DNA of 53,264 nucleotides from Methylobacter sp. (GCA_028712225.1 JAQTQN010000004.1:1-53264); one strand, 5' to 3'. Numbered from the stretch's first letter, positions 1-53,264 are shown. The notes: generated by a model not told the origin, from the letters alone. Program-made: numbers and translations.

Positions 1-185
1 CCGAACAGATTCACCCACCAGGAACTGATGGCATCCAAATAACGGTTACCGTCAAAATCCTCCAGCCAAACACCTTGGCCTTTTTTGATCGGGATAATGG
101 GAAAGTTTTCATGATCCTTCATTTGTGTGCATGGATGCCACAAAACAGAAAGATCTCGGTTAGCTAAAGTTTGGTTGGTCATCAT
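1..185 (-). CDS. bioA: Adenosylmethionine-8-amino-7-oxononanoate aminotransferase, N-terminal part (BioA)
   Basis: This is the first ~60 codons of BioA, the PLP-dependent, SAM-using transaminase that makes 7,8-diaminononanoate in biotin synthesis. The visible part reads [12 protein letters not shown], then [18 protein letters not shown] and [12 protein letters not shown], which are hallmark N-terminal motifs of BioA. Two ATGs lie in tandem (183-185 and 180-182); either could be the start and no strong ribosome binding site separates them. The gene runs off the left edge of the window, so the PLP lysine cannot be checked. It lies downstream of the metK-ahcY-metF operon on the same strand, with a hairpin at 220-241 between them. 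Confidence 0.88.
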
Positions 186-219
186 GTTGGGTACGAGATG
201 TAAGATTCCAGCGCAAGCA

Positions 220-241
220 CTCTGCAGAATAAGCTGCAGAG
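220..241 (-). terminator. Perfect 8-bp intergenic hairpin between metF and bioA
   Basis: Arms CTCTGCAG (220-227) and CTGCAGAG (234-241) flank a 6-nt loop just after the metF stop codon. There is no following T-run in the minus direction, so it may be a weak or factor-dependent terminator, or an mRNA-stabilising stem rather than a strong intrinsic terminator. Confidence 0.4.
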
Positions 242-259
242 CGGGCTAAAAGTACCTGA

Positions 260-1114
260 TTAAACCGTTGTTTTTTGCAAATTAGCGAGGATAGCTAATG
301 TTGGTGTGGCTTGATTCATGGTGTAAAAGTGTAATCCTGGCGCACCAGCATCTAATAAACGCTGACAAAGATCACTGACCACGTCCAAACCAAAAGCTTG
401 AATGGATTCACGATCATCGCCAAAACCTTCCAAACGTTTGCGCATCCATCTAGGAATATCGGCGCCGCACATTTCTGAAAAGCGAAATAACTGTGCATAT
501 TGGGTAATCGGCATGATGCCGGGCACGATGGGTATGTCGATACCGTTCTTTTCACAAGCATCGACAAAGTAAAAATACCCCTCGGCATTATAAAAATACT
601 GGGTAATTGCCGCATTGGCACCCGCATCGACTTTGCGTTTGAAATTTTTGAAATCTTGCGCGCCGCTTGGAGCCTGAGGGTGTACTTCAGGATAGGCGGC
701 AACATGGATCTGAAAATGATCCCCTGTTTCCTGACGAATAAATTCAACCAGTTCATTGGCATAGCGGAATTCACCCGCTGACATCATACCAGAAGGCAGA
801 TCGCCTCTGAGCGCGACAATCTTGCTTATCCCGTGTTGCTGGTAATTATTAAGAATGGCGCGAATATTATCTTTGGTTGAAGCGACGCAAGATAAATGCG
901 GCGCTGCGGTGACGCCTTTGGCTTGAATGTCGACCACCGCATCAAAGGTAAGGTCGCGAGTTGAACCGCCGGCACCAAAAGTAACGGAAAAAAAATCAGG
1001 ATTGAGGGCTGTAAGCTTGCCTTGAACTACTTGCAAGCTGGCTGCGCCTTCTTCAGTTTTGGGGGGATAAAACTCGAAACTGTAGAGCTGAGGGTGTTTT
1101 TTTTGTGATTGCAT
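260..1114 (-). CDS. metF: Methylenetetrahydrofolate reductase
   Basis: MetF is the FAD-dependent reductase that converts 5,10-methylene-THF to 5-methyl-THF, the methyl donor for methionine synthesis. The N-terminus YSFEFYPPKTEEG, followed by VTFGAGGSTRD, the APHLSC stretch, IVALRGDLP, AAYPEVHP, KRKVDAGANAAITQYFY and GIMPIT, are family signatures in the usual order. I chose the ATG at 1112-1114 (284 aa), which puts the first strand where the family begins. An upstream in-frame ATG pair at 1148-1153 would add 13 residues, and neither start has a clear Shine-Dalgarno. It is the last gene of the metK-ahcY-metF operon, consistent with a role in regenerating methionine. Confidence 0.95.
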   Translation of the reverse strand: MQSQKKHPQLYSFEFYPPKTEEGAASLQVVQGKLTALNPDFFSVTFGAGGSTRDLTFDAVVDIQAKGVTAAPHLSCVASTKDNIRAILNNYQQHGISKIVALRGDLPSGMMSAGEFRYANELVEFIRQETGDHFQIHVAAYPEVHPQAPSGAQDFKNFKRKVDAGANAAITQYFYNAEGYFYFVDACEKNGIDIPIVPGIMPITQYAQLFRFSEMCGADIPRWMRKRLEGFGDDRESIQAFGLDVVSDLCQRLLDAGAPGLHFYTMNQATPTLAILANLQKTTV

Positions 1115-1172
1115 GTCTATGTATCTATAAGACCGGGTGAGCTTATGCATCATCCGGTCTTGAAAGTGTCAA

Positions 1173-2465
1173 TCAATAACGATAATGGCCAACCTTGTAA
1201 GGACCTTCAACCGGCACATTGATGTATTTGGCTTGCGTATCAGTCAATACAGTCAAATTTACGCCTAGTTGAGCAAGATGTGCTCTCGCCACTTTTTCAT
1301 CTAGTTTTTTGGGCAACATGTACACCTTGTTTTCGTATTGCTCTGCGTTTGCCCATAGCTCAAGCTGCGCCAATACTTGGTTGCAGAATGAATTGGACAT
1401 TACAAAACTTGGATGCCCAGTAGCACAGCCCAAATTAACCAAACGGCCTTCCGCCAATATAATCAGGCGTTTGCCGTCTGGAAAAATGACGTGATCGACT
1501 TGCGGCTTAATGTTTTCCCAGGTGTATTGACGCAGTGAAGAAATTTCGATTTCAGAGTCGAAATGGCCAATGTTGCAGACGATTGCCTGATCTCTCATAG
1601 CCGCTAAATGTGCATGAGTAATAACATTAAAATTACCTGTGGCGGTAACGAAAATATTACCAATTGGCGCAGCATCTTCCATAGTCACGACACGGAAACC
1701 CTCCATTGCGGCCTGTAACGCACAGATTGGATCAATTTCGGTAATCCAGACAGTAGCTCCAAGTCCACGCAAAGACTGAGCACAGCCTTTACCAACATCA
1801 CCATAACCACAAACGATGGCAATTTTACCGGCAATCATCACGTCAGTGGCACGCTTGATGCCGTCAACTAAAGACTCTCTGCAGCCGTAGAGGTTGTCAA
1901 ATTTAGACTTGGTTACCGAGTCGTTGACGTTGAAGGCCGGCACTTTCAATGTGCCGTTAGCAACCATTTCATTTAAACGCAAAACGCCGGTGGTAGTTTC
2001 TTCTGATAAGCCCTTAACGTCCGCCATTAAATGCGGATATTGTTTATGCATCATCATGGTCAAATCGCCGCCATCATCCAAAATCATATTGGGATGCCAG
2101 CCATTAGGGCCTTCAATAGTTTGAGCAATACACCATTCGGCTTCTGATTCTGTTTCTCCTTTCCAGGCAAATACCGGGACTCCCGATGCGGCGATTGCTG
2201 CAGCCGCATGGTCTTGGGTAGAAAAAATGTTGCATGACGACCAACGCACCTCTGCGCCTAACGCAGTCAGTGTTTCTATCAACACTGCTGTCTGTATGGT
2301 CATATGCAAACAGCCGGCAATACGCGCACCTTTTAAAGGTTGCTGCGCCCCGAACTCTGAGCGTAATGCCATCAAACCCGGCATTTCTGTTTCAGCGATG
2401 TTGATTTCTTTACGCCCCCATTCTGCAAGGGCTATATCGGCGACTTTATAATCGTGTTGACTCAT
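1173..2465 (-). CDS. ahcY: Adenosylhomocysteinase
   Basis: AhcY is the NAD+-dependent cytosolic enzyme that hydrolyses S-adenosylhomocysteine to homocysteine and adenosine, removing the product inhibitor of SAM methyltransferases. The 430-aa protein shows the substrate-domain stretches [15 protein letters not shown] and [15 protein letters not shown], the NAD-binding [17 protein letters not shown] loop, and the C-terminal [11 protein letters not shown] and [10 protein letters not shown], which contributes to the neighbouring NAD site. The ATG at 2465 is preceded by AGGA at a good distance. It sits 20 nt after metK and 19-58 nt before metF, depending on the metF start. No SAH riboswitch fits in the short metK-ahcY gap. 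Confidence 0.98.
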
Positions 2466-2485
2466 GTTATTTCCTGTAAGGATTA

Positions 2486-3646
2486 TTAAAGACCTGCAGC
2501 ATCTCTCAATGCATCGACTTTATCAGTTTTTTCCCAACTGAACGTGTCTTCGGTGCGGCCAAAATGGCCATAAGCGGCGGTGACTTGATAAATCGGCTTT
2601 AACAGATCCAACGTGGCGATCAATCCTTTAGGTCTTAAATCAAAGTGGTCTCTGACAATTTGAACTAATCTGTCTTCGCTCAGTTTGCTGGTACCAAATG
2701 TTTCTACGCTGATAGAAGTAGGCTCTGCAACACCAATAGCATAAGAGACTTGAATTTCACAGCGTTCAGCAAGGCCCGCGGCAACTATATTTTTAGCTAC
2801 GTAGCGCCCCATGTAAGCTGCAGAACGGTCAACTTTTGAAGGGTCTTTACCTGAAAAAGCACCACCGCCATGCCTTGCCATGCCGCCATAGGTATCTACG
2901 ATGATTTTACGACCTGTCAAGCCGCAATCGCCAACTGGACCACCAATAATGAACTGCCCGGTAGGGTTGATGAAGTATTTGGTGTCTTTGTGCAGCCATT
3001 CTTTTGGCAGAACCGGCAAAATAATTTCATCCATAACCGCTTCATGCAAAGCCTTGGCGTCAATTTCTGGCGAATGCTGAGTAGAAAGCACTACCGCGTC
3101 AATCGCGACTGGCTTGTTATTTTCGTAACGGAAGGTAATCTGACTTTTCGCATCAGGACGCAGCCATGGCAACGTTTTATTTTTACGCACTTCAGCTTGA
3201 CGCTTAACCAGCAAATGCGAATACGTAATGGGAGCAGGCATAAATACATCAGTTTCATTACTGGCATAACCAAACATTAAGCCCTGATCGCCAGCGCCTT
3301 GTTCGTGGTTATTAGCCTCATCAACACCCATCGCAATATCTGCAGATTGTTTGCCGATAGCATTTAATACCGCGCAACTCTGCCCATCAAATCCTATATC
3401 TCCATGATCATAGCCGATGTCACAAACCACTTTTCTTACCAAGGCTTCAGTATCAACCCAGGCATTGGTGGTAATTTCACCGGCAAGAACAACCATCCCG
3501 GTTTTTACCAGCGTTTCGCAAGCAACTCGCGCATGGGGATCTTGTGCAATTATCGCATCAAGAACCGCATCGGAAATTTGATCAGCGACTTTATCCGGGT
3601 GCCCTTCTGAAACAGATTCTGATGTAAAAATGAAGTTATTGCTCAC
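2486..3646 (-). CDS. metK: S-adenosylmethionine synthetase
   Basis: MetK makes S-adenosylmethionine from methionine and ATP. The 386-aa sequence has [20 protein letters not shown] at the N-terminus, the ATP-binding [12 protein letters not shown] motif and the glycine-rich [19 protein letters not shown] loop, all intact. The start is GTG (3644-3646), preceded by an AAGGTGG Shine-Dalgarno about 5 nt upstream; no ATG fits the conserved [15 protein letters not shown] beginning. It heads the metK-ahcY-metF operon, which couples SAM synthesis, SAH disposal and methyl-folate supply. A terminator at 3684-3710 isolates it from the tRNA upstream. Confidence 0.98.
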
Positions 3647-3683
3647 ACTACCACCTTCTTAAAAATATAAAACTACTGATACA

Positions 3684-3710
3684 CAAAAGGCTGCAATAAG
3701 CAGCCTTTTT
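3684..3710 (-). terminator. Intrinsic terminator after the CAU tRNA
   Basis: Arms AAAAGGCTGC (3685-3694) and GCAGCCTTTT (3700-3709) form a perfect 10-bp stem with a 5-nt loop, and A/T-runs on both sides make it potentially bidirectional. Its place just downstream of the tRNA on the minus strand and before metK suggests that it ends the rpsU...rpoD-tRNA transcript. Confidence 0.8.
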
Positions 3711-3715
3711 AATTA

Positions 3716-3792
3716 TGGTGGGCCCTGTAGGACTTGAACCTACGACCTGCCGATTATGAGTCGGACGCTCTAACCAACTGAGCTAAGGGCCC
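3716..3792 (-). tRNA. tRNA with CAU anticodon, probably tRNA-Ile2 (lysidine-modified), alternatively elongator tRNA-Met
   Basis: A 77-nt cloverleaf with encoded CCA. The acceptor stem GGGCCCT/AGGGCCC is perfect, the D stem is GCTC/GAGC, the anticodon loop CTCATAA carries CAT at 3756-3758, and the T arm is GTAGG-TTCAAGT-CCTAC. The first anticodon-stem pair is a T27-C43 mismatch. The CAU anticodon alone cannot separate Met from Ile2; overall likeness to the ileX type (GGGCCCTTAGCTCAG start, TCATAATCG anticodon region, GGTTCAAGTCC T-arm) favours Ile2, the TilS substrate. It is not an initiator tRNA because it has a normal 1-72 pair. It lies 11 nt after rpoD and may be co-transcribed with it. Confidence 0.9.
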
Positions 3793-3803
3793 TTTATTAC
3801 TTC

Positions 3804-5627
3804 TTACTCACCATCCAAGAAGCATCTCAGTTGCTCCGATCTTGAAGGATGTCTTAATTTTCTTAATGCTTTGGCTTCAATTTGACGGATACGTTCACGA
3901 GTAACGTCAAACTGCTTACCAACTTCTTCCAATGTATGATCGGTATTCATGTTGATACCAAAACGCATACGCAACACTTTAGCTTCGCGCGCAGTCAATC
4001 CCGCTAATACATTTTGTGTCGATTCTCTTAAGCCTGCAATAGTAGCGGCTTCAATCGGGGACAATACTTTAGCATCTTCTATGAAATCTCCCAAGTGGGA
4101 ATCTTCATCATCACCGATTGGTGTTTCCATCGAAATAGGTTCTTTGGCTATTTTCAAGACCTTACGAACCTTGTCTTCCGGCATTTCCATGCGCTCCGCA
4201 AGCTCTTCAGGGGTAGCTTCACGACCCATTTCTTGCAAAATTTGCCTGGAAATACGATTAAGCTTGTTGATTGTTTCGATCATATGCACTGGAATACGGA
4301 TAGTTCTGGCCTGATCCGCTATAGAGCGAGTAATCGCCTGCCTTATCCACCATGTTGCATAAGTAGAAAATTTGTAACCACGACGGTATTCAAATTTATC
4401 AACCGCTTTCATCAAACCGATATTGCCTTCTTGAATTAAATCCAAAAATTGCAAACCACGATTAGTATACTTTTTTGCTATGGAAATGACCAATCGTAAG
4501 TTAGCTTCAATCATTTCTTTTTTAGCACGCCTGGCCTTAGCCTCACCAATGGACATTCGTCGATTGATGTCTTTCAATCCATTAACAGTCAATCCATAGC
4601 GATCTTCTATTTCAGACAGTCTTGCTTGAGCTTTTCTAACCTCTTTTTCATGAACTTTAAATATATCGGCATAACTGTCGTTTGCATTCAAATATCGCCC
4701 AAACCACTCCGAACTAGCTTCATTACCAACAAATGATGAGATGAAATCTTTACGTGGAAATTTTGCCTGATTAACAAAAACATCCAATATAATTTTCTCT
4801 TGTTCGCGGACAGCTGCTACACCATCGGGAATGATGGCGGTCAATTTTTTTAGGTATTGAGGGGTCCACTTAAATTCCATGAACAAGCCAGCTAGTATTT
4901 CAAAGGCTTCTTCAGTCTTTTCACTAGAGTAGCCATGCTTTTTAATTGCCGCCGAAGCTAGCTTTAATTGCGATCTGAGCGCCTCAACTTTTTCCTTAAC
5001 TTCTTCATAGTTGAGACCTTTTGATTCTTCCTCGGCACTAGCTTCTTCGGCCTCACCTTCATCAATATCATCTGCAGCTGGCAATGATGCCACTAAATCT
5101 TCAGGCTCACTTAAATCCGCAAAGCCGGATATAAGATCAGTCAACCGAATTCCACCTTCATCAGCTGAAATATTATCAAATGACTGCAAAAAATCTTCAA
5201 CAACAACACAAGATCGCGAAATTGCTTTCACCAATTGCTGCTGACCTTCTTCAATTCGCTTTGCAATTTTTAGCTCGTCTGCACGGGTAAGCAACTCTAC
5301 CGACCCCATCTCTCGCATATACATGCGCACCGGATCAGTAGTCCTACCAAATTCACTGTCTACTGACGCCAACGCAGCAACCTCTTCAGCGTCCTCGTCA
5401 TCTGTCGTCACAGCGGCAGAATCAGTAATAAGCGAGTCTTCATCCGGGGCCACTTCATAGACCTGAATCCCCATATCGCTAATCATGCCGATAATGTCTT
5501 CAATTTGCTCCGGATCAACAATGTCGCTAGGCAGATGGTCATTTACTTCTGCATACGTCAAGTAACCCTGAATCTTACCTTTGGCTATTAATTGTTTAAG
5601 CTGGGATTGTTGTTGTTCTTGATTCAT
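3804..5627 (-). CDS. rpoD: RNA polymerase primary sigma factor (sigma-70)
   Basis: RpoD directs RNA polymerase to housekeeping promoters. The 607-aa protein has all sigma-70 regions in order: region 1.1 (residues ~1-60), region 1.2 with [13 protein letters not shown] near residue 95, an acidic non-conserved insert, region 2 with [22 protein letters not shown] and [17 protein letters not shown], region 3, and region 4 with [20 protein letters not shown] followed by [14 protein letters not shown], the -35-binding helix-turn-helix. It is the last protein gene of the rpsU-yqeY-dnaG-rpoD operon, 62 nt after dnaG, which links translation, replication priming and transcription initiation. Confidence 0.99.
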
Positions 5628-5689
5628 ATCTACTCACAAAGGTATTCGGCATCGGTACACGAGGCGCGGGATTGTACTACAAACTGCCG

Positions 5690-7429
5690 TTATTTTGTAC
5701 TGCACCTTTTAATTGCCAACAGGCTAAGCCATCTTTCTTTCTCTTGAGACTGCAATCCTTCATTTTTTGCTTTGGCCTCTAATCTATCTAACTCTGCTTC
5801 CCTAGCATGAACAAGCAAGCTTTCAATTGCACCGCAAAACTCGGCCTCCACCCCTTCATCGGGAACAAGCAACTCCAAACTAGCCAACGCTTTTATCGTT
5901 TTTTCTTCGCCTGTCCCACGATAAAGTTCCAATAAAACCGCAACATTAGCGGGCTTTTTGTCTTGAATTGTCTCCAGCAAAGCTTTAAACATCTCTACCC
6001 CCGGAAACTCAAGCCGACTCATATCAATCTCTTTTTGCTCAATGACACCAGCAAGCCAAGGGTTTTGCAACAACAGGGCCATTGCAACACGAGCTGGCGA
6101 AGGTCGCCCAGTCGCTCGCGTCATTTTCCGTTCGACATTTAGGTTAGTTTTACCTCCACCTGGAACACTAAGACTTGCAACCCTCGACATTTCTTTAAGA
6201 CGAGAATACATCATTCCTTTAAATACACCTTCCGGCAATTTCTCAAGGAACGGCTTAGCTGAATTTACCAACTGCGCCCGACCTTCCATTTCAGTCAAAT
6301 TCAAATTTTTAGCAACAGTCCGAAAAAAATAATCTGATAACGTTTCAGAAGATTCGATACTTTTAACAAAACCATCAACACCAATCTCATGAACTAACGA
6401 ATCAGGATCATGATTTTGCGGCAACAACATAACACGAACTTGCCGCCCATCCTTTAGCGAAGAAAAGACTTGCTCCATCGCTCTATCAGCCGCCTTTTGC
6501 CCTGCAACATCCCCATCAAAGCAAAATACCAACTCCGAAGTAAACCTAAACAACAAATCGATATGCGCTTGGGAAGTTGTCGTGCCTAAGGTAGCAACTG
6601 CTGAACAAAATCCAAATTCAGCCAAAGCGACAACATCCATATAACCTTCGACAATTAATATTCTTTGCGGCTTGGGCTGCTTTTGTAACAACTCATAAAG
6701 GCCGTATACTTCGCGCCCTTTGTGAAATAAGGGCGTTTCCGGGGAATTCAAGTACTTGGGCAAAGAATCATCCAAGACGCGCCCGCCAAACCCTATGGTT
6801 CGACCGCGCTTATCTCGAATCGGAAACATCACGCGACCACGAAAACGCGCATAAATGTCCCCGGCATCGGATTTCCCAAACAACCCAGCATCAATCAGCG
6901 CCTGCTCTCCAAACTGATCAATCAAAACCTGCCATTTCTTAGGAGCATATCCCAGCATGTAGTCACGAGCAGTGCCGGTGCTCACCCCTCTATTTTTAAG
7001 ATACTCGGCTGCTTGCCTGCCTTCAGAGCTGGTCCGCAACTGCTCAACATAAAATACAGCAACCTGCTCCATGATCTTGTAAAGACTACTGAAATCAGCG
7101 ACCTTCTGCTGCCCCGAATATTCAATCGCCGCACGGGGAACATCAACACCAATGAACGCAGCCAGATCTTCAACAGCCTCGACAAAATCAAGGTGACTAT
7201 AGTTCATCAGAAAGCTAATGGCGTTACCACTAACTCCGCAACCAAAACAGTGAAAGAACTGTTTGTTGCGATTTACAGAAAAACTGGGAGACTTTTCAGT
7301 GTGAAAGGGACAACGAGCCACATAATTGGCTCCCGTCTTCTTTAAAGGAACGTGCGAATCGATTAGATCGACTATATCGACTCGCACCAAAAGATCATCA
7401 ATAAATTCACGAGGAATTTTACCGGACAT
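5690..7429 (-). CDS. dnaG: DNA primase
   Basis: DnaG synthesises RNA primers at the replication fork. The 579-aa protein begins with the CHC2 zinc-binding domain (CPFHTEKSPSF and FHCFGCGVSGN, residues ~40-65), continues with the catalytic core and TOPRIM domain (RILIVEGYMDVVAL, then CFDGDVAGQKAA), and ends with a helical C-terminal region that would bind DnaB helicase. The C-terminal part has no catalytic motif. The start ATG at 7429 has GGGG 7 nt upstream. It lies between yqeY (33 nt upstream) and rpoD (62 nt downstream) in the macromolecular synthesis operon. Confidence 0.98.
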   Translation of the reverse strand: MSGKIPREFIDDLLVRVDIVDLIDSHVPLKKTGANYVARCPFHTEKSPSFSVNRNKQFFHCFGCGVSGNAISFLMNYSHLDFVEAVEDLAAFIGVDVPRAAIEYSGQQKVADFSSLYKIMEQVAVFYVEQLRTSSEGRQAAEYLKNRGVSTGTARDYMLGYAPKKWQVLIDQFGEQALIDAGLFGKSDAGDIYARFRGRVMFPIRDKRGRTIGFGGRVLDDSLPKYLNSPETPLFHKGREVYGLYELLQKQPKPQRILIVEGYMDVVALAEFGFCSAVATLGTTTSQAHIDLLFRFTSELVFCFDGDVAGQKAADRAMEQVFSSLKDGRQVRVMLLPQNHDPDSLVHEIGVDGFVKSIESSETLSDYFFRTVAKNLNLTEMEGRAQLVNSAKPFLEKLPEGVFKGMMYSRLKEMSRVASLSVPGGGKTNLNVERKMTRATGRPSPARVAMALLLQNPWLAGVIEQKEIDMSRLEFPGVEMFKALLETIQDKKPANVAVLLELYRGTGEEKTIKALASLELLVPDEGVEAEFCGAIESLLVHAREAELDRLEAKAKNEGLQSQEKERWLSLLAIKRCSTK

Positions 7430-7461
7430 GCTTATGCCCCGAAAAAATGGTAGAAAATAAT

Positions 7462-7911
7462 CTATTCCGCCAATGCGGCTTTAATTTTTCCACTCACTAT
7501 CGACATATCGGCGCGGCCCTGCATTTTTGTTTTCAGTAACCCCATGACTTTACCCATGTCTTTTACCGACTGCGCACCAGAATCAGCTACCGCCTGACCA
7601 ACCAGCTCATCGATTTCAGCATCTGTGAGTGGTTGCGGCAAAAAATCCTGAATAACAACGATTTCTGCCTCTTCAATCGACACCAGATCATCGCGACCAG
7701 CATCGGCAAACTGGCGAATTGACTCACGCCGCTGCTTTAGCATTTTATCAAGCACTTGCAAGGTACGCTCATTATCAAGGGTGATACGCTCATCTACTTC
7801 AATCTGCTTAATCGCCGACAAAATCAGCCGTATCACGCCAAGCCGTGCCTTCTCGCCGCTCTTCATTGCGGCTTTCATATCATCCTTAATACGATCGACC
7901 AATAAGTCCAT
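7462..7911 (-). CDS. yqeY: GatB/YqeY domain protein
   Basis: A 149-aa protein of the YqeY family, which resembles the C-terminal tRNA-contacting domain of GatB in the tRNA-dependent amidotransferase. It starts with LVDRIKDDMKAAMKSGEKARLGVIRLILSAIKQIEVDER and ends with the conserved DMGKVMGLLKTKMQGRADMSIVSGKIK. A free-standing YqeY inserted between rpsU and dnaG is common in gammaproteobacteria. Its molecular function is not firmly known; a tRNA-related role is inferred from the family. It lies 10 nt after rpsU and shares that gene's promoter. Confidence 0.93.
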   Translation of the reverse strand: MDLLVDRIKDDMKAAMKSGEKARLGVIRLILSAIKQIEVDERITLDNERTLQVLDKMLKQRRESIRQFADAGRDDLVSIEEAEIVVIQDFLPQPLTDAEIDELVGQAVADSGAQSVKDMGKVMGLLKTKMQGRADMSIVSGKIKAALAE

Positions 7912-7921
7912 TTGCCAGCCT

Positions 7922-8155
7922 TTATAGAGTTGGACGACCGCGACGCAAATTCTTTAACGCATAGCGCTCGCGAGCCAACTTCTTTAAATGACGTTTAACA
8001 GCCGCAGCACCTTGACGCTTACGCTCTGCAGTAGGTTTTTCATAAAATTCACGACGACGCACTTCGGCCAAGACTCCTGCTTTCTCACAAGCACGTTTAA
8101 AGCGGCGAATTGCAACATCAAAAGGTTCGTTTTCTTTAACTTTGACTGACGGCAT
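7922..8155 (-). CDS. rpsU: 30S ribosomal protein S21
   Basis: S21 is a small, very basic 30S subunit protein near the 3' end of 16S rRNA that helps initiation. The protein reads [27 protein letters not shown] in its first part, then the [12 protein letters not shown] segment and a basic tail, 77 aa in all, slightly longer than the 71 aa of E. coli because of the extra C-terminal LRRGRPTL. The start at 8155 is fixed by homology; an open frame extends upstream but the extra residues do not resemble S21. It is the first gene of the rpsU-yqeY-dnaG-rpoD operon, expressed from the promoter at 8227-8255. Confidence 0.98.
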
Positions 8156-8197
8156 TAGGTATTCCAAGTATGTTAATATCAAATAAGACGTAGGCAC

Positions 8198-8216
8198 GTT
8201 TACCCTCTGGGTAAAC
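8198..8216 (-). promoter_or_regulatory. Hairpin at the presumed 5' end of the rpsU operon mRNA
   Basis: A perfect inverted repeat, GTTTACCC (8198-8205) and GGGTAAAC (8209-8216) with a 3-nt loop, begins only a few nucleotides from the transcription start predicted from the promoter at 8227-8255. Such a 5'-terminal stem could protect the mRNA from 5'-dependent decay, or as DNA could be an operator. It does not match the LexA box known for this operon in E. coli. Confidence 0.55.
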
Positions 8217-8226
8217 ATAACCTTGA

Positions 8227-8255
8227 ATTATACCTTCACTTTATATAATTTTCAA
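8227..8255 (-). promoter_or_regulatory. Sigma-70 promoter of the rpsU-yqeY-dnaG-rpoD operon
   Basis: Read on the minus strand, TTGAAA (8250-8255) and TATAAT (8227-8232) are separated by exactly 17 nt: a perfect -10 and a 5/6 -35 at optimal spacing. Transcription should start near 8220, giving a ~65-nt leader before rpsU. Strong constitutive transcription fits the operon. Confidence 0.75.
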
Positions 8256-8262
8256 AAATCCA

Positions 8263-9273
8263 ATGTACGTTTTAGGCATAGAAACCTCCTGTGATGAGAC
8301 CGGCGTAGCCATTTACCACTCTCAACGAGGCTTAATTAAGGATATTTTGTACAGTCAAATTGCGATGCATAACGACTATGGCGGCGTTGTACCGGAGCTG
8401 GCTTCACGCGACCATGTTCGCAAATTGGTTCCGCTTATACGCCAATGCATACAAGAAAGCCAGTTGAGCAGCACTGAAATTAATGGCATCGCCTATACAG
8501 CTGGCCCTGGCCTGATGGGGGCGTTATTGGTTGGCGCCGTCACCGCCAGGAGCTTAGCCTGGACTTGGCAAATCCCTGCCATCGCAGTACATCATATGGA
8601 AGGCCATTTATTAGCCCCCATGTTGGAAGCAAACCCGCCAACCATGCCTTTTGTAGCCCTACTAATTTCTGGAGGGCATACCTTATTAATTCTGGTAACA
8701 GGCGTAGGTAACTACCAATTACTAGGAGAATCACTTGATGATGCTGCCGGGGAAGCTTTTGATAAAACCGCAAAAATGCTGGGCCTGGGGTATCCTGGCG
8801 GCCCCAAACTTTCCAATCTAGCAGAACAAGGCTTTTCCCAATTAAAATTCCCCAGACCTATGACTGACCGCCCAGGACTAGACTTTAGTTTTAGCGGACT
8901 AAAAACTTTCACCATGAACGCACTTAACGCCACCGAAAAAACGGCCGAAGACAAAGCCAATATAGCGGCAGCCTTTCAAGAAGCAGTTGCCGATACGCTC
9001 AGCATCAAATGCAAACGAGCTTTGCAACAAACTGGATTAAAAAGACTTGTGGTAGCTGGAGGTGTTAGTGCCAATCAACGCATTCGCGCAACGCTTACAC
9101 AAATGATTAAAAAAGAAAACGGTGAAATCTACTTCCCCAGACCCGAGTTCTGCACTGATAACGGCGCCATGATTGCCTATGCCGGTTGCCAGCGTTTGCT
9201 CGCTGGACAACATCAAGACCTGGAAATTTACACGCATGCGCGCTGGTCAGTCAGTGAACTATCTGGCTGCTGA
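8263..9273 (+). CDS. tsaD: tRNA N6-adenosine threonylcarbamoyltransferase
   Basis: TsaD transfers the threonylcarbamoyl group to A37 of ANN-decoding tRNAs (t6A), working with TsaB, TsaE and TsaC. The 336-aa protein has the ASKHA-fold nucleotide motif [15 protein letters not shown] at the N-terminus, the metal-binding HHMEGH motif near residue 110, [11 protein letters not shown], the [22 protein letters not shown] stretch and the late [11 protein letters not shown] and [13 protein letters not shown] motifs. It is divergent from rpsU in the usual arrangement. The ATG has no Shine-Dalgarno, and a TATAAT at 8244-8249 sits only 13 nt upstream, so the mRNA may be nearly leaderless. Confidence 0.98.
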
Positions 9274-9274
9274 C

Positions 9275-9847
9275 TTACCCTTCAACACCAGCCAACAACC
9301 TTTGAATATTACTTTTGTGCCGCCACAGTAAAAGCGCCGTCATTACTGAAGCCACCGCAACGATCCATAAATCGCCGACAACGAACCAAGCGTAAATTGG
9401 CGACAATGTAGACGCACACAACGCTGCTAACGATGAAATTTTGCCGAGTCTGTACACCGCAAGCCAAGTAACTATAACAACAACACCTAGCCACCAGGAA
9501 ATACCCAGCAACACCCCAAGTGAAGTAGCTACCCCCTTACCACCTTTAAAGCCGAAAAATATCGGATAAAGGTGCCCTATAAAAGCCGCCAGACCAGTCG
9601 CCACTAAAATTTCTACGGGAACTTCAAATATTTTGGCTATATAGACTGGCAGCAAGCCTTTCAATAAATCACCTAACAAGGTAATTCCTGCGGCTTTTTT
9701 GCCACCTATTCGCATAACATTGGTAGCGCCTGGATTGCCAGAACCCTGACCTCGCGGATCCGGCAACCCCATCAAACGACAAATTAAAATTGCACTGGAA
9801 ATTGAGCCTATCAAATAGGCAACAGGAACAAATAACCACTCACTCAT
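9275..9847 (-). CDS. plsY: Glycerol-3-phosphate acyltransferase PlsY
   Basis: PlsY is the inner-membrane enzyme that acylates glycerol-3-phosphate from acyl-phosphate, the first step of phospholipid synthesis. The protein (190 aa) is almost entirely hydrophobic with about five membrane segments and has the family motifs GQGSGNPGATNVMR in the first loop and FFGFKGGKGVAT further on. I place the start at the ATG at 9847, which has AAAGG 6 nt upstream; the open frame continues 7 codons further but lacks such a site. It converges on tsaD with a single nucleotide between the stop codons, so there is no room for a terminator. Confidence 0.97.
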   Translation of the reverse strand: MSEWLFVPVAYLIGSISSAILICRLMGLPDPRGQGSGNPGATNVMRIGGKKAAGITLLGDLLKGLLPVYIAKIFEVPVEILVATGLAAFIGHLYPIFFGFKGGKGVATSLGVLLGISWWLGVVVIVTWLAVYRLGKISSLAALCASTLSPIYAWFVVGDLWIVAVASVMTALLLWRHKSNIQRLLAGVEG

Positions 9848-9881
9848 GATATACCTTTCATCATTCAAACCTTGTAAGACT

Positions 9882-9912
9882 AAAGCGTTTCCCTGATACT
9901 GGGCGCTTTTTT
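9882..9912 (+). terminator. Terminator-like hairpin before folB
   Basis: AAGCG-TTT-CCC pairs with GGG-CGCTT around a 7-nt loop and is followed by TTTTT on the plus strand. It could end read-through from tsaD across plsY, or act as an attenuator in the folB leader, since it lies about 30 nt before the folB start. Confidence 0.5.
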
Positions 9913-9940
9913 AACCCTAGCATCATAACCGGAAATCATA

Positions 9941-10300
9941 ATGGACATTATATTTTTAGGCGGATTGGAAATCCAAACCATTATTGGCATTTACGACTGG
10001 GAACGAGAAACCAAACAAACCATTATTCTCGATATTGAGATGGCTTTTGATATTAAAAAAGCCGCTGAAACTGACGATATTCAATACACGCTTGATTATA
10101 AAACCGTGTCTAAACGCATTATTTCTTTCGTTGAAAACAGCCAGTTTTATCTAGTAGAAAAATTAATTTCTGAAATCGCTAACATCATTCGCAATGAATT
10201 CGATGTGACTTGGGTAAAAATCACCCTGAACAAAAAAGGCGCAATTCGCGGCGCCAGTGATGTTGGCATCATGATTGAGCGCGGAGAAAAAAACTCGTGA
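9941..10300 (+). CDS. folB: Dihydroneopterin aldolase
   Basis: FolB cleaves 7,8-dihydroneopterin to 6-hydroxymethyl-dihydropterin and glycolaldehyde in folate synthesis. The 119-aa protein has the family's usual length and the motifs GLEIQTIIGIYDWER near the N-terminus, YTLDYKTVSKRI in the middle, FYLVEKLISEIANII with the catalytic-site glutamate, and the C-terminal strand WVKITLNKKGAIRGASDVGI. GGAA lies 6 nt before the ATG. Its stop overlaps the folK start (GTGA), so the two consecutive pathway steps are translationally coupled. Confidence 0.96.
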   Translation: MDIIFLGGLEIQTIIGIYDWERETKQTIILDIEMAFDIKKAAETDDIQYTLDYKTVSKRIISFVENSQFYLVEKLISEIANIIRNEFDVTWVKITLNKKGAIRGASDVGIMIERGEKNS

Positions 10301-10797
10301 CCAGAGGATATATCAGCATAGGCAGTAATATTGACAAGGAAGCCAACATCCCCGCCAGCTTAAAAGCACTTGAAAGCTGCTTTGGCAAACTAACCGTTTC
10401 CAGCGTTTATGAGTCTGAAGCGGTTGGCTTTTCTGGTGATAGCTTCTACAACTTAATCGTTGGATTTGATTCTAATTTAGATGTCAAAACAGTCGCCAAA
10501 CAGCTTCGGCAAATTGAGTTAGATCATGGTCGCAGCCGTAATAGTGAAAAATTCTCCCCCCGCACCCTTGATCTGGATTTGATTTTATACGGAGACACCA
10601 TTATCAACGATGGTCGCCTGCAGATACCTCGAGACGAAATTGAACGTTACGCTTTTGTACTTGAACCCCTAGCAGAAATTGCTCCGACCTTAAAACACCC
10701 GATCAGCCAAATTACTTATGAAGATCTGTGGAAAAATTTTGACAAAACCAACCTCAAGCAATGGCAACGCCCTGCGACACAACCTTCAACAAAATAA
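10297..10797 (+). CDS. folK: 2-Amino-4-hydroxy-6-hydroxymethyldihydropteridine pyrophosphokinase
   Basis: FolK pyrophosphorylates 6-hydroxymethyl-dihydropterin with ATP, the step after FolB in folate synthesis. The 166-aa protein begins GYISIGSNIDKEANI and carries the SSVYESEAVGF loop, LRQIELDHGRSRNSEKFSPRTLDLDLILYGD, which is the HPPK signature with the two metal-binding aspartates, and IPRDEIERYAFVLEPLAEIAP. It starts with GTG at 10297, overlapping the folB stop by 4 nt. Its stop overlaps the 3' end of the convergent SDR gene by 12 nt. Confidence 0.97.
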   Translation: MTRGYISIGSNIDKEANIPASLKALESCFGKLTVSSVYESEAVGFSGDSFYNLIVGFDSNLDVKTVAKQLRQIELDHGRSRNSEKFSPRTLDLDLILYGDTIINDGRLQIPRDEIERYAFVLEPLAEIAPTLKHPISQITYEDLWKNFDKTNLKQWQRPATQPSTK

Positions 10798-11532
10798 TGT
10801 TCGCCCACCATCCACTGTCAAAATTTGACCCGTAACATATTCAGCATCCCTGACTAAAAACAATACCGCCTTGGCAATATCAGCGGGTTGGCCATGTCTA
10901 CGCAAAGCAACACGCTGCAAAATTTTATTCTTATCTTCTTCCGACATATCAAATTCAGGCCAAATAATTGCACCTGGCGCCACGCCATTTACCCGCACAG
11001 AAGGCCCTAACTCTTTGGCCAGAACCTTAGTCATAGCAGCTAGACCAGCTTTGGCAATACTGTAAACAGGATAGCCTTTCAATCCTCGCTCTGCATGAAT
11101 ATCGACAATATTAACTACACAACCTTGACGCGCTAACAATACACTTGCTAATGCTTGAGTTAAAAAAAAAGGTGCTTTTAAATTGCTACCAAGCAGCTCG
11201 TCCCATTGAACTTCAGTCACTTCTGCCAGCTCTGTCGGATAAAAACAAGAGGCATTATTTACCAACACATCCAATCCGCCCCAAGCCTCTGCCGCTTGTT
11301 GGGCCAAGTTTTGCAACTGCTCTCGATTTAGCAAATCGGCCTGTATAACTCTTGCAGAATCGGGGCGTTCCTGGTTTAACTCAGAACAAAGCTGCAATGC
11401 ATCTTGCTTCGATGCATTGTAATGCAAGATTACATTACAGCCCTGCTCGTGCAGCAACCTCGCACAACATGCTCCAATACGCTTAGAAGCACCTGTAATT
11501 AATATATTTTTGTGACAAAATTCAGTCCTCAT
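10786..11532 (-). CDS. SDR oxidoreductase, pteridine reductase type (FolM-like)
   Basis: A short-chain dehydrogenase of ~248 aa with the cofactor motif TGASKRIG (residues 13-20), in which the third glycine of the classic motif is replaced by arginine, as in pteridine reductases and FolM. Further SDR motifs are VLVNNAS, the YSIAK catalytic Tyr/Lys pair and VNGVAPGAI. The family reduces dihydrobiopterin- or dihydromonapterin-type pterins with NADPH, and the convergent folB-folK pair supports a pterin substrate; the exact substrate is inferred. I choose the ATG at 11532, which overlaps the end of tatC by 11 nt and implies coupling. It is the last gene of the his-tat run. Confidence 0.85.
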   Translation of the reverse strand: MRTEFCHKNILITGASKRIGACCARLLHEQGCNVILHYNASKQDALQLCSELNQERPDSARVIQADLLNREQLQNLAQQAAEAWGGLDVLVNNASCFYPTELAEVTEVQWDELLGSNLKAPFFLTQALASVLLARQGCVVNIVDIHAERGLKGYPVYSIAKAGLAAMTKVLAKELGPSVRVNGVAPGAIIWPEFDMSEEDKNKILQRVALRRHGQPADIAKAVLFLVRDAEYVTGQILTVDGGRTLFC

Positions 11533-12307
11533 CGAAATTTTGATATTCGGCCGGATAATTAATTTCGTTATTCGGCTTGGGCGCAAACAACCTGGAGCAC
11601 AGCAGGCCTATCTCAAATAACATCCACATCGGCACTGCCAACAAAGACTGCGAAACGGGATCTGGTGGTGTCAAAGGCATCGCAATAATAAAAGCCCCAA
11701 CAATTACATACGGGCGTTTATCAGATAAGTCTGCAGGTGTCACCAATCCCATCCAAACCAAAACTATTGTAACTATTGGCACCTCAAAACAAATACCAAA
11801 AGCAAAGAACATAGTCAGTACAAAATCCAGGTATTTGCTTATGTCTGTCATTACCGCCACACCTTGCGGCGCTGCTGCAGTTAAAAAACCAAACACCAAT
11901 GGAAAAACCACAAAATAAGCAAAAACCACTCCCAGATAAAATAAGAAAGTACTAGCAATCAGCAACGGTAAAATCATACGTCGCTCGCGTCGATATAAAC
12001 CTGGAGCAACAAACGCCCAAAATTGATACAAGATTATCGGCACATTAACAAACACCGAGACCACCAACGCCAGCTTGAAAGGCGTAAAAAACGGCGACCC
12101 GACATCAATCGCAATCATTGTGCTATTTGCCGGCATATGCTTCATTAACGGGCCAGCCAAAATGCTATATAGGTCATTAGCATAAGTAGCCAACCCCAAA
12201 AATACCACTATTATGCACAAAACCACCTTTAACAAGCGGTCACGCAATTCAATCAAATGACTTATAAACGGCTGCTCGATAGAGCGATCGTAGTTATTCT
12301 GGGCCAT
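11522..12307 (-). CDS. tatC: Sec-independent protein translocase TatC
   Basis: TatC is the multi-spanning core of the twin-arginine translocase and binds the signal peptide of folded exported proteins. The protein (~261 aa) starts with the conserved cytoplasmic EQPFISHLIELRDRLLK and has six hydrophobic segments; FWAFVAPGLYRRERR and FGICFEVPIVTIVLV are typical TatC stretches. I take the ATG at 12307, which overlaps the end of tatB by 14 nt, although the frame is open a little further upstream. The order tatA-tatB-tatC is standard, and here it follows the his genes directly. Confidence 0.97.
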   Translation of the reverse strand: MAQNNYDRSIEQPFISHLIELRDRLLKVVLCIIVVFLGLATYANDLYSILAGPLMKHMPANSTMIAIDVGSPFFTPFKLALVVSVFVNVPIILYQFWAFVAPGLYRRERRMILPLLIASTFLFYLGVVFAYFVVFPLVFGFLTAAAPQGVAVMTDISKYLDFVLTMFFAFGICFEVPIVTIVLVWMGLVTPADLSDKRPYVIVGAFIIAMPLTPPDPVSQSLLAVPMWMLFEIGLLCSRLFAPKPNNEINYPAEYQNFDED

Positions 12308-12623
12308 ACTGGGATTTATTTTGAGCGACAATCTGCTCTGAGCCTTGCTCGATAGAAGATTTTACGGCGCTAACAGAGCCAACAGCTTGATCCAAGGCTT
12401 TAGTGACTTCCATCTTAATACCAGACTGCTCTTCCATGATTTGGCGAATTTCTTCCGCTTCCAGCTCGTGTTTTATTTCAGCCTTAAAATTGCTGACCAT
12501 ATTACGGGTTTTGCCTATCCAAAAACCCGCAAGTCTGGCTACTTTTGGCAGTCGTTCCGGACCGATCACTAACAAACTGACCAATCCAACCATTACCAGC
12601 TCAGAAAACCCTATTTCAAACAT
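12294..12623 (-). CDS. tatB: Sec-independent protein translocase TatB
   Basis: TatB, with TatC, forms the substrate receptor of the twin-arginine system. The 109-aa protein has one N-terminal membrane helix beginning MFEIGFSELVMVGLVSLLVIGPERLPKVAR, with the TatB-type glutamate in the helix and the GPERLP hinge, followed by an amphipathic helix and a polar tail. It lies 5 nt after tatA and overlaps tatC. Confidence 0.96.
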   Translation of the reverse strand: MFEIGFSELVMVGLVSLLVIGPERLPKVARLAGFWIGKTRNMVSNFKAEIKHELEAEEIRQIMEEQSGIKMEVTKALDQAVGSVSAVKSSIEQGSEQIVAQNKSQYGPE

Positions 12624-12628
12624 ACAAT

Positions 12629-12844
12629 TTAAAGATTCTCGTTTTTCTTAGATGTAGTCTCACCGTCTACATTGTCACTATCAGAGTCGGCGCTTTTTTT
12701 GTCATTTTCCCCATCTTTCACGGCAGTTCTAAAGCTCTTGATAGCACCGCCCAAATCACCACCAATATTCCGTAACCGCTTGGTTCCAAATAAAACCACG
12801 ACAATAACCAATATAATTAATAACTCACTAACACCAATACCCAT
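12629..12844 (-). CDS. tatA: Sec-independent protein translocase TatA
   Basis: TatA is the small pore-forming subunit of the twin-arginine translocase. The 71-aa protein reads MGIGVSELLIILVIVVVLFGTKRLR, the standard single helix followed by the FGTKRL hinge, an amphipathic helix with DLGGAIKSF, and an acidic, serine-rich tail. The ATG at 12844 has GGGAG 6 nt upstream, so the open frame beyond it is not used. It lies 28 nt downstream of hisE in the same run. Confidence 0.97.
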   Translation of the reverse strand: MGIGVSELLIILVIVVVLFGTKRLRNIGGDLGGAIKSFRTAVKDGENDKKSADSDSDNVDGETTSKKNENL

Positions 12845-12872
12845 TTTCAACTCCCTTTTAAGTTTCTAAAAA

Positions 12873-13193
12873 TTACATTTTATTACGCTGCGCTTTTTCT
12901 TGCAGTCCTGACAAACCAAAGCGGCGCTGCAATTCCTGTAGTATATCGTCTGGCCCCAAATCTTGATCGGCAAGTAATACCAAACAATGGAACCACAAAT
13001 CAGCCATTTCATATACAAGCTGATGCTTATCGCCGCCTTTAGCGGCAATAACAGTTTCTGTCGCTTCCTCACCCACTTTTTTTAGGATAGTGTCCAAGCC
13101 TTTACTGTACAAACTAGCTACGTACGACTTATCGGCCGATTCCAGTTTGCGCTGCTCCAGAATTTGTGCCAATTGCAACAATACATCATTCAT
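12873..13193 (-). CDS. hisE: Phosphoribosyl-ATP diphosphatase
   Basis: HisE hydrolyses phosphoribosyl-ATP to phosphoribosyl-AMP, step 2 of histidine synthesis. The 106-aa protein shows [32 protein letters not shown], with the KVGEEATE metal-binding helix, then [14 protein letters not shown]. It is a separate gene rather than part of a HisIE fusion. Its start overlaps the hisI stop by 4 nt. Confidence 0.96.
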
Positions 13194-13582
13194 ATATTCT
13201 TATAAATATCTGCAGGATTTTTTAAAACCGCTTCAACAGCCTGCCATTGACCATCAAGCAATTGCCGGTAAAAACAGCTTTCCCTGCCGGTATGACAGGC
13301 TATTCCACCTTGCTGTTCTATCTTAAGCAAAATCACGTCTTCATCGCAATCCAAAAAAATTGCCACAACTTTCTGCATGTGCCCGGATTCTTCTCCTTTC
13401 TTCCATAATTTGCCGCGAGAACGCGACCAATAAACAGCATAGCCTTCCGCCACCGTCAACGCCAAAGATTCGCGACTCATCCAAGCAAACATCAATATTT
13501 TGCCGCTATCAGCTTGTTGTGCAATAACCGGAATCAAGCCTTCTTCGGTCCAGCGTATGGCATCCAGCCACGAAGCATTCAT
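13190..13582 (-). CDS. hisI: Phosphoribosyl-AMP cyclohydrolase
   Basis: HisI opens the adenine ring of phosphoribosyl-AMP, step 3 of histidine synthesis. The 130-aa protein has [33 protein letters not shown], the zinc ligands in [22 protein letters not shown], and SCFYRQL. It is monofunctional. It overlaps hisE by 4 nt downstream and hisF by 4 nt upstream, so three consecutive his genes are translationally coupled. Confidence 0.96.
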
Positions 13583-14337
13583 AATCGCACCTCTATGCCG
13601 CGTGTAGCCAAATGCTCCTTCGCTTGTTGAATGGTGTACTCGGCAAAATGAAAAATACTGGCCGCTAACACTGCATCAGCTTTGCCCTCAATAATGCCAT
13701 CCGCCAGATGATCCAAACAGCCGACGCCGCCCGAAGCGATTATCGGAACACTAACCGCTTCACTAATTGCACGAGTCAAAGACAAATCAAAACCTTCGCG
13801 GGTTCCGTCACGATCCATACTGGTTAACAGGATTTCCCCTGCCCCGTAGCTGACCATTTTTTCAGCCCAGGCAATAGCATTAATTCCGGTCGATTTACGA
13901 CCGCCGTGGGTAAAAATCTCCCAGCTATCACCAACTTTTTTGGCATCAATCGCCACAACAATACATTGCGAGCCGAAGCGCTCCGATGCTTCACGGACAA
14001 AATCCGGATTAAAAACTGCAGCGCTGTTAATAGCTACTTTATCGGCCCCAGCATTGAGCATTCGACGAATATCTTCCAGAGTTCGAATACCGCCTCCTAC
14101 AGTCAAAGGAATAAACACCTCACTAGCCACCAGCTCGACCACATGAGCGATAGTATCGCGATTATGATGGGTCGCAGTAATATCCAGAAAAGTGATCTCA
14201 TCGGCACCTTCGCGATCATAGCGCCTGGCGATTTCAACCGGGTCTCCGGCATCACGAATATCAACAAATTTGACACCTTTAACGACGCGACCATTGTCAA
14301 CATCCAGACAGGGAATAATACGCTTAGCGAGCCCCAT
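13579..14337 (-). CDS. hisF: Imidazole glycerol phosphate synthase subunit HisF
   Basis: HisF is the cyclase (beta/alpha barrel) half of the glutamine-dependent IGP synthase and uses ammonia channelled from HisH. The 252-aa protein begins [17 protein letters not shown], with the catalytic Asp in CLDVD, and has [43 protein letters not shown] with the second catalytic Asp, and IIASGGVG. It lies 3 nt after hisA and overlaps hisI. Confidence 0.98.
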
Positions 14338-14340
14338 GAC

Positions 14341-15072
14341 TTAAAACGGCTCCGCGTAAGTTCTGGCTTCGACAAAATCCAGAGTGCCTTCATAAATTGC
14401 GCGCCCGGTAATCGCCCCCATAATTCCCTCATGCGCCACCGCACTTAACGCTCGAATATCATCCATATTGGTGATACCGCCTGAAGCAATAACAGGTATT
14501 TTAATGGCTCGCGCCAATCGCGCAGTAGCCTCAACATTGACACCTTGCATCATGCCGTCCCGAGAAATATCGGTATAAATAATGGCTTCAACACCATCGG
14601 CTTCAAAATGCTTCGCCAAGTCAATCACATCGTGCTTGGATAACTTTGACCATCCGTCTACAGCCACTTTGCCGTCTTTGGCGTCTAAACCAACGATAAT
14701 CCGACGCGGATACTCTTTAGCTAAATCGCTGACAAAATGCGGCTCATTAACTGCTTTAGTACCGATAATCACATATTCGACTCCGGCCTCCAAATACGCT
14801 TGCACCGTATCTTCATCACGAATGCCACCGCCAATTTGTACAGACACATCAGGATAAGCCTGGACAATAGCGTGAATAATATCGGCGTTTACTGGTTTGC
14901 CTGCGAAGGCGCCGTCCAAATCAACCAGATGTATGCGTTTAGCTCCTGCTGCCACCCATCTACCGGCTACAGCGACAGGATCTTCAGAAAAAACAGTATC
15001 ATCTTCCATGCGACCTTGACGTAAACGTACGCACTTTCCTTCTTTCAAATCAATAGCGGGGATTAACAACAT
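14341..15072 (-). CDS. hisA: Phosphoribosylformimino-5-aminoimidazole carboxamide ribotide isomerase
   Basis: HisA isomerises ProFAR to PRFAR before the HisF-HisH step. The protein (243 aa) begins [20 protein letters not shown], with the catalytic Asp in AIDL, and has [47 protein letters not shown] with the second catalytic Asp, and VIASGGI. The ATG at 15072 is set by homology; three further codons upstream begin with TTG. The GAGG site lies 10-11 nt upstream of the ATG. Confidence 0.97.
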
Positions 15073-15105
15073 AGCTAGCAAGTCCTCAACAGCGGAGTGT
15101 AAATT

Positions 15106-15750
15106 CTAAAGATGACCATCCCAGTGTAAAAAGTTTTTCAGCAGCTGCAAGCCAGCTGTATGACTTTTTTCCGGATGAAATTGCACGGCGAACACATTGT
15201 TCTGTAACAAAGCGCAGGCAAATGGCTTAGGGTACTGGCTAGTTGCCGCCACCCCTGATGCGTCACAAGGCTGGGCGTAGTAACTGTGTACGAAATAAAA
15301 ACGACTATCTTGGGAAATAGATTCCCAGAGCGGGTGAGCTTGTGATTGATGTACCTGATTCCAGCCCATATGTGGGATTTTTAACAACTTACCATCGGCA
15401 TCCTGCAAAGGTTCTGAAAAACGCCGAACATGCCCAGGAATAATATTTAGACATGGAGTTCCACCATTTTCCTCACTATCCGAAAGTAGCGCTTGCATGC
15501 CCAAGCAAATACCTAGTAAAGGCTTAGTTTTGGCAACATCTTGAATAACACCTGCCAAACCCGATTCATTAAGCGCTTGCATACAATCACGTATCGCGCC
15601 CACCCCGGGAAAAACCACTCGATCCGCGTGTAAAATGGTGTCGGCATCAGATGTAACCAATACCTTCTCATCGGGTTCTGCATGTTGCAGAGCTTTAGCA
15701 ATGGAATGCAAATTCCCCATTCCATAATCAATAACGGCTACAGAAGACAT
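15106..15750 (-). CDS. hisH: Imidazole glycerol phosphate synthase subunit HisH
   Basis: HisH is the class I glutamine amidotransferase subunit that feeds ammonia to HisF. The 214-aa protein has VAVIDYGMGNLHSIAKAL, FPGVGAIRDCM, the nucleophile elbow GICLGMQAL with the catalytic Cys, and FAVQFHPEKSH with the His and Glu of the triad. It lies between hisB and hisA in the operon. Confidence 0.97.
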   Translation of the reverse strand: MSSVAVIDYGMGNLHSIAKALQHAEPDEKVLVTSDADTILHADRVVFPGVGAIRDCMQALNESGLAGVIQDVAKTKPLLGICLGMQALLSDSEENGGTPCLNIIPGHVRRFSEPLQDADGKLLKIPHMGWNQVHQSQAHPLWESISQDSRFYFVHSYYAQPCDASGVAATSQYPKPFACALLQNNVFAVQFHPEKSHTAGLQLLKNFLHWDGHL

Positions 15751-15769
15751 ATTCTTAATTTTGGATAAG

Positions 15770-16363
15770 TTAAAGACTACCTTTTGTGGAAGGCATCATG
15801 CCAGCCATACGTTCGTCGGGGGTAATTGCCATACGAATCGCACGCCCCATAGCTTTGAAAATGGTTTCAGCGACATGATGAGCGTTACTGCCTTTGAGAT
15901 TATCAATGTGCAAGGTTACGCCGGCATGATTGACAAAGCCCTGAAAAAACTCACGAAATAAATCGACATCGAAGCTGCCAATTCTAGCTTTTGGATAAGT
16001 GACCTCATAAAACAATCCAGGACGACCGGAGAAATCAACCACTACTCTCGATAAAGCTTCATCCAACGGCACATAAGCATGACCGTAACGGTAAATGCCC
16101 TTTTTATCACCTATAGCTTTCGCAAAAGCCTGTCCTAAGGTAATACCCACATCTTCAACTGTATGATGATCATCGATATGTAAATCACCTTGTGCATGAA
16201 TATCCATATCTATCAACCCGTGCCTGGCAATCTGATCGAGCATATGCTCCAGAAAAGGCACTCCAATAGCAAAAGACGACTTGCCAGTACCATCCAGATT
16301 GATACCGATATTAATTTTAGTTTCAAGCGTGTTCCGCTCGACTTGAGCAATGCGTTCAGCCAT
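15770..16363 (-). CDS. hisB: Imidazoleglycerol-phosphate dehydratase
   Basis: HisB removes water from imidazole glycerol phosphate. The ~197-aa protein is the dehydratase alone, without the histidinol-phosphatase domain found in enteric HisB, so that step must be encoded elsewhere. Metal-binding motifs [32 protein letters not shown] and [17 protein letters not shown] are intact. The ATG at 16363 is taken by homology; a TTG three codons upstream is the alternative, and neither has a strong ribosome site. It is the first gene of hisBHAFIE-tatABC-SDR. Confidence 0.96.
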
Positions 16364-16526
16364 GACTGTCAATGTAAGGAGATTTAAAGACTTCCGGGAT
16401 TTTACTATGAGTTACAGAGATTGCGCAGCGAATGTTGGAATAAGGCAGGAGTAGAGCTTTTATTTTCAGATTCTAGCCTCTAAGCCGGCACCAACAAATG
16501 CTAGTGCCAACTTAACAGCTTGAGGA

Positions 16527-18338
16527 TTAGTTTTTAGAGGCTCTTTTACGCTCGTTTTCGGTCAAGAATTTTTTGCGTAAGCGGATAGATTTTGGCGTCA
16601 CTTCGACCAACTCATCTTCAGCAATAAATTCCAATGCTTGTTCCAAGGTTAGCTTTTGAATTCGCGCCAATACCAAACTTTCATCGGTACCAGAAGCACG
16701 CACGTTAGTTAATTGCTTAGGTTTACAAGGATTGACGCATAAATCATTACTGCGTGAATGCAGACCCACTAACATGCCTTCATAGACCTCATCGCCATTC
16801 ACCAATAGCAATTCACCACGCTCTTGCAGCGGATGCAAAGAGTAAGTAACTGCCTTACCTGCCACCATTGAAATCATAACTCCGCGCAGTCGAGTTCCAA
16901 CATCGCCCACCTTCATGGGTCCGTAATGATCAAATACGTGATAAAGCAAACCAGAACCAGAGGTGGCTGTCATAAATTCAGTTTGAAAACCAATTAAGCC
17001 GCGTGAAGGCATCATGTACTCCAAACGAATTCGGCCTTTGCCATCGGGAACCATATTGGTCAAATCGGCTTTACGTTCGCCCAACTTTTCCATGATTGTG
17101 CCTTGATGCTCCTCTTCCACTTCAATGGTAACCATTTCATAGGGTTCACATTTCTTGCCATCAATTTCTTTTAAAATTACTTCTGGACGAGACACGCCCA
17201 TTTCAAAGCCTTCGCGACGCATATTTTCAATTAGCACCGACAAATGCAATTCGCCACGCCCGGATACTTTAAATTTGTCTGGGTCCCCAGTATCTTCAAC
17301 TTTGAGCGCGACGTTATGTTGCAACTCTTTTTCTAAGCGATCACGAATTTGACGCGTAGTAACGAACTTACCTTCCTTACCGGCAAATGGAGAATTATTG
17401 ACTTGAAAAGTCATAGTCACTGTCGGCTCATCTACTGACAATGGCGGCATGATTTCTACAAGTTCAGGACCACAAATCGTGTCAGAAATTTCCAGCTTTT
17501 CAATCCCCGCAAAAGCAATAATGTCGCCTGCACGCGCCTCAGTCACTTCAACACGATCCAAACCATGAAAGCCGAACACTTGCAACATACGACCTTTTCG
17601 CTCAACGCCTTCTCTATTAACAACCACAAGCTGCTGATTTGGCTTAATAGTACCGCGCTGAATACGTCCAATTCCTATAATACCCACATAAGTGTTGTAA
17701 TCTAAACTCGACACCTGCATTTGGAATGGCCCATCGATATTTACAGGCGGCGGGCTGACTTTATCAACGATAGTTTGGAAAAGCGGTGTCATATCCCCGC
17801 CACTTGTTGTGGATTCCAAGCCTGCATAACCATTAATCGCTGATGCATAAACAATAGGGAAATCCAATTGCTCATCGGTTGCGCCTAAACGATCAAACAA
17901 ATCAAACGTTTGATCGACTACCCAATCAGGGCGCGCTCCTGGACGATCAATTTTATTAATCACCACAATGGGCTTTAAACCTAAAGCAAAAGCTTTTTGA
18001 GTCACAAAACGAGTTTGCGGCATCGGGCCATCAACCGCATCAACCAGCAACAATACCGAATCTACCATAGACAGCACCCGCTCAACTTCGCCACCAAAGT
18101 CGGCGTGACCTGGGGTGTCAACGATATTAATGTGGTAACCATTCCAATCCAGCGCAGTATTTTTGGCCAGGATAGTAATGCCGCGTTCTTTTTCAAGATC
18201 GTTGGAGTCCATAATGCGCTCGGTGACTTTGCTATGCGAAGCAAAAGTACCCGACTGCTGTAACAGCTTATCAACCAAGGTGGTTTTACCATGGTCAACG
18301 TGCGCAATAATGGCGATATTTCTTAATTTTTCGATCAC
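16527..18338 (-). CDS. typA: Translational GTPase TypA/BipA
   Basis: TypA (BipA) is a ribosome-binding GTPase of the EF-G/LepA class that helps 50S assembly and stress or cold adaptation. The 603-aa protein has G1 [14 protein letters not shown], a switch region [12 protein letters not shown]3 [14 protein letters not shown] and G4 NKIDR, then the EF-G-like domains and the TypA C-terminal domain ([18 protein letters not shown]). The start is GTG at 18336-18338, required to give the family beginning [17 protein letters not shown]; there is no clear Shine-Dalgarno. About 160 nt of leader separates it from the rhodanese gene and contains the structured segment at 18377-18480. Confidence 0.98.
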
Positions 18339-18376
18339 TTTATGAATACTCTACGTTTTAATAAACAGACTGACCA

Positions 18377-18480
18377 GACCTAAGCAGGCTCTGGCGATTG
18401 TGCGGGGAGGAAGAAACAATGGCATTAAGCCATTATTAAACTAACGGTTTAGATTGCGTTGGACGCGCCCGGCTTAGGTC
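18377..18480 (-). other. Candidate structured leader between the rhodanese gene and typA
   Basis: A perfect 9-bp inverted repeat, GACCTAAGC (18377-18385) and GCTTAGGTC (18472-18480), closes a ~104-nt domain. Inside are two smaller stems: AATGG-CATTAAG-CCATT near 18418-18434 and TAAAC-TAACG-GTTTA near 18437-18451. It lies in the 5' leader of typA, which has a GTG start and no evident ribosome site. It may be an RNA control element or a small RNA; I recognise no known family. Confidence 0.45.
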
Positions 18481-18496
18481 CAACTTAAAAATGAAA

Positions 18497-18889
18497 TTAA
18501 CTTTGTTCCCAAGGCAACCCGGCAAAACGCCAGCCGCCCAGATTACCTCGATGCTTATTTTCATCCAAGGGGCCTTCAAAGCCATCAACGATATTAATCA
18601 AATGCTGATAACCAGCATTTTCAAGAGCCTTTGCCGCATCCAGAGAACGCTGCCCACTACGACACAACAACAATATCGGTGCATTGGCACTTGTCACCAC
18701 TTTTTTAACTTCGGCCACGAATTGATTATTAACTTGCCAGTCCGGCGCTTCTTTCCAGGCAATGTGAATTGCCCCCGGAGGATGACCTACGAAAGCATGC
18801 TCGACCTTACTTCTGACATCCACCAACACAGCACCCGCAGTGCTTTGCAACACTTCCCAGGCCTGTTGCGGAACTAAATCTTCTATCAT
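18497..18889 (-). CDS. Rhodanese-like domain protein
   Basis: A single-domain rhodanese of 130 aa. It has VLVDVRSKVEHAFVGHPPGAIHIAWKE and the active-site loop LLCRSGQRSLDAAKALENAGY with the catalytic cysteine, followed by NIVDGFEGPLDENKHRG and GGWRFAGLPW near the end. Such proteins move sulfane sulfur; the specific acceptor is unknown. The ATG at 18889 has AAGGG 5 nt upstream, so I use it rather than the in-frame TTG at 18904. A TTGACC-16-GATAAT promoter lies upstream. Confidence 0.88.
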   Translation of the reverse strand: MIEDLVPQQAWEVLQSTAGAVLVDVRSKVEHAFVGHPPGAIHIAWKEAPDWQVNNQFVAEVKKVVTSANAPILLLCRSGQRSLDAAKALENAGYQHLINIVDGFEGPLDENKHRGNLGGWRFAGLPWEQS

Positions 18890-18943
18890 TGTAACCCTTG
18901 CCAACCTTTAAAAAATCAACATCACTAAGCTTAATGGATGCCT

Positions 18944-18971
18944 ATTATCGCATTCATTAAGCCGTGGTCAA
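18944..18971 (-). promoter_or_regulatory. Sigma-70-like promoter of the rhodanese gene
   Basis: On the minus strand TTGACC (18966-18971) and GATAAT (18944-18949) are 16 nt apart, and the predicted start lies about 45 nt before the rhodanese ATG. It may also serve typA, because no terminator separates the two genes. Confidence 0.5.
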
Positions 18972-19437
18972 GAAAACAGCACCCAAGTCGTATAACTCAG
19001 ACGCCTAAGTGGCAGTATTTCTTAAAGAAAATGATTACACCAAATGGTAATGCGACCACATTCACAAAAAAAATCCGTTTGATCAATACAACGCAGCCAT
19101 TTCAGTTCATCACCACCAAAGTTAGCCATACCACTTTACTTAAACCTTGCAGCAAATCATAAAAGCCATGAATATCATTACAAATCACCAAACAATGATT
19201 TTTTTGCCCCCCCCCCCCACACACACATTCCAACTCATTGCAAAGCACTTTACCAATCCCTCGTAAATAAAGTTTTTATATTGTTTGTAAGACAATTTTA
19301 ATACTCCGAAGGTATCCTGCTACCGAAAACATCTGGCATGCTTAAATTCCTTATTTGATTTTATATTGACGTATAATTATCAACGGCATTAGTCAATGCT
19401 TATTCAAGCCTCATCATTACACAACTGGAAAAACAAA
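18972..19437. other. Gene-free stretch with a C12 homopolymer
   Basis: About 470 nt without a convincing gene. A 74-codon plus-strand frame at 18938-19162 has no ribosome site and no recognisable family. The notable content is a run of 12 C (19207-19218) followed by an (AC)n tract, and a TATAAT at 19372-19377 that could be the -10 box of the downstream HAD-UbiA gene but lacks a clear -35. Confidence 0.6.
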
Positions 19438-20877
19438 ATGACAGGAGTATCGACCACTCCCCTTATCGTTGATTTGGATGGAACACTGACACCGACAGAT
19501 ACCTTAGTCGAATCCATAATTCAACTTGGCAAGCAACACCCTTTTGATCTTTTCAAGCTCCCCTTTTGGCTCCTCAAAGGACGCGCTGAATTTAAGGCAA
19601 GCATAGCAGCTCGCTCGACATTGCCGGTTTCCAATTTGCCCTACCGCGTAGAGTTGATCGATTATTTACGTATTGAAAAGCAGAGCGGCAGATCTTTGAT
19701 TCTTGCCACTGCAGCAAACATCAATATTGCCAATGCGGTCGCGGCGCACCTTGATTTATTCGATACGGTACTTGCCAGTAGCGAAAATCATAATCTTAAA
19801 GGCTCAGCCAAACTGACAGCAATTCAGCAGGCGGTTGGCCCGGACTTTGTTTATGCGGGCGACAGCCAAGCGGACTTGCCTATTTGGCAAGCAGCAAAAT
19901 CAGCAATTTTGGTTAACACATCAAACAAAGTTGGCAATACTGTTCGCAAAAGCACGCCTATCGAACTAGAAATTCCAGCCTTAAAACTTGACTTAAAACT
20001 TTGGTTGCGGGCTATGCGGGTGCATCAATGGTTTAAGAATTTACTGTTATTCGTCCCGCTATTGACCGCCTTTTCGTTTCACGACATTGATAGATTGCTA
20101 GCGATAACACTGGCTTTTTTTGCCTTTTCCTTTACGGCATCGGCAACGTATATGGGTAATGACTTGTGGGATCTTGATAATGACCGCGCCCACCCTCGCA
20201 AAAAGCATCGTCCGTTTGCTAGCGCTCAAATCCCCATTTTAAAGGGGCTTGGATTAGCAGCCGTATTATTAATTTTAGGATTAACACTAGCGATAAATGT
20301 ATCGTTAAATTTTTTCTGGATGTTGCTGTTATATCTGGCAATCACAACAACTTATACATGGATACTTAAGGCCTATGTCTTAATTGATGTCATAGTCCTT
20401 TCACTGCTTTATACCTTGCGCATCATTGCAGGCTCTATTGCCATGAATATTCCTGCCAGCTCATGGTTGCTGGCTTTTTCCGTATTTATCTTTTTCAGCC
20501 TTGCATTGGTTAAACGTTGTTCAGAATTGGTGACTTTGCAGCAAAGAGGGCAACAAGTCACACATGGTCGCGATTACCGCACCACGGATCTTGTGGTACT
20601 CTGGCCTCTGGGTGTCGGCGCTGCATTATCTGCTGTCGTCGTATTCGGATTATTCATCAGTGCAACTGAAACTCAGGTACGCTACGCTAGCCCGCAAGGT
20701 TTGTGGCTAGTGGCAATTGGATTAATTTATTGGCTGGCCCGCTTATGGATTAAAACAGCTCGTGAAGAAATGCATGACGATCCACTGGTGTTTGCAATTC
20801 GCGATATCGGTAGCCGCCTGACTATCTTGGCAATGATTGTTATAACCCTTGCCGCCCACTTTATAACCTTGGATTAA
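19438..20877 (+). CDS. HAD phosphatase-UbiA prenyltransferase fusion (polyprenyl-phosphate sugar-phosphate transferase type)
   Basis: A two-domain membrane protein of 479 aa. Residues ~8-175 form a complete HAD phosphatase: DLDGT with nucleophile Asp12 and Asp14, LATAAN (motif II), a lysine in NLKGSAK (motif III) and GDSQAD (motif IV, ~141). Residues ~190-479 are a UbiA-family integral-membrane domain with MRVHQWFKNLLLFVPL, the metal-binding NDLWDLDNDRAHPRKKHRP (~241) and LYTLRIIAGS. This UbiA subgroup resembles decaprenyl-phosphate phosphoribosyltransferase, so the likely role is making a polyprenyl-phospho-pentose and dephosphorylating it; that is inferred. GGAA lies 7 nt before the ATG. 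The next two genes (transporter, GT-C enzyme) fit the same pathway. Confidence 0.85.
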   Translation: MTGVSTTPLIVDLDGTLTPTDTLVESIIQLGKQHPFDLFKLPFWLLKGRAEFKASIAARSTLPVSNLPYRVELIDYLRIEKQSGRSLILATAANINIANAVAAHLDLFDTVLASSENHNLKGSAKLTAIQQAVGPDFVYAGDSQADLPIWQAAKSAILVNTSNKVGNTVRKSTPIELEIPALKLDLKLWLRAMRVHQWFKNLLLFVPLLTAFSFHDIDRLLAITLAFFAFSFTASATYMGNDLWDLDNDRAHPRKKHRPFASAQIPILKGLGLAAVLLILGLTLAINVSLNFFWMLLLYLAITTTYTWILKAYVLIDVIVLSLLYTLRIIAGSIAMNIPASSWLLAFSVFIFFSLALVKRCSELVTLQQRGQQVTHGRDYRTTDLVVLWPLGVGAALSAVVVFGLFISATETQVRYASPQGLWLVAIGLIYWLARLWIKTAREEMHDDPLVFAIRDIGSRLTILAMIVITLAAHFITLD

Positions 20878-20880
20878 CTC

Positions 20881-21246
20881 ATGCGTGTTCTGTTAGTCGC
20901 TGTCATCAGCATCATTCTTTCTGTCGCCGCTCAGTTTTTGCTGAAAGCAGGCATGTCGAATATGGAAATCAAACAAGCATTAGCGCAACCTTTAACGTTA
21001 CGTTTGCCTTGGATTGTAATGACTAATAAATTCATATTTGGCGGATTCGCACTTTACGGTCTGGGTGCAATCGTATGGCTGAAGGTGCTATCCACTTGGG
21101 ATGTCAGCAAAGCCTATCCGCTGGTTGGCTTAGGATTTGGCTTAACTGTACTCGTAGGCATGGCTTTGGGAGAAAGCGTATCTGCACTTCGTGTTCTTGG
21201 GGTGTTGTTAATTTGTGAGGGAGTATGGTTGGTGGCAAACTCATGA
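20881..21246 (+). CDS. Small DMT/EamA-type membrane protein (ArnE-like flippase subunit)
   Basis: A 121-aa protein with four predicted membrane helices: an N-terminal one with LLVAVISIILSVAAQFLLK, two central ones around FALYGLGAIVWLKVLS and AYPLVGLGFGLTVLVG, and a final VLGVLLICEGVWLVANS. Size and the AYPL motif fit the small multidrug resistance/ArnE-like branch of the DMT superfamily, some members of which flip undecaprenyl-phospho-sugars. The gene begins 3 nt after the HAD-UbiA stop and precedes an ArnT-like enzyme, so flipping the lipid-linked sugar is the most likely job; a solute exporter role cannot be excluded. Confidence 0.75.
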   Translation: MRVLLVAVISIILSVAAQFLLKAGMSNMEIKQALAQPLTLRLPWIVMTNKFIFGGFALYGLGAIVWLKVLSTWDVSKAYPLVGLGFGLTVLVGMALGESVSALRVLGVLLICEGVWLVANS

Positions 21247-21312
21247 AAAATGAATAGTTTATAAAAAACCACCTACAACATAGACATCGCCATTTATTTT
21301 ATAGAGCAGATT

Positions 21313-22626
21313 ATGAAATTTTCATCAAACCAAATTAGTTGGTTAAACATATTGGTTTTTTCTGTTGTCGTTTTAAAAGCTATGCTTTTGCTAGTTATAT
21401 TCCCTTGGTTACTCCCTAAACTCGGCAACAGCTTCCAGGCCGGCCTATTCCCTGACGGTTACGGTGATATTGCGTCTAACTTGGTTGCTGGTAACGGTTA
21501 CCGAATGTATGATGATACAAGCCTTACCATGCTTAGATCCCCTGGTTTTGTTCTAGTTCTCGCAGGTCTATTCTTGTTTTTCGGAAAGAGTCTTTTTGCT
21601 GTTCAAGTTATGCAATTACTAATGTCTCTAGTAACTGCCGCAATCATTTATTTCCTAGCTAATCGACTTTTCAAAACACAATCAATTTCCGTTGCTGCCT
21701 CATTAATATTCCTGTTCCATCCCGGAGTGTTAATCGCCGAAACGCGAGGCGGCATTGAAAGCACGCTTATGCTCTGTTTTACAGGGTGCATTGCATTATC
21801 GTACCTGGTGCTAGATCACCCCAGATGGCGAAACTTTATTTACTTTGGAATTGCCTTCGGATTGACAATGTTAGTCAAAAGCTCTGTCGCAATTTACTTC
21901 CCAGCTCTGATGGCAATTGCTTTGTGGCGAAAGCCAAAGGGCTTGTCTGTTACTACCTTACTAACACGATTCGCAGTCGCTGGATTGGTGTCATTAATAA
22001 TAATGCTGCCGTGGATTATTAGAAATTACAATATTTCTGGTCAATTTGTACCAACAATGACAGTTGGCGGCCTTGCTTTATTTCAAGGTGCCTATTTAGT
22101 AAAGAATGCCGACAGCGAAAAGGACAGCTATGTTTTGCTAAACGAGGCCGCAGACAAGCAAATTAAGATAGCCCATGAGATGAACCTAAAAATACATGAG
22201 GATTTTTTTCCTCAGTTTTATTCACCTAACGATGAAATCAACTATTACAATCAACTCGGACGTCTCGCGATAAGCGATTACCGAGAGTCACCATGGTTGT
22301 TGATAAAGGCAATCGAACACAACAGCTGGGCATTTTGGTTTCAAGGACGCACCGAGCGAGCCACGATACTCAATATTATTATTACGGCCCCCATCCTTAT
22401 CCTTATGATTTTTGGCGGGGTACTGGCACTTAAAGTTACCAGTGACACATGGATCCTATTGGTAGCACTTTTTGCTTTTATCGCACCTCATCTATTGATC
22501 TTATCTATGGCCCGTTATCATATAATTCTCGTCCCATTAATTTCGATACTAGTCGCAGTCTCAGTAATTCATTGCTGGCTGCTACTTAAAACGAGACATC
22601 TGAAACCTAATGAACTGTCGTTATAG
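21313..22626 (+). CDS. Family 39-type (ArnT/PMT-like) membrane glycosyltransferase
   Basis: A 437-aa protein with roughly 9-11 hydrophobic segments. After the first helix comes a periplasmic loop with LFPDGYGDIASNLVAGNGY, the acidic loop expected of GT-C enzymes, and then a DDTSLTMLRSPGFVLVLAGLF stretch typical of GT39 family proteins. GT-C enzymes transfer a sugar from a polyprenyl-phosphate donor on the periplasmic face. No acceptor can be named. GAG lies 6 nt before the ATG. It follows the HAD-UbiA and DMT genes on the same strand with a 66-nt gap. Confidence 0.8.
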   Translation: MKFSSNQISWLNILVFSVVVLKAMLLLVIFPWLLPKLGNSFQAGLFPDGYGDIASNLVAGNGYRMYDDTSLTMLRSPGFVLVLAGLFLFFGKSLFAVQVMQLLMSLVTAAIIYFLANRLFKTQSISVAASLIFLFHPGVLIAETRGGIESTLMLCFTGCIALSYLVLDHPRWRNFIYFGIAFGLTMLVKSSVAIYFPALMAIALWRKPKGLSVTTLLTRFAVAGLVSLIIMLPWIIRNYNISGQFVPTMTVGGLALFQGAYLVKNADSEKDSYVLLNEAADKQIKIAHEMNLKIHEDFFPQFYSPNDEINYYNQLGRLAISDYRESPWLLIKAIEHNSWAFWFQGRTERATILNIIITAPILILMIFGGVLALKVTSDTWILLVALFAFIAPHLLILSMARYHIILVPLISILVAVSVIHCWLLLKTRHLKPNELSL

Positions 22627-23101
22627 CGATTTTAAAGCTGGTAATAAAATATCCATAGCATCTCCACAACAAGAAACCACCCTCTACTGAAGCTGATGCT
22701 TAAGTCGAAAGTCATGGTTAGCAGAAGCGATGACTAAGAAAATCAAAGCGCCAGCAACTAAACATATTGCGTTAACAAAAAACAATGGGGTATGCTCGAC
22801 GCAAGAAAAATACCCTAGCCGATTGATTTAGCGGCAATGAATTCATATTTTGTTAATAGTCTCCAAAAAAACAATTTTCGTAACGCGCACATTCCATTAT
22901 CTGGCTCGTTCCAAATTTTTTGGCACTACATTCAAAAACGGGGCATTTATGCAACAAAAAACAACAAGTAGCCGCCCCAAATAAATACAACATCCTATGC
23001 AATCAAATTAGATTAAAGACATACTTGCTCATTACTAACTCTACTGTCATTCAGTTAAATATCTAAACACAAATCCTGCCCTCATTAAGCTGCATAAAAA
23101 A
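22627..23101. other. Gene-free stretch upstream of the exosortase
   Basis: 475 nt, AT-rich, with no open frame worth calling and no hairpin with a T-run that I can see. A TGGCAC at 22921-22926 recalls the first half of a sigma-54 site, but the required GC-containing second half is absent. Confidence 0.5.
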
Positions 23102-24709
23102 ATGAATTCTCCTGACAAAACCAACTCACCCATTGATTTGAAAAAACCAACCATCATTTTATCTATTTGGGTTTTTGCTCTGCTATTGCTTGGCTTAACA
23201 TTTAAAAGCATTCTTGAGGAAATGATCGGTATATGGATAAACGTGGAGGAATATAGCCACGGTTTTTTTATACCTGTAATCAGTGTTTACTTTTTATGGC
23301 TTCGGAGGAAAGAGCTAAAATTTATTGATAATTTTAAAGATTCCTTGCCCGGACTTATAATTACAGTCACAGGCTTGCTATTGCTCCTTATAGGTACATT
23401 GGCAACCGCAAGAGTAGTTGAACTGTATTCATTTATAGTAACGTTAACAGGGGTGTTTGCTATTGCATTCGGCACACAAGGGTTACGTGTCGGCGCAATA
23501 CCGTTGCTGTTTCTAATTTTTATGGTACCAATTCCTGCGGTTATTCTGAACAACCTGTCTTCAAAATTGCAGTTGATTTCGTCATGGCTAGGCGTCGAAT
23601 TTATTCGTGCCTGCGACATCATGGTCCATCTTGATGGCAATGTAATTGATCTGGGTATTTATAAATTACAAGTGGTTGATGCTTGCAGTGGACTGCGTTA
23701 CTTATTTCCCTTAGCAAGTCTTTCTTTTCTGTGCGCTTATTTGTTTAAAGGACCTTTTTGGCAAAAAGTACTGATTTTTCTTTCATCCGCTCCATTAACC
23801 ATTTTCATGAACAGTTTTCGCATTGGTGTCATCGGCATCCTAGTTGATAACTGGGGAACAGAAATGGCAGAAGGCTTTTTGCATGATTTTGAAGGCTGGA
23901 TTATCTTTTTGTTCTGCATGGCTTTACTGTTTATGGAAATGTGGTTTTTATCCAGACTCAGCGGGAAAAAAGTGCCATTTAATGAACTCGTTTTAATTCC
24001 AAACGAATGGTCAGGTAGTGGCGAACAGAAAAACCCCGAAATTAAATTTAATAAAACGATACTTGTGTTGCTGTTATTGCTATGTATTACCGCAATTACA
24101 TCTAATTATATTAAGGGACGCGAAGAAATTATTCCTGCACGCAAAGCCTTTCTTAATTTCCCATTGCAACTGGGACCATGGCAAGGGCGTAATGACTACC
24201 TTAGCCAATTCTATCTCGATCAACTAAAGCTAACAGACTATGTAATTATTAACTATGCTGCCCCAGAATCAGCTGGCAGTGTCAATTTTTATAGCGCTTA
24301 TTATCAGTCTCAACGCCAAGGCGCTTCAATACATTCCCCAAAAGCATGCATGCCGGGTGATGGTTGGAAAATCGCCCAATTTGGACAACAAAGCTTTCCT
24401 GATATAACTGTTGACGGCAATGCGCTTGAGTTTAATCGTGCTGTTATTGAAAAAGGTGACAATAAACAGTTGGTTTACTACTGGTTTCAGCATCATGGTC
24501 GCACGATAACCAATGAGTATTTAGAAAAATGGTATTTGTTTTACGATGCCATCATTATGAATCGCAGTGACGGCGCTTTGGTAAGGCTGGTTACCAGCGT
24601 TGGAACTACAGAAAATATTGAAGCTGCGGATCAACGTTTAAAAGCTTTTATTAAGGACATGATGCCTCAATTACCGGCTTATATACCAGGCAAATCAGTT
24701 GATGAATAA
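23102..24709 (+). CDS. xrtD: Exosortase fused to an EpsI domain (XrtD-like)
   Basis: Exosortases are multi-spanning cysteine transpeptidases that process C-terminal sorting signals (PEP-CTERM and relatives). In this 535-aa protein residues ~15-290 form the exosortase with about eight helices and the three catalytic residues visible: Cys195 in VDACSGLRYLFPL, Arg240 in FMNSFRIGVIG and His261 in FLHDFEGW. Residues ~320-535 are an EpsI domain with one helix then a periplasmic part containing SPKACMPGDGWKI and YYWFQHHGRT. Fusion to EpsI is characteristic of the VPLPA-CTERM exosortase XrtD; the subtype is tentative. No target protein with a C-terminal sorting signal is in the window. The ATG lacks a clear ribosome site. 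Confidence 0.88.
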   Translation: MNSPDKTNSPIDLKKPTIILSIWVFALLLLGLTFKSILEEMIGIWINVEEYSHGFFIPVISVYFLWLRRKELKFIDNFKDSLPGLIITVTGLLLLLIGTLATARVVELYSFIVTLTGVFAIAFGTQGLRVGAIPLLFLIFMVPIPAVILNNLSSKLQLISSWLGVEFIRACDIMVHLDGNVIDLGIYKLQVVDACSGLRYLFPLASLSFLCAYLFKGPFWQKVLIFLSSAPLTIFMNSFRIGVIGILVDNWGTEMAEGFLHDFEGWIIFLFCMALLFMEMWFLSRLSGKKVPFNELVLIPNEWSGSGEQKNPEIKFNKTILVLLLLLCITAITSNYIKGREEIIPARKAFLNFPLQLGPWQGRNDYLSQFYLDQLKLTDYVIINYAAPESAGSVNFYSAYYQSQRQGASIHSPKACMPGDGWKIAQFGQQSFPDITVDGNALEFNRAVIEKGDNKQLVYYWFQHHGRTITNEYLEKWYLFYDAIIMNRSDGALVRLVTSVGTTENIEAADQRLKAFIKDMMPQLPAYIPGKSVDE

Positions 24710-24721
24710 AGCCCGCTCAGA

Positions 24722-25441
24722 GCGGTAACAGCTCAAGTTGATAGTGTGTGAAATTTGAAATATTTTGTATATTTTCACTTGTAACATGCTATCAAGAAAT
24801 CGTCCGCCCCGAGTGTGGCAGTAACCGAATAACAAAGTCCCGGCACACAGAGCAAGGGACGCAACGTTATCGATGGCAGAATGCAAATTGTTCAACCAAG
24901 ACATTCCTCTTGATTATCGCTATAAGGCCTATTGCCCGGAATCTCAAAAGGCAAGTAGTGGAGATGGCGATCAATGGCAGCGGTATTCGTGATACGGGGC
25001 GAATATTAGGTATTAACAAAAAACACCGTTATCAGCGTGCTAAAAAACAAGCCTTCTGTGAGGCCGAAATGGATGGACAGTGGTCTTATGTGGCTGGCGG
25101 TACGCCTTGATCATGCCACCGGCCCCATACCGACCTATGTCTTTGGCAGGCGAAAAGATGACGTTTTCAAGCCACTGAAGGCATTGCCTGAACCGTTCAA
25201 CACCGATGACTGGGAGCTTACGAGCGCCACTTAGCCGCTGCCAAACATCAAGTTGTCAACCCGAACACCCAGAAAATTGAACGCATAAACTTGACTTTAC
25301 GCACTTGGATCAAACGATTGACCTGGAAAATTATCTGTTTTTCCAAATCAGTTTTAATGCACGATACCGTTATTGGCCTGCTTATCAATAAGGTAGAGTT
25401 TAAAGGCGATATTCATGCCAAACTACAGATTTGACCCACTA
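24722..25441 (+). mobile_element. Decayed IS1-family insertion sequence
   Basis: About 720 bp whose ends match imperfectly as inverted repeats: GGTAACAGCTCAAGTTGATAG on the left versus the complement of the right end, GGTAGTGGGTCAAATCTGTAG. I count 16 of 25 positions equal. The length fits IS1 elements, and the coding content is an IS1 transposase broken into three frames. No convincing target duplication flanks it, so the copy is old or rearranged. Confidence 0.75.
24800..25429 (+). pseudogene. IS1-family transposase, frameshifted (InsA/InsB remnants)
   Basis: The InsA part reads PECGSNRITKSRHTEQGTQRYRW..., a zinc-finger start in which one cysteine of the second pair is gone, then VVEMAINGSGIRDTGRILGIN, the InsA helix-turn-helix. 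The InsB part begins EAEMDGQWSYVA in the same frame, continues in another frame with YVFGRRKDD and FNTDDW, and after a one-base loss resumes as YERHLAAAKHQVVNPNTQKIER, LTLRTWIKRL, ICFSKSVLMHDTVIGLLIN. At least two frameshifts and an internal loss in InsB mean it is inactive. Confidence 0.85.
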
Positions 25442-25465
25442 CCCTTGCTGAACTCATGTTGCATT

Positions 25466-27229
25466 TCAAAGTACTTCGACAGATTTATCGGAATGATCTT
25501 TAAATTGCATATGATGTAGCCGCGCGTAAGCGCCATTCTTTGCAAGCAATTCCTCATGACGCCCCTGCTCTACGATTCGACCATGATCCATCACCAAAAT
25601 CACATCGGCATTTTCGATAGTTGATAGCCGATGTGCAATCACCAATGTAGTCCGGTTACGCATGGCTTTTTGCAATGCCGCCTGGATATAACGCTCTGAT
25701 TCCGTGTCCAGCGCCGAGGTAGCTTCATCCAAGATCAGAATAGGGGCATCTTTTAATAGCGCTCTTGCCAACGCCAAGCGCTGCCGCTGCCCTCCAGATA
25801 ATTTAACGCCATTCTCACCAATCTCGGTATCCAACCCTTGCGGTAACAGCTTAATAAATTCCATCGCATAAGCATCGGTAGCAGCAGCAACGATTTTGTC
25901 GCGAGCTGTGCCGGCCAATGCGCCGTAAGCAATATTGTTGGCAACTGTATCGTTAAACAAGGTGACTTGCTGATTTACTAAAGCAATCTGTCTTCTCAAA
26001 TTGGACAGGGTGTAATCCTGTATTTCAACACCATCGAGCAGAATTTCGCCTATCTCATGCGGGTAAAAACGAGATACCAGATTAGCCATGGTACTTTTGC
26101 CTCCACCTGACGCCCCTACCAAAGCGACAGTCTGTCCTGACTCTATCTTGACATTAATATTTTGCAAAGCCAGCTCATCCGTGCCTTGATAGCGAAAAGA
26201 CAGGTTTCTGAATTCCAACTCTCCCCGAGATCTTTCCAGCTGATACTGCCCTTGATCTATCTCACACGACTCATCCAAAATAGTAAATAGCGATTCTGCA
26301 GCGGCAATGCCTTTTTGAATTTCACCATTAGCATCGGTTAATTGCCTGATCGGCCTGGGCAATAAAAATGCCGCGGTCAGATAGCTAACAAACTCGCCAA
26401 CACTGGCTTGTTGCATGAAATACAACGCCATATACATCAGCACTGACAATGCTAGAGCAATAATTAGCTGCATGACCGGGCTATGTATCGCCGTCGTCGT
26501 TGCCAACTTAAGTGCCTGACGCCGATTATTATCGCTACTTTGCAAAAAACGGTGACGCTCATAGTCTTCGCCGCCATAACTGCGCACAACCCGATGAGCA
26601 CCGACCAATTCAGAGGTAACGTGAGTCATATCACCCACCGATTCCTGGAGTCTTTTACTGATCTTACGCAGCCTTTTACTCACATAACTGACCAAAAGCA
26701 CTATGATCGGGGTAATACAAACAAAAACCAGCGATAACATCCAATTAAGATAAAACAAATACGCCAGTAAACCCACCGCAGATAGACCTTCCCTGATTAT
26801 TGTCTTTACCGAATCGGTCGTCGCCTTAGTGACCTCACCAACATTATTAGTGATTCTGGAAATCATAAACCCGCTGTTATTGCTATCAAAATAGGCCGTC
26901 GGTAACCGGGTATATTGATCAAAAATTTCACACCGCAAGGTGTGAATAATACTGGTAGACACCTTAGCTAAAAAATAATTGCCTAAGTAAGTACCTAAAC
27001 CGCGCACCACGATTAAACCACTAAACAGCAACGGCATATAAAACATGCCCTCACGTTTATCCGATTGCAACGTATCGATAATGGTTTGGATCATCGCCGC
27101 AAACAGCGGCTGCGTACTGGAATAAATAACGAAGCCCAAAATACTAAGGGCAAAATAGCCACGTAGTGGTTTCACATAGGTCAATAAGCGCTTATAGACT
27201 TCAACGCTTGCCTGAGGTTTTTTTTGCAT
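25466..27229 (-). CDS. msbA: Lipid A export ABC transporter/permease MsbA
   Basis: MsbA is the homodimeric inner-membrane ABC exporter that flips lipid A-core. The protein (~587 aa) has six N-terminal membrane helices and a C-terminal nucleotide-binding domain with Walker A GASGGGKST, Q-loop region LVNQQVTLFND, signature KLSGGQRQR, Walker B ILILDEATSALD and the H-loop IAHRLST, all intact. I start at the ATG at 27229 (MQKKPQASVEVYKRLL), where homology begins; 30 further codons are open upstream but look unrelated. It does not sit with lpxK here. A hairpin at 27298-27326 separates it from the upstream gene. Confidence 0.93.
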   Translation of the reverse strand: MQKKPQASVEVYKRLLTYVKPLRGYFALSILGFVIYSSTQPLFAAMIQTIIDTLQSDKREGMFYMPLLFSGLIVVRGLGTYLGNYFLAKVSTSIIHTLRCEIFDQYTRLPTAYFDSNNSGFMISRITNNVGEVTKATTDSVKTIIREGLSAVGLLAYLFYLNWMLSLVFVCITPIIVLLVSYVSKRLRKISKRLQESVGDMTHVTSELVGAHRVVRSYGGEDYERHRFLQSSDNNRRQALKLATTTAIHSPVMQLIIALALSVLMYMALYFMQQASVGEFVSYLTAAFLLPRPIRQLTDANGEIQKGIAAAESLFTILDESCEIDQGQYQLERSRGELEFRNLSFRYQGTDELALQNINVKIESGQTVALVGASGGGKSTMANLVSRFYPHEIGEILLDGVEIQDYTLSNLRRQIALVNQQVTLFNDTVANNIAYGALAGTARDKIVAAATDAYAMEFIKLLPQGLDTEIGENGVKLSGGQRQRLALARALLKDAPILILDEATSALDTESERYIQAALQKAMRNRTTLVIAHRLSTIENADVILVMDHGRIVEQGRHEELLAKNGAYARLHHMQFKDHSDKSVEVL

Positions 27230-27297
27230 AGTCTGATGAAAAGTTGAGCTGCTCAGCTTGCTTATGCGCAAAACTGATTGAGATATTAAGAATTGTT

Positions 27298-27326
27298 GGC
27301 GGATGCATTCACTACCCACATCCGCC
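27298..27326 (-). terminator. Perfect hairpin between the secreted-protein gene and msbA
   Basis: GGCGGATG (27298-27305) pairs with CATCCGCC (27319-27326) around a 13-nt loop. On the minus strand it is followed by AACAATTCTT, a poor T-run, so termination may be weak. It lies 40 nt past the stop of the 135-aa secreted protein. Confidence 0.5.
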
Positions 27327-27365
27327 AGAAGACGCTGAAATCAGCTTTTAGAAATTAATGCGCTT

Positions 27366-27773
27366 TTATTTGTCAGTAACTTTAACCAACCAACCATCTT
27401 TCTCGCCACATCCTAAAGTGGACTTGGCACTTATATCAAGCCTGATGAATTTGCCGGTATATTCGGCAGGAATCTTAGATTTAACTCGATGAAAACTACT
27501 ATTGCTTTCTACCGAAAACTCCAGCGGCTTGCTTTTGGCAGAAAGCTTAATGCTTTTGGGATCAACCCACGGCGACAACATGACCGTAAACTCTGATTCA
27601 GGAGCTACCTCATGCTTTTCCGGTTCTTGATACACCGGCAATGTAAAGTCCTTGAACTGAGGTTTTTTACACGCTTTTTCGTCATCGTCTTTCGTATAGG
27701 CCATCGCTGAAGTGCTTACTGTAACCATGGCAAACACGCACACCGATTTGAGCAATGTTTTTATTGTTGTCAT
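27366..27773 (-). CDS. Small secreted protein of unknown function
   Basis: I do not recognise this 135-aa protein. It has a clear signal peptide (KTLLKSVCVFAMVTVSTSAMA, cleavage likely after AMA near residue 25), a mature part starting with an acidic YTKDDDEKACKK, and a pattern of short strands. The two mature cysteines (in EKACKK and TLGCGEKD) could form a disulfide. The phrase ESEFTVMLSPWVDPKSIKLSAKSKPLEF and the later spacing suggest a small beta-sandwich. A strong ribosome site (AGGAGAGGG) precedes the ATG, so it is expressed. It stands alone between msbA and the DUF2066 gene. Confidence 0.75.
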   Translation of the reverse strand: MTTIKTLLKSVCVFAMVTVSTSAMAYTKDDDEKACKKPQFKDFTLPVYQEPEKHEVAPESEFTVMLSPWVDPKSIKLSAKSKPLEFSVESNSSFHRVKSKIPAEYTGKFIRLDISAKSTLGCGEKDGWLVKVTDK

Positions 27774-28020
27774 ACCCTCTCCTCACCTTAAAAAACGGCC
27801 GGAATTTATAAATCAATCCGCCGGATGTTTTAACACAGCAGCACTTTAATTATTTTCCCGGTGTATTTCAACTTGAAGCAGCTTGCTAAACGAACTGAAA
27901 CTTATGAAATGCGGAATTTAAAGAATGATTAATGATCAGGATTGAATCATATTTGTTTTGGGGGGAAAGCGCTAAGTGATACCGACACACCATCACCGGC
28001 TTAATCAAGCGCAGATCAAT

Positions 28021-29079
28021 TTAACGGGAATTGAGCAGCCTGTATCTCAGTTCACTTAAGCCGGTAGTATCAACATCTTGAGGATTAAGCACTCGGCCTA
28101 TGCCTACCGATTCCTCAAAAGCGTGACGGTTACCCTGATAGCTGACTTTATAGCGATTTATTCCAGCCTGACTGTCCACCCAGCTGACTGATTTAACCAT
28201 GGATAATGATTGTAGATATTGAGTTACCCGGTTGACGTCATTGACGCCATTGATGCCTGCTATTTTAAGCACCACAGTCCCCGCCGACTCTACACCATCC
28301 GGCCTTACCGCATAATAACCGGCAAGTTGCCTATAGACGCCACTTAAGCCCGTTGTAATCACTTCGTTTAAAGTACTACAAGATTTACTCCATTGCTCGA
28401 CACGGTCATCAAAATAAAATGCCCAATCACCTTTCCAGCACTGCTGCATCTTTACGACCCGACCGGCAAGAATAGAAACAACGCCGTAACGTTCTGACAC
28501 GTTAAGCAAATTTTGCGGATATGCACTCAATACATCATTCACAGACAATTGGCGTTGTTCGTCCAGGTCAGATAAGGGGTACAACAATGGCAGCCCCGTT
28601 TGCTTAGCTCCCTTACTCAGGGCGATATTGAGTTCGGGCATGCTATCCGCCTTGTAAAAAGAACGCCGACCATTTTCTTCAACAACCAACCACAACAACG
28701 TTTCCGGCCGGATTTCACCCCACACTTTCAATCGACTAGCCTTTAGCGCCTCCAGTAATGCTTGCTCATCGAACAGCACGCGCATATTTCTGGCTTCGTT
28801 ATCCGCCGCCAAGTTGGCTTCTGTTAATGAATACTGATGCTGCTTAACAAAACGGGGCGCATTAGCCAATGTTGCTTGCACCGTCCTATCTTGCAGCACA
28901 TTATCGCCTGCCAGAATACGACCCAGCACCGCTGTTAACGCCTCTTTAAAAGCGGCGTGTTTGTCTTCATTAGACGGACTGTTAGCGACAACTTCCGTTT
29001 CGTACAATCCTCGCACTTCGGCGGCGAAAACTGGCGCACATAAAAGTAATCCACTTAAAAGCAAAGCACGGTAAAGCAC
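28021..29079 (-). CDS. DUF2066 family exported protein
   Basis: A ~352-aa protein of the DUF2066 family, usually found divergent from purM in gammaproteobacteria, as here. The signal peptide [18 protein letters not shown] is followed by [39 protein letters not shown], the family's N-terminal signature, then [37 protein letters not shown]. The function is not known. I place the start at the GTG at 29079, because GAGGG lies 7 nt upstream and the signal peptide then begins at the N-terminus; the frame stays open to 29151 but that start would overlap purM. The two divergent genes share a 70-nt control region. Confidence 0.88.
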
Positions 29080-29149
29080 GCTATATCCCTCACATAATTC
29101 TAAAGATGTCTTGTACAATATCGGCAGTTTAGCAATAACTTTAGAGAGC

Positions 29150-30199
29150 ATGACATTGAGCGAACAAAATCAGGAAGGCTTGAATTACAAAAGCGCCGGC
29201 GTTGATATTGCTGCCGGCAACGCATTGGTTGAGCGCATTAAACCGATTGCCGCCAAAACCCGCACCGCCGGGGTAATGGCAGGTCTGGGTGGCTTTGGCT
29301 CAATGTTCGAACTGCCGTTGGATCGTTATCAAAATCCGATTCTGGTGTCCGGCACCGACGGCGTGGGCACCAAATTAAAACTGGCCAATGAGTTGGGCGT
29401 TCATGACACTATCGGTATTGATCTGGTTGCCATGTGCGTTAACGATATTATCGTACAAGGTGCAGAACCCCTATTTTTTCTGGATTATTTTGCGACCGGC
29501 AAGCTGGATGTCGATACTGCTGCTGACGTCATCAAAGGCATTGGTAAAGGCTGTGAACTGGCTGGCGCCGCACTGGTAGGCGGCGAAACTGCTGAAATGC
29601 CGGGCATGTACACCGACGGTGAGTATGACTTGGCCGGTTTTTGCGTTGGCATCGTGGAAAAAAATAAAGTGCTGGATGGCAGCAAAGTCAGTGCTGGGGA
29701 TAAGTTGATCGGCATTGCCTCTTCGGGCCCACACTCCAACGGCTACTCGTTAATCCGCAAAATTATTAGTCATAGTCAATCATCGCTATCCGAGCCTTTT
29801 AACGACATTACCTTAGGTGCTGCTTTACTAGAGCCGACACGAATTTACGTAAAATCGTTACTTTCACTGATAAACACCGTTCCTGTACATGCGCTCGCTC
29901 ACATCACCGGCGGCGGCATCACTGAAAATCTGCCAAGAGTATTACCGGAGTGTATTAACGCTGAAATTAATCTATCCAGCTGGGAATTGCCTGACGTTTT
30001 CAAGTGGCTGCAACAAAAAGGTAACGTGTCACTGCAAGACATGCTGATTACTTTTAACTGCGGCATAGGCATGATCGTTTGCGTAGCCCCAGAACACGAA
30101 CAGGCCGCGTTAACAGCACTTGAACAACTGGGTGAAAATGCGTTTCCTTTAGGGCAACTCGTAACGGCAACAGGTAAACCTAAGGTTATTTACAAGTAA
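29150..30199 (+). CDS. purM: Phosphoribosylformylglycinamidine cyclo-ligase
   Basis: PurM closes the imidazole ring to make AIR in purine synthesis, using ATP. The 349-aa protein has [89 protein letters not shown] and [17 protein letters not shown], all PurM motifs in order. The ATG at 29150 is preceded by GAGAG. purN, the usual next gene, does not follow; a short region with a 27-codon frame and then sdhB comes instead. Confidence 0.98.
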
Positions 30200-30225
30200 C
30201 TTACCTGGCCACAAGAGGCTTGATC

Positions 30226-30309
30226 ATGACACCAGACCATCACCACGAACAAAAATCTCATGCCTGCCAAGCGATTACCCTTGCCGACTTGCCCGAACAT
30301 TTGAATTAG
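30226..30309 (+). CDS. Possible 27-aa small protein between purM and sdhB
   Basis: A 27-codon frame starts at an ATG with AGAGG 7 nt upstream, as good a ribosome site as those of neighbouring genes. The peptide begins MTPDHHHEQKSHACQ and ends DLPEHLN; it is histidine-rich. It could be a real small protein, a leader peptide for sdhB, or the remaining start of a deleted gene. I recognise no family. Confidence 0.3.
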   Translation: MTPDHHHEQKSHACQAITLADLPEHLN

Positions 30310-30381
30310 CTCAATCGCAGGAAAAGATTAACACCCTCACCTGCGACACTTTCTTACTTAGCATTCGCGGAGTACCGACCC

Positions 30382-31167
30382 ATGGCAGAATTTACGCTCC
30401 CCAAAAACTCCACATTAACGCCAGGAAAAACCTTCAAAGCACCGCCAGATGCCCGCCAGGTGCGTCGTTTTGAAATCTATCGCTGGGATCCGGACACCGG
30501 CGAAAATCCCCGTATTGACGTTTATGAGTTAGACATGGAGCATTGCGGCCCGATGGTGCTGGATGCCATTTTGCAAATTAAAAACACCATCGACAGCAGT
30601 CTCGCCTTTCGTCGATCTTGTCGTGAAGGTGTTTGCGGTTCCTGCGCGATGAACGTCAACGGCAAAAACACCCTGGTTTGCACCAAAGCCATTGATAGCT
30701 ATCCCGGCACCATTAAAATTTTCCCCTTGCCACACCTGCAAGTTGTAAAAGATCTGGTCCCGGATATGACGCACTTTTACGCGCAATATGCTGCCATTGA
30801 GCCATGGATAGAAACCCAAACCTCCGCGCCTGCCGATACTGAACGCTTGCAAAGCAAAGAAGATCGCGCCAAATTGGATGGTTTATACGAATGCGTATTG
30901 TGCGCCTGCTGCTCAACCAGCTGCCCCAGTTATTGGTGGAACAGTGAGCGTTACCTTGGCCCGGCCGTGTTATTACAAGCCTATCGATGGCTTGCCGACA
31001 GCCGCGATGAACATACTGGCGAGCGTCTTGATGAACTAGAAGATCCTTTCAAGCTTTACCGCTGTCACACCATCATGAATTGCACCGACACCTGCCCGAA
31101 AGGCTTAAATCCCGCAAAAGCTATCGCCGAAATTAAAAAATTATTGGTAGAGAGGCAACAAGGCTGA
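30382..31167 (+). CDS. sdhB: Succinate dehydrogenase/fumarate reductase iron-sulfur subunit
   Basis: SdhB carries electrons from the FAD subunit to the quinone site of complex II. The 261-aa protein has the [2Fe-2S] ligands [15 protein letters not shown] and a later Cys in TLVC, the [4Fe-4S] motif [19 protein letters not shown], and the third cluster motif [21 protein letters not shown]. The N-terminus is about 20 residues longer than in E. coli SdhB. sdhC, sdhD and sdhA are not nearby, so the complex depends on genes elsewhere. The sdhE start overlaps the sdhB stop (TGATG). Confidence 0.95.
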
Positions 31168-31439
31168 TGCCTTTATTAGCAAAACTGCAATGGCAATGTC
31201 GACGCGGGACCAAAGAATTGGATTTAGTCCTGCAACACTATTTACAAACCGAATATTCAAAGGCTTCAAAAGAAGAAAAAAACTTGTTTACGCAATTACT
31301 GCATCTTGAAGATGACTTGCTGGCAAGTTATTTACTGGGAGAAGCGTTACCGGAATCGTCTCAGCTAGTTTTATTTATCAGCAACCTTAAAAAACTTCAT
31401 TATCAATCACTGGCTATGAATTGTAGTTACCCGGAATAA
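31167..31439 (+). CDS. sdhE: Succinate dehydrogenase flavin assembly factor SdhE
   Basis: SdhE helps attach FAD covalently to SdhA. The 90-aa protein has the hallmark CRRGTKELDLVLQHYL near the N-terminus, with the RGxxE motif, and a helical LLHLEDDLLASYLLGE segment. The ATG overlaps the sdhB stop by one nucleotide, so the pair is translationally coupled. Finding the assembly factor with sdhB but not with its client subunit is unusual. Confidence 0.92.
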   Translation: MPLLAKLQWQCRRGTKELDLVLQHYLQTEYSKASKEEKNLFTQLLHLEDDLLASYLLGEALPESSQLVLFISNLKKLHYQSLAMNCSYPE

Positions 31440-31479
31440 ATTTACACACGCACTGAAAAATAATGACCAAACGAAGTAA

Positions 31480-33315
31480 ATGAGTACAGATAATGGTTTT
31501 GATGTAAAAGCGTTTCTAAAAAACCTGACCACTCGGCCAGGTATTTACAAGATGTTTAACGACCAAACTGAGATCATTTATATCGGGAAGGCCAAAAACC
31601 TTAAAAACCGGGTTTCCAGCTATTTCAAATCAAACAATGCGTCAACCAAGCAACAGGCGATGGTGGCTAAAATTGCCAACATTGAAGTAACGGTCACACA
31701 TACCGAAAGTGAAGCGTTGCTGCTCGAATGCCAGCAGATTAAACAACATAAGCCTCGTTACAATATTCTGCTCAGGGATGACAAATCCTTTCCTTACGTA
31801 TTCATATCCACTCATCAAGACTTTCCGCAAATTACCCTACATCGTGGCGCAAAAAATAAAAAAGGCAGCTATTTTGGACCTTATCCCAGCGCCGGCGCGG
31901 TTAGGGAAAGTCTTAAGCTTTTGCAAAAACTATTTCCGATCAGGCAATGCGATGATACGTTTTATAACAACCGCTCCCGCCCCTGTTTGCAATATCAAAT
32001 TAAACGTTGCACCGGACCTTGCGTAGGCCTGATCGATAAAGCCAGTTATGCCCAAGATGTAGAAAGCACTGTGATGTTTTTGGAAGGCAAAGGCGGTTTA
32101 TTGATTGAGCAACTGGTAGGCAAAATGGAACAGGCTGCAGAAAGTCTTGATTACGAGCAGGCGGCTGCTTTTAGGGATCAAATCGGCAGATTGCGCCCTG
32201 TGATGGAAAAGCATTTTATCCTGGGCGACCATGGCGATTTGGATATTATTGCCTGCGCCAGCAAAGCTAATCTGGCGTGCATTCAAGTGTTTTTTATCCG
32301 CAATGGTCAGCATTTGGGAAACAAGGTTTTTTATCCAAAAATGGCTGACGAACATGATCCGGCTGCGGTGATTCAGGCGTTTATCACTCAGTATTATTTG
32401 GACAAACCCGTGCCGCAAGAGTTGATTGTCAGCCATCAGCTCGAGGAGACAGAATTATTGTCAAAAATGCTAACCGAGCTATCAAAGCATGCCGTGGCAA
32501 TTTCCCCAAACGTCAGGGGTGAACGCGCAAAGTGGTTGCAAATGGCGCTCACTAACGCTGAAAACTCCTTGCTGAGTAAGTTGTCCGACAAGCAAAGCCT
32601 GCATGCTCGCTTTCTGAGTTTACAACAGGAACTGGGCTGTACAGCGTTGCCGCGTCGCTTGGAATGCTTTGATATTAGCCATACCCAAGGCCAACAAACA
32701 GTGGCATCTTGCGTGGTATTTGATAAAGAAGGACCGGTGAAGTCGGCTTATCGTCGCTTTAATATTGAAGGCATTACCGGCGGCGATGATTACGCCGCCA
32801 TTCACCAAGCCGTATTTAGACGCTTTAAACGTTTACAACAGGACGCCATGGTAAATGCGCCGGATATTCTGTTTATAGACGGAGGCAAAGGCCAAGTACA
32901 CGAGGCAGAAAAGGCGTTGACAGAGTTGGGTGTAAACAATGTTATGATAGTCGGAGTTTCTAAAGGGCCGGACAGAAAACCCGGCATGGAAAAGCTGATT
33001 TTAGTGGGGCAACAACAACCGATAGACGTCACACTAGGCGCAAGTGGATTGCTATTAATTCAGCATATTCGCGATGAAGCACATCGATTTGCGATTACCG
33101 GACATAGGCAACGTCGAGCTAAGGTCACTAAACAATCAACCTTGGAGACCATTCCGGGTTTGGGAGTAAAGCGGCGGCAGCTGCTGTTAAAACAATTTGG
33201 GGGGTTGCAGGGTGTCGCTCGAGCCAGTATCGATGCGCTTTGCAGCATAGACGGCATCAATCGACAATTGGCGCAACGAATTTACCAATTTTTTCATCAT
33301 CAAGATGACACTTGA
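31480..33315 (+). CDS. uvrC: Excinuclease ABC subunit C
   Basis: UvrC makes both incisions in nucleotide excision repair after UvrA/UvrB loading. The 611-aa protein has the GIY-YIG nuclease at residues ~15-100 (GIYKMFNDQTEIIYIGKAKNLKNRV), the UVR helical motif that binds UvrB (~205-240), the RNase H-like 5' nuclease domain (RRLECFDISHTQG and DILFIDGGKGQVHEA) and tandem helix-hairpin-helix motifs at the end (IPGLGVKRRQLLLKQFGG, LCSIDGINRQLAQRI). It overlaps pgsA by 11 nt, a common pairing in gammaproteobacteria. Confidence 0.98.
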   Translation: MSTDNGFDVKAFLKNLTTRPGIYKMFNDQTEIIYIGKAKNLKNRVSSYFKSNNASTKQQAMVAKIANIEVTVTHTESEALLLECQQIKQHKPRYNILLRDDKSFPYVFISTHQDFPQITLHRGAKNKKGSYFGPYPSAGAVRESLKLLQKLFPIRQCDDTFYNNRSRPCLQYQIKRCTGPCVGLIDKASYAQDVESTVMFLEGKGGLLIEQLVGKMEQAAESLDYEQAAAFRDQIGRLRPVMEKHFILGDHGDLDIIACASKANLACIQVFFIRNGQHLGNKVFYPKMADEHDPAAVIQAFITQYYLDKPVPQELIVSHQLEETELLSKMLTELSKHAVAISPNVRGERAKWLQMALTNAENSLLSKLSDKQSLHARFLSLQQELGCTALPRRLECFDISHTQGQQTVASCVVFDKEGPVKSAYRRFNIEGITGGDDYAAIHQAVFRRFKRLQQDAMVNAPDILFIDGGKGQVHEAEKALTELGVNNVMIVGVSKGPDRKPGMEKLILVGQQQPIDVTLGASGLLLIQHIRDEAHRFAITGHRQRRAKVTKQSTLETIPGLGVKRRQLLLKQFGGLQGVARASIDALCSIDGINRQLAQRIYQFFHHQDDT

Positions 33316-33868
33316 ATTTAATTTACCGACCAATCTCACTCTGTTACGCATTGCGCTTATTCCATTGCTGGTAGTGATTTTTTACTTGCCATGGATGCAT
33401 GCCAACGTGGCATGCACGGTGATTTTTATGTTGGCTGGTTTGACCGATTGGCTGGATGGTTATCTAGCCAGAAAAATGCGTATGGAAACGCCTTTCGGTG
33501 CTTTTTTAGACCCGGTTGCAGATAAGTTGATGGTTGCAATCGTTTTAGTATTAATTGTTCAGCAACAACCAGATCCCTATTTGGCGATACCGGCCGCGGT
33601 CATTATTGGCCGAGAAATAACCATCGCATCGTTACGGGAATGGATGGCCGAGCTAGGCAAACGGGCGCAGGTAAAAGTCTCGACTGTAGGCAAATGGAAA
33701 ACCACTTTGCAAATGCTGGCAATGACTTTGTTGCTGTACCGTAAAGATTTACTGGGCTTGCCTATAAATGCAATGGGCTATGGTTTTTTGTATGTTGCCG
33801 CCCTGTTAACATTGTGGTCAATGGCCAATTATTTGATCGCAGCCCTGGCTGCGATCAAAGAACAATAA
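33305..33868 (+). CDS. pgsA: CDP-diacylglycerol--glycerol-3-phosphate 3-phosphatidyltransferase
   Basis: PgsA makes phosphatidylglycerol phosphate in the inner membrane. The 187-aa protein begins with LPTNLTLLRIALIPLLVV, has about five membrane helices, and carries the full CDP-alcohol phosphotransferase motif DWLDGYLARKMRMETPFGAFLDPVADK (D-G-x2-A-R-x8-G-x3-D-x3-D). The start codon lies inside uvrC, overlapping its end by 11 nt. Confidence 0.97.
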   Translation: MTLEFNLPTNLTLLRIALIPLLVVIFYLPWMHANVACTVIFMLAGLTDWLDGYLARKMRMETPFGAFLDPVADKLMVAIVLVLIVQQQPDPYLAIPAAVIIGREITIASLREWMAELGKRAQVKVSTVGKWKTTLQMLAMTLLLYRKDLLGLPINAMGYGFLYVAALLTLWSMANYLIAALAAIKEQ

Positions 33869-33940
33869 TAAATACCGGGGGAAATCCCTCGCTTTCTAAC
33901 ACCTGATAAACAGCACACTGACAAGCTGTAGAAGAATTAA

Positions 33941-34540
33941 ATGGATCAAGAAACAGAAACGACACAAACATCCTCTAGTGAGCAGGATATTATCTTACAA
34001 GCAGCGCTGAAGCTTTTCGCCAACAAGGGCTATTTCAATACTTCTTTGGTAGATATTAAAGAGGCTGCAGATTTGCAAAACCTCCAAATCATCCATCATC
34101 ATTTCAAAACCAAACAACTGCTTGCATCAGCTTTATATGCCAATGTTTCAGATAGCTTAAGTATTTCAATTGACGATATTAGCCGTAGAAATCCAAAAGC
34201 ATCGGAACAGCTACGGGGAATAGTGGATTTGCTATTTACCCTGACAGATGATGCGCCTGATGTGATGCGGTTTATCTTAACAGTTAAAATAAATGATTTT
34301 TTACATGAAGAGAAAATCGGTCTGGAAGCTCCTGCTCAGAATAAAATCATTAAGATAATTGACGCAGGCATCAAAGCTGGAGAAATACGTAATATTTGTC
34401 CTCAACTAGCCTATGCCTATTTTTTTGGTGTGATTGATAACACCTTAAAATTAGTATTGGCCGGCAGTCTCGATAAAAAAGCGGACTTTTACCAAGCACA
34501 AGCATGGTTGGCCGCCTGGAATACTATCGCCAAAAAATAA
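33941..34540 (+). CDS. TetR/AcrR family transcriptional regulator
   Basis: A 199-aa regulator with an N-terminal TetR helix-turn-helix: SEQDIILQAALKLFANKGYFNTSLVDIKEAADL and then IIHHHFKTKQLLASALYANV, residues ~14-72. The C-terminal ligand domain is all-helical and not diagnostic. Its neighbour 54 nt downstream is the hybrid kinase gene on the same strand, so it may control that signalling pair, but no operator is obvious. Confidence 0.85.
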   Translation: MDQETETTQTSSSEQDIILQAALKLFANKGYFNTSLVDIKEAADLQNLQIIHHHFKTKQLLASALYANVSDSLSISIDDISRRNPKASEQLRGIVDLLFTLTDDAPDVMRFILTVKINDFLHEEKIGLEAPAQNKIIKIIDAGIKAGEIRNICPQLAYAYFFGVIDNTLKLVLAGSLDKKADFYQAQAWLAAWNTIAKK

Positions 34541-34594
34541 CTTAATTCCCGCTTGTGCTACTTTTAGGGCAACACTTATTCTGCGGAGGCAGTT

Positions 34595-37591
34595 GTGCCC
34601 AAAAGTATGCCCGGCTATACCTCTCATCTGCATGAGGAATCGCCTAAAGCTCCAGTAGTAAAATTATTTTTAATCATCCTTATCGTCACATTCTGTGCCG
34701 AAATTTTGATTATGAAGCTAATGCCATTATTGAGCGCGGCTAAGCTGGACAATCTTCAGCTTTCTCTAATTGATGCATTTTGCTTAAGCATTATTGTCTG
34801 CATCGTTATTTTACCTTTCCTATTCCTTCATCAAAAACGCATCCGAGCAGCACAGGATCGTATTACTCAGCAACTACAAGCGCTAAATCTACACTCCAGT
34901 GTCAGTATCACCGATGCTAAGGGCCGAATTATTTATGCAAACAATAAGTTTTGCGAAATAACCGGCTACAGCACCCAAGAGTTATATGGTCAAGATCATC
35001 GCATTATAAATTCCGGCCATCATCCCAAAGAATTTTTTGCACAGATGTGGAATATGCTTGGTCAGGGCAAAATTTGGCAGGGCGACTTATGTAATCACAC
35101 TAAAAGTGGCGAACATTATTGGGTACGCACAACCATTGTGCCGATCACCGATAACGCTGGAAATACCCAAAAGTATATTTCCATGCGCACCGACATTACT
35201 TCCCAGAAATTACTGGAGCATGCCGCATTAAAGTCGGAAGAGTGGCTGCATACGATTATGGATAATATGGGCGATGGTATTTATACCCTGGATAGTGAAG
35301 GCCATCTTACCTACTTTAATCCTGAAGCCGAACGACTACTGGGATGGCGACTGGAGGAACTTAAAGGCAAATTGCTGCACGATATTATCCATCATCACAG
35401 ACCAAATGGTCAGACACTAGTATTGGCCGAATGCCCAATCACTACGGCCATGAAGAATAAGCAAATCTATCGATCTGAGAATGAAGTCTTCTTTAATAAA
35501 AATGGTTTAGCACTACAGGTCAGCGTCACCGGCGCGCCCTTACTTGACGAAGAGCAAGTTATTGGGTCGGTAGTCACTTTTCGTGATGCACGCGTGCAAC
35601 AGCAAATTCAGACCAAACTGATCGAAGCGAAAGAGGCGGCAGAAGAAACAGCCCGCATTAAGGCTGACTTCTTATCCACCATGAGCCATGAAATTCGCAC
35701 CCCACTGAATGGCGTTATCGGCATGACCGATTTGTTGCTGGACACAGCGATGAATGAAGAGCAATTGGAGTTTGCCAATACCATCAAAATTTCCGCCAAC
35801 GCTTTACTCGGCATCATCAACGACATTTTAGATTTTTCTAAAATTGAGGCTGGTCGACTGGAGATTGAACAGATTGAGTTTTCCTTACAGCATGTACTGG
35901 AAGGCAGCGTCGATCTGGTTGCGAGTAAAGCTTATGAAAAAGGCCTATCCCTGATGAGCTTTGTCGACCCGGCCATCCCCAGTCGATTAATAGGCGATCC
36001 AGCAAGATTAAGGCAAATTCTGCTTAATTTTCTCAGTAACGCTATCAAATTTACGACCAACGGCGATATTGTCGCCAGAGCGAAACTGGAAACACACAAC
36101 AGTCAGCAAGTACGAGTCCGACTGGAAGTAAGCGATAACGGCATTGGCATTACTCGCGAAACACAACGCCGACTATTTCAGCCATTTGCTCAGGCTGATA
36201 GCTCAACTACCCGAAAATACGGCGGCACAGGCTTAGGACTATCTATTTGCAAGCGCCTGGCAGAATTAATGGACGGCGAAATTGGCATGGAAAGTCATGA
36301 AGGACAAGGATCAGTTTTTTGGATCAGCATACCGTTTACAGTTAATGCCACAGAAAACCTAGCACAAACACCTCCAGCCCCTAGTAACGCAGCCAACGAT
36401 AATCCCCCTTCACTACGTGGGAAACGACTTTTACTGGCTGGAGACAAGGCTGGCAATCGCGCCCTATATTTAATGTATTTATACGCTTGGGGCTTGCGCG
36501 TTGATGTGGCGGAAAGTTTGCCGGAAATATGCCAACTTCTTAATGATGCGAAGACAGCCGACGATGAGTACATTGCGCTACTGCTAACTCAACCGCTGCC
36601 GGATAGCGATTTACTGCACACCATAAGCACTGTGCATAAAGAACCTGAACTGCAATCGTTTCCGATTTTAGTGTGCCAAGCTCTGGTCGACTTATCACTA
36701 AAAAACACCTTAATCGATGCAGGCGCCACAGCTGTTTTGGTAAAGCCAGTTAAACAATCGGTATTGCTTGATGCCATCGTTAGCTTGCTCAACCTTGACG
36801 GACTAACCAAAGTAGAGCCTGAATTGATTACGCCGACAGAACGCGTCGCCATCCCCCCGCCCATTAATCATGACCAAGCGCAACAACGACTGATTTTATT
36901 GGCAGAAGACAACTTAGTTAATCAACAAGTGGCTTTGCGTGTACTCAACAAAATGGGTTACATCGTACATATCGCCAACAATGGCCAGGAAGCGTTATCG
37001 GCAATGCAACATTCGCCTTACTCCCTGATATTAATGGATTGCCAAATGCCGGTGATGGACGGTTTTGAAACTACCCATATCATTCGCCATCGAGAAGCTG
37101 AAAATAAACAACATATCCCCATCATCGCAATGACCGCGAATGCCATGCAAGGCGATCGCGAGCGCTGCTTGGCAGCCGGTATGGATGACTATGTCACCAA
37201 GCCCATTGATGTGGAAAACTTACAAACGATATTAAGCAATTGGCTACCGCTAGACCCCACAACCGCCGAAATCAATACAACAGAAGTAAATGCTAACTTA
37301 GCCGACGATGCTCAAAAAAACCTCGGGGCAGTGATTGAACTGGCACGATTACACAATTTATTCGGTGATGACGATGAAGTTATTGCCGAACTTTTAGATG
37401 TGTTTTTAGGCTCATTAAAGCAGCTACGAGAAAAATTGATGCGGGCAATTGTCGAGCAAAAACCAACAATCAAGGCCCTTGCTCATGAACTTAAAGGCTC
37501 CGCTGCAAACGTCGGAGCAATGCGTCTGTCTAGCCACTCGGCCAAGCTGGAACAACTGGTCAGCAATAAACGACCATTGGCAAGTAATTGA
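34595..37591 (+). CDS. Membrane hybrid histidine kinase (PAS-PAS-HisKA-HATPase-REC-REC-HPt)
   Basis: A 998-aa sensor. Two membrane helices (residues ~22-44 and ~58-78) precede two PAS domains (~95-205 and ~215-340), a HisKA domain with phospho-accepting His365 in [11 protein letters not shown], and a HATPase domain with SDNGIGI and [14 protein letters not shown]. The first receiver (~615-735) lacks the phosphoacceptor Asp and is degenerate. The second (~757-870) is canonical with Asp815 in [13 protein letters not shown]. An HPt domain has His964 in [13 protein letters not shown]. The start is GTG with GGAGG 5 nt upstream. The HPt domain ends about 17 residues early because of a likely frameshift near 37565; in the next frame the sequence continues to a stop that overlaps the following gene. 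Confidence 0.93.
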
Positions 37592-37642
37592 TGAAGAAAT
37601 TCATCAAATCATACTATTTATAAAAAACATGGGAACACACTA

Positions 37643-38695
37643 ATGGCACTGGTACTGGTCGTTGATGATAATGCAACCAATCTCACCCTATTTCGGCATT
37701 TACTTAAAAAAATGGATGAGGTGGAAGTAGCCAGTTTTGACGACCCATTGCGAGCCATTGAATGGTGTTCCGTTAACACCCCTGACTTGGTGTTGCTGGA
37801 TTATATGATGCCCGATATGGATGGCTTAGAGTTTATCCAGCATTTTCGAGCCATACCCGGTTATAACGATATTCCTTTAATTATGGTTACTGCCGATACC
37901 GAAAGTGATGTCCGTTATCGGGCGCTGGAACACGGCGCGCACGACTTTTTAACCAAACCAGTCGACAAAACCGAACTAACCGCACGAGTACGTAACTTAT
38001 TAGCGCTAAGGCGTAGCCAGGTGCAATTGGCTAATCGCTCGCAATGGTTAGCCCAGGAAGTAAAAAAAGCCACCACAGAAATTGCCGCACGCGAGCGCGA
38101 AGTTATTCTGCGCCTATCGCGTGCTGCTGAATACCGCGACCCGGAAACTGGGGCGCATTTATTACGCATGGCCCATTACTCACAGATAATCGCTGCCAAA
38201 CTTGGTTTTTCTCAAGAAGAACAAGATTTATTACTGGAAGCGGCGCCCATGCACGATATAGGTAAAGTCGGCACGCCTGATCATATTTTGCTTAAGCCCG
38301 GCAAATTAACCGAAGATGAATTTGAAATAATGAAACAGCACGCAATCAACGGTTACAATATCCTTGCCGACAGCGTATCCCCATTGTTGCGATTGGCTGC
38401 CGACTTAGCCTTAACGCATCATGAGAAATACAATGGCAGCGGCTATCCGCACGGCTTGAAAGGTGAAGAAATCCCTATCAATGGTCGAATTGTTGCTGTC
38501 GCCGATGTGTTTGATGCATTAACATCCGAACGCCCCTACAAAAAAGCGTGGCCATTGCAACAAGCCGTAGAGTTTTTACTAGTAGGTCGTGGCGTGCATT
38601 TTGACCCCGTCTGCGTCGATGCATTTTTAGAGCAATGGCCGGAAATTCTAGTTATTCGTGATCAATATCAGGATGACCAGGAACATGCTTTATAA
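37643..38695 (+). CDS. Response regulator with HD-GYP phosphodiesterase domain
   Basis: A 350-aa RpfG-like protein: a receiver at residues ~2-120 with the acceptor Asp53 in VLLDYMMPDMDG and the switch lysine in FLTKPVDK, a linker, then an HD-GYP domain with His204/Asp205 in PMHDIGKVGTP, THHEKYNGSGYPHGLKG (GYP at 267-269) and VADVFDALTSERPYKKAW. HD-GYP enzymes degrade cyclic di-GMP. It starts at the TAATG junction that matches the frame-corrected end of the hybrid kinase, so it is the likely output partner of that kinase. Confidence 0.95.
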   Translation: MALVLVVDDNATNLTLFRHLLKKMDEVEVASFDDPLRAIEWCSVNTPDLVLLDYMMPDMDGLEFIQHFRAIPGYNDIPLIMVTADTESDVRYRALEHGAHDFLTKPVDKTELTARVRNLLALRRSQVQLANRSQWLAQEVKKATTEIAAREREVILRLSRAAEYRDPETGAHLLRMAHYSQIIAAKLGFSQEEQDLLLEAAPMHDIGKVGTPDHILLKPGKLTEDEFEIMKQHAINGYNILADSVSPLLRLAADLALTHHEKYNGSGYPHGLKGEEIPINGRIVAVADVFDALTSERPYKKAWPLQQAVEFLLVGRGVHFDPVCVDAFLEQWPEILVIRDQYQDDQEHAL

Positions 38696-38701
38696 AACTT
38701 A

Positions 38702-38756
38702 CCATTTGTCCTCGTTCGTCCTCGACTGCATGGAGAGCCTGTCGAAAAACAAATGG
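38702..38756 (+). repeat. Palindromic intergenic repeat after the HD-GYP gene
   Basis: CCATTTGT (38702-38709) and ACAAATGG (38749-38756) bound a segment containing tcgactgcatggagagcctg (38722-38741), 20 nt that recur exactly at 40038-40057 inside the MITE. It probably derives from the same repeat family and may also act as a transcript end. Confidence 0.55.
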
Positions 38757-38814
38757 ATTTAATTTTACAAAGAGCGTCCTTAAACCACCTCAAGCCTACA
38801 AATTGTAAATAATT

Positions 38815-39000
38815 ATGGGTGATGTAATTCCCTTTAAACGACCCAAAATTTCAGAAAAACACAAAGGCAACACCTTATGCCGAAGTGGCTTTCACAAATG
38901 GTTAATTATTAACAGCCAACAATTTGATGTCATGCAAGGCAAACTCGTTACCGTCTATCAATGCAAACGCTGCGGAAAACTAAAAAGAGTGTTGAAATAA
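38815..39000 (+). CDS. Small zinc-ribbon-like protein
   Basis: A 61-aa protein beginning MGDVIPFKRPK, with a Cys and a His in LCRSGFHKW and a CKRCGK pair near the C-terminus. These four potential ligands (C-x4-H ... C-x2-C) suggest one zinc site. The strand-rich middle, FDVMQGKLVTVYQC, fits a zinc ribbon. I believe similar small proteins occur in related gammaproteobacteria, but the function is unknown. It has no evident strong ribosome site and lies between two palindromic repeats. Confidence 0.7.
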   Translation: MGDVIPFKRPKISEKHKGNTLCRSGFHKWLIINSQQFDVMQGKLVTVYQCKRCGKLKRVLK

Positions 39001-39061
39001 CAAACTGAGCATGACACAAGAGCCGTCGAAACATAAGGGAATCTCTAGAAATTGCACTTCG

Positions 39062-39124
39062 ACAGGCTCAGTGCGAACGGTTATCTTATTAAATCAACCA
39101 CTTATCCGTTCGTACTGAGCCTGT
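39062..39124. repeat. REP-like inverted repeat
   Basis: Arms acaggctcagtgcgaacgg (39062-39080) and ccgttcgtactgagcctgt (39106-39124) are complementary at 18 of 19 positions with a 25-nt loop. The core resembles a widespread class of bacterial extragenic palindromes. It lies just upstream of mntA. Confidence 0.75.
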
Positions 39125-39157
39125 AGATAATCTATAAGAATTCACAGTAATAACCAT

Positions 39158-39580
39158 ATGCCTGCATTAGAAGATAATACCGAAGTGCTATCGCCGATCG
39201 AAGCAACCATACAAAAAGTCTTGGCAAACTTTGACGGCATCACCTTAGTCATTCTTTTTGGATCGGTCGCAACAGGCCGCCAGCGAACTGACAGCGATTT
39301 GGATATTGCCGTAGCCGCGCAACATCCTCTAAGCGCCGCCGAAAAAATAGCTATCATTCAGGCTCTGGCTGAAGCAATCGGACGTCCAGTCGATCTAGTT
39401 GATTTAGCGACCGCGCCTGAACCATTACTTGGGCAAATTGTACGCCATGGCCGCCGAATACTAGGCAGCGACACCTCGTTTGGCAACTTAATCAGTCGTC
39501 ATCTAATAGAACAAGCCGACTTTATGCCATATAGGAACAGAATACTTACAGAAAGGCGAACAGCATGGATCGGGAAGTAA
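39158..39580 (+). CDS. mntA: MntA-type minimal nucleotidyltransferase (antitoxin)
   Basis: A 140-aa protein with a MNT nucleotidyltransferase core: LVILFGSVATGRQRTDSDLDIAV carries the GSx10DxD motif (Gly35, Ser36, Asp47, Asp49), followed by RPVDLVDLATAPEPLLGQIVRHGRRILG. In HepT/MntA modules MntA neutralises the HEPN toxin HepT by adding AMP to a tyrosine. Its end overlaps the hepT start by 16 nt. The motif is intact, but the hepT partner is frameshifted. Confidence 0.92.
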   Translation: MPALEDNTEVLSPIEATIQKVLANFDGITLVILFGSVATGRQRTDSDLDIAVAAQHPLSAAEKIAIIQALAEAIGRPVDLVDLATAPEPLLGQIVRHGRRILGSDTSFGNLISRHLIEQADFMPYRNRILTERRTAWIGK

Positions 39581-39986
39581 TAGAACAAAAACTGGAGTCT
39601 CTGCGACGCTGTCTGCTGCGCATAGAAACCAAATTTCCGGCTGATGTAAACATATTGACTACAGATTATGATTTGCAAGACATCATCTCTCTCAATCTGA
39701 GTCGTGCAATACAACTTGCGTAGACATCGGAGCCCACCTAATAGCCAGCATGGCAGTGCCACCACCCGGCACCATGGGCGAAACCTTTGATCTTCTAGCG
39801 CATGAACATGTATTGGATAAAGAGCTGGCGACCAAACTAAAAAAATCAGTTGGCTTTAGAAATATTGCAGTGCATAGCTATGAAAGCATCAACTGGGAAA
39901 TCGTCCACAGCATTGTTAAATATCATTTGGGCGAATTTTCAGAATTTGCTAAGGCGATAATGATATGGCTGGAGAGTAATAAATAA
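39565..39986 (+). pseudogene. hepT: HepT (DUF86) HEPN ribonuclease toxin, frameshifted
   Basis: The first part (39565-39723) reads MDREVIEQKLESLRRCL, DYDLQDIISLNLSRAIQL and then hits TAG. One base missing near 39716 explains this: read in the next frame the sequence continues as CVDIGAHLIAS and then MAVPPPGTMGETFDLLA, KKSVGFRNIAVHSYESINWEIVH. The HEPN catalytic RX4H motif (RNIAVH) lies in the second part. Together they make a normal-length HepT of ~140 aa. It is either inactivated or carries a sequencing error. Confidence 0.85.
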
Positions 39987-40005
39987 ATGCATTGGGTACA
40001 CCTAA

Positions 40006-40184
40006 GGAAGCGCTGAACAAATCGATTTCGCTCGTGGTCGACTGCATGGAGAGCCTGCCCCGCTTCATCGGGCATGCAGGAGGTAGGGCACCAATAGTAG
40101 GCGCTTCGCTTAATGCGCCTACTATTGGTAGGCGACGCAGGAGCAGTTGCCGAGAGATTGTCGAAGGATTTAATCAGCACTTCC
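40006..40184. mobile_element. 179-bp MITE with CTAA target duplication
   Basis: The left end GGAAGCGCTGAACAAATC and the inverted right end GGAAGTGCTGATTAAATC match at 15 of 18 positions, and both ends are flanked by CTAA (40002-40005 and 40185-40188). There is no coding capacity. Inside are two nested palindromes: CTGCATG/CATGCAG (40042-40079) and a perfect 14-bp stem CCAATAGTAGGCGC/GCGCCTACTATTGG (40091-40128). The 4-bp YTAR-type duplication suggests mobilisation by an IS5-group transposase. It sits 19 nt after the hepT stop. Confidence 0.8.
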
Positions 40185-40188
40185 CTAA

Positions 40189-40357
40189 CTGTAAAACAGG
40201 CAACAATATTCGCCGCTTATTATCTATACAAAAACACAAGTTAGCGCAAGCAAGACCGAGCTTAGTATGCAACTACTCTCCTCCTGCCCTCCGCGCATCC
40301 CACAGAACCACAGAACCACACACAAAATAGAAAAGCGAAATATTGTCTTAACACCTA
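40189..40357. other. Gene-free stretch after the MITE
   Basis: I see no gene, RNA or repeat in these ~170 nt. Open frames here are short, lack ribosome sites and resemble nothing. Confidence 0.4.
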
Positions 40358-40391
40358 AAAAGCGTATTATTTACACATTAATTACGCTTTT
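40358..40391. promoter_or_regulatory. Inverted repeat upstream of the RHH gene, candidate operator
   Basis: AAAAGCGTA (40358-40366) and TACGCTTTT (40383-40391) form a perfect 9-bp inverted repeat 20 nt before the start of a ribbon-helix-helix gene. RHH antitoxins commonly bind such palindromes in their own promoters. A TTTACA lies in the loop and could be the -35 box. Confidence 0.45.
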
Positions 40392-40411
40392 ATTAATCCC
40401 AGGAGAACCTC

Positions 40412-40633
40412 ATGGCAGCCGAAAAAGAATCTGTTCGACTCAGTTTGAACTTATCGCCCGAGCTAAACGAACGGCTAGAACAGTTGGCCTCATCCAATCA
40501 CACCACCAAAGCTGAAATTCTCCGCAAAGCCATCGCCTTATATGACGTAGTGGCCGAGGCTAAAAGCGAGAAAAAACGCTTCGGTATTCTTGATCAAAAC
40601 AAGCACCTATTGACAGAAATCGTAGGCATCTAA
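40412..40633 (+). CDS. Ribbon-helix-helix (CopG-type) DNA-binding protein
   Basis: A 73-aa protein with a typical RHH fold: strand SVRLSLNLSP, helix ELNERLEQLASSNHTTKAEILRKAIALYDVV (residues ~6-48), then a charged tail ending LLTEIVGI. An AGGAGA ribosome site precedes the ATG. Such proteins are autorepressors and often antitoxins. Its downstream neighbour, 4 nt away, is a small two-helix membrane protein, not a known toxin. The palindrome at 40358-40391 is its likely operator. Confidence 0.85.
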   Translation: MAAEKESVRLSLNLSPELNERLEQLASSNHTTKAEILRKAIALYDVVAEAKSEKKRFGILDQNKHLLTEIVGI

Positions 40634-40637
40634 CCGA

Positions 40638-40973
40638 ATGAGCGGCCCTATCCAGGAAAAGAATGGAGGCAATCCGCCAATCAATCTTAGCCAGATCGTT
40701 GGCAAGGATCATCGTTACGAGCTATCGGTCAGCAACGAATCGCAAGAAGACGCTACCGCCAGACGTTCCCAAGAAATGGCGGATGCCGACATGAAGCGTA
40801 AAATGACGTTCGCATTGTTTTACTTTGCCTTGCTGATTGTCGGCGTGGTTTTTGTTGGCTGCGTTTACACCTTTTCGAACGGGGCATCGGAGGACAAGAA
40901 ATGGGCGGCCGGTATCGTCAGTGCCATTGTTTCTGGTTTAATTGGTTTTCTGGTTGGTCAGGGAAAGAAATAA
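40638..40973 (+). CDS. Small membrane protein paired with the RHH regulator
   Basis: A 111-aa protein of unknown function. Residues ~1-55 are polar (NPPINLSQIVGKDHRYELSVSNES...), followed by two membrane helices: FALFYFALLIVGVVFVGCVY and AGIVSAIVSGLIGFLVGQ, with a short loop FSNGASEDKKW. It starts 4 nt after the RHH stop and so forms a two-gene operon with it. The arrangement resembles a regulator-effector pair; the cytoplasmic N-terminal part could bind a ligand or partner. No family recognised. Confidence 0.75.
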   Translation: MSGPIQEKNGGNPPINLSQIVGKDHRYELSVSNESQEDATARRSQEMADADMKRKMTFALFYFALLIVGVVFVGCVYTFSNGASEDKKWAAGIVSAIVSGLIGFLVGQGKK

Positions 40974-41030
40974 GCTGGCTTACTTATATTTCATGTTGTA
41001 CATCTAATATTCAAAGAAGAGCAACTTGCA

Positions 41031-41360
41031 TTGACCTATGATTTGCAACCTCAGGATTGTGTCTCTTTTGTATCAAAACCACTTTTAAGGAACAGTGCCA
41101 TATATGAGATTGAATTTGAAACTGACATTACCGGTAACTTCATAGAACTAAAAGATTATGAGCAACTGCTTAACAAACACACCAAAGTAATTGTATTGGT
41201 CGATGACATGAATAAAGAAACAGAACATCCTGATACGCAAACCATAAAGCAATTGCAACAATTTAATGCAATTATTAGTCAGCGTTGCAACCTACCCATG
41301 GTTAGCAAAGAGATTGATATAAACACATTATGTAATGAGATTAACCGTGATATTTTTTGA
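41031..41360 (+). CDS. Putative antitoxin of a PIN toxin
   Basis: A 109-aa protein that I cannot assign to a known antitoxin family. It contains VSFVSKPLLRNSAIYEIEFETDITGNFIEL, ELKDYEQLLNKHTKVIVLVDDMN and a helical C-terminus. No ATG or GTG fits the start; the first candidate is TTG at 41031 with AAGAAGAG upstream. Its 3' end overlaps the PIN gene start by 26 nt, the usual layout of toxin-antitoxin pairs, which is the sole ground for the call. Confidence 0.5.
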   Translation: MTYDLQPQDCVSFVSKPLLRNSAIYEIEFETDITGNFIELKDYEQLLNKHTKVIVLVDDMNKETEHPDTQTIKQLQQFNAIISQRCNLPMVSKEIDINTLCNEINRDIF

Positions 41361-41796
41361 TACTAACGTATTGGTATATTTTGCAATCAACCAAGACGTC
41401 AGAAAACAAAGCATCGCGCAAATACTGATTCAGCAAGCCATAGAAAAACAAGCTCTGGTTATATCCCCGCTGGTAATAATCGAATTTATTTTTGTATTAT
41501 CCAAACTTAACCAACTTGTAGAACAAGATAAAGTGGTGTCATTTTTCCAACAGTTTGTTAAAGGACAAATAGACAGTAATTTAGTGTTGTCAGCCTATCA
41601 ACTATGCGCTCAACACCCCGAACAAGGGAAAAACATAAACGATGTTATTCCTCTTAAATGCGCAGAACAGCACTGTGAAAAAATCATCCCCTTTGACAGC
41701 GAAGCGTCTTTTTCTAAAATCAAGCCGACATACAATCTTGAGCCCCATAGGATGGTTTGTACCCCACCGCCTCCTACGGGCTCTGAATTAAGATAG
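41335..41796 (+). CDS. PIN-domain ribonuclease toxin (VapC-like)
   Basis: A 153-aa PIN protein with the first acidic residue in IFFDTNVLVYF, the conserved Glu in ISPLVIIEFIFVLSKL, an Asp in NINDVI and the last Asp in IIPFDSEASFSKI. VapC-type PIN proteins are Mg2+-dependent RNases that cut tRNA, rRNA or mRNA. It overlaps the preceding putative antitoxin. The last ~15 residues (EPHRMVCTPPPPTGSELR) are encoded by a palindromic repeat (41740-41783), so the natural C-terminus seems to have been replaced. Confidence 0.85.
   Translation: MRLTVIFFDTNVLVYFAINQDVRKQSIAQILIQQAIEKQALVISPLVIIEFIFVLSKLNQLVEQDKVVSFFQQFVKGQIDSNLVLSAYQLCAQHPEQGKNINDVIPLKCAEQHCEKIIPFDSEASFSKIKPTYNLEPHRMVCTPPPPTGSELR
41740..41783. 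repeat. Imperfect palindrome overlapping the end of the PIN gene
   Basis: GAGCCC-CA-TAGGA on the left pairs with TCCTA-C-GGGCTC on the right around a ~17-nt loop. The repeat encodes the tail of the PIN protein and ends 13 nt before its stop codon, which looks like insertion of a mobile palindrome into the gene end. Confidence 0.6.
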
Positions 41797-41807
41797 GAAC
41801 TCTTTTT

Positions 41808-42350
41808 ATGATTACACCAAGATTGGAAGATTTGCCTCATTATAGCTTTGACGACTATGTCCAATGGGAAGGTCGTTGGGAGCTTATATGCGGTGTGCCT
41901 TACGCCATGAGTCCTTCACCCAGCATTGCTCATCAATCTATAAGCCAACATATTGCCAGTCAGCTAGAGAAAGCATTGGAAAACTGTCGAGAATGTCATG
42001 CCTTGTTGCCCGTGGACTGGAAAATTGACGAAGAAACCACTGTCCAGCCTGACAATTTGGTGGTTTGTGGAGAACTAAAAAATGCCGCCTATCTTAGCAA
42101 AACCCCAACCCTTATTTTCGAGATACTTTCCAAGTCTACTGCGCATAAAGACCGTACTACCAAATTTAAACTCTATGAACAGGAAGGTGTTCAACACTAC
42201 GTAATCGTTGATCCAGTAGAAAATATCGCCAAGGTTTATCGCCTGCAAGATGGGCGCTATATTAAAACGATGGATGCCAGCAAGGAAATGATCGAGTTTG
42301 ATTTAGGTAAATGCAGTATACAGTTCGAATTCGCCAAAATTTGGTTGTAA
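41808..42350 (+). CDS. Uma2 family (DUF820) restriction-endonuclease-fold protein
   Basis: A 180-aa protein with the Uma2 pattern: YSFDDYVQWEGRWELICGVPYAMSPSPSIAHQSIS in the first 45 residues, the PD-(D/E)xK-like core TTVQPDNLVVCGELKN with Asp and then LIFEILSKSTAHKDRTTKFKLYEQEGVQHYVIVDP. Uma2 proteins are numerous in cyanobacteria and occasional in other bacteria; their function is not established. It has AGGA 9 nt upstream. A terminator follows at 42451-42475. Confidence 0.88.
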   Translation: MITPRLEDLPHYSFDDYVQWEGRWELICGVPYAMSPSPSIAHQSISQHIASQLEKALENCRECHALLPVDWKIDEETTVQPDNLVVCGELKNAAYLSKTPTLIFEILSKSTAHKDRTTKFKLYEQEGVQHYVIVDPVENIAKVYRLQDGRYIKTMDASKEMIEFDLGKCSIQFEFAKIWL

Positions 42351-42450
42351 ACAATCCGTTAAATACCCGCGGACTTAAAGATAAAGCGTTGAAGTTTATA
42401 GATATAATCAGTAAAAATCCGCTGCAATATCCCCCTGAATTTGAATACTG

Positions 42451-42475
42451 AAAAGGCAACATGAATGGCCTTTTT
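42451..42475 (+). terminator. Intrinsic terminator after the Uma2 gene
   Basis: AAAAGGC (42451-42457) and GCCTTTT (42468-42474) form a 7-bp stem with a 10-nt loop ending in a T-run, 100 nt after the Uma2 stop codon. The A-rich opposite side makes it possibly bidirectional. Confidence 0.65.
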
Positions 42476-42589
42476 AGCAGACGAATAAACAAACAACACT
42501 GCCTTGTCTATGAAGTTTAGAGCAAGAGAAACAAATCAAATTCTATTGCATGTGGAGTCATTACGAATAGCTAAATAGACTCCTCATTA

Positions 42590-42624
42590 AAGGAGTATTT
42601 GTTAACATAGTTTGCATCAACAGT
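42590..42624 (+). repeat. Direct repeat copy 1 (partner at 43603-43638)
   Basis: The sequence aggagtatttgttaacatag followed by TTTGCATCAACAGTG recurs at 43603-43638 with three base differences. Copy 1 runs straight into a UPF0175 gene fragment; copy 2 lies ~90 nt upstream of the intact UPF0175 gene. This points to a local duplication around the second PIN module. Confidence 0.7.
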
Positions 42625-42684
42625 GCCGAACTAGCAGGCGTTGACCTATATGACTTTATGAGGTATTCACTCCAACCCATTTAA
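42625..42684 (+). pseudogene. UPF0175 gene fragment
   Basis: The frame reads AELAGVDLYDFMRYSLQPI then stop, matching AELAGVDLYGFMSI of the intact UPF0175 protein at 43730-43981. Thirty-seven nucleotides align with three differences. Both the start of the gene and its C-terminal third are missing, so this is a remnant of a duplicated copy. The rest of the gap from 42351 to 42787 holds only the terminator and the repeat. Confidence 0.7.
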
Positions 42685-42787
42685 CAAAATAGATACAAAC
42701 AATGAACAAAATCCTGATCACCGGAAGTCGGTGAATATCGTATTCGGCTCGTTACAATAAAAAATTCGATCAAAGCAAGGAGGAATA

Positions 42788-43060
42788 ATGCTGCAAACCA
42801 TACAAGTAGAAATTGATGCCACAGGCCATATCCATCCAATGGAAGAGCTGTCTTTTAAACCTGTTGGCAGAGCATTGCTAACACTGTTGGATGCCACTAC
42901 AGAAACAATGCCTTTACAAATAAACGAAGGGCGCGGCAGTGTGGCTCGAGCATTAACGCTGCTTTCATCACCACGCTTTGCTCGCCGACCTGCTGCCAAT
43001 ACAACCGAGGTAATACAGCGCGTAACGGCCATACGTGATGAATGGGACGCCAGTAAATGA
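42788..43060 (+). CDS. Putative VapB-type antitoxin of the second PIN module
   Basis: A 90-aa protein: a short beta N-terminus (MLQTIQVEIDATGHIHPMEELSF) likely folding as a small DNA-binding or dimerising unit, and a C-terminal helical part with GRGSVARALTLLSSPRFARRPAANTTEVIQRV and IRDEWD, the type of segment that wraps a PIN toxin. AAGGAGG lies a few nt before the ATG, a strong ribosome site. It lies immediately 5' of a PIN reading frame, and its TGA stop is shared with an out-of-frame ATG. Function as antitoxin is inferred from context. Confidence 0.7.
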   Translation: MLQTIQVEIDATGHIHPMEELSFKPVGRALLTLLDATTETMPLQINEGRGSVARALTLLSSPRFARRPAANTTEVIQRVTAIRDEWDASK

Positions 43061-43456
43061 TTCGACCGGTTTTGCGTCATTTATTTGCTTGAAGATGCTC
43101 CTCCCTTTAGCGAACAGATACGAAAACACATGACCAACAATACCGATGCTGTCTTATGCGTATCGCCGCTGGTTAGACTGGAGGCCTTAGTTAAACCGAT
43201 TATCGATGGCAACACCGCATTAATTACTGATTACGAAATTTTTTTGGCCGATCAACAATGGTTGACAATCGGAGATGCCGAATTTGAACGTGCGCTTACA
43301 TTGCGCACACGCCATAAAATAAAAACCCCGGACGCGCTCCATTTGGCGACAGCTATGCAACATAATTGCACCGAGTTCTGGACAAACGATGATCGATTGC
43401 AGCAAGCAGCTACTGGCATGGCAGTTAATATTTTTAATCGGCAAGGGCAAAATTGA
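43061..43456 (+). pseudogene. PIN-domain toxin (VapC-like) with a disrupted start
   Basis: Directly after the antitoxin TGA, in the same frame, come FDRFCVIYLLEDAPPFSEQI (with the first catalytic Asp), CVSPLVRLEALVKPIIDG (with the Glu), KTPDALHLATAMQH and FWTNDDRL, a complete PIN domain of ~130 aa. No ATG, GTG or TTG exists before the ninth codon, a TTG at 43085 that would lose the catalytic Asp. The ATG overlapping the antitoxin stop is one frame off and hits a stop after 11 codons. An indel near 43060-43076 is the simplest explanation, so the toxin is probably inactive unless this is a sequencing error. Confidence 0.75.
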
Positions 43457-43729
43457 TCGCCAGCAAATCCAAGAATGGACTCAGCATGAACCTGATATTG
43501 CTTGCGTTTTACCGGTTTTTCAATCAAGCATCTGTGTATTGCATACCCAACCCGTATGCATTGTGTATAAAGAAACCACTGCCATAGAATATGGCTTCCT
43601 TTGAGGAGTATTTGTTAACATAGCTTGCGTCAACAATGTGCCCGATGTTGGGCTGCATGCCTTATACCCTACTTCCACTTAACTCTATTTTTATTTTGAT
43701 TACCAGCTAGCACCTTCAGGAGACCCATC
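43457..43729. other. Gap with the second copy of the 36-nt direct repeat
   Basis: No gene found. Positions 43603-43638 hold the partner of the direct repeat at 42590-42624. The remainder has no open frame with a ribosome site. Confidence 0.55.
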
Positions 43730-43981
43730 ATGCAAATAACCATTGAATTACCCAATGATTTTGTAGCCTTTCAGGCCGTCCCTGAAATCAAGCAAGAAAT
43801 CAAAACCTCATACGCCCTCTGGCTGTTTCAGCATGAGCGAGTCACACTCATCAAGGCGGCCGAACTGGCAGGCGTCGACCTATATGGCTTTATGAGTATC
43901 TGTAAAAACAATCGAATTCCAGTGATCGACATCACCCGTGATGAATTACTAGATGAACTAACTGGATTTAACCCTGCATAA
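43730..43981 (+). CDS. UPF0175 family small protein
   Basis: An 83-aa protein of UPF0175: a beta start MQITIELPNDFVAFQ, then SYALWLFQHERVTLIKAAELAGVDLYGFMSICKNNRIPVIDITRDELLDEL, a helix-turn-helix-like core. UPF0175 members usually sit next to small PIN or DUF3368 proteins and are treated as antitoxins. Here no partner follows; the next gene is a glycosyltransferase. AGGAGA precedes the ATG. A fragment of a second copy lies at 42625-42684. Confidence 0.85.
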   Translation: MQITIELPNDFVAFQAVPEIKQEIKTSYALWLFQHERVTLIKAAELAGVDLYGFMSICKNNRIPVIDITRDELLDELTGFNPA

Positions 43982-44078
43982 TTTCATTTGTTCAGCAAAG
44001 TGGTAGCGATGAAATTAAAAAATGGAATGCCTAAACACCATGCTCAGAAAAGAGCGTTTAATAATGTAAAAACATATT

Positions 44079-45131
44079 ATGAGCCACGACACTATCCTGC
44101 ATCTGTTTTGCTGGGACAACAAATTTGTACCCTCTTTCAGAACTCTAATCCGTAAACATTTTGTCAACGCGGGTCACCGCTTTATCATCTACACGCTTCC
44201 TCATACACCGATAGCATCAGGAGTATTAACAGCATCAGCAGACACAGTTATCTATCCAAGCTTATTAAAAAATTGTTTTGCTCTATCAAAAGCAATGCAT
44301 CAAGCAGACAAAATTATCTTACACGGATTATTTAGTAACCATCTGTATTACATCCTTGCATTGCAGCCTTGGCTACTGAAGAAATGCTACTGGATAATAT
44401 GGGGCGGTGATTTATATAACCATGAAACCATGCAAAAAAATTGGCGTTGGTGGAAAGATTGGTTTTTTAGATATTTCGTAATTAAACATATAGGTCATTT
44501 TGTTACTTATATAAAAGGTGACTTCGAACTGGCTAAAAAATGGTACCGCGCAACAGGGATACATCACGAATGCCTGATGTATCCAAGTAACACTTATCAA
44601 GAATTCATTGTCCCTGCTAAAACAGGTACAACAACAAATATATTAGTTGGCAATTCGGCTACCCCCAGCAATAACCATCTGGATGTGTTTGAGATGCTTT
44701 TGGCATATAAAAATGAAAATATTGCTATTTATTGCCCACTATCCTATGGCGACGCCGAATATGCCAGACAGGTGGCAAAAAAAGGCACGGAGTTATTTGG
44801 TAATAAATTCGTACCCCTAATGGACTTTATAGATTTAGAAAATTATAAAAAATTACTAGGCCAAATTGATATTGCCATATTTGCTCACAAGCGCCAGCAA
44901 GGTATGGGGAACACAATCGCCCTATTGGGATTGGGCAAAAAAATATATATGCGTAATGACGTTACTCAGTGGGATTTTTTTAATGGTCTTGGCATTAAAT
45001 TATTTGACTTGAACACTCTCAATCTTAGTTTTATTGATAACGCTAACAAACAGCACAATATGGACATTGTTAGCGAGTATTTTTCCGAAGCAGCGTTATT
45101 ACAACAGCTCAACTCTATTTTTAGTAGGTAA
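44079..45131 (+). CDS. wecF: TDP-N-acetylfucosamine:lipid II N-acetylfucosaminyltransferase-like (WecF family)
   Basis: A 350-aa GT56-type glycosyltransferase. Typical WecF stretches are HLFCWDNKFVPSFRTLI at the start, IILHGLFSNHLYYIL, the WIIWGGDLYNHE motif near residue 110, ILVGNSATPSNNHLDVFEML and IAIFAHKRQQGMGNTIALLGLGKKIYMRND. WecF transfers Fuc4NAc from dTDP to the lipid-linked disaccharide of enterobacterial common antigen; here it may act on another glycan. The neighbouring wecE and acetyltransferase supply the matching sugar. The gene starts the plus-strand polysaccharide cluster. Confidence 0.85.
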   Translation: MSHDTILHLFCWDNKFVPSFRTLIRKHFVNAGHRFIIYTLPHTPIASGVLTASADTVIYPSLLKNCFALSKAMHQADKIILHGLFSNHLYYILALQPWLLKKCYWIIWGGDLYNHETMQKNWRWWKDWFFRYFVIKHIGHFVTYIKGDFELAKKWYRATGIHHECLMYPSNTYQEFIVPAKTGTTTNILVGNSATPSNNHLDVFEMLLAYKNENIAIYCPLSYGDAEYARQVAKKGTELFGNKFVPLMDFIDLENYKKLLGQIDIAIFAHKRQQGMGNTIALLGLGKKIYMRNDVTQWDFFNGLGIKLFDLNTLNLSFIDNANKQHNMDIVSEYFSEAALLQQLNSIFSR

Positions 45132-45134
45132 CTA

Positions 45135-45692
45135 ATGGCATATTTAACCGAATCCCAACTATTGGGAATGGGATTCAAAAAATTGGGGACAAATGTCAAA
45201 GTCAGCGATAAAGCCAGCATTTACAATCCAGAGCTTATAGAGATCGGTGATAATTCTCGAATTGATGATTTTTGTGTACTTTCGGGTAGGCTCGTTTTAG
45301 GTGCTTACTGTCATCTAACACCAATGTGTTTAATCGCAGGTGGAAAGCCAGGCGTTTTTATATCGGACTTTTGCACTTTAGCCTACGGGGTAAAAATATT
45401 TTCTCAATCCGATGATTATTCTGGTGAGACCCTGGTCAACTCGCTAATTCCTCAAAAATTCAAAAATGAAACCTTAAATCCCGTATTTGTAGAACGACAT
45501 GTTATTTTTGGTGCCGGTACGATAGTGTTGCCTGGTGTACGAATTTCGGAGGGGTGCTCTTTTGGTGCCATGTCGCTAGTTCTAAAAAGCACTTCTCCCT
45601 GGGGTATATACGCTGGTGTTCCGGTTCGTCGTTTGAAAGATCGAAAAAAAGATCTACTTGAACTAGAAAAACAATTCTTAGCAAGCTTATAA
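45135..45692 (+). CDS. Left-handed beta-helix acyltransferase, probable sugar N-acetyltransferase
   Basis: A 185-aa hexapeptide-repeat protein with imperfect repeats such as IEIGDNSRIDDFCVLSG, LVLGAYCHL, and FVERHVIFGAGTIVLPGVRISEGCSFGAMSLVLKS, ending with IYAGVPVRRLKDR, as in maltose or galactoside acetyltransferases. Situated 3 nt after wecF and 2 nt before wecE, it probably N-acetylates dTDP-4-amino-4,6-dideoxygalactose, the job of the unrelated GNAT protein WecD in E. coli. Substrate is inferred from context. Confidence 0.82.
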   Translation: MAYLTESQLLGMGFKKLGTNVKVSDKASIYNPELIEIGDNSRIDDFCVLSGRLVLGAYCHLTPMCLIAGGKPGVFISDFCTLAYGVKIFSQSDDYSGETLVNSLIPQKFKNETLNPVFVERHVIFGAGTIVLPGVRISEGCSFGAMSLVLKSTSPWGIYAGVPVRRLKDRKKDLLELEKQFLASL

Positions 45693-45694
45693 AT

Positions 45695-46828
45695 ATGATC
45701 CCTTTTAACCGCCCCCCTCATACCGGCAACGAAGACCAGTTTGTCCTTGCCGCCATGCGCAGCGATAAGATCTCAGGTGATGGTGCCTATGGCCGTAAAT
45801 GTCAGCAGTGGTTTGAACAGCACTTAGACTGCGCAAAAGCCTTGTTGACTCCATCATGCACTCAGTCGTTAGAAATGGCTGCATTGCTGATCGACATTCA
45901 GCCGGGAGATGAAGTTATCATGCCCAGCTACACCTTCGTAAGCACGGCTAATGCTTTTGTTTTACGTGGTGCAAAAATTGTATTTGTCGATATTCGCCCA
46001 GATACCATGAATATTGATGAAACGCTTATCGAAGCCGCTATTACGGAAAAGACCAAAGCCATCGTACCTGTACATTATGCGGGCGTCGGCTGTGATATGG
46101 AGACCATATTGGATATTGCCAAACGCCATAATTTGTTTGTGATCGAAGATGCCGCACAAGGCATGATGTCGACCTATAAAGGCAAGCCACTAGGCACATT
46201 CGGCCACATGGCCGCCTACAGCTTTCATGAGACTAAAAACTTCACCAGCGGTGGTGAAGGTGGTTTGCTGATCATCAACGATGAGCGTTTTATACATCGC
46301 GCTGAAATCATTCGTGAAAAAGGCACCAACCGAAGTCAGTTTTTTCGCGGACAAGTCGACAAATATTCTTGGGTTGATCTGGGCAGTAGCTATCTACCAA
46401 GCGAGATTCAGGCTGCTTATTTATGGGGACAGTTAGAGCAGGCAAATGAAATCACTCAAAACCGACTTGCCACTTGGGCAAGTTATTGGCATGGTCTAGC
46501 TGGGCTAGCACAAGAAGGTTTGATTGAGTTACCTACCATACCCGAAAAATGCGAGCACAACGGCCATATGTTTTATCTAAAGGTACGCGACCTTGACCAA
46601 CGCACCGCGTTGCTAGAACACCTCAAGGCGGATAATGTGTATGCTGTATTTCATTACGTGCCGCTGCACTCTGCCCCTGCGGGCTTAAGATTTGGCGGTT
46701 TTCACGGCGTGGATGCGTTCACCACGCAAGAAAGCGACCGACTACTGCGCCTGCCCCTTTTTTATGGACTGGATGAAGTATCAACCAATCACATAATCCA
46801 AAGTATAAAAAATTTCTTCATTGTATGA
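45695..46828 (+). CDS. wecE: dTDP-4-amino-4,6-dideoxygalactose transaminase
   Basis: WecE is a PLP-dependent sugar aminotransferase that makes dTDP-Fuc4N from the 4-keto sugar and glutamate. The 377-aa protein reads MIPFNRPPHTGNED at the start and has DEVIMPSYTFVSTANAFVLRGA, VIEDAAQGM, and the PLP-binding Lys181 in SFHETKNFTSGGEGG; the WecE-type SFHETKN distinguishes it from other DegT enzymes. It overlaps the methyltransferase gene by 4 nt. Confidence 0.95.
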   Translation: MIPFNRPPHTGNEDQFVLAAMRSDKISGDGAYGRKCQQWFEQHLDCAKALLTPSCTQSLEMAALLIDIQPGDEVIMPSYTFVSTANAFVLRGAKIVFVDIRPDTMNIDETLIEAAITEKTKAIVPVHYAGVGCDMETILDIAKRHNLFVIEDAAQGMMSTYKGKPLGTFGHMAAYSFHETKNFTSGGEGGLLIINDERFIHRAEIIREKGTNRSQFFRGQVDKYSWVDLGSSYLPSEIQAAYLWGQLEQANEITQNRLATWASYWHGLAGLAQEGLIELPTIPEKCEHNGHMFYLKVRDLDQRTALLEHLKADNVYAVFHYVPLHSAPAGLRFGGFHGVDAFTTQESDRLLRLPLFYGLDEVSTNHIIQSIKNFFIV

Positions 46829-47520
46829 TCAGTAAAAACCACAGTAACCGTCTCGCTCACAATTGGCTAGTCTATAACATAGGAGACCAATTTCTGGAGA
46901 AATTCATCCCGCTCTTTAAAGGCACTCTTTACGATCTCGGTGCTGGTGAATCACCTTATAAAAACTTCTTCCTGCAACACGTACAGCAATATATAGCAGT
47001 TGATTGGGTAGGTAGTTTCCATGCGACCCAAGCAGATATTGCAGCTGACCTCAATCAACCCTTGCCAATTGAATCGGAAGTCGCCGATACGATTATCTCG
47101 CTCTCGGTTATGGAACATTTATGTGAACCGCAAACCATGCTAAACGAGGCCAACCGCATTCTCAAACCAGGAGGAAGAATAATCCTGCAGATCCCTTGGC
47201 AATGGTGGATCCACGAAGCACCTTATGATTTTTTCCGTTACACACCCTATGGCCTTAAATATCTGCTTGAGAAAGCCAACTTTGTAGATATTGTGATTGA
47301 ACCCCAAGCTGGTTTTTTTACCACATTAGTTCTGAAATGGAATTACTTCACCAACCGCTTTGTGCGCGGCCCTAAGACTTTGCGCTGGGTAATAAAATCC
47401 TGCCTACTACCATTTTGGTATCTAGGCCAAAAGTCTGCACCAATATTGGATAAGTTGGATCACAACTGGGAACTTGAAACGTCTGGATATTTTGTAACCG
47501 CAAGGAAACTGGGTCTATGA
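46825..47520 (+). CDS. Class I SAM-dependent methyltransferase
   Basis: A 231-aa protein with SAM motif I LYDLGAGESPYKNFF, motif II region VDWVGSF, a post-motif DTIISLSVMEHLCEPQTMLNEANRILKPGGRIILQIPW (residues ~90-125). It overlaps wecE by 4 nt. In this place it likely methylates a sugar or a glycan intermediate; the substrate cannot be told from sequence. The HEAPYDFFRYTPYGLKYLLEKA stretch is typical of methyltransferases found in polysaccharide clusters. Confidence 0.87.
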   Translation: MISKNHSNRLAHNWLVYNIGDQFLEKFIPLFKGTLYDLGAGESPYKNFFLQHVQQYIAVDWVGSFHATQADIAADLNQPLPIESEVADTIISLSVMEHLCEPQTMLNEANRILKPGGRIILQIPWQWWIHEAPYDFFRYTPYGLKYLLEKANFVDIVIEPQAGFFTTLVLKWNYFTNRFVRGPKTLRWVIKSCLLPFWYLGQKSAPILDKLDHNWELETSGYFVTARKLGL

Positions 47521-47542
47521 AATTTCTGATAACTACAAACTG

Positions 47543-49009
47543 ATGCCCAAAGAACCTGCAAGCAATTCGCTCCGTCAACAAGCAGCCGCTGGAGGACGCT
47601 GGACTGCCGTATCAGCAATTGCCAGCCTAGCGATTCAGCTCATACAACTGGCAGTATTAGGGCGACTGTTGGAGCCGTCAGACTTCGGTTTAATGGCAAC
47701 AATGATGATCGTTATTGGCTTAGCGACATCTATTTCAGATTTTGGTGTAGGCAATTACATAGTTCAGGTGAGCATTTTCTCTCGACAATTATTTCGGCGT
47801 TTGTTTGCCTTAGGTATTGCCTTATCAATAATTTTGTCCGTAATTATCTTTTTCACAACTCCCTGGATTACTTCCTTTTACGATTCCCCTCTACTTAAAG
47901 ACTTACTGCCATGGTTTGGAGTCGTAGTCATTACAAGCACCTCGAGCCAGATTTACTTTTCGGTGTTGCAGCGTGCATTGAAATTTCAAACTATAGCTGT
48001 CGTGGACATTATTTCCTCAATCGGTGGGCTATCAGTTTCTGTCGGGTTGGCATGGTTTGGTTATGGAGTATGGTCTTTAGTGGCAGCACAACTGTCATTG
48101 AGTTTAATTAAAACTATTTTTTATTTTGAGTCTACAAAAAGAGTGCTAAAAAACCTGCCAGAAACATGTCAAGGACGTGTCACTGATGCTTTACGTTTTG
48201 GCTATTTCCAGATTGGTGAAAGACTGCTCAATTTCGTTGGCTGGAACCTGGACAAAGTGATAATAGGCAAGCTTTTGGGGGATCATAATCTAGGAATTTA
48301 CTCGGTAGCATTTCAGCTGATGATGCGCCCGTTTACAGTGCTAAATCCAATTTTTACACGTGTTTCACTACCTATTTTTTCAAAAATAAAACATGACAAT
48401 GAACGTTTATGCCGAGGCTATCTGGATGTGGTACGCACTATCACATTGATCTCTTTTCCAATATATATCGGGCTTGCGATTGCATCACCAGCCATTGTTG
48501 AAATTTTGATGGGGGCAAAGTGGGCTGAGGCTGCACCCATTGTTTCCATTTTATGTGGCCTCGGATTTCTATTTTCCTTAGGCAATCCGATAGGCACTCT
48601 TATTCTGGCAAAAGGCCGTCCAGACTGGGCTTTTTATATCAATTTGTTGGCCTTGATTGTGTACGCCGTAGCCTACTACATAGGAAGTTTTTTTGGTATA
48701 TCGGGCGTTGCGCTTGCTTTTTTGATTGCGGCCGGAGCTATTTTGTATCCGCTGGAGTTTTTTTTGCGCTGGAAATTAGTAGGCATGACAATAAGCGAAT
48801 ACTTTTCCGCACTTATTCATCAATTATTAGGTGCGGCATTGCCAATGGTTATATTAGTTTACTGCACCATCAATAACTATATGCCGCAAAGTGTGATTTA
48901 CCAGCTTTTGGTCGGCGCTAGTGGCGCCAGTTTTTTTATAGTTTATCTATGGTTCACTGAACCAACTTTAATTAAGAGCACTTACGCCTTAGTATTTTCG
49001 AGAAAATAA
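47543..49009 (+). CDS. Polysaccharide flippase (Wzx/MOP family)
   Basis: A 488-aa integral-membrane protein with about 12-14 helices. The N-terminus has GGRWTAVSAIASLAIQLIQLAVLGRLLEPSDFGLMATMMI, the standard start of lipopolysaccharide-biosynthesis flippases of the MOP superfamily, and the middle contains LNFVGWNLDKVIIGKLLGDHNLGIYSVAFQL. It would move undecaprenyl-linked repeat units to the periplasm. It lies 22 nt after the methyltransferase gene. Confidence 0.9.
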   Translation: MPKEPASNSLRQQAAAGGRWTAVSAIASLAIQLIQLAVLGRLLEPSDFGLMATMMIVIGLATSISDFGVGNYIVQVSIFSRQLFRRLFALGIALSIILSVIIFFTTPWITSFYDSPLLKDLLPWFGVVVITSTSSQIYFSVLQRALKFQTIAVVDIISSIGGLSVSVGLAWFGYGVWSLVAAQLSLSLIKTIFYFESTKRVLKNLPETCQGRVTDALRFGYFQIGERLLNFVGWNLDKVIIGKLLGDHNLGIYSVAFQLMMRPFTVLNPIFTRVSLPIFSKIKHDNERLCRGYLDVVRTITLISFPIYIGLAIASPAIVEILMGAKWAEAAPIVSILCGLGFLFSLGNPIGTLILAKGRPDWAFYINLLALIVYAVAYYIGSFFGISGVALAFLIAAGAILYPLEFFLRWKLVGMTISEYFSALIHQLLGAALPMVILVYCTINNYMPQSVIYQLLVGASGASFFIVYLWFTEPTLIKSTYALVFSRK

Positions 49010-49011
49010 TC

Positions 49012-50976
49012 ATGTGTGGTATTAGCGGGTATTTGCTTACCCAATCAACAACGAAATCAAGCCAAATCATCCAGATGTCGACGGCTATTAAACATCGAGG
49101 GCCTGACGATGAAGGTTTTTTACTGGCTGATGTATCAAATAATCGCGCTCACACTTTTAGTTCAGCGCGAAGTCCTTCGATTATCCAAGAGCATTGGCCT
49201 GTACTAAAAAACGAAGCTGAAGCGCCTTTGCATCAACTTGCAATGGCTCAGGTACGTTATTCAATTATTGATTTGAGCCCAGCAGGACATCAACCGATGT
49301 GGAGTACCTGTGGAAATTATTGCTTAACGTTTAATGGCGAAATTTATAACTACATCGAACTGCGCGAAAAACTAGAGCAATTAGGCATAGCGTTTAGAAC
49401 CTCTTCCGATACCGAAGTTTTACTCAATGGCTACATTGTCTGGGGCGAAGGTGTTTTTGAGCTCTTAAATGGATTTTTTGCAGTCGCCATTTATGACATC
49501 AAACGTAAAGCCGTCTTGTTAGGACGTGATCGTCTCGGTAAAGCACTGTTGTATTTGTCTTCCCGGCCCAATGAATATATTTACTGGGCATCAGAGATTA
49601 AAGCCTTACTAGCTGCCGGGTGTGTAAATAACAACAGTATTGATACAGCATCCGTGAGCGATTTTATATTGTTTGGTCGCCGCGATCGTGGCGGCACGTT
49701 TTGGCGCGATGTACAAGATTTTCCGCCTGGTCATTTTGCGTGGATTGATCAATCTTGTGTCTTTAAGCCAGTGCGTTATTGGGCTTTACCAACCAGTCGG
49801 CTCAGCATAAATGACATTAGCGCAAACCAAGCCAGCACAGGGCTGGCAGATATTTTGGCAGATGCTTTGAACATCCGCTTACGCGCAGATGTCCCGATTG
49901 GCTTTGAACTTAGTGGTGGAATGGACTCATCTGCATTGGTTGGCTTGGCAGCCGGGCGTTTGCAGCGAAGCTTTAAAACCTACACTATAGAATTTACAGA
50001 AAAACACTCCAACGAAGAACCCTTCGCTCGAGCAGTTGCTCAACGCTATCCCAATCAAATTGACTATAAGGTGATCAAACCGCCTAAAGAAGAATTTTGG
50101 CAAGGTGCAAATGATTTTATCTGGTTGCAAGAGGAGCCATTCCACGCTCCAAATTTACATACTAGCCAAAATATGCAACGCTTGATCAAAGCCGATGGAG
50201 CACATGTCGTTATAAGTGGCGCCGCAGGGGATGAAATGTTGGCAGGCTATGCAGGAGATTATCAAGGACCGTTTCTTCGACACTTACTAGCCAGCGGTAA
50301 TGTCATGGGGTTTGCTTCTGAACTTTTTGCTAATACCGAAATTAATCCTATGCCAGCTATTAAAGGCATGGCTTTTGATTTATTTTTAAGCCAGGAGCAA
50401 AGAGTACAAATGGGGATGCGTAGAACAGGTGAATACGGGCTGTTAAATAAAATTCTGTCCCCTGCTGTATTTGCGGCAAAGTTGAATAATCCAAGTACTA
50501 ATGCAGAAAACAGTTTCCATGGCCGCACTATTGCCAATATGACACATCGTTTAATGAATTACTGGTTACGTTCAGGTGCAAAATCAGCTTACGGTATTCC
50601 AATTGAATCGCGCGCACCGTTTTTGGATTATCGGGTAGTAGAGTTTTGCACACAGCTTCCCCCTGAATACTTGATTCATAACGGCTGGCATAAACATGTT
50701 CTGCGCAAGGCCGTAGAGGAATATGTGCCCTCTGAAGTGGTATGGCGTCGCAATAAAATGGGCTTTCCGTTTCCTTATCGTGAATGGCTTATCTCAAGTA
50801 AAAGCATTGCAGAAAAAAATATAGTCGATGTCAACTGCCCTTATATTTCTGTTTCTGTATTACTTGATAATTACGACACTATGGTGAAGACTGCTCCGAT
50901 AACGCTTTGGCGTTTACTTTCAGTCTTGCTCTGGTGGAGACGCGTAGTTGAGCTAAGACCAATTGTAAGTCAGTAG
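49012..50976 (+). CDS. Asparagine synthase (glutamine-hydrolysing) family amidotransferase
   Basis: A 654-aa AsnB-type protein. The N-terminal class II amidotransferase starts with the nucleophile Cys2 (MCGISGYL) and has KHRGPDDEG and LTFNGEIYNYIELREKLEQ; the C-terminal synthetase domain has the ATP-pyrophosphatase motif FELSGGMDSSALVGLAAG near residue 300, EEPFHAPNL and GAAGDEMLAGYAGD. AsnB homologues inside polysaccharide clusters often amidate uronic acids rather than aspartate, and the location between a flippase and a glycosyltransferase favours that. It lies 2 nt after the flippase gene. Confidence 0.88.
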   Translation: MCGISGYLLTQSTTKSSQIIQMSTAIKHRGPDDEGFLLADVSNNRAHTFSSARSPSIIQEHWPVLKNEAEAPLHQLAMAQVRYSIIDLSPAGHQPMWSTCGNYCLTFNGEIYNYIELREKLEQLGIAFRTSSDTEVLLNGYIVWGEGVFELLNGFFAVAIYDIKRKAVLLGRDRLGKALLYLSSRPNEYIYWASEIKALLAAGCVNNNSIDTASVSDFILFGRRDRGGTFWRDVQDFPPGHFAWIDQSCVFKPVRYWALPTSRLSINDISANQASTGLADILADALNIRLRADVPIGFELSGGMDSSALVGLAAGRLQRSFKTYTIEFTEKHSNEEPFARAVAQRYPNQIDYKVIKPPKEEFWQGANDFIWLQEEPFHAPNLHTSQNMQRLIKADGAHVVISGAAGDEMLAGYAGDYQGPFLRHLLASGNVMGFASELFANTEINPMPAIKGMAFDLFLSQEQRVQMGMRRTGEYGLLNKILSPAVFAAKLNNPSTNAENSFHGRTIANMTHRLMNYWLRSGAKSAYGIPIESRAPFLDYRVVEFCTQLPPEYLIHNGWHKHVLRKAVEEYVPSEVVWRRNKMGFPFPYREWLISSKSIAEKNIVDVNCPYISVSVLLDNYDTMVKTAPITLWRLLSVLLWWRRVVELRPIVSQ

Positions 50977-50981
50977 GGAAA

Positions 50982-52226
50982 ATGAATACCATACACAAAA
51001 AAGCGGTCATTTTTGCGCCTTTCTGGGGACACATTGGACATGTTGGCAATCTTCGCATTGATCGTTTTATAAGATGGCTAACCGAAGATGGCTACTCAGT
51101 AGTGATAATTCGCGCAGGCAGTGCAAATGGCGAACGTCAGGATTACTGGGGGACGGAAATAACAGTACGTGATAGCTTAGGCCTATACCGTGATAAGGTC
51201 ACAAGTTCCACTGATGTTTATACTAGAAAACCTAATAAACTACGCCGCTGGTTAGCTTATTGGTTGTTCAATCCAGACCCAACTGTCGTCTGGGCAAAAG
51301 CGGCAGCAAGAAATGAACGAGTACTTGCCTCTATGCAAAGTGCCGACTTTATTTTATCGTCTAGCCCCCCTGAATCTGCTCATGTGGGTGCTTGGCTGCT
51401 ATCGCGACGCACTGGTGTGGCGCATATTGTCGATATGCGTGACGGTTGGCTGGATGAACCACTCAAGCCTTTATTACGTAACTCTTTGTTGCGCCGTTGG
51501 CAGGAAGGACTGCTGGAAAAGAAAATTTTAAGTAATGCTAAAGCAATTCAGGTATCCAGTGCTGTATGGAAAAATTTGCTGTGCGAACGCTATCCTAAAT
51601 TTATAGCTAAAGTGCAAGTGTTAACAAATGGTTACCCGCAGCAAATCTATCATTCAGAATCAAACTTTTCGAAGAACATAGACAAAGAACGGCTGCTTAT
51701 CCATGCTGGCAGATTTTCAGGTTCAGATACCAGACGCACCCCGAATCTTCTATTAGAACCCTTATTAGAAAATCTAAAACAACGACCCTCAAGTGGAGTG
51801 ATTGAATTAATTGGCTCTCTCTCACCCGATGAATTACGTATTATCGAGCCGTTTAAACCTCGTTTTAACGACATCGGCTGGCGTATAGAGTGCCCTGGCA
51901 ACCGACCACGTAATGAGCTGCTAGAACGACTACAGTATGCCGATGGGTTGCTTTTGCTGTCGGCCTCTTATGCTGCTTTACCAAGCAAATTATTCGAATA
52001 TATTCCCACAGGAAAACCTATTTTTGCTGTCACAGAACGTGACAGCGCAACATGGAAAATATGCAAAAAATTACCACAAGCTACGTTAATTGATGTTTAT
52101 AGCCAAAACCAATCTCCTGCCGATACCAAGGATGCCTTTTATTCACAGACAAAATACGCTATGCCGGAAGAATATTCGGAAGCATTTCTAAAACTGAGGT
52201 TTAAGGAAGCATTGACTTGGTTTTAA
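50982..52226 (+). CDS. GT4-type glycosyltransferase
   Basis: A 414-aa GT-B-fold protein. N-terminal half: KKAVIFAPFWGHIGHVGNLRIDRFIRWL, FILSSSPPESAHVGAWLLSRRTGVAHIVDMRDGW, a typical acceptor domain. C-terminal half: VLTNGYPQQIY, LLIHAGRF, LIGSLSPDEL and the donor-side ADGLLLLSASYAALPSKLFEYIPTGKPIFAVTE, with the conserved Glu in KLFEYIPTGKPI. The sugar is unknown. It begins 5 nt after the AsnB-like gene. Confidence 0.85.
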   Translation: MNTIHKKAVIFAPFWGHIGHVGNLRIDRFIRWLTEDGYSVVIIRAGSANGERQDYWGTEITVRDSLGLYRDKVTSSTDVYTRKPNKLRRWLAYWLFNPDPTVVWAKAAARNERVLASMQSADFILSSSPPESAHVGAWLLSRRTGVAHIVDMRDGWLDEPLKPLLRNSLLRRWQEGLLEKKILSNAKAIQVSSAVWKNLLCERYPKFIAKVQVLTNGYPQQIYHSESNFSKNIDKERLLIHAGRFSGSDTRRTPNLLLEPLLENLKQRPSSGVIELIGSLSPDELRIIEPFKPRFNDIGWRIECPGNRPRNELLERLQYADGLLLLSASYAALPSKLFEYIPTGKPIFAVTERDSATWKICKKLPQATLIDVYSQNQSPADTKDAFYSQTKYAMPEEYSEAFLKLRFKEALTWF

Positions 52227-52272
52227 TCAAAGTACCACCAATCATCAAACCGAAATGTAAGGCCTTGCAGGC

Positions 52273-53205
52273 ATGATTGACATCATCATCGTCAACTGGA
52301 ATAGCGGTCAACAAGTGCTCGATTGCCTCAATTCAATTGCCCAATATGGTACTGAGCTTGTAGGACAAACCATTGTTATTGATAACGGATCAGCGGATAG
52401 ATCGGATGCAGCTATTGAAAAAATGGCTAACGTCAAACTGATACGTGCCGGTAAAAACTTAGGCTTTGGCAAGGCTTGTAATTTAGGCGCCCAATACGCT
52501 CAAAGTGAATATGTTCTGTTCCTTAATCCAGATACCCGTTTATACGAAAACTCACTAGATACGCCGTTATCGTTCATGGCTAATCCTGACAATGCCAAAA
52601 TAGGCATTTGCGGAATTCAATTGATCAATGAATCAGGTCAGGTTGATCGCAGCTGTGCCAGATTCCCGACACCACTGATTTTTCTTTTGCAGTCTATTGG
52701 TTTGAATAAATTGCCGGGGTTGCGCAGATTTTCTTTGCATAGAACTGATTGGGACCATGCAACAACGCAAACGGTTGATCATGTGATAGGCGCATTTTTT
52801 CTAGTTAGACGATCGCTGTTTGAGCAATTACAAGGGTTTGATGAAAGATTTTTCGTTTATCTGGAAGACTTGGATTTCTCTCGACGTGCTCACTTAAGTG
52901 GCTGGCAAAGCGTCTACTTAACTAAGGCTCAAGCTTTTCATGCTGGCGGCGGCACGTCTAAACAGGTTAAAGCGGCACGGCTGTTCTATTCAATACGCAG
53001 TCGCCTGCTTTATGGGTTTAAACATTTTTCGCCAGCCGCGGCTTGGGCAGTACTTGCAGTAACCATTTTGCTGGAACCGATTTCTCGGATAACTTTTGCC
53101 GTCGCTCGTGCAAGCTGGCGTGATGCTTTTTATACTCTCCAAGGCTATAGGATGTTGTTACAAGCCCTGCCATCAACTCTTCGCACTGCCACTCGGAAGG
53201 ATTGA
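52273..53205 (+). CDS. GT2 glycosyltransferase (rhamnosyltransferase-like)
   Basis: A 310-aa GT-A protein: IDIIIVNWNSGQQVLDCLNSI at the start, TIVIDNGSADRSD, NLGFGKACNLGAQYA, YVLFLNPDTRLYE (the DxD equivalent) and GAFFLVRRSLFEQLQGFDERFFVYLEDLDFSRRAHLSGW, the WbbL-type signature. The C-terminal ~60 residues contain a membrane-associated segment (AAWAVLAVTILLEPI). The family often transfers rhamnose or related sugars. Its stop abuts the next start codon. Confidence 0.88.
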   Translation: MIDIIIVNWNSGQQVLDCLNSIAQYGTELVGQTIVIDNGSADRSDAAIEKMANVKLIRAGKNLGFGKACNLGAQYAQSEYVLFLNPDTRLYENSLDTPLSFMANPDNAKIGICGIQLINESGQVDRSCARFPTPLIFLLQSIGLNKLPGLRRFSLHRTDWDHATTQTVDHVIGAFFLVRRSLFEQLQGFDERFFVYLEDLDFSRRAHLSGWQSVYLTKAQAFHAGGGTSKQVKAARLFYSIRSRLLYGFKHFSPAAAWAVLAVTILLEPISRITFAVARASWRDAFYTLQGYRMLLQALPSTLRTATRKD

Positions 53206-53264
53206 ATGCCACTGCCGAATCGAAAGCTTCTAATCCTAAGCCGTTATGCCCGCCTTGGCGCAAG
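53206..53264 (+). CDS. Glycosyltransferase, N-terminal fragment at the window edge
   Basis: Nineteen codons, MPLPNRKLLILSRYARLGA, begin right after the GT2 stop codon. The pattern of a short polar lead, a hydrophobic strand and SRYARLGAS is typical of GT4 glycosyltransferase starts. The rest lies outside the window. Confidence 0.65.
   Translation, partial: MPLPNRKLLILSRYARLGA

Follow-up and report, generated by a model that had tools for sequence, protein, structure and literature searches.

A candidate three-component ribofuranosylation module in Methylobacter sp.

The 53,264-nucleotide stretch of Methylobacter sp. DNA analysed here (GCA_028712225.1 JAQTQN010000004.1:1-53264, hereafter the window) carries three consecutive genes at 19438-22626, encoding a HAD-UbiA fusion, a small DMT protein and a GT-C protein. 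A donor synthase, a transporter and a GT-C enzyme are thus encoded together, as in three-component extracytoplasmic pentofuranose systems, and the trio is quite probably such a system, adding D-ribofuranose outside the cytoplasmic membrane. In the proposed pathway, the UbiA domain would move 5-phosphoribose from PRPP onto polyprenyl phosphate, probably undecaprenyl phosphate, and the fused HAD domain would take off the 5'-phosphate to give polyprenyl-P-ribofuranose. The four-helix DMT protein would flip this lipid to the periplasmic side, where the GT-C protein, with Asp48 as the probable base, would transfer the ribofuranose to an outer glycan or protein. The first two steps are predicted from conserved residues and by analogy with a proved Citrobacter enzyme, the flipping step is suggested by gene pairing and weak family similarity, and the transfer step is proposed from fold family and gene position.

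The initial annotation described this as an uncharacterised pentosylation route. ORF15 of Citrobacter youngae is the same kind of HAD-UbiA fusion, and Kelly et al. (PNAS 2024, PMC11127046) proved its function with mutants, NMR and an in vitro assay in which it forms farnesyl-P-ribofuranose from PRPP. A fused enzyme for the two steps was thus known beforehand, and the window pathway is a variant of the one described in 2024 and not new chemistry. The features of the module and its surroundings are collected in Table 1.

Table 1. Module features, sub-features and context genes, in window coordinates
Feature	Position	Strand	Evidence
HAD-UbiA fusion gene, 479 aa (PRP-PPPRS)	19438..20877	+	NF006088 610 bits, AlphaFold pLDDT 91.8
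HAD (phosphoribose phosphatase, PRP) domain, residues 3-182, likely assignment	19444..19983	+	Pfam HAD 34.5 bits, HAD structure fits
UbiA-fold phosphoribosyltransferase domain, residues 185-477, supported assignment	19990..20868	+	8j8j fit, residue table, tree
DMT gene, 121 aa, four-helix, proposed polyprenyl-P-ribose flippase	20881..21246	+	ArnF 54 bits, gene pairing
GT-C gene, 437 aa, proposed periplasmic pentosyltransferase	21313..22626	+	Pfam PMT_2 60.5 bits
Conserved donor cassette (fusion + DMT)	19423..21247	+	blastn vs L034-L037
Exosortase XrtD (VPLPA-CTERM type), context only	23102..24709	+	TIGR04152 582 bits
Degenerate IS1-type transposase remnant, context only	24748..25110	+	Pfam HTH_Tnp_IS1 29.5 bits

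The HAD-UbiA fusion

The fusion protein is a full-length member of NCBIfam NF006088 (PRK08238), with a score of 610 bits (cut-off 351). The family name, 'UbiA family prenyltransferase', carries no function; for the member in the window, its residues and published work indicate phosphoribosyl transfer. An alternative in-frame ATG at 19396 would give a protein of 493 aa; the start at 19438 matches most near relatives. Both halves are recognised by Pfam (HAD 34.5 bits, UbiA 75.4 bits), and the motifs of both are in place, namely D12xD14xT16, T91, K125 and GD142xxxD146 in the HAD domain and NDLWDLDND and RVHQWFKN in the UbiA domain. The gene layout first read from the DNA, with such a fusion followed by DMT and GT-C genes, is confirmed for all three plus-strand ORFs.

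The HAD half of the AlphaFold model (pLDDT 91.8 for the whole fusion) resembles known HAD structures, the best being 3fvv_A (Z 17.3). Its nucleophile D12 is invariant across 39 aligned fusions and is the equivalent of D18 in ORF15. Removal of the 5'-phosphate, the role that the initial annotation gave to this domain, is likely. All seven residues mutated in ORF15 (D18, N247, D248, D251, D255, R366 and E369; PMC11127046) are present in the window fusion at a constant offset of 6, and the equivalents of the last six are likewise invariant in the 39 fusions.

Residues, tree and structure model support the UbiA half as a phosphoribosyltransferase of the decaprenyl-phosphate phosphoribosyltransferase kind, the relationship to the mycobacterial enzyme that had been noted at the outset. 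By sequence, the best solved-structure match of the fusion is the Mycobacterium tuberculosis decaprenyl-phosphate phosphoribosyltransferase 8j8j (E 6.6e-28), with which the model aligns over 285 residues (Z 29.1, rmsd 2.7); the best other UbiA entry reaches Z 21.7, and ordinary UbiA homologues do not exceed it. The PRPP contacts of Rv3806c include R22, K28, Y70, N73, D77, K87, R90, Q135, Y138 and K143 (PMC10994848). Nine of these ten are kept in the window protein (as R194, K200, Y238, N241, D245, K255, R258, Y306 and K311) and in 39/39 aligned fusions. The position of the tenth, Gln135, which contacts ribose O3 in Rv3806c, is T303 in the window protein, Thr in nearly all fusions and Ser in two. 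A further Rv3806c contact, Tyr157, is conserved in the window protein, with Phe replacing it in a few fusions. The ten quinone/heme UbiA proteins compared, drawn from this genome and related ones, carry G, E or L in place of K28, C or A in place of Y70, and T or N in place of K87.

In a maximum-likelihood tree a branch with 99/93 support separates these ten proteins from the phosphoribosyltransferase side, with Rv3806c not placed firmly within that side; the clustering with quinone or heme prenyltransferases, which the initial annotation had named as the result that would count against it, does not occur. An ordinary quinone, heme or lipid prenyltransferase with an unrelated HAD domain attached is extremely improbable, since the membership of the domain in the UbiA superfamily and its weak matches to the UbiA and CyoE models (35 and 29 bits) stand against the tree, the presence of every phosphoribosyl-site residue but Gln135, and two further UbiA-family genes of the quinone/heme kind already in the genome; for quinone and heme enzymes the tree and residues rule this reading out. 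The fusion scores 143 bits with NF008977, the Rv3806c equivalog, below the cut-off of 234, so that the window domain is not the same equivalog; the same type of activity is predicted for it.

A separate group of UbiA proteins (L139, L140, L141, L142, L143 and L128) keeps the equivalents of R22, K28, Y70, K87 and K143, with NE replacing ND, Gly replacing Gln135 and Asn replacing Tyr157. It is possibly another phosphoribosyl or phospho-sugar transferase.

Matches above the NF006088 cut-off occur in 27 of 151 genomes from the same taxonomic family and in 37 of 299 sampled across the phylum; the fusion is therefore a conserved family and not a product of chance. Its distribution is common but patchy. 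Near relatives include Methylomonas, Crenothrix and Methylococcaceae records, in keeping with the Methylococcales setting assumed in the initial annotation, and the phage records give a single partial match. The fusion protein is also matched by 96 plasmid records.

The sugar of the donor

The donor made in the window is likely to be ribosyl rather than arabinosyl, as first guessed from the lack of a nearby epimerase. The window neighbourhood contains no DprE1 or DprE2 homologue, and no epimerase gene lies beside the module. In a whole-genome search, the window genome (84% complete, assembly of 3.1 Mb) gives no match of DprE1 length, and neither do G014 (99% complete), G134, G116 and G038 (100% complete); six DprE1-type genomes score 331-372 bits in the same search. 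The case for absence rests partly on the relatives because of the completeness of the window genome. Since neither the window genome nor the genomes nearest to it give a DprE1-length match, ribose is probably not turned into arabinose, and the search rejects the arabinose reading for the window lineage.

Other fusions have different neighbours. Among 54 full-length fusion loci, a DprE1 homologue lies near the fusion in 23, accompanied by DprE2 in 17 of these, and a DMT gene is found in 20; both DMT and DprE1 occur in only two (one-sided Fisher test 0.0002, for loci that are related and so not independent). At L044, the DprE1 adjoining the fusion scores 358 bits and the DprE2 173 bits, both below the curated cut-offs of 500 and 250. 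The adjoining DprE1 and DprE2 genes in relatives fit polyprenyl-P-ribose as the product of the fusion. They also speak for the unlikely alternative that an epimerase encoded elsewhere converts this product, so that arabinofuranose or xylofuranose is added. Adjacency is not required for such an enzyme, since DprE1 of G125 lies ~134 kb from the fusion, and in Citrobacter O2 a single SDR enzyme turns ribose to xylose (PMC11127046). Against arabinose stands the search of the window genome, G014, G134, G116 and G038 described above; against xylose stands the neighbourhood evidence alone, in that the module has no adjacent epimerase gene. Ribofuranose is preferred, and the genome-wide contrast between presence and absence of DprE1 gives a prediction of arabinose or ribose.

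The donor cassette, its proposed transporter and the exchangeable GT-C

Compared with L034-L037 by blastn, the window has 78-85% DNA identity over a segment that starts at 19423, 15 bp ahead of the fusion ATG, and ends at 21247-21260. The right limit is close to the DMT stop at 21246, and no similarity to these loci was found on either side. Behind the donor pair, L034-L036 carry a tandem of GT-C genes from two different families (L034:7788-10881), the first encoding 556 and the second 437 aa in L034 (555 and 426 aa in L035). L037 (2336-3616) has the second kind only, the junction falling cleanly at the DMT stop codon. The window GT-C joins neither L034/L035 kind directly at E 1e-3. By the initial annotation, a three-gene neighbourhood not conserved in relatives would count against it. 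This is half the case, as the fusion and DMT genes travel together; the three-gene unit is not conserved, the GT-C being different even in the closest relative.

The surroundings also vary. The left flank is conserved in two same-genus genomes up to ~18983 (90-93% identity), where it leads to an XrtD locus in opposite orientation, and the right flank is conserved in the same genus from ~25445 (87-91%), on different contigs from the left flank in the relatives. Between them, 18984-25445 holds the three genes, the exosortase XrtD and, at the right edge, the IS1 remnant, and looks like a replaced island. XrtD lies 475 bp behind the GT-C. A functional link between XrtD and the fusion was considered and rejected, as the two are on other contigs or far apart in relatives and several fusion genomes lack XrtD.

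The DMT protein matches ArnF best, with 54 bits against a cut-off of 99, and so falls outside ArnF proper, which has no bearing on its proposed ArnF-like function; a sequence search of solved structures gave no relevant match for it. In 18 of the 54 full-length loci a DMT gene is the next gene after the fusion, and in two more it follows DprE1. A Vibrio alfacsensis plasmid (L165:6001-7790) carries the fusion-DMT pair inside an exosortase A polysaccharide locus, its DMT being 41% identical to that of the window. The pair is also carried by Methylomonas sp. LW13. GtrA is near the fusion in six of the 54 loci. In G125 (L049:8018-10417), an LPG_synthase_TM / flippase-like domain (TIGR00374, 64 bits) is joined to the HAD-UbiA fusion in one chain of ~800 residues. 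Open frames of 801-813 aa occur in G125, G816 and G820, all of the genus Methylomonas, and the frame lengths of G816 and G820 (803 and 813 aa) suggest the same architecture as in G125. In L108, the gene immediately upstream of the fusion encodes a homologue of the flippase-like domain. These arrangements support, from gene and domain order, a link between donor synthesis and a transporter, flipping itself being proposed. The natural joining of a flippase-like domain to a donor synthase makes the flipping step directly testable.

The window GT-C scores 60.5 bits with Pfam PMT_2 and has a weak partial match to ArnT, 39 bits against a cut-off of 567, which places it outside ArnT. Its structure model, built from only six divergent sequences, has a pLDDT of 58.6. 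ArnT is the best solved-structure match of this low-confidence model (E 3.4e-4), a weak match because the model is poor, and the sequence search of solved structures gave no relevant match. Asp48, in the motif FPDGYGDIA, is likely the catalytic residue. ORF12 of Citrobacter, a GT136 enzyme, has a D31..E34-Y35 motif near its first helix; membership of the window GT-C in GT136 is rejected on the basis of this motif, as there is no D..EY in its first 150 residues. The relatives of this GT-C amount to one 38-bit match in 24 related genomes and four weak matches in 369 class genomes, making it nearly an orphan, and being so few and weak they do not allow its donor to be read from them.

It is conceivable, with a low probability, that the fusion and DMT protein feed GT-C enzymes encoded elsewhere and that the adjacent 437-aa GT-C uses another lipid-linked sugar. 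The GT-C is not conserved along with the donor pair, and the gene of its nearest class-sample relative (24% identity) is followed by one whose start reads, by eye, as a family-2 glycosyltransferase. Its position argues the other way, since it starts 66 bp behind the DMT gene on the same strand, and some GT-C gene follows the donor pair in most DMT-bearing relatives. Use of the ribose donor by the adjacent GT-C is the preferred reading. Periplasmic ribosylation in methanotrophs may be modular, a view that we hold with middling confidence. A fixed pair of synthase and small DMT would be retained as a sharp-bordered cassette behind which the GT-C is swapped, giving varied surface decorations. The flippase slot would be filled by unrelated DMT or GtrA proteins, or by the fused flippase-like domain in the single 800-residue chain, so that in some Methylomonas the synthesis of the lipid and its flipping would be physically coupled.

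A tally of the families neighbouring the fusion shows no single recurring glycan locus. The neighbours include exosortase loci in the window and in Vibrio, and alpha-glucan enzymes in L052. In L050, L053 and L056, purC is directly upstream of the fusion with pilT/pilU-type ATPase genes beyond it, and purC is also found in L057 and L060. The proximity of pilT/pilU is a hint of pilin as the acceptor, or mere shared synteny. No neighbourhood is consistent enough to name a target, and the acceptor is accordingly given above as a proposed glycan or protein.

Comparison with known systems

The closest known system is that of Citrobacter youngae O1, in which ORF14 (MATE) is the proposed flippase and ORF12 (GT136) the transferase (PMC11127046). 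The window fusion has HAD and UbiA in the same order as ORF15, with the same catalytic residues, and a transporter and a GT-C are encoded nearby in both. The O1 system has no epimerase and its product is ribofuranose; the window module likewise has none beside it. The two differ in the transporter, which is a MATE protein in Citrobacter and a 121-aa, four-helix, ArnF-like DMT protein outside the MATE family in the window, and in the GT-C, which in the window lacks the D..EY motif of GT136. The window module also lies outside any O-antigen locus.

The mycobacterial pathway shares a UbiA-fold phosphoribosyltransferase with a nearly identical PRPP site. Rv3806c is a stand-alone enzyme, however, with the separate and unrelated phosphatase Rv3807c, and the product is epimerised to arabinose by DprE1/DprE2 and used by Emb/Aft transferases. 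This route has also been described with a small non-MATE transporter.

The ArnE/ArnF-ArnT system, which transfers aminoarabinose to lipid A, resembles the window module in having a small DMT flippase and a GT-C transferase acting on an undecaprenyl-P-pentose. The window differs in having a single DMT, which is under the ArnF cut-off, and a GT-C that is just weakly ArnT-like. The Arn donor is made by other enzymes, ArnC and ArnD.

Relative to these systems, the apparent novelties are an ArnF-like protein in place of a MATE flippase, a GT-C that by its motif is predicted to be non-GT136, the exchange of GT-C genes behind a fixed donor pair, and, in Methylomonas, a flippase-like domain carried on one chain with the enzyme. 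The module would extend the three-component pentofuranose pathway of 2024 to methanotrophs, with a different class of flippase and a different GT-C.
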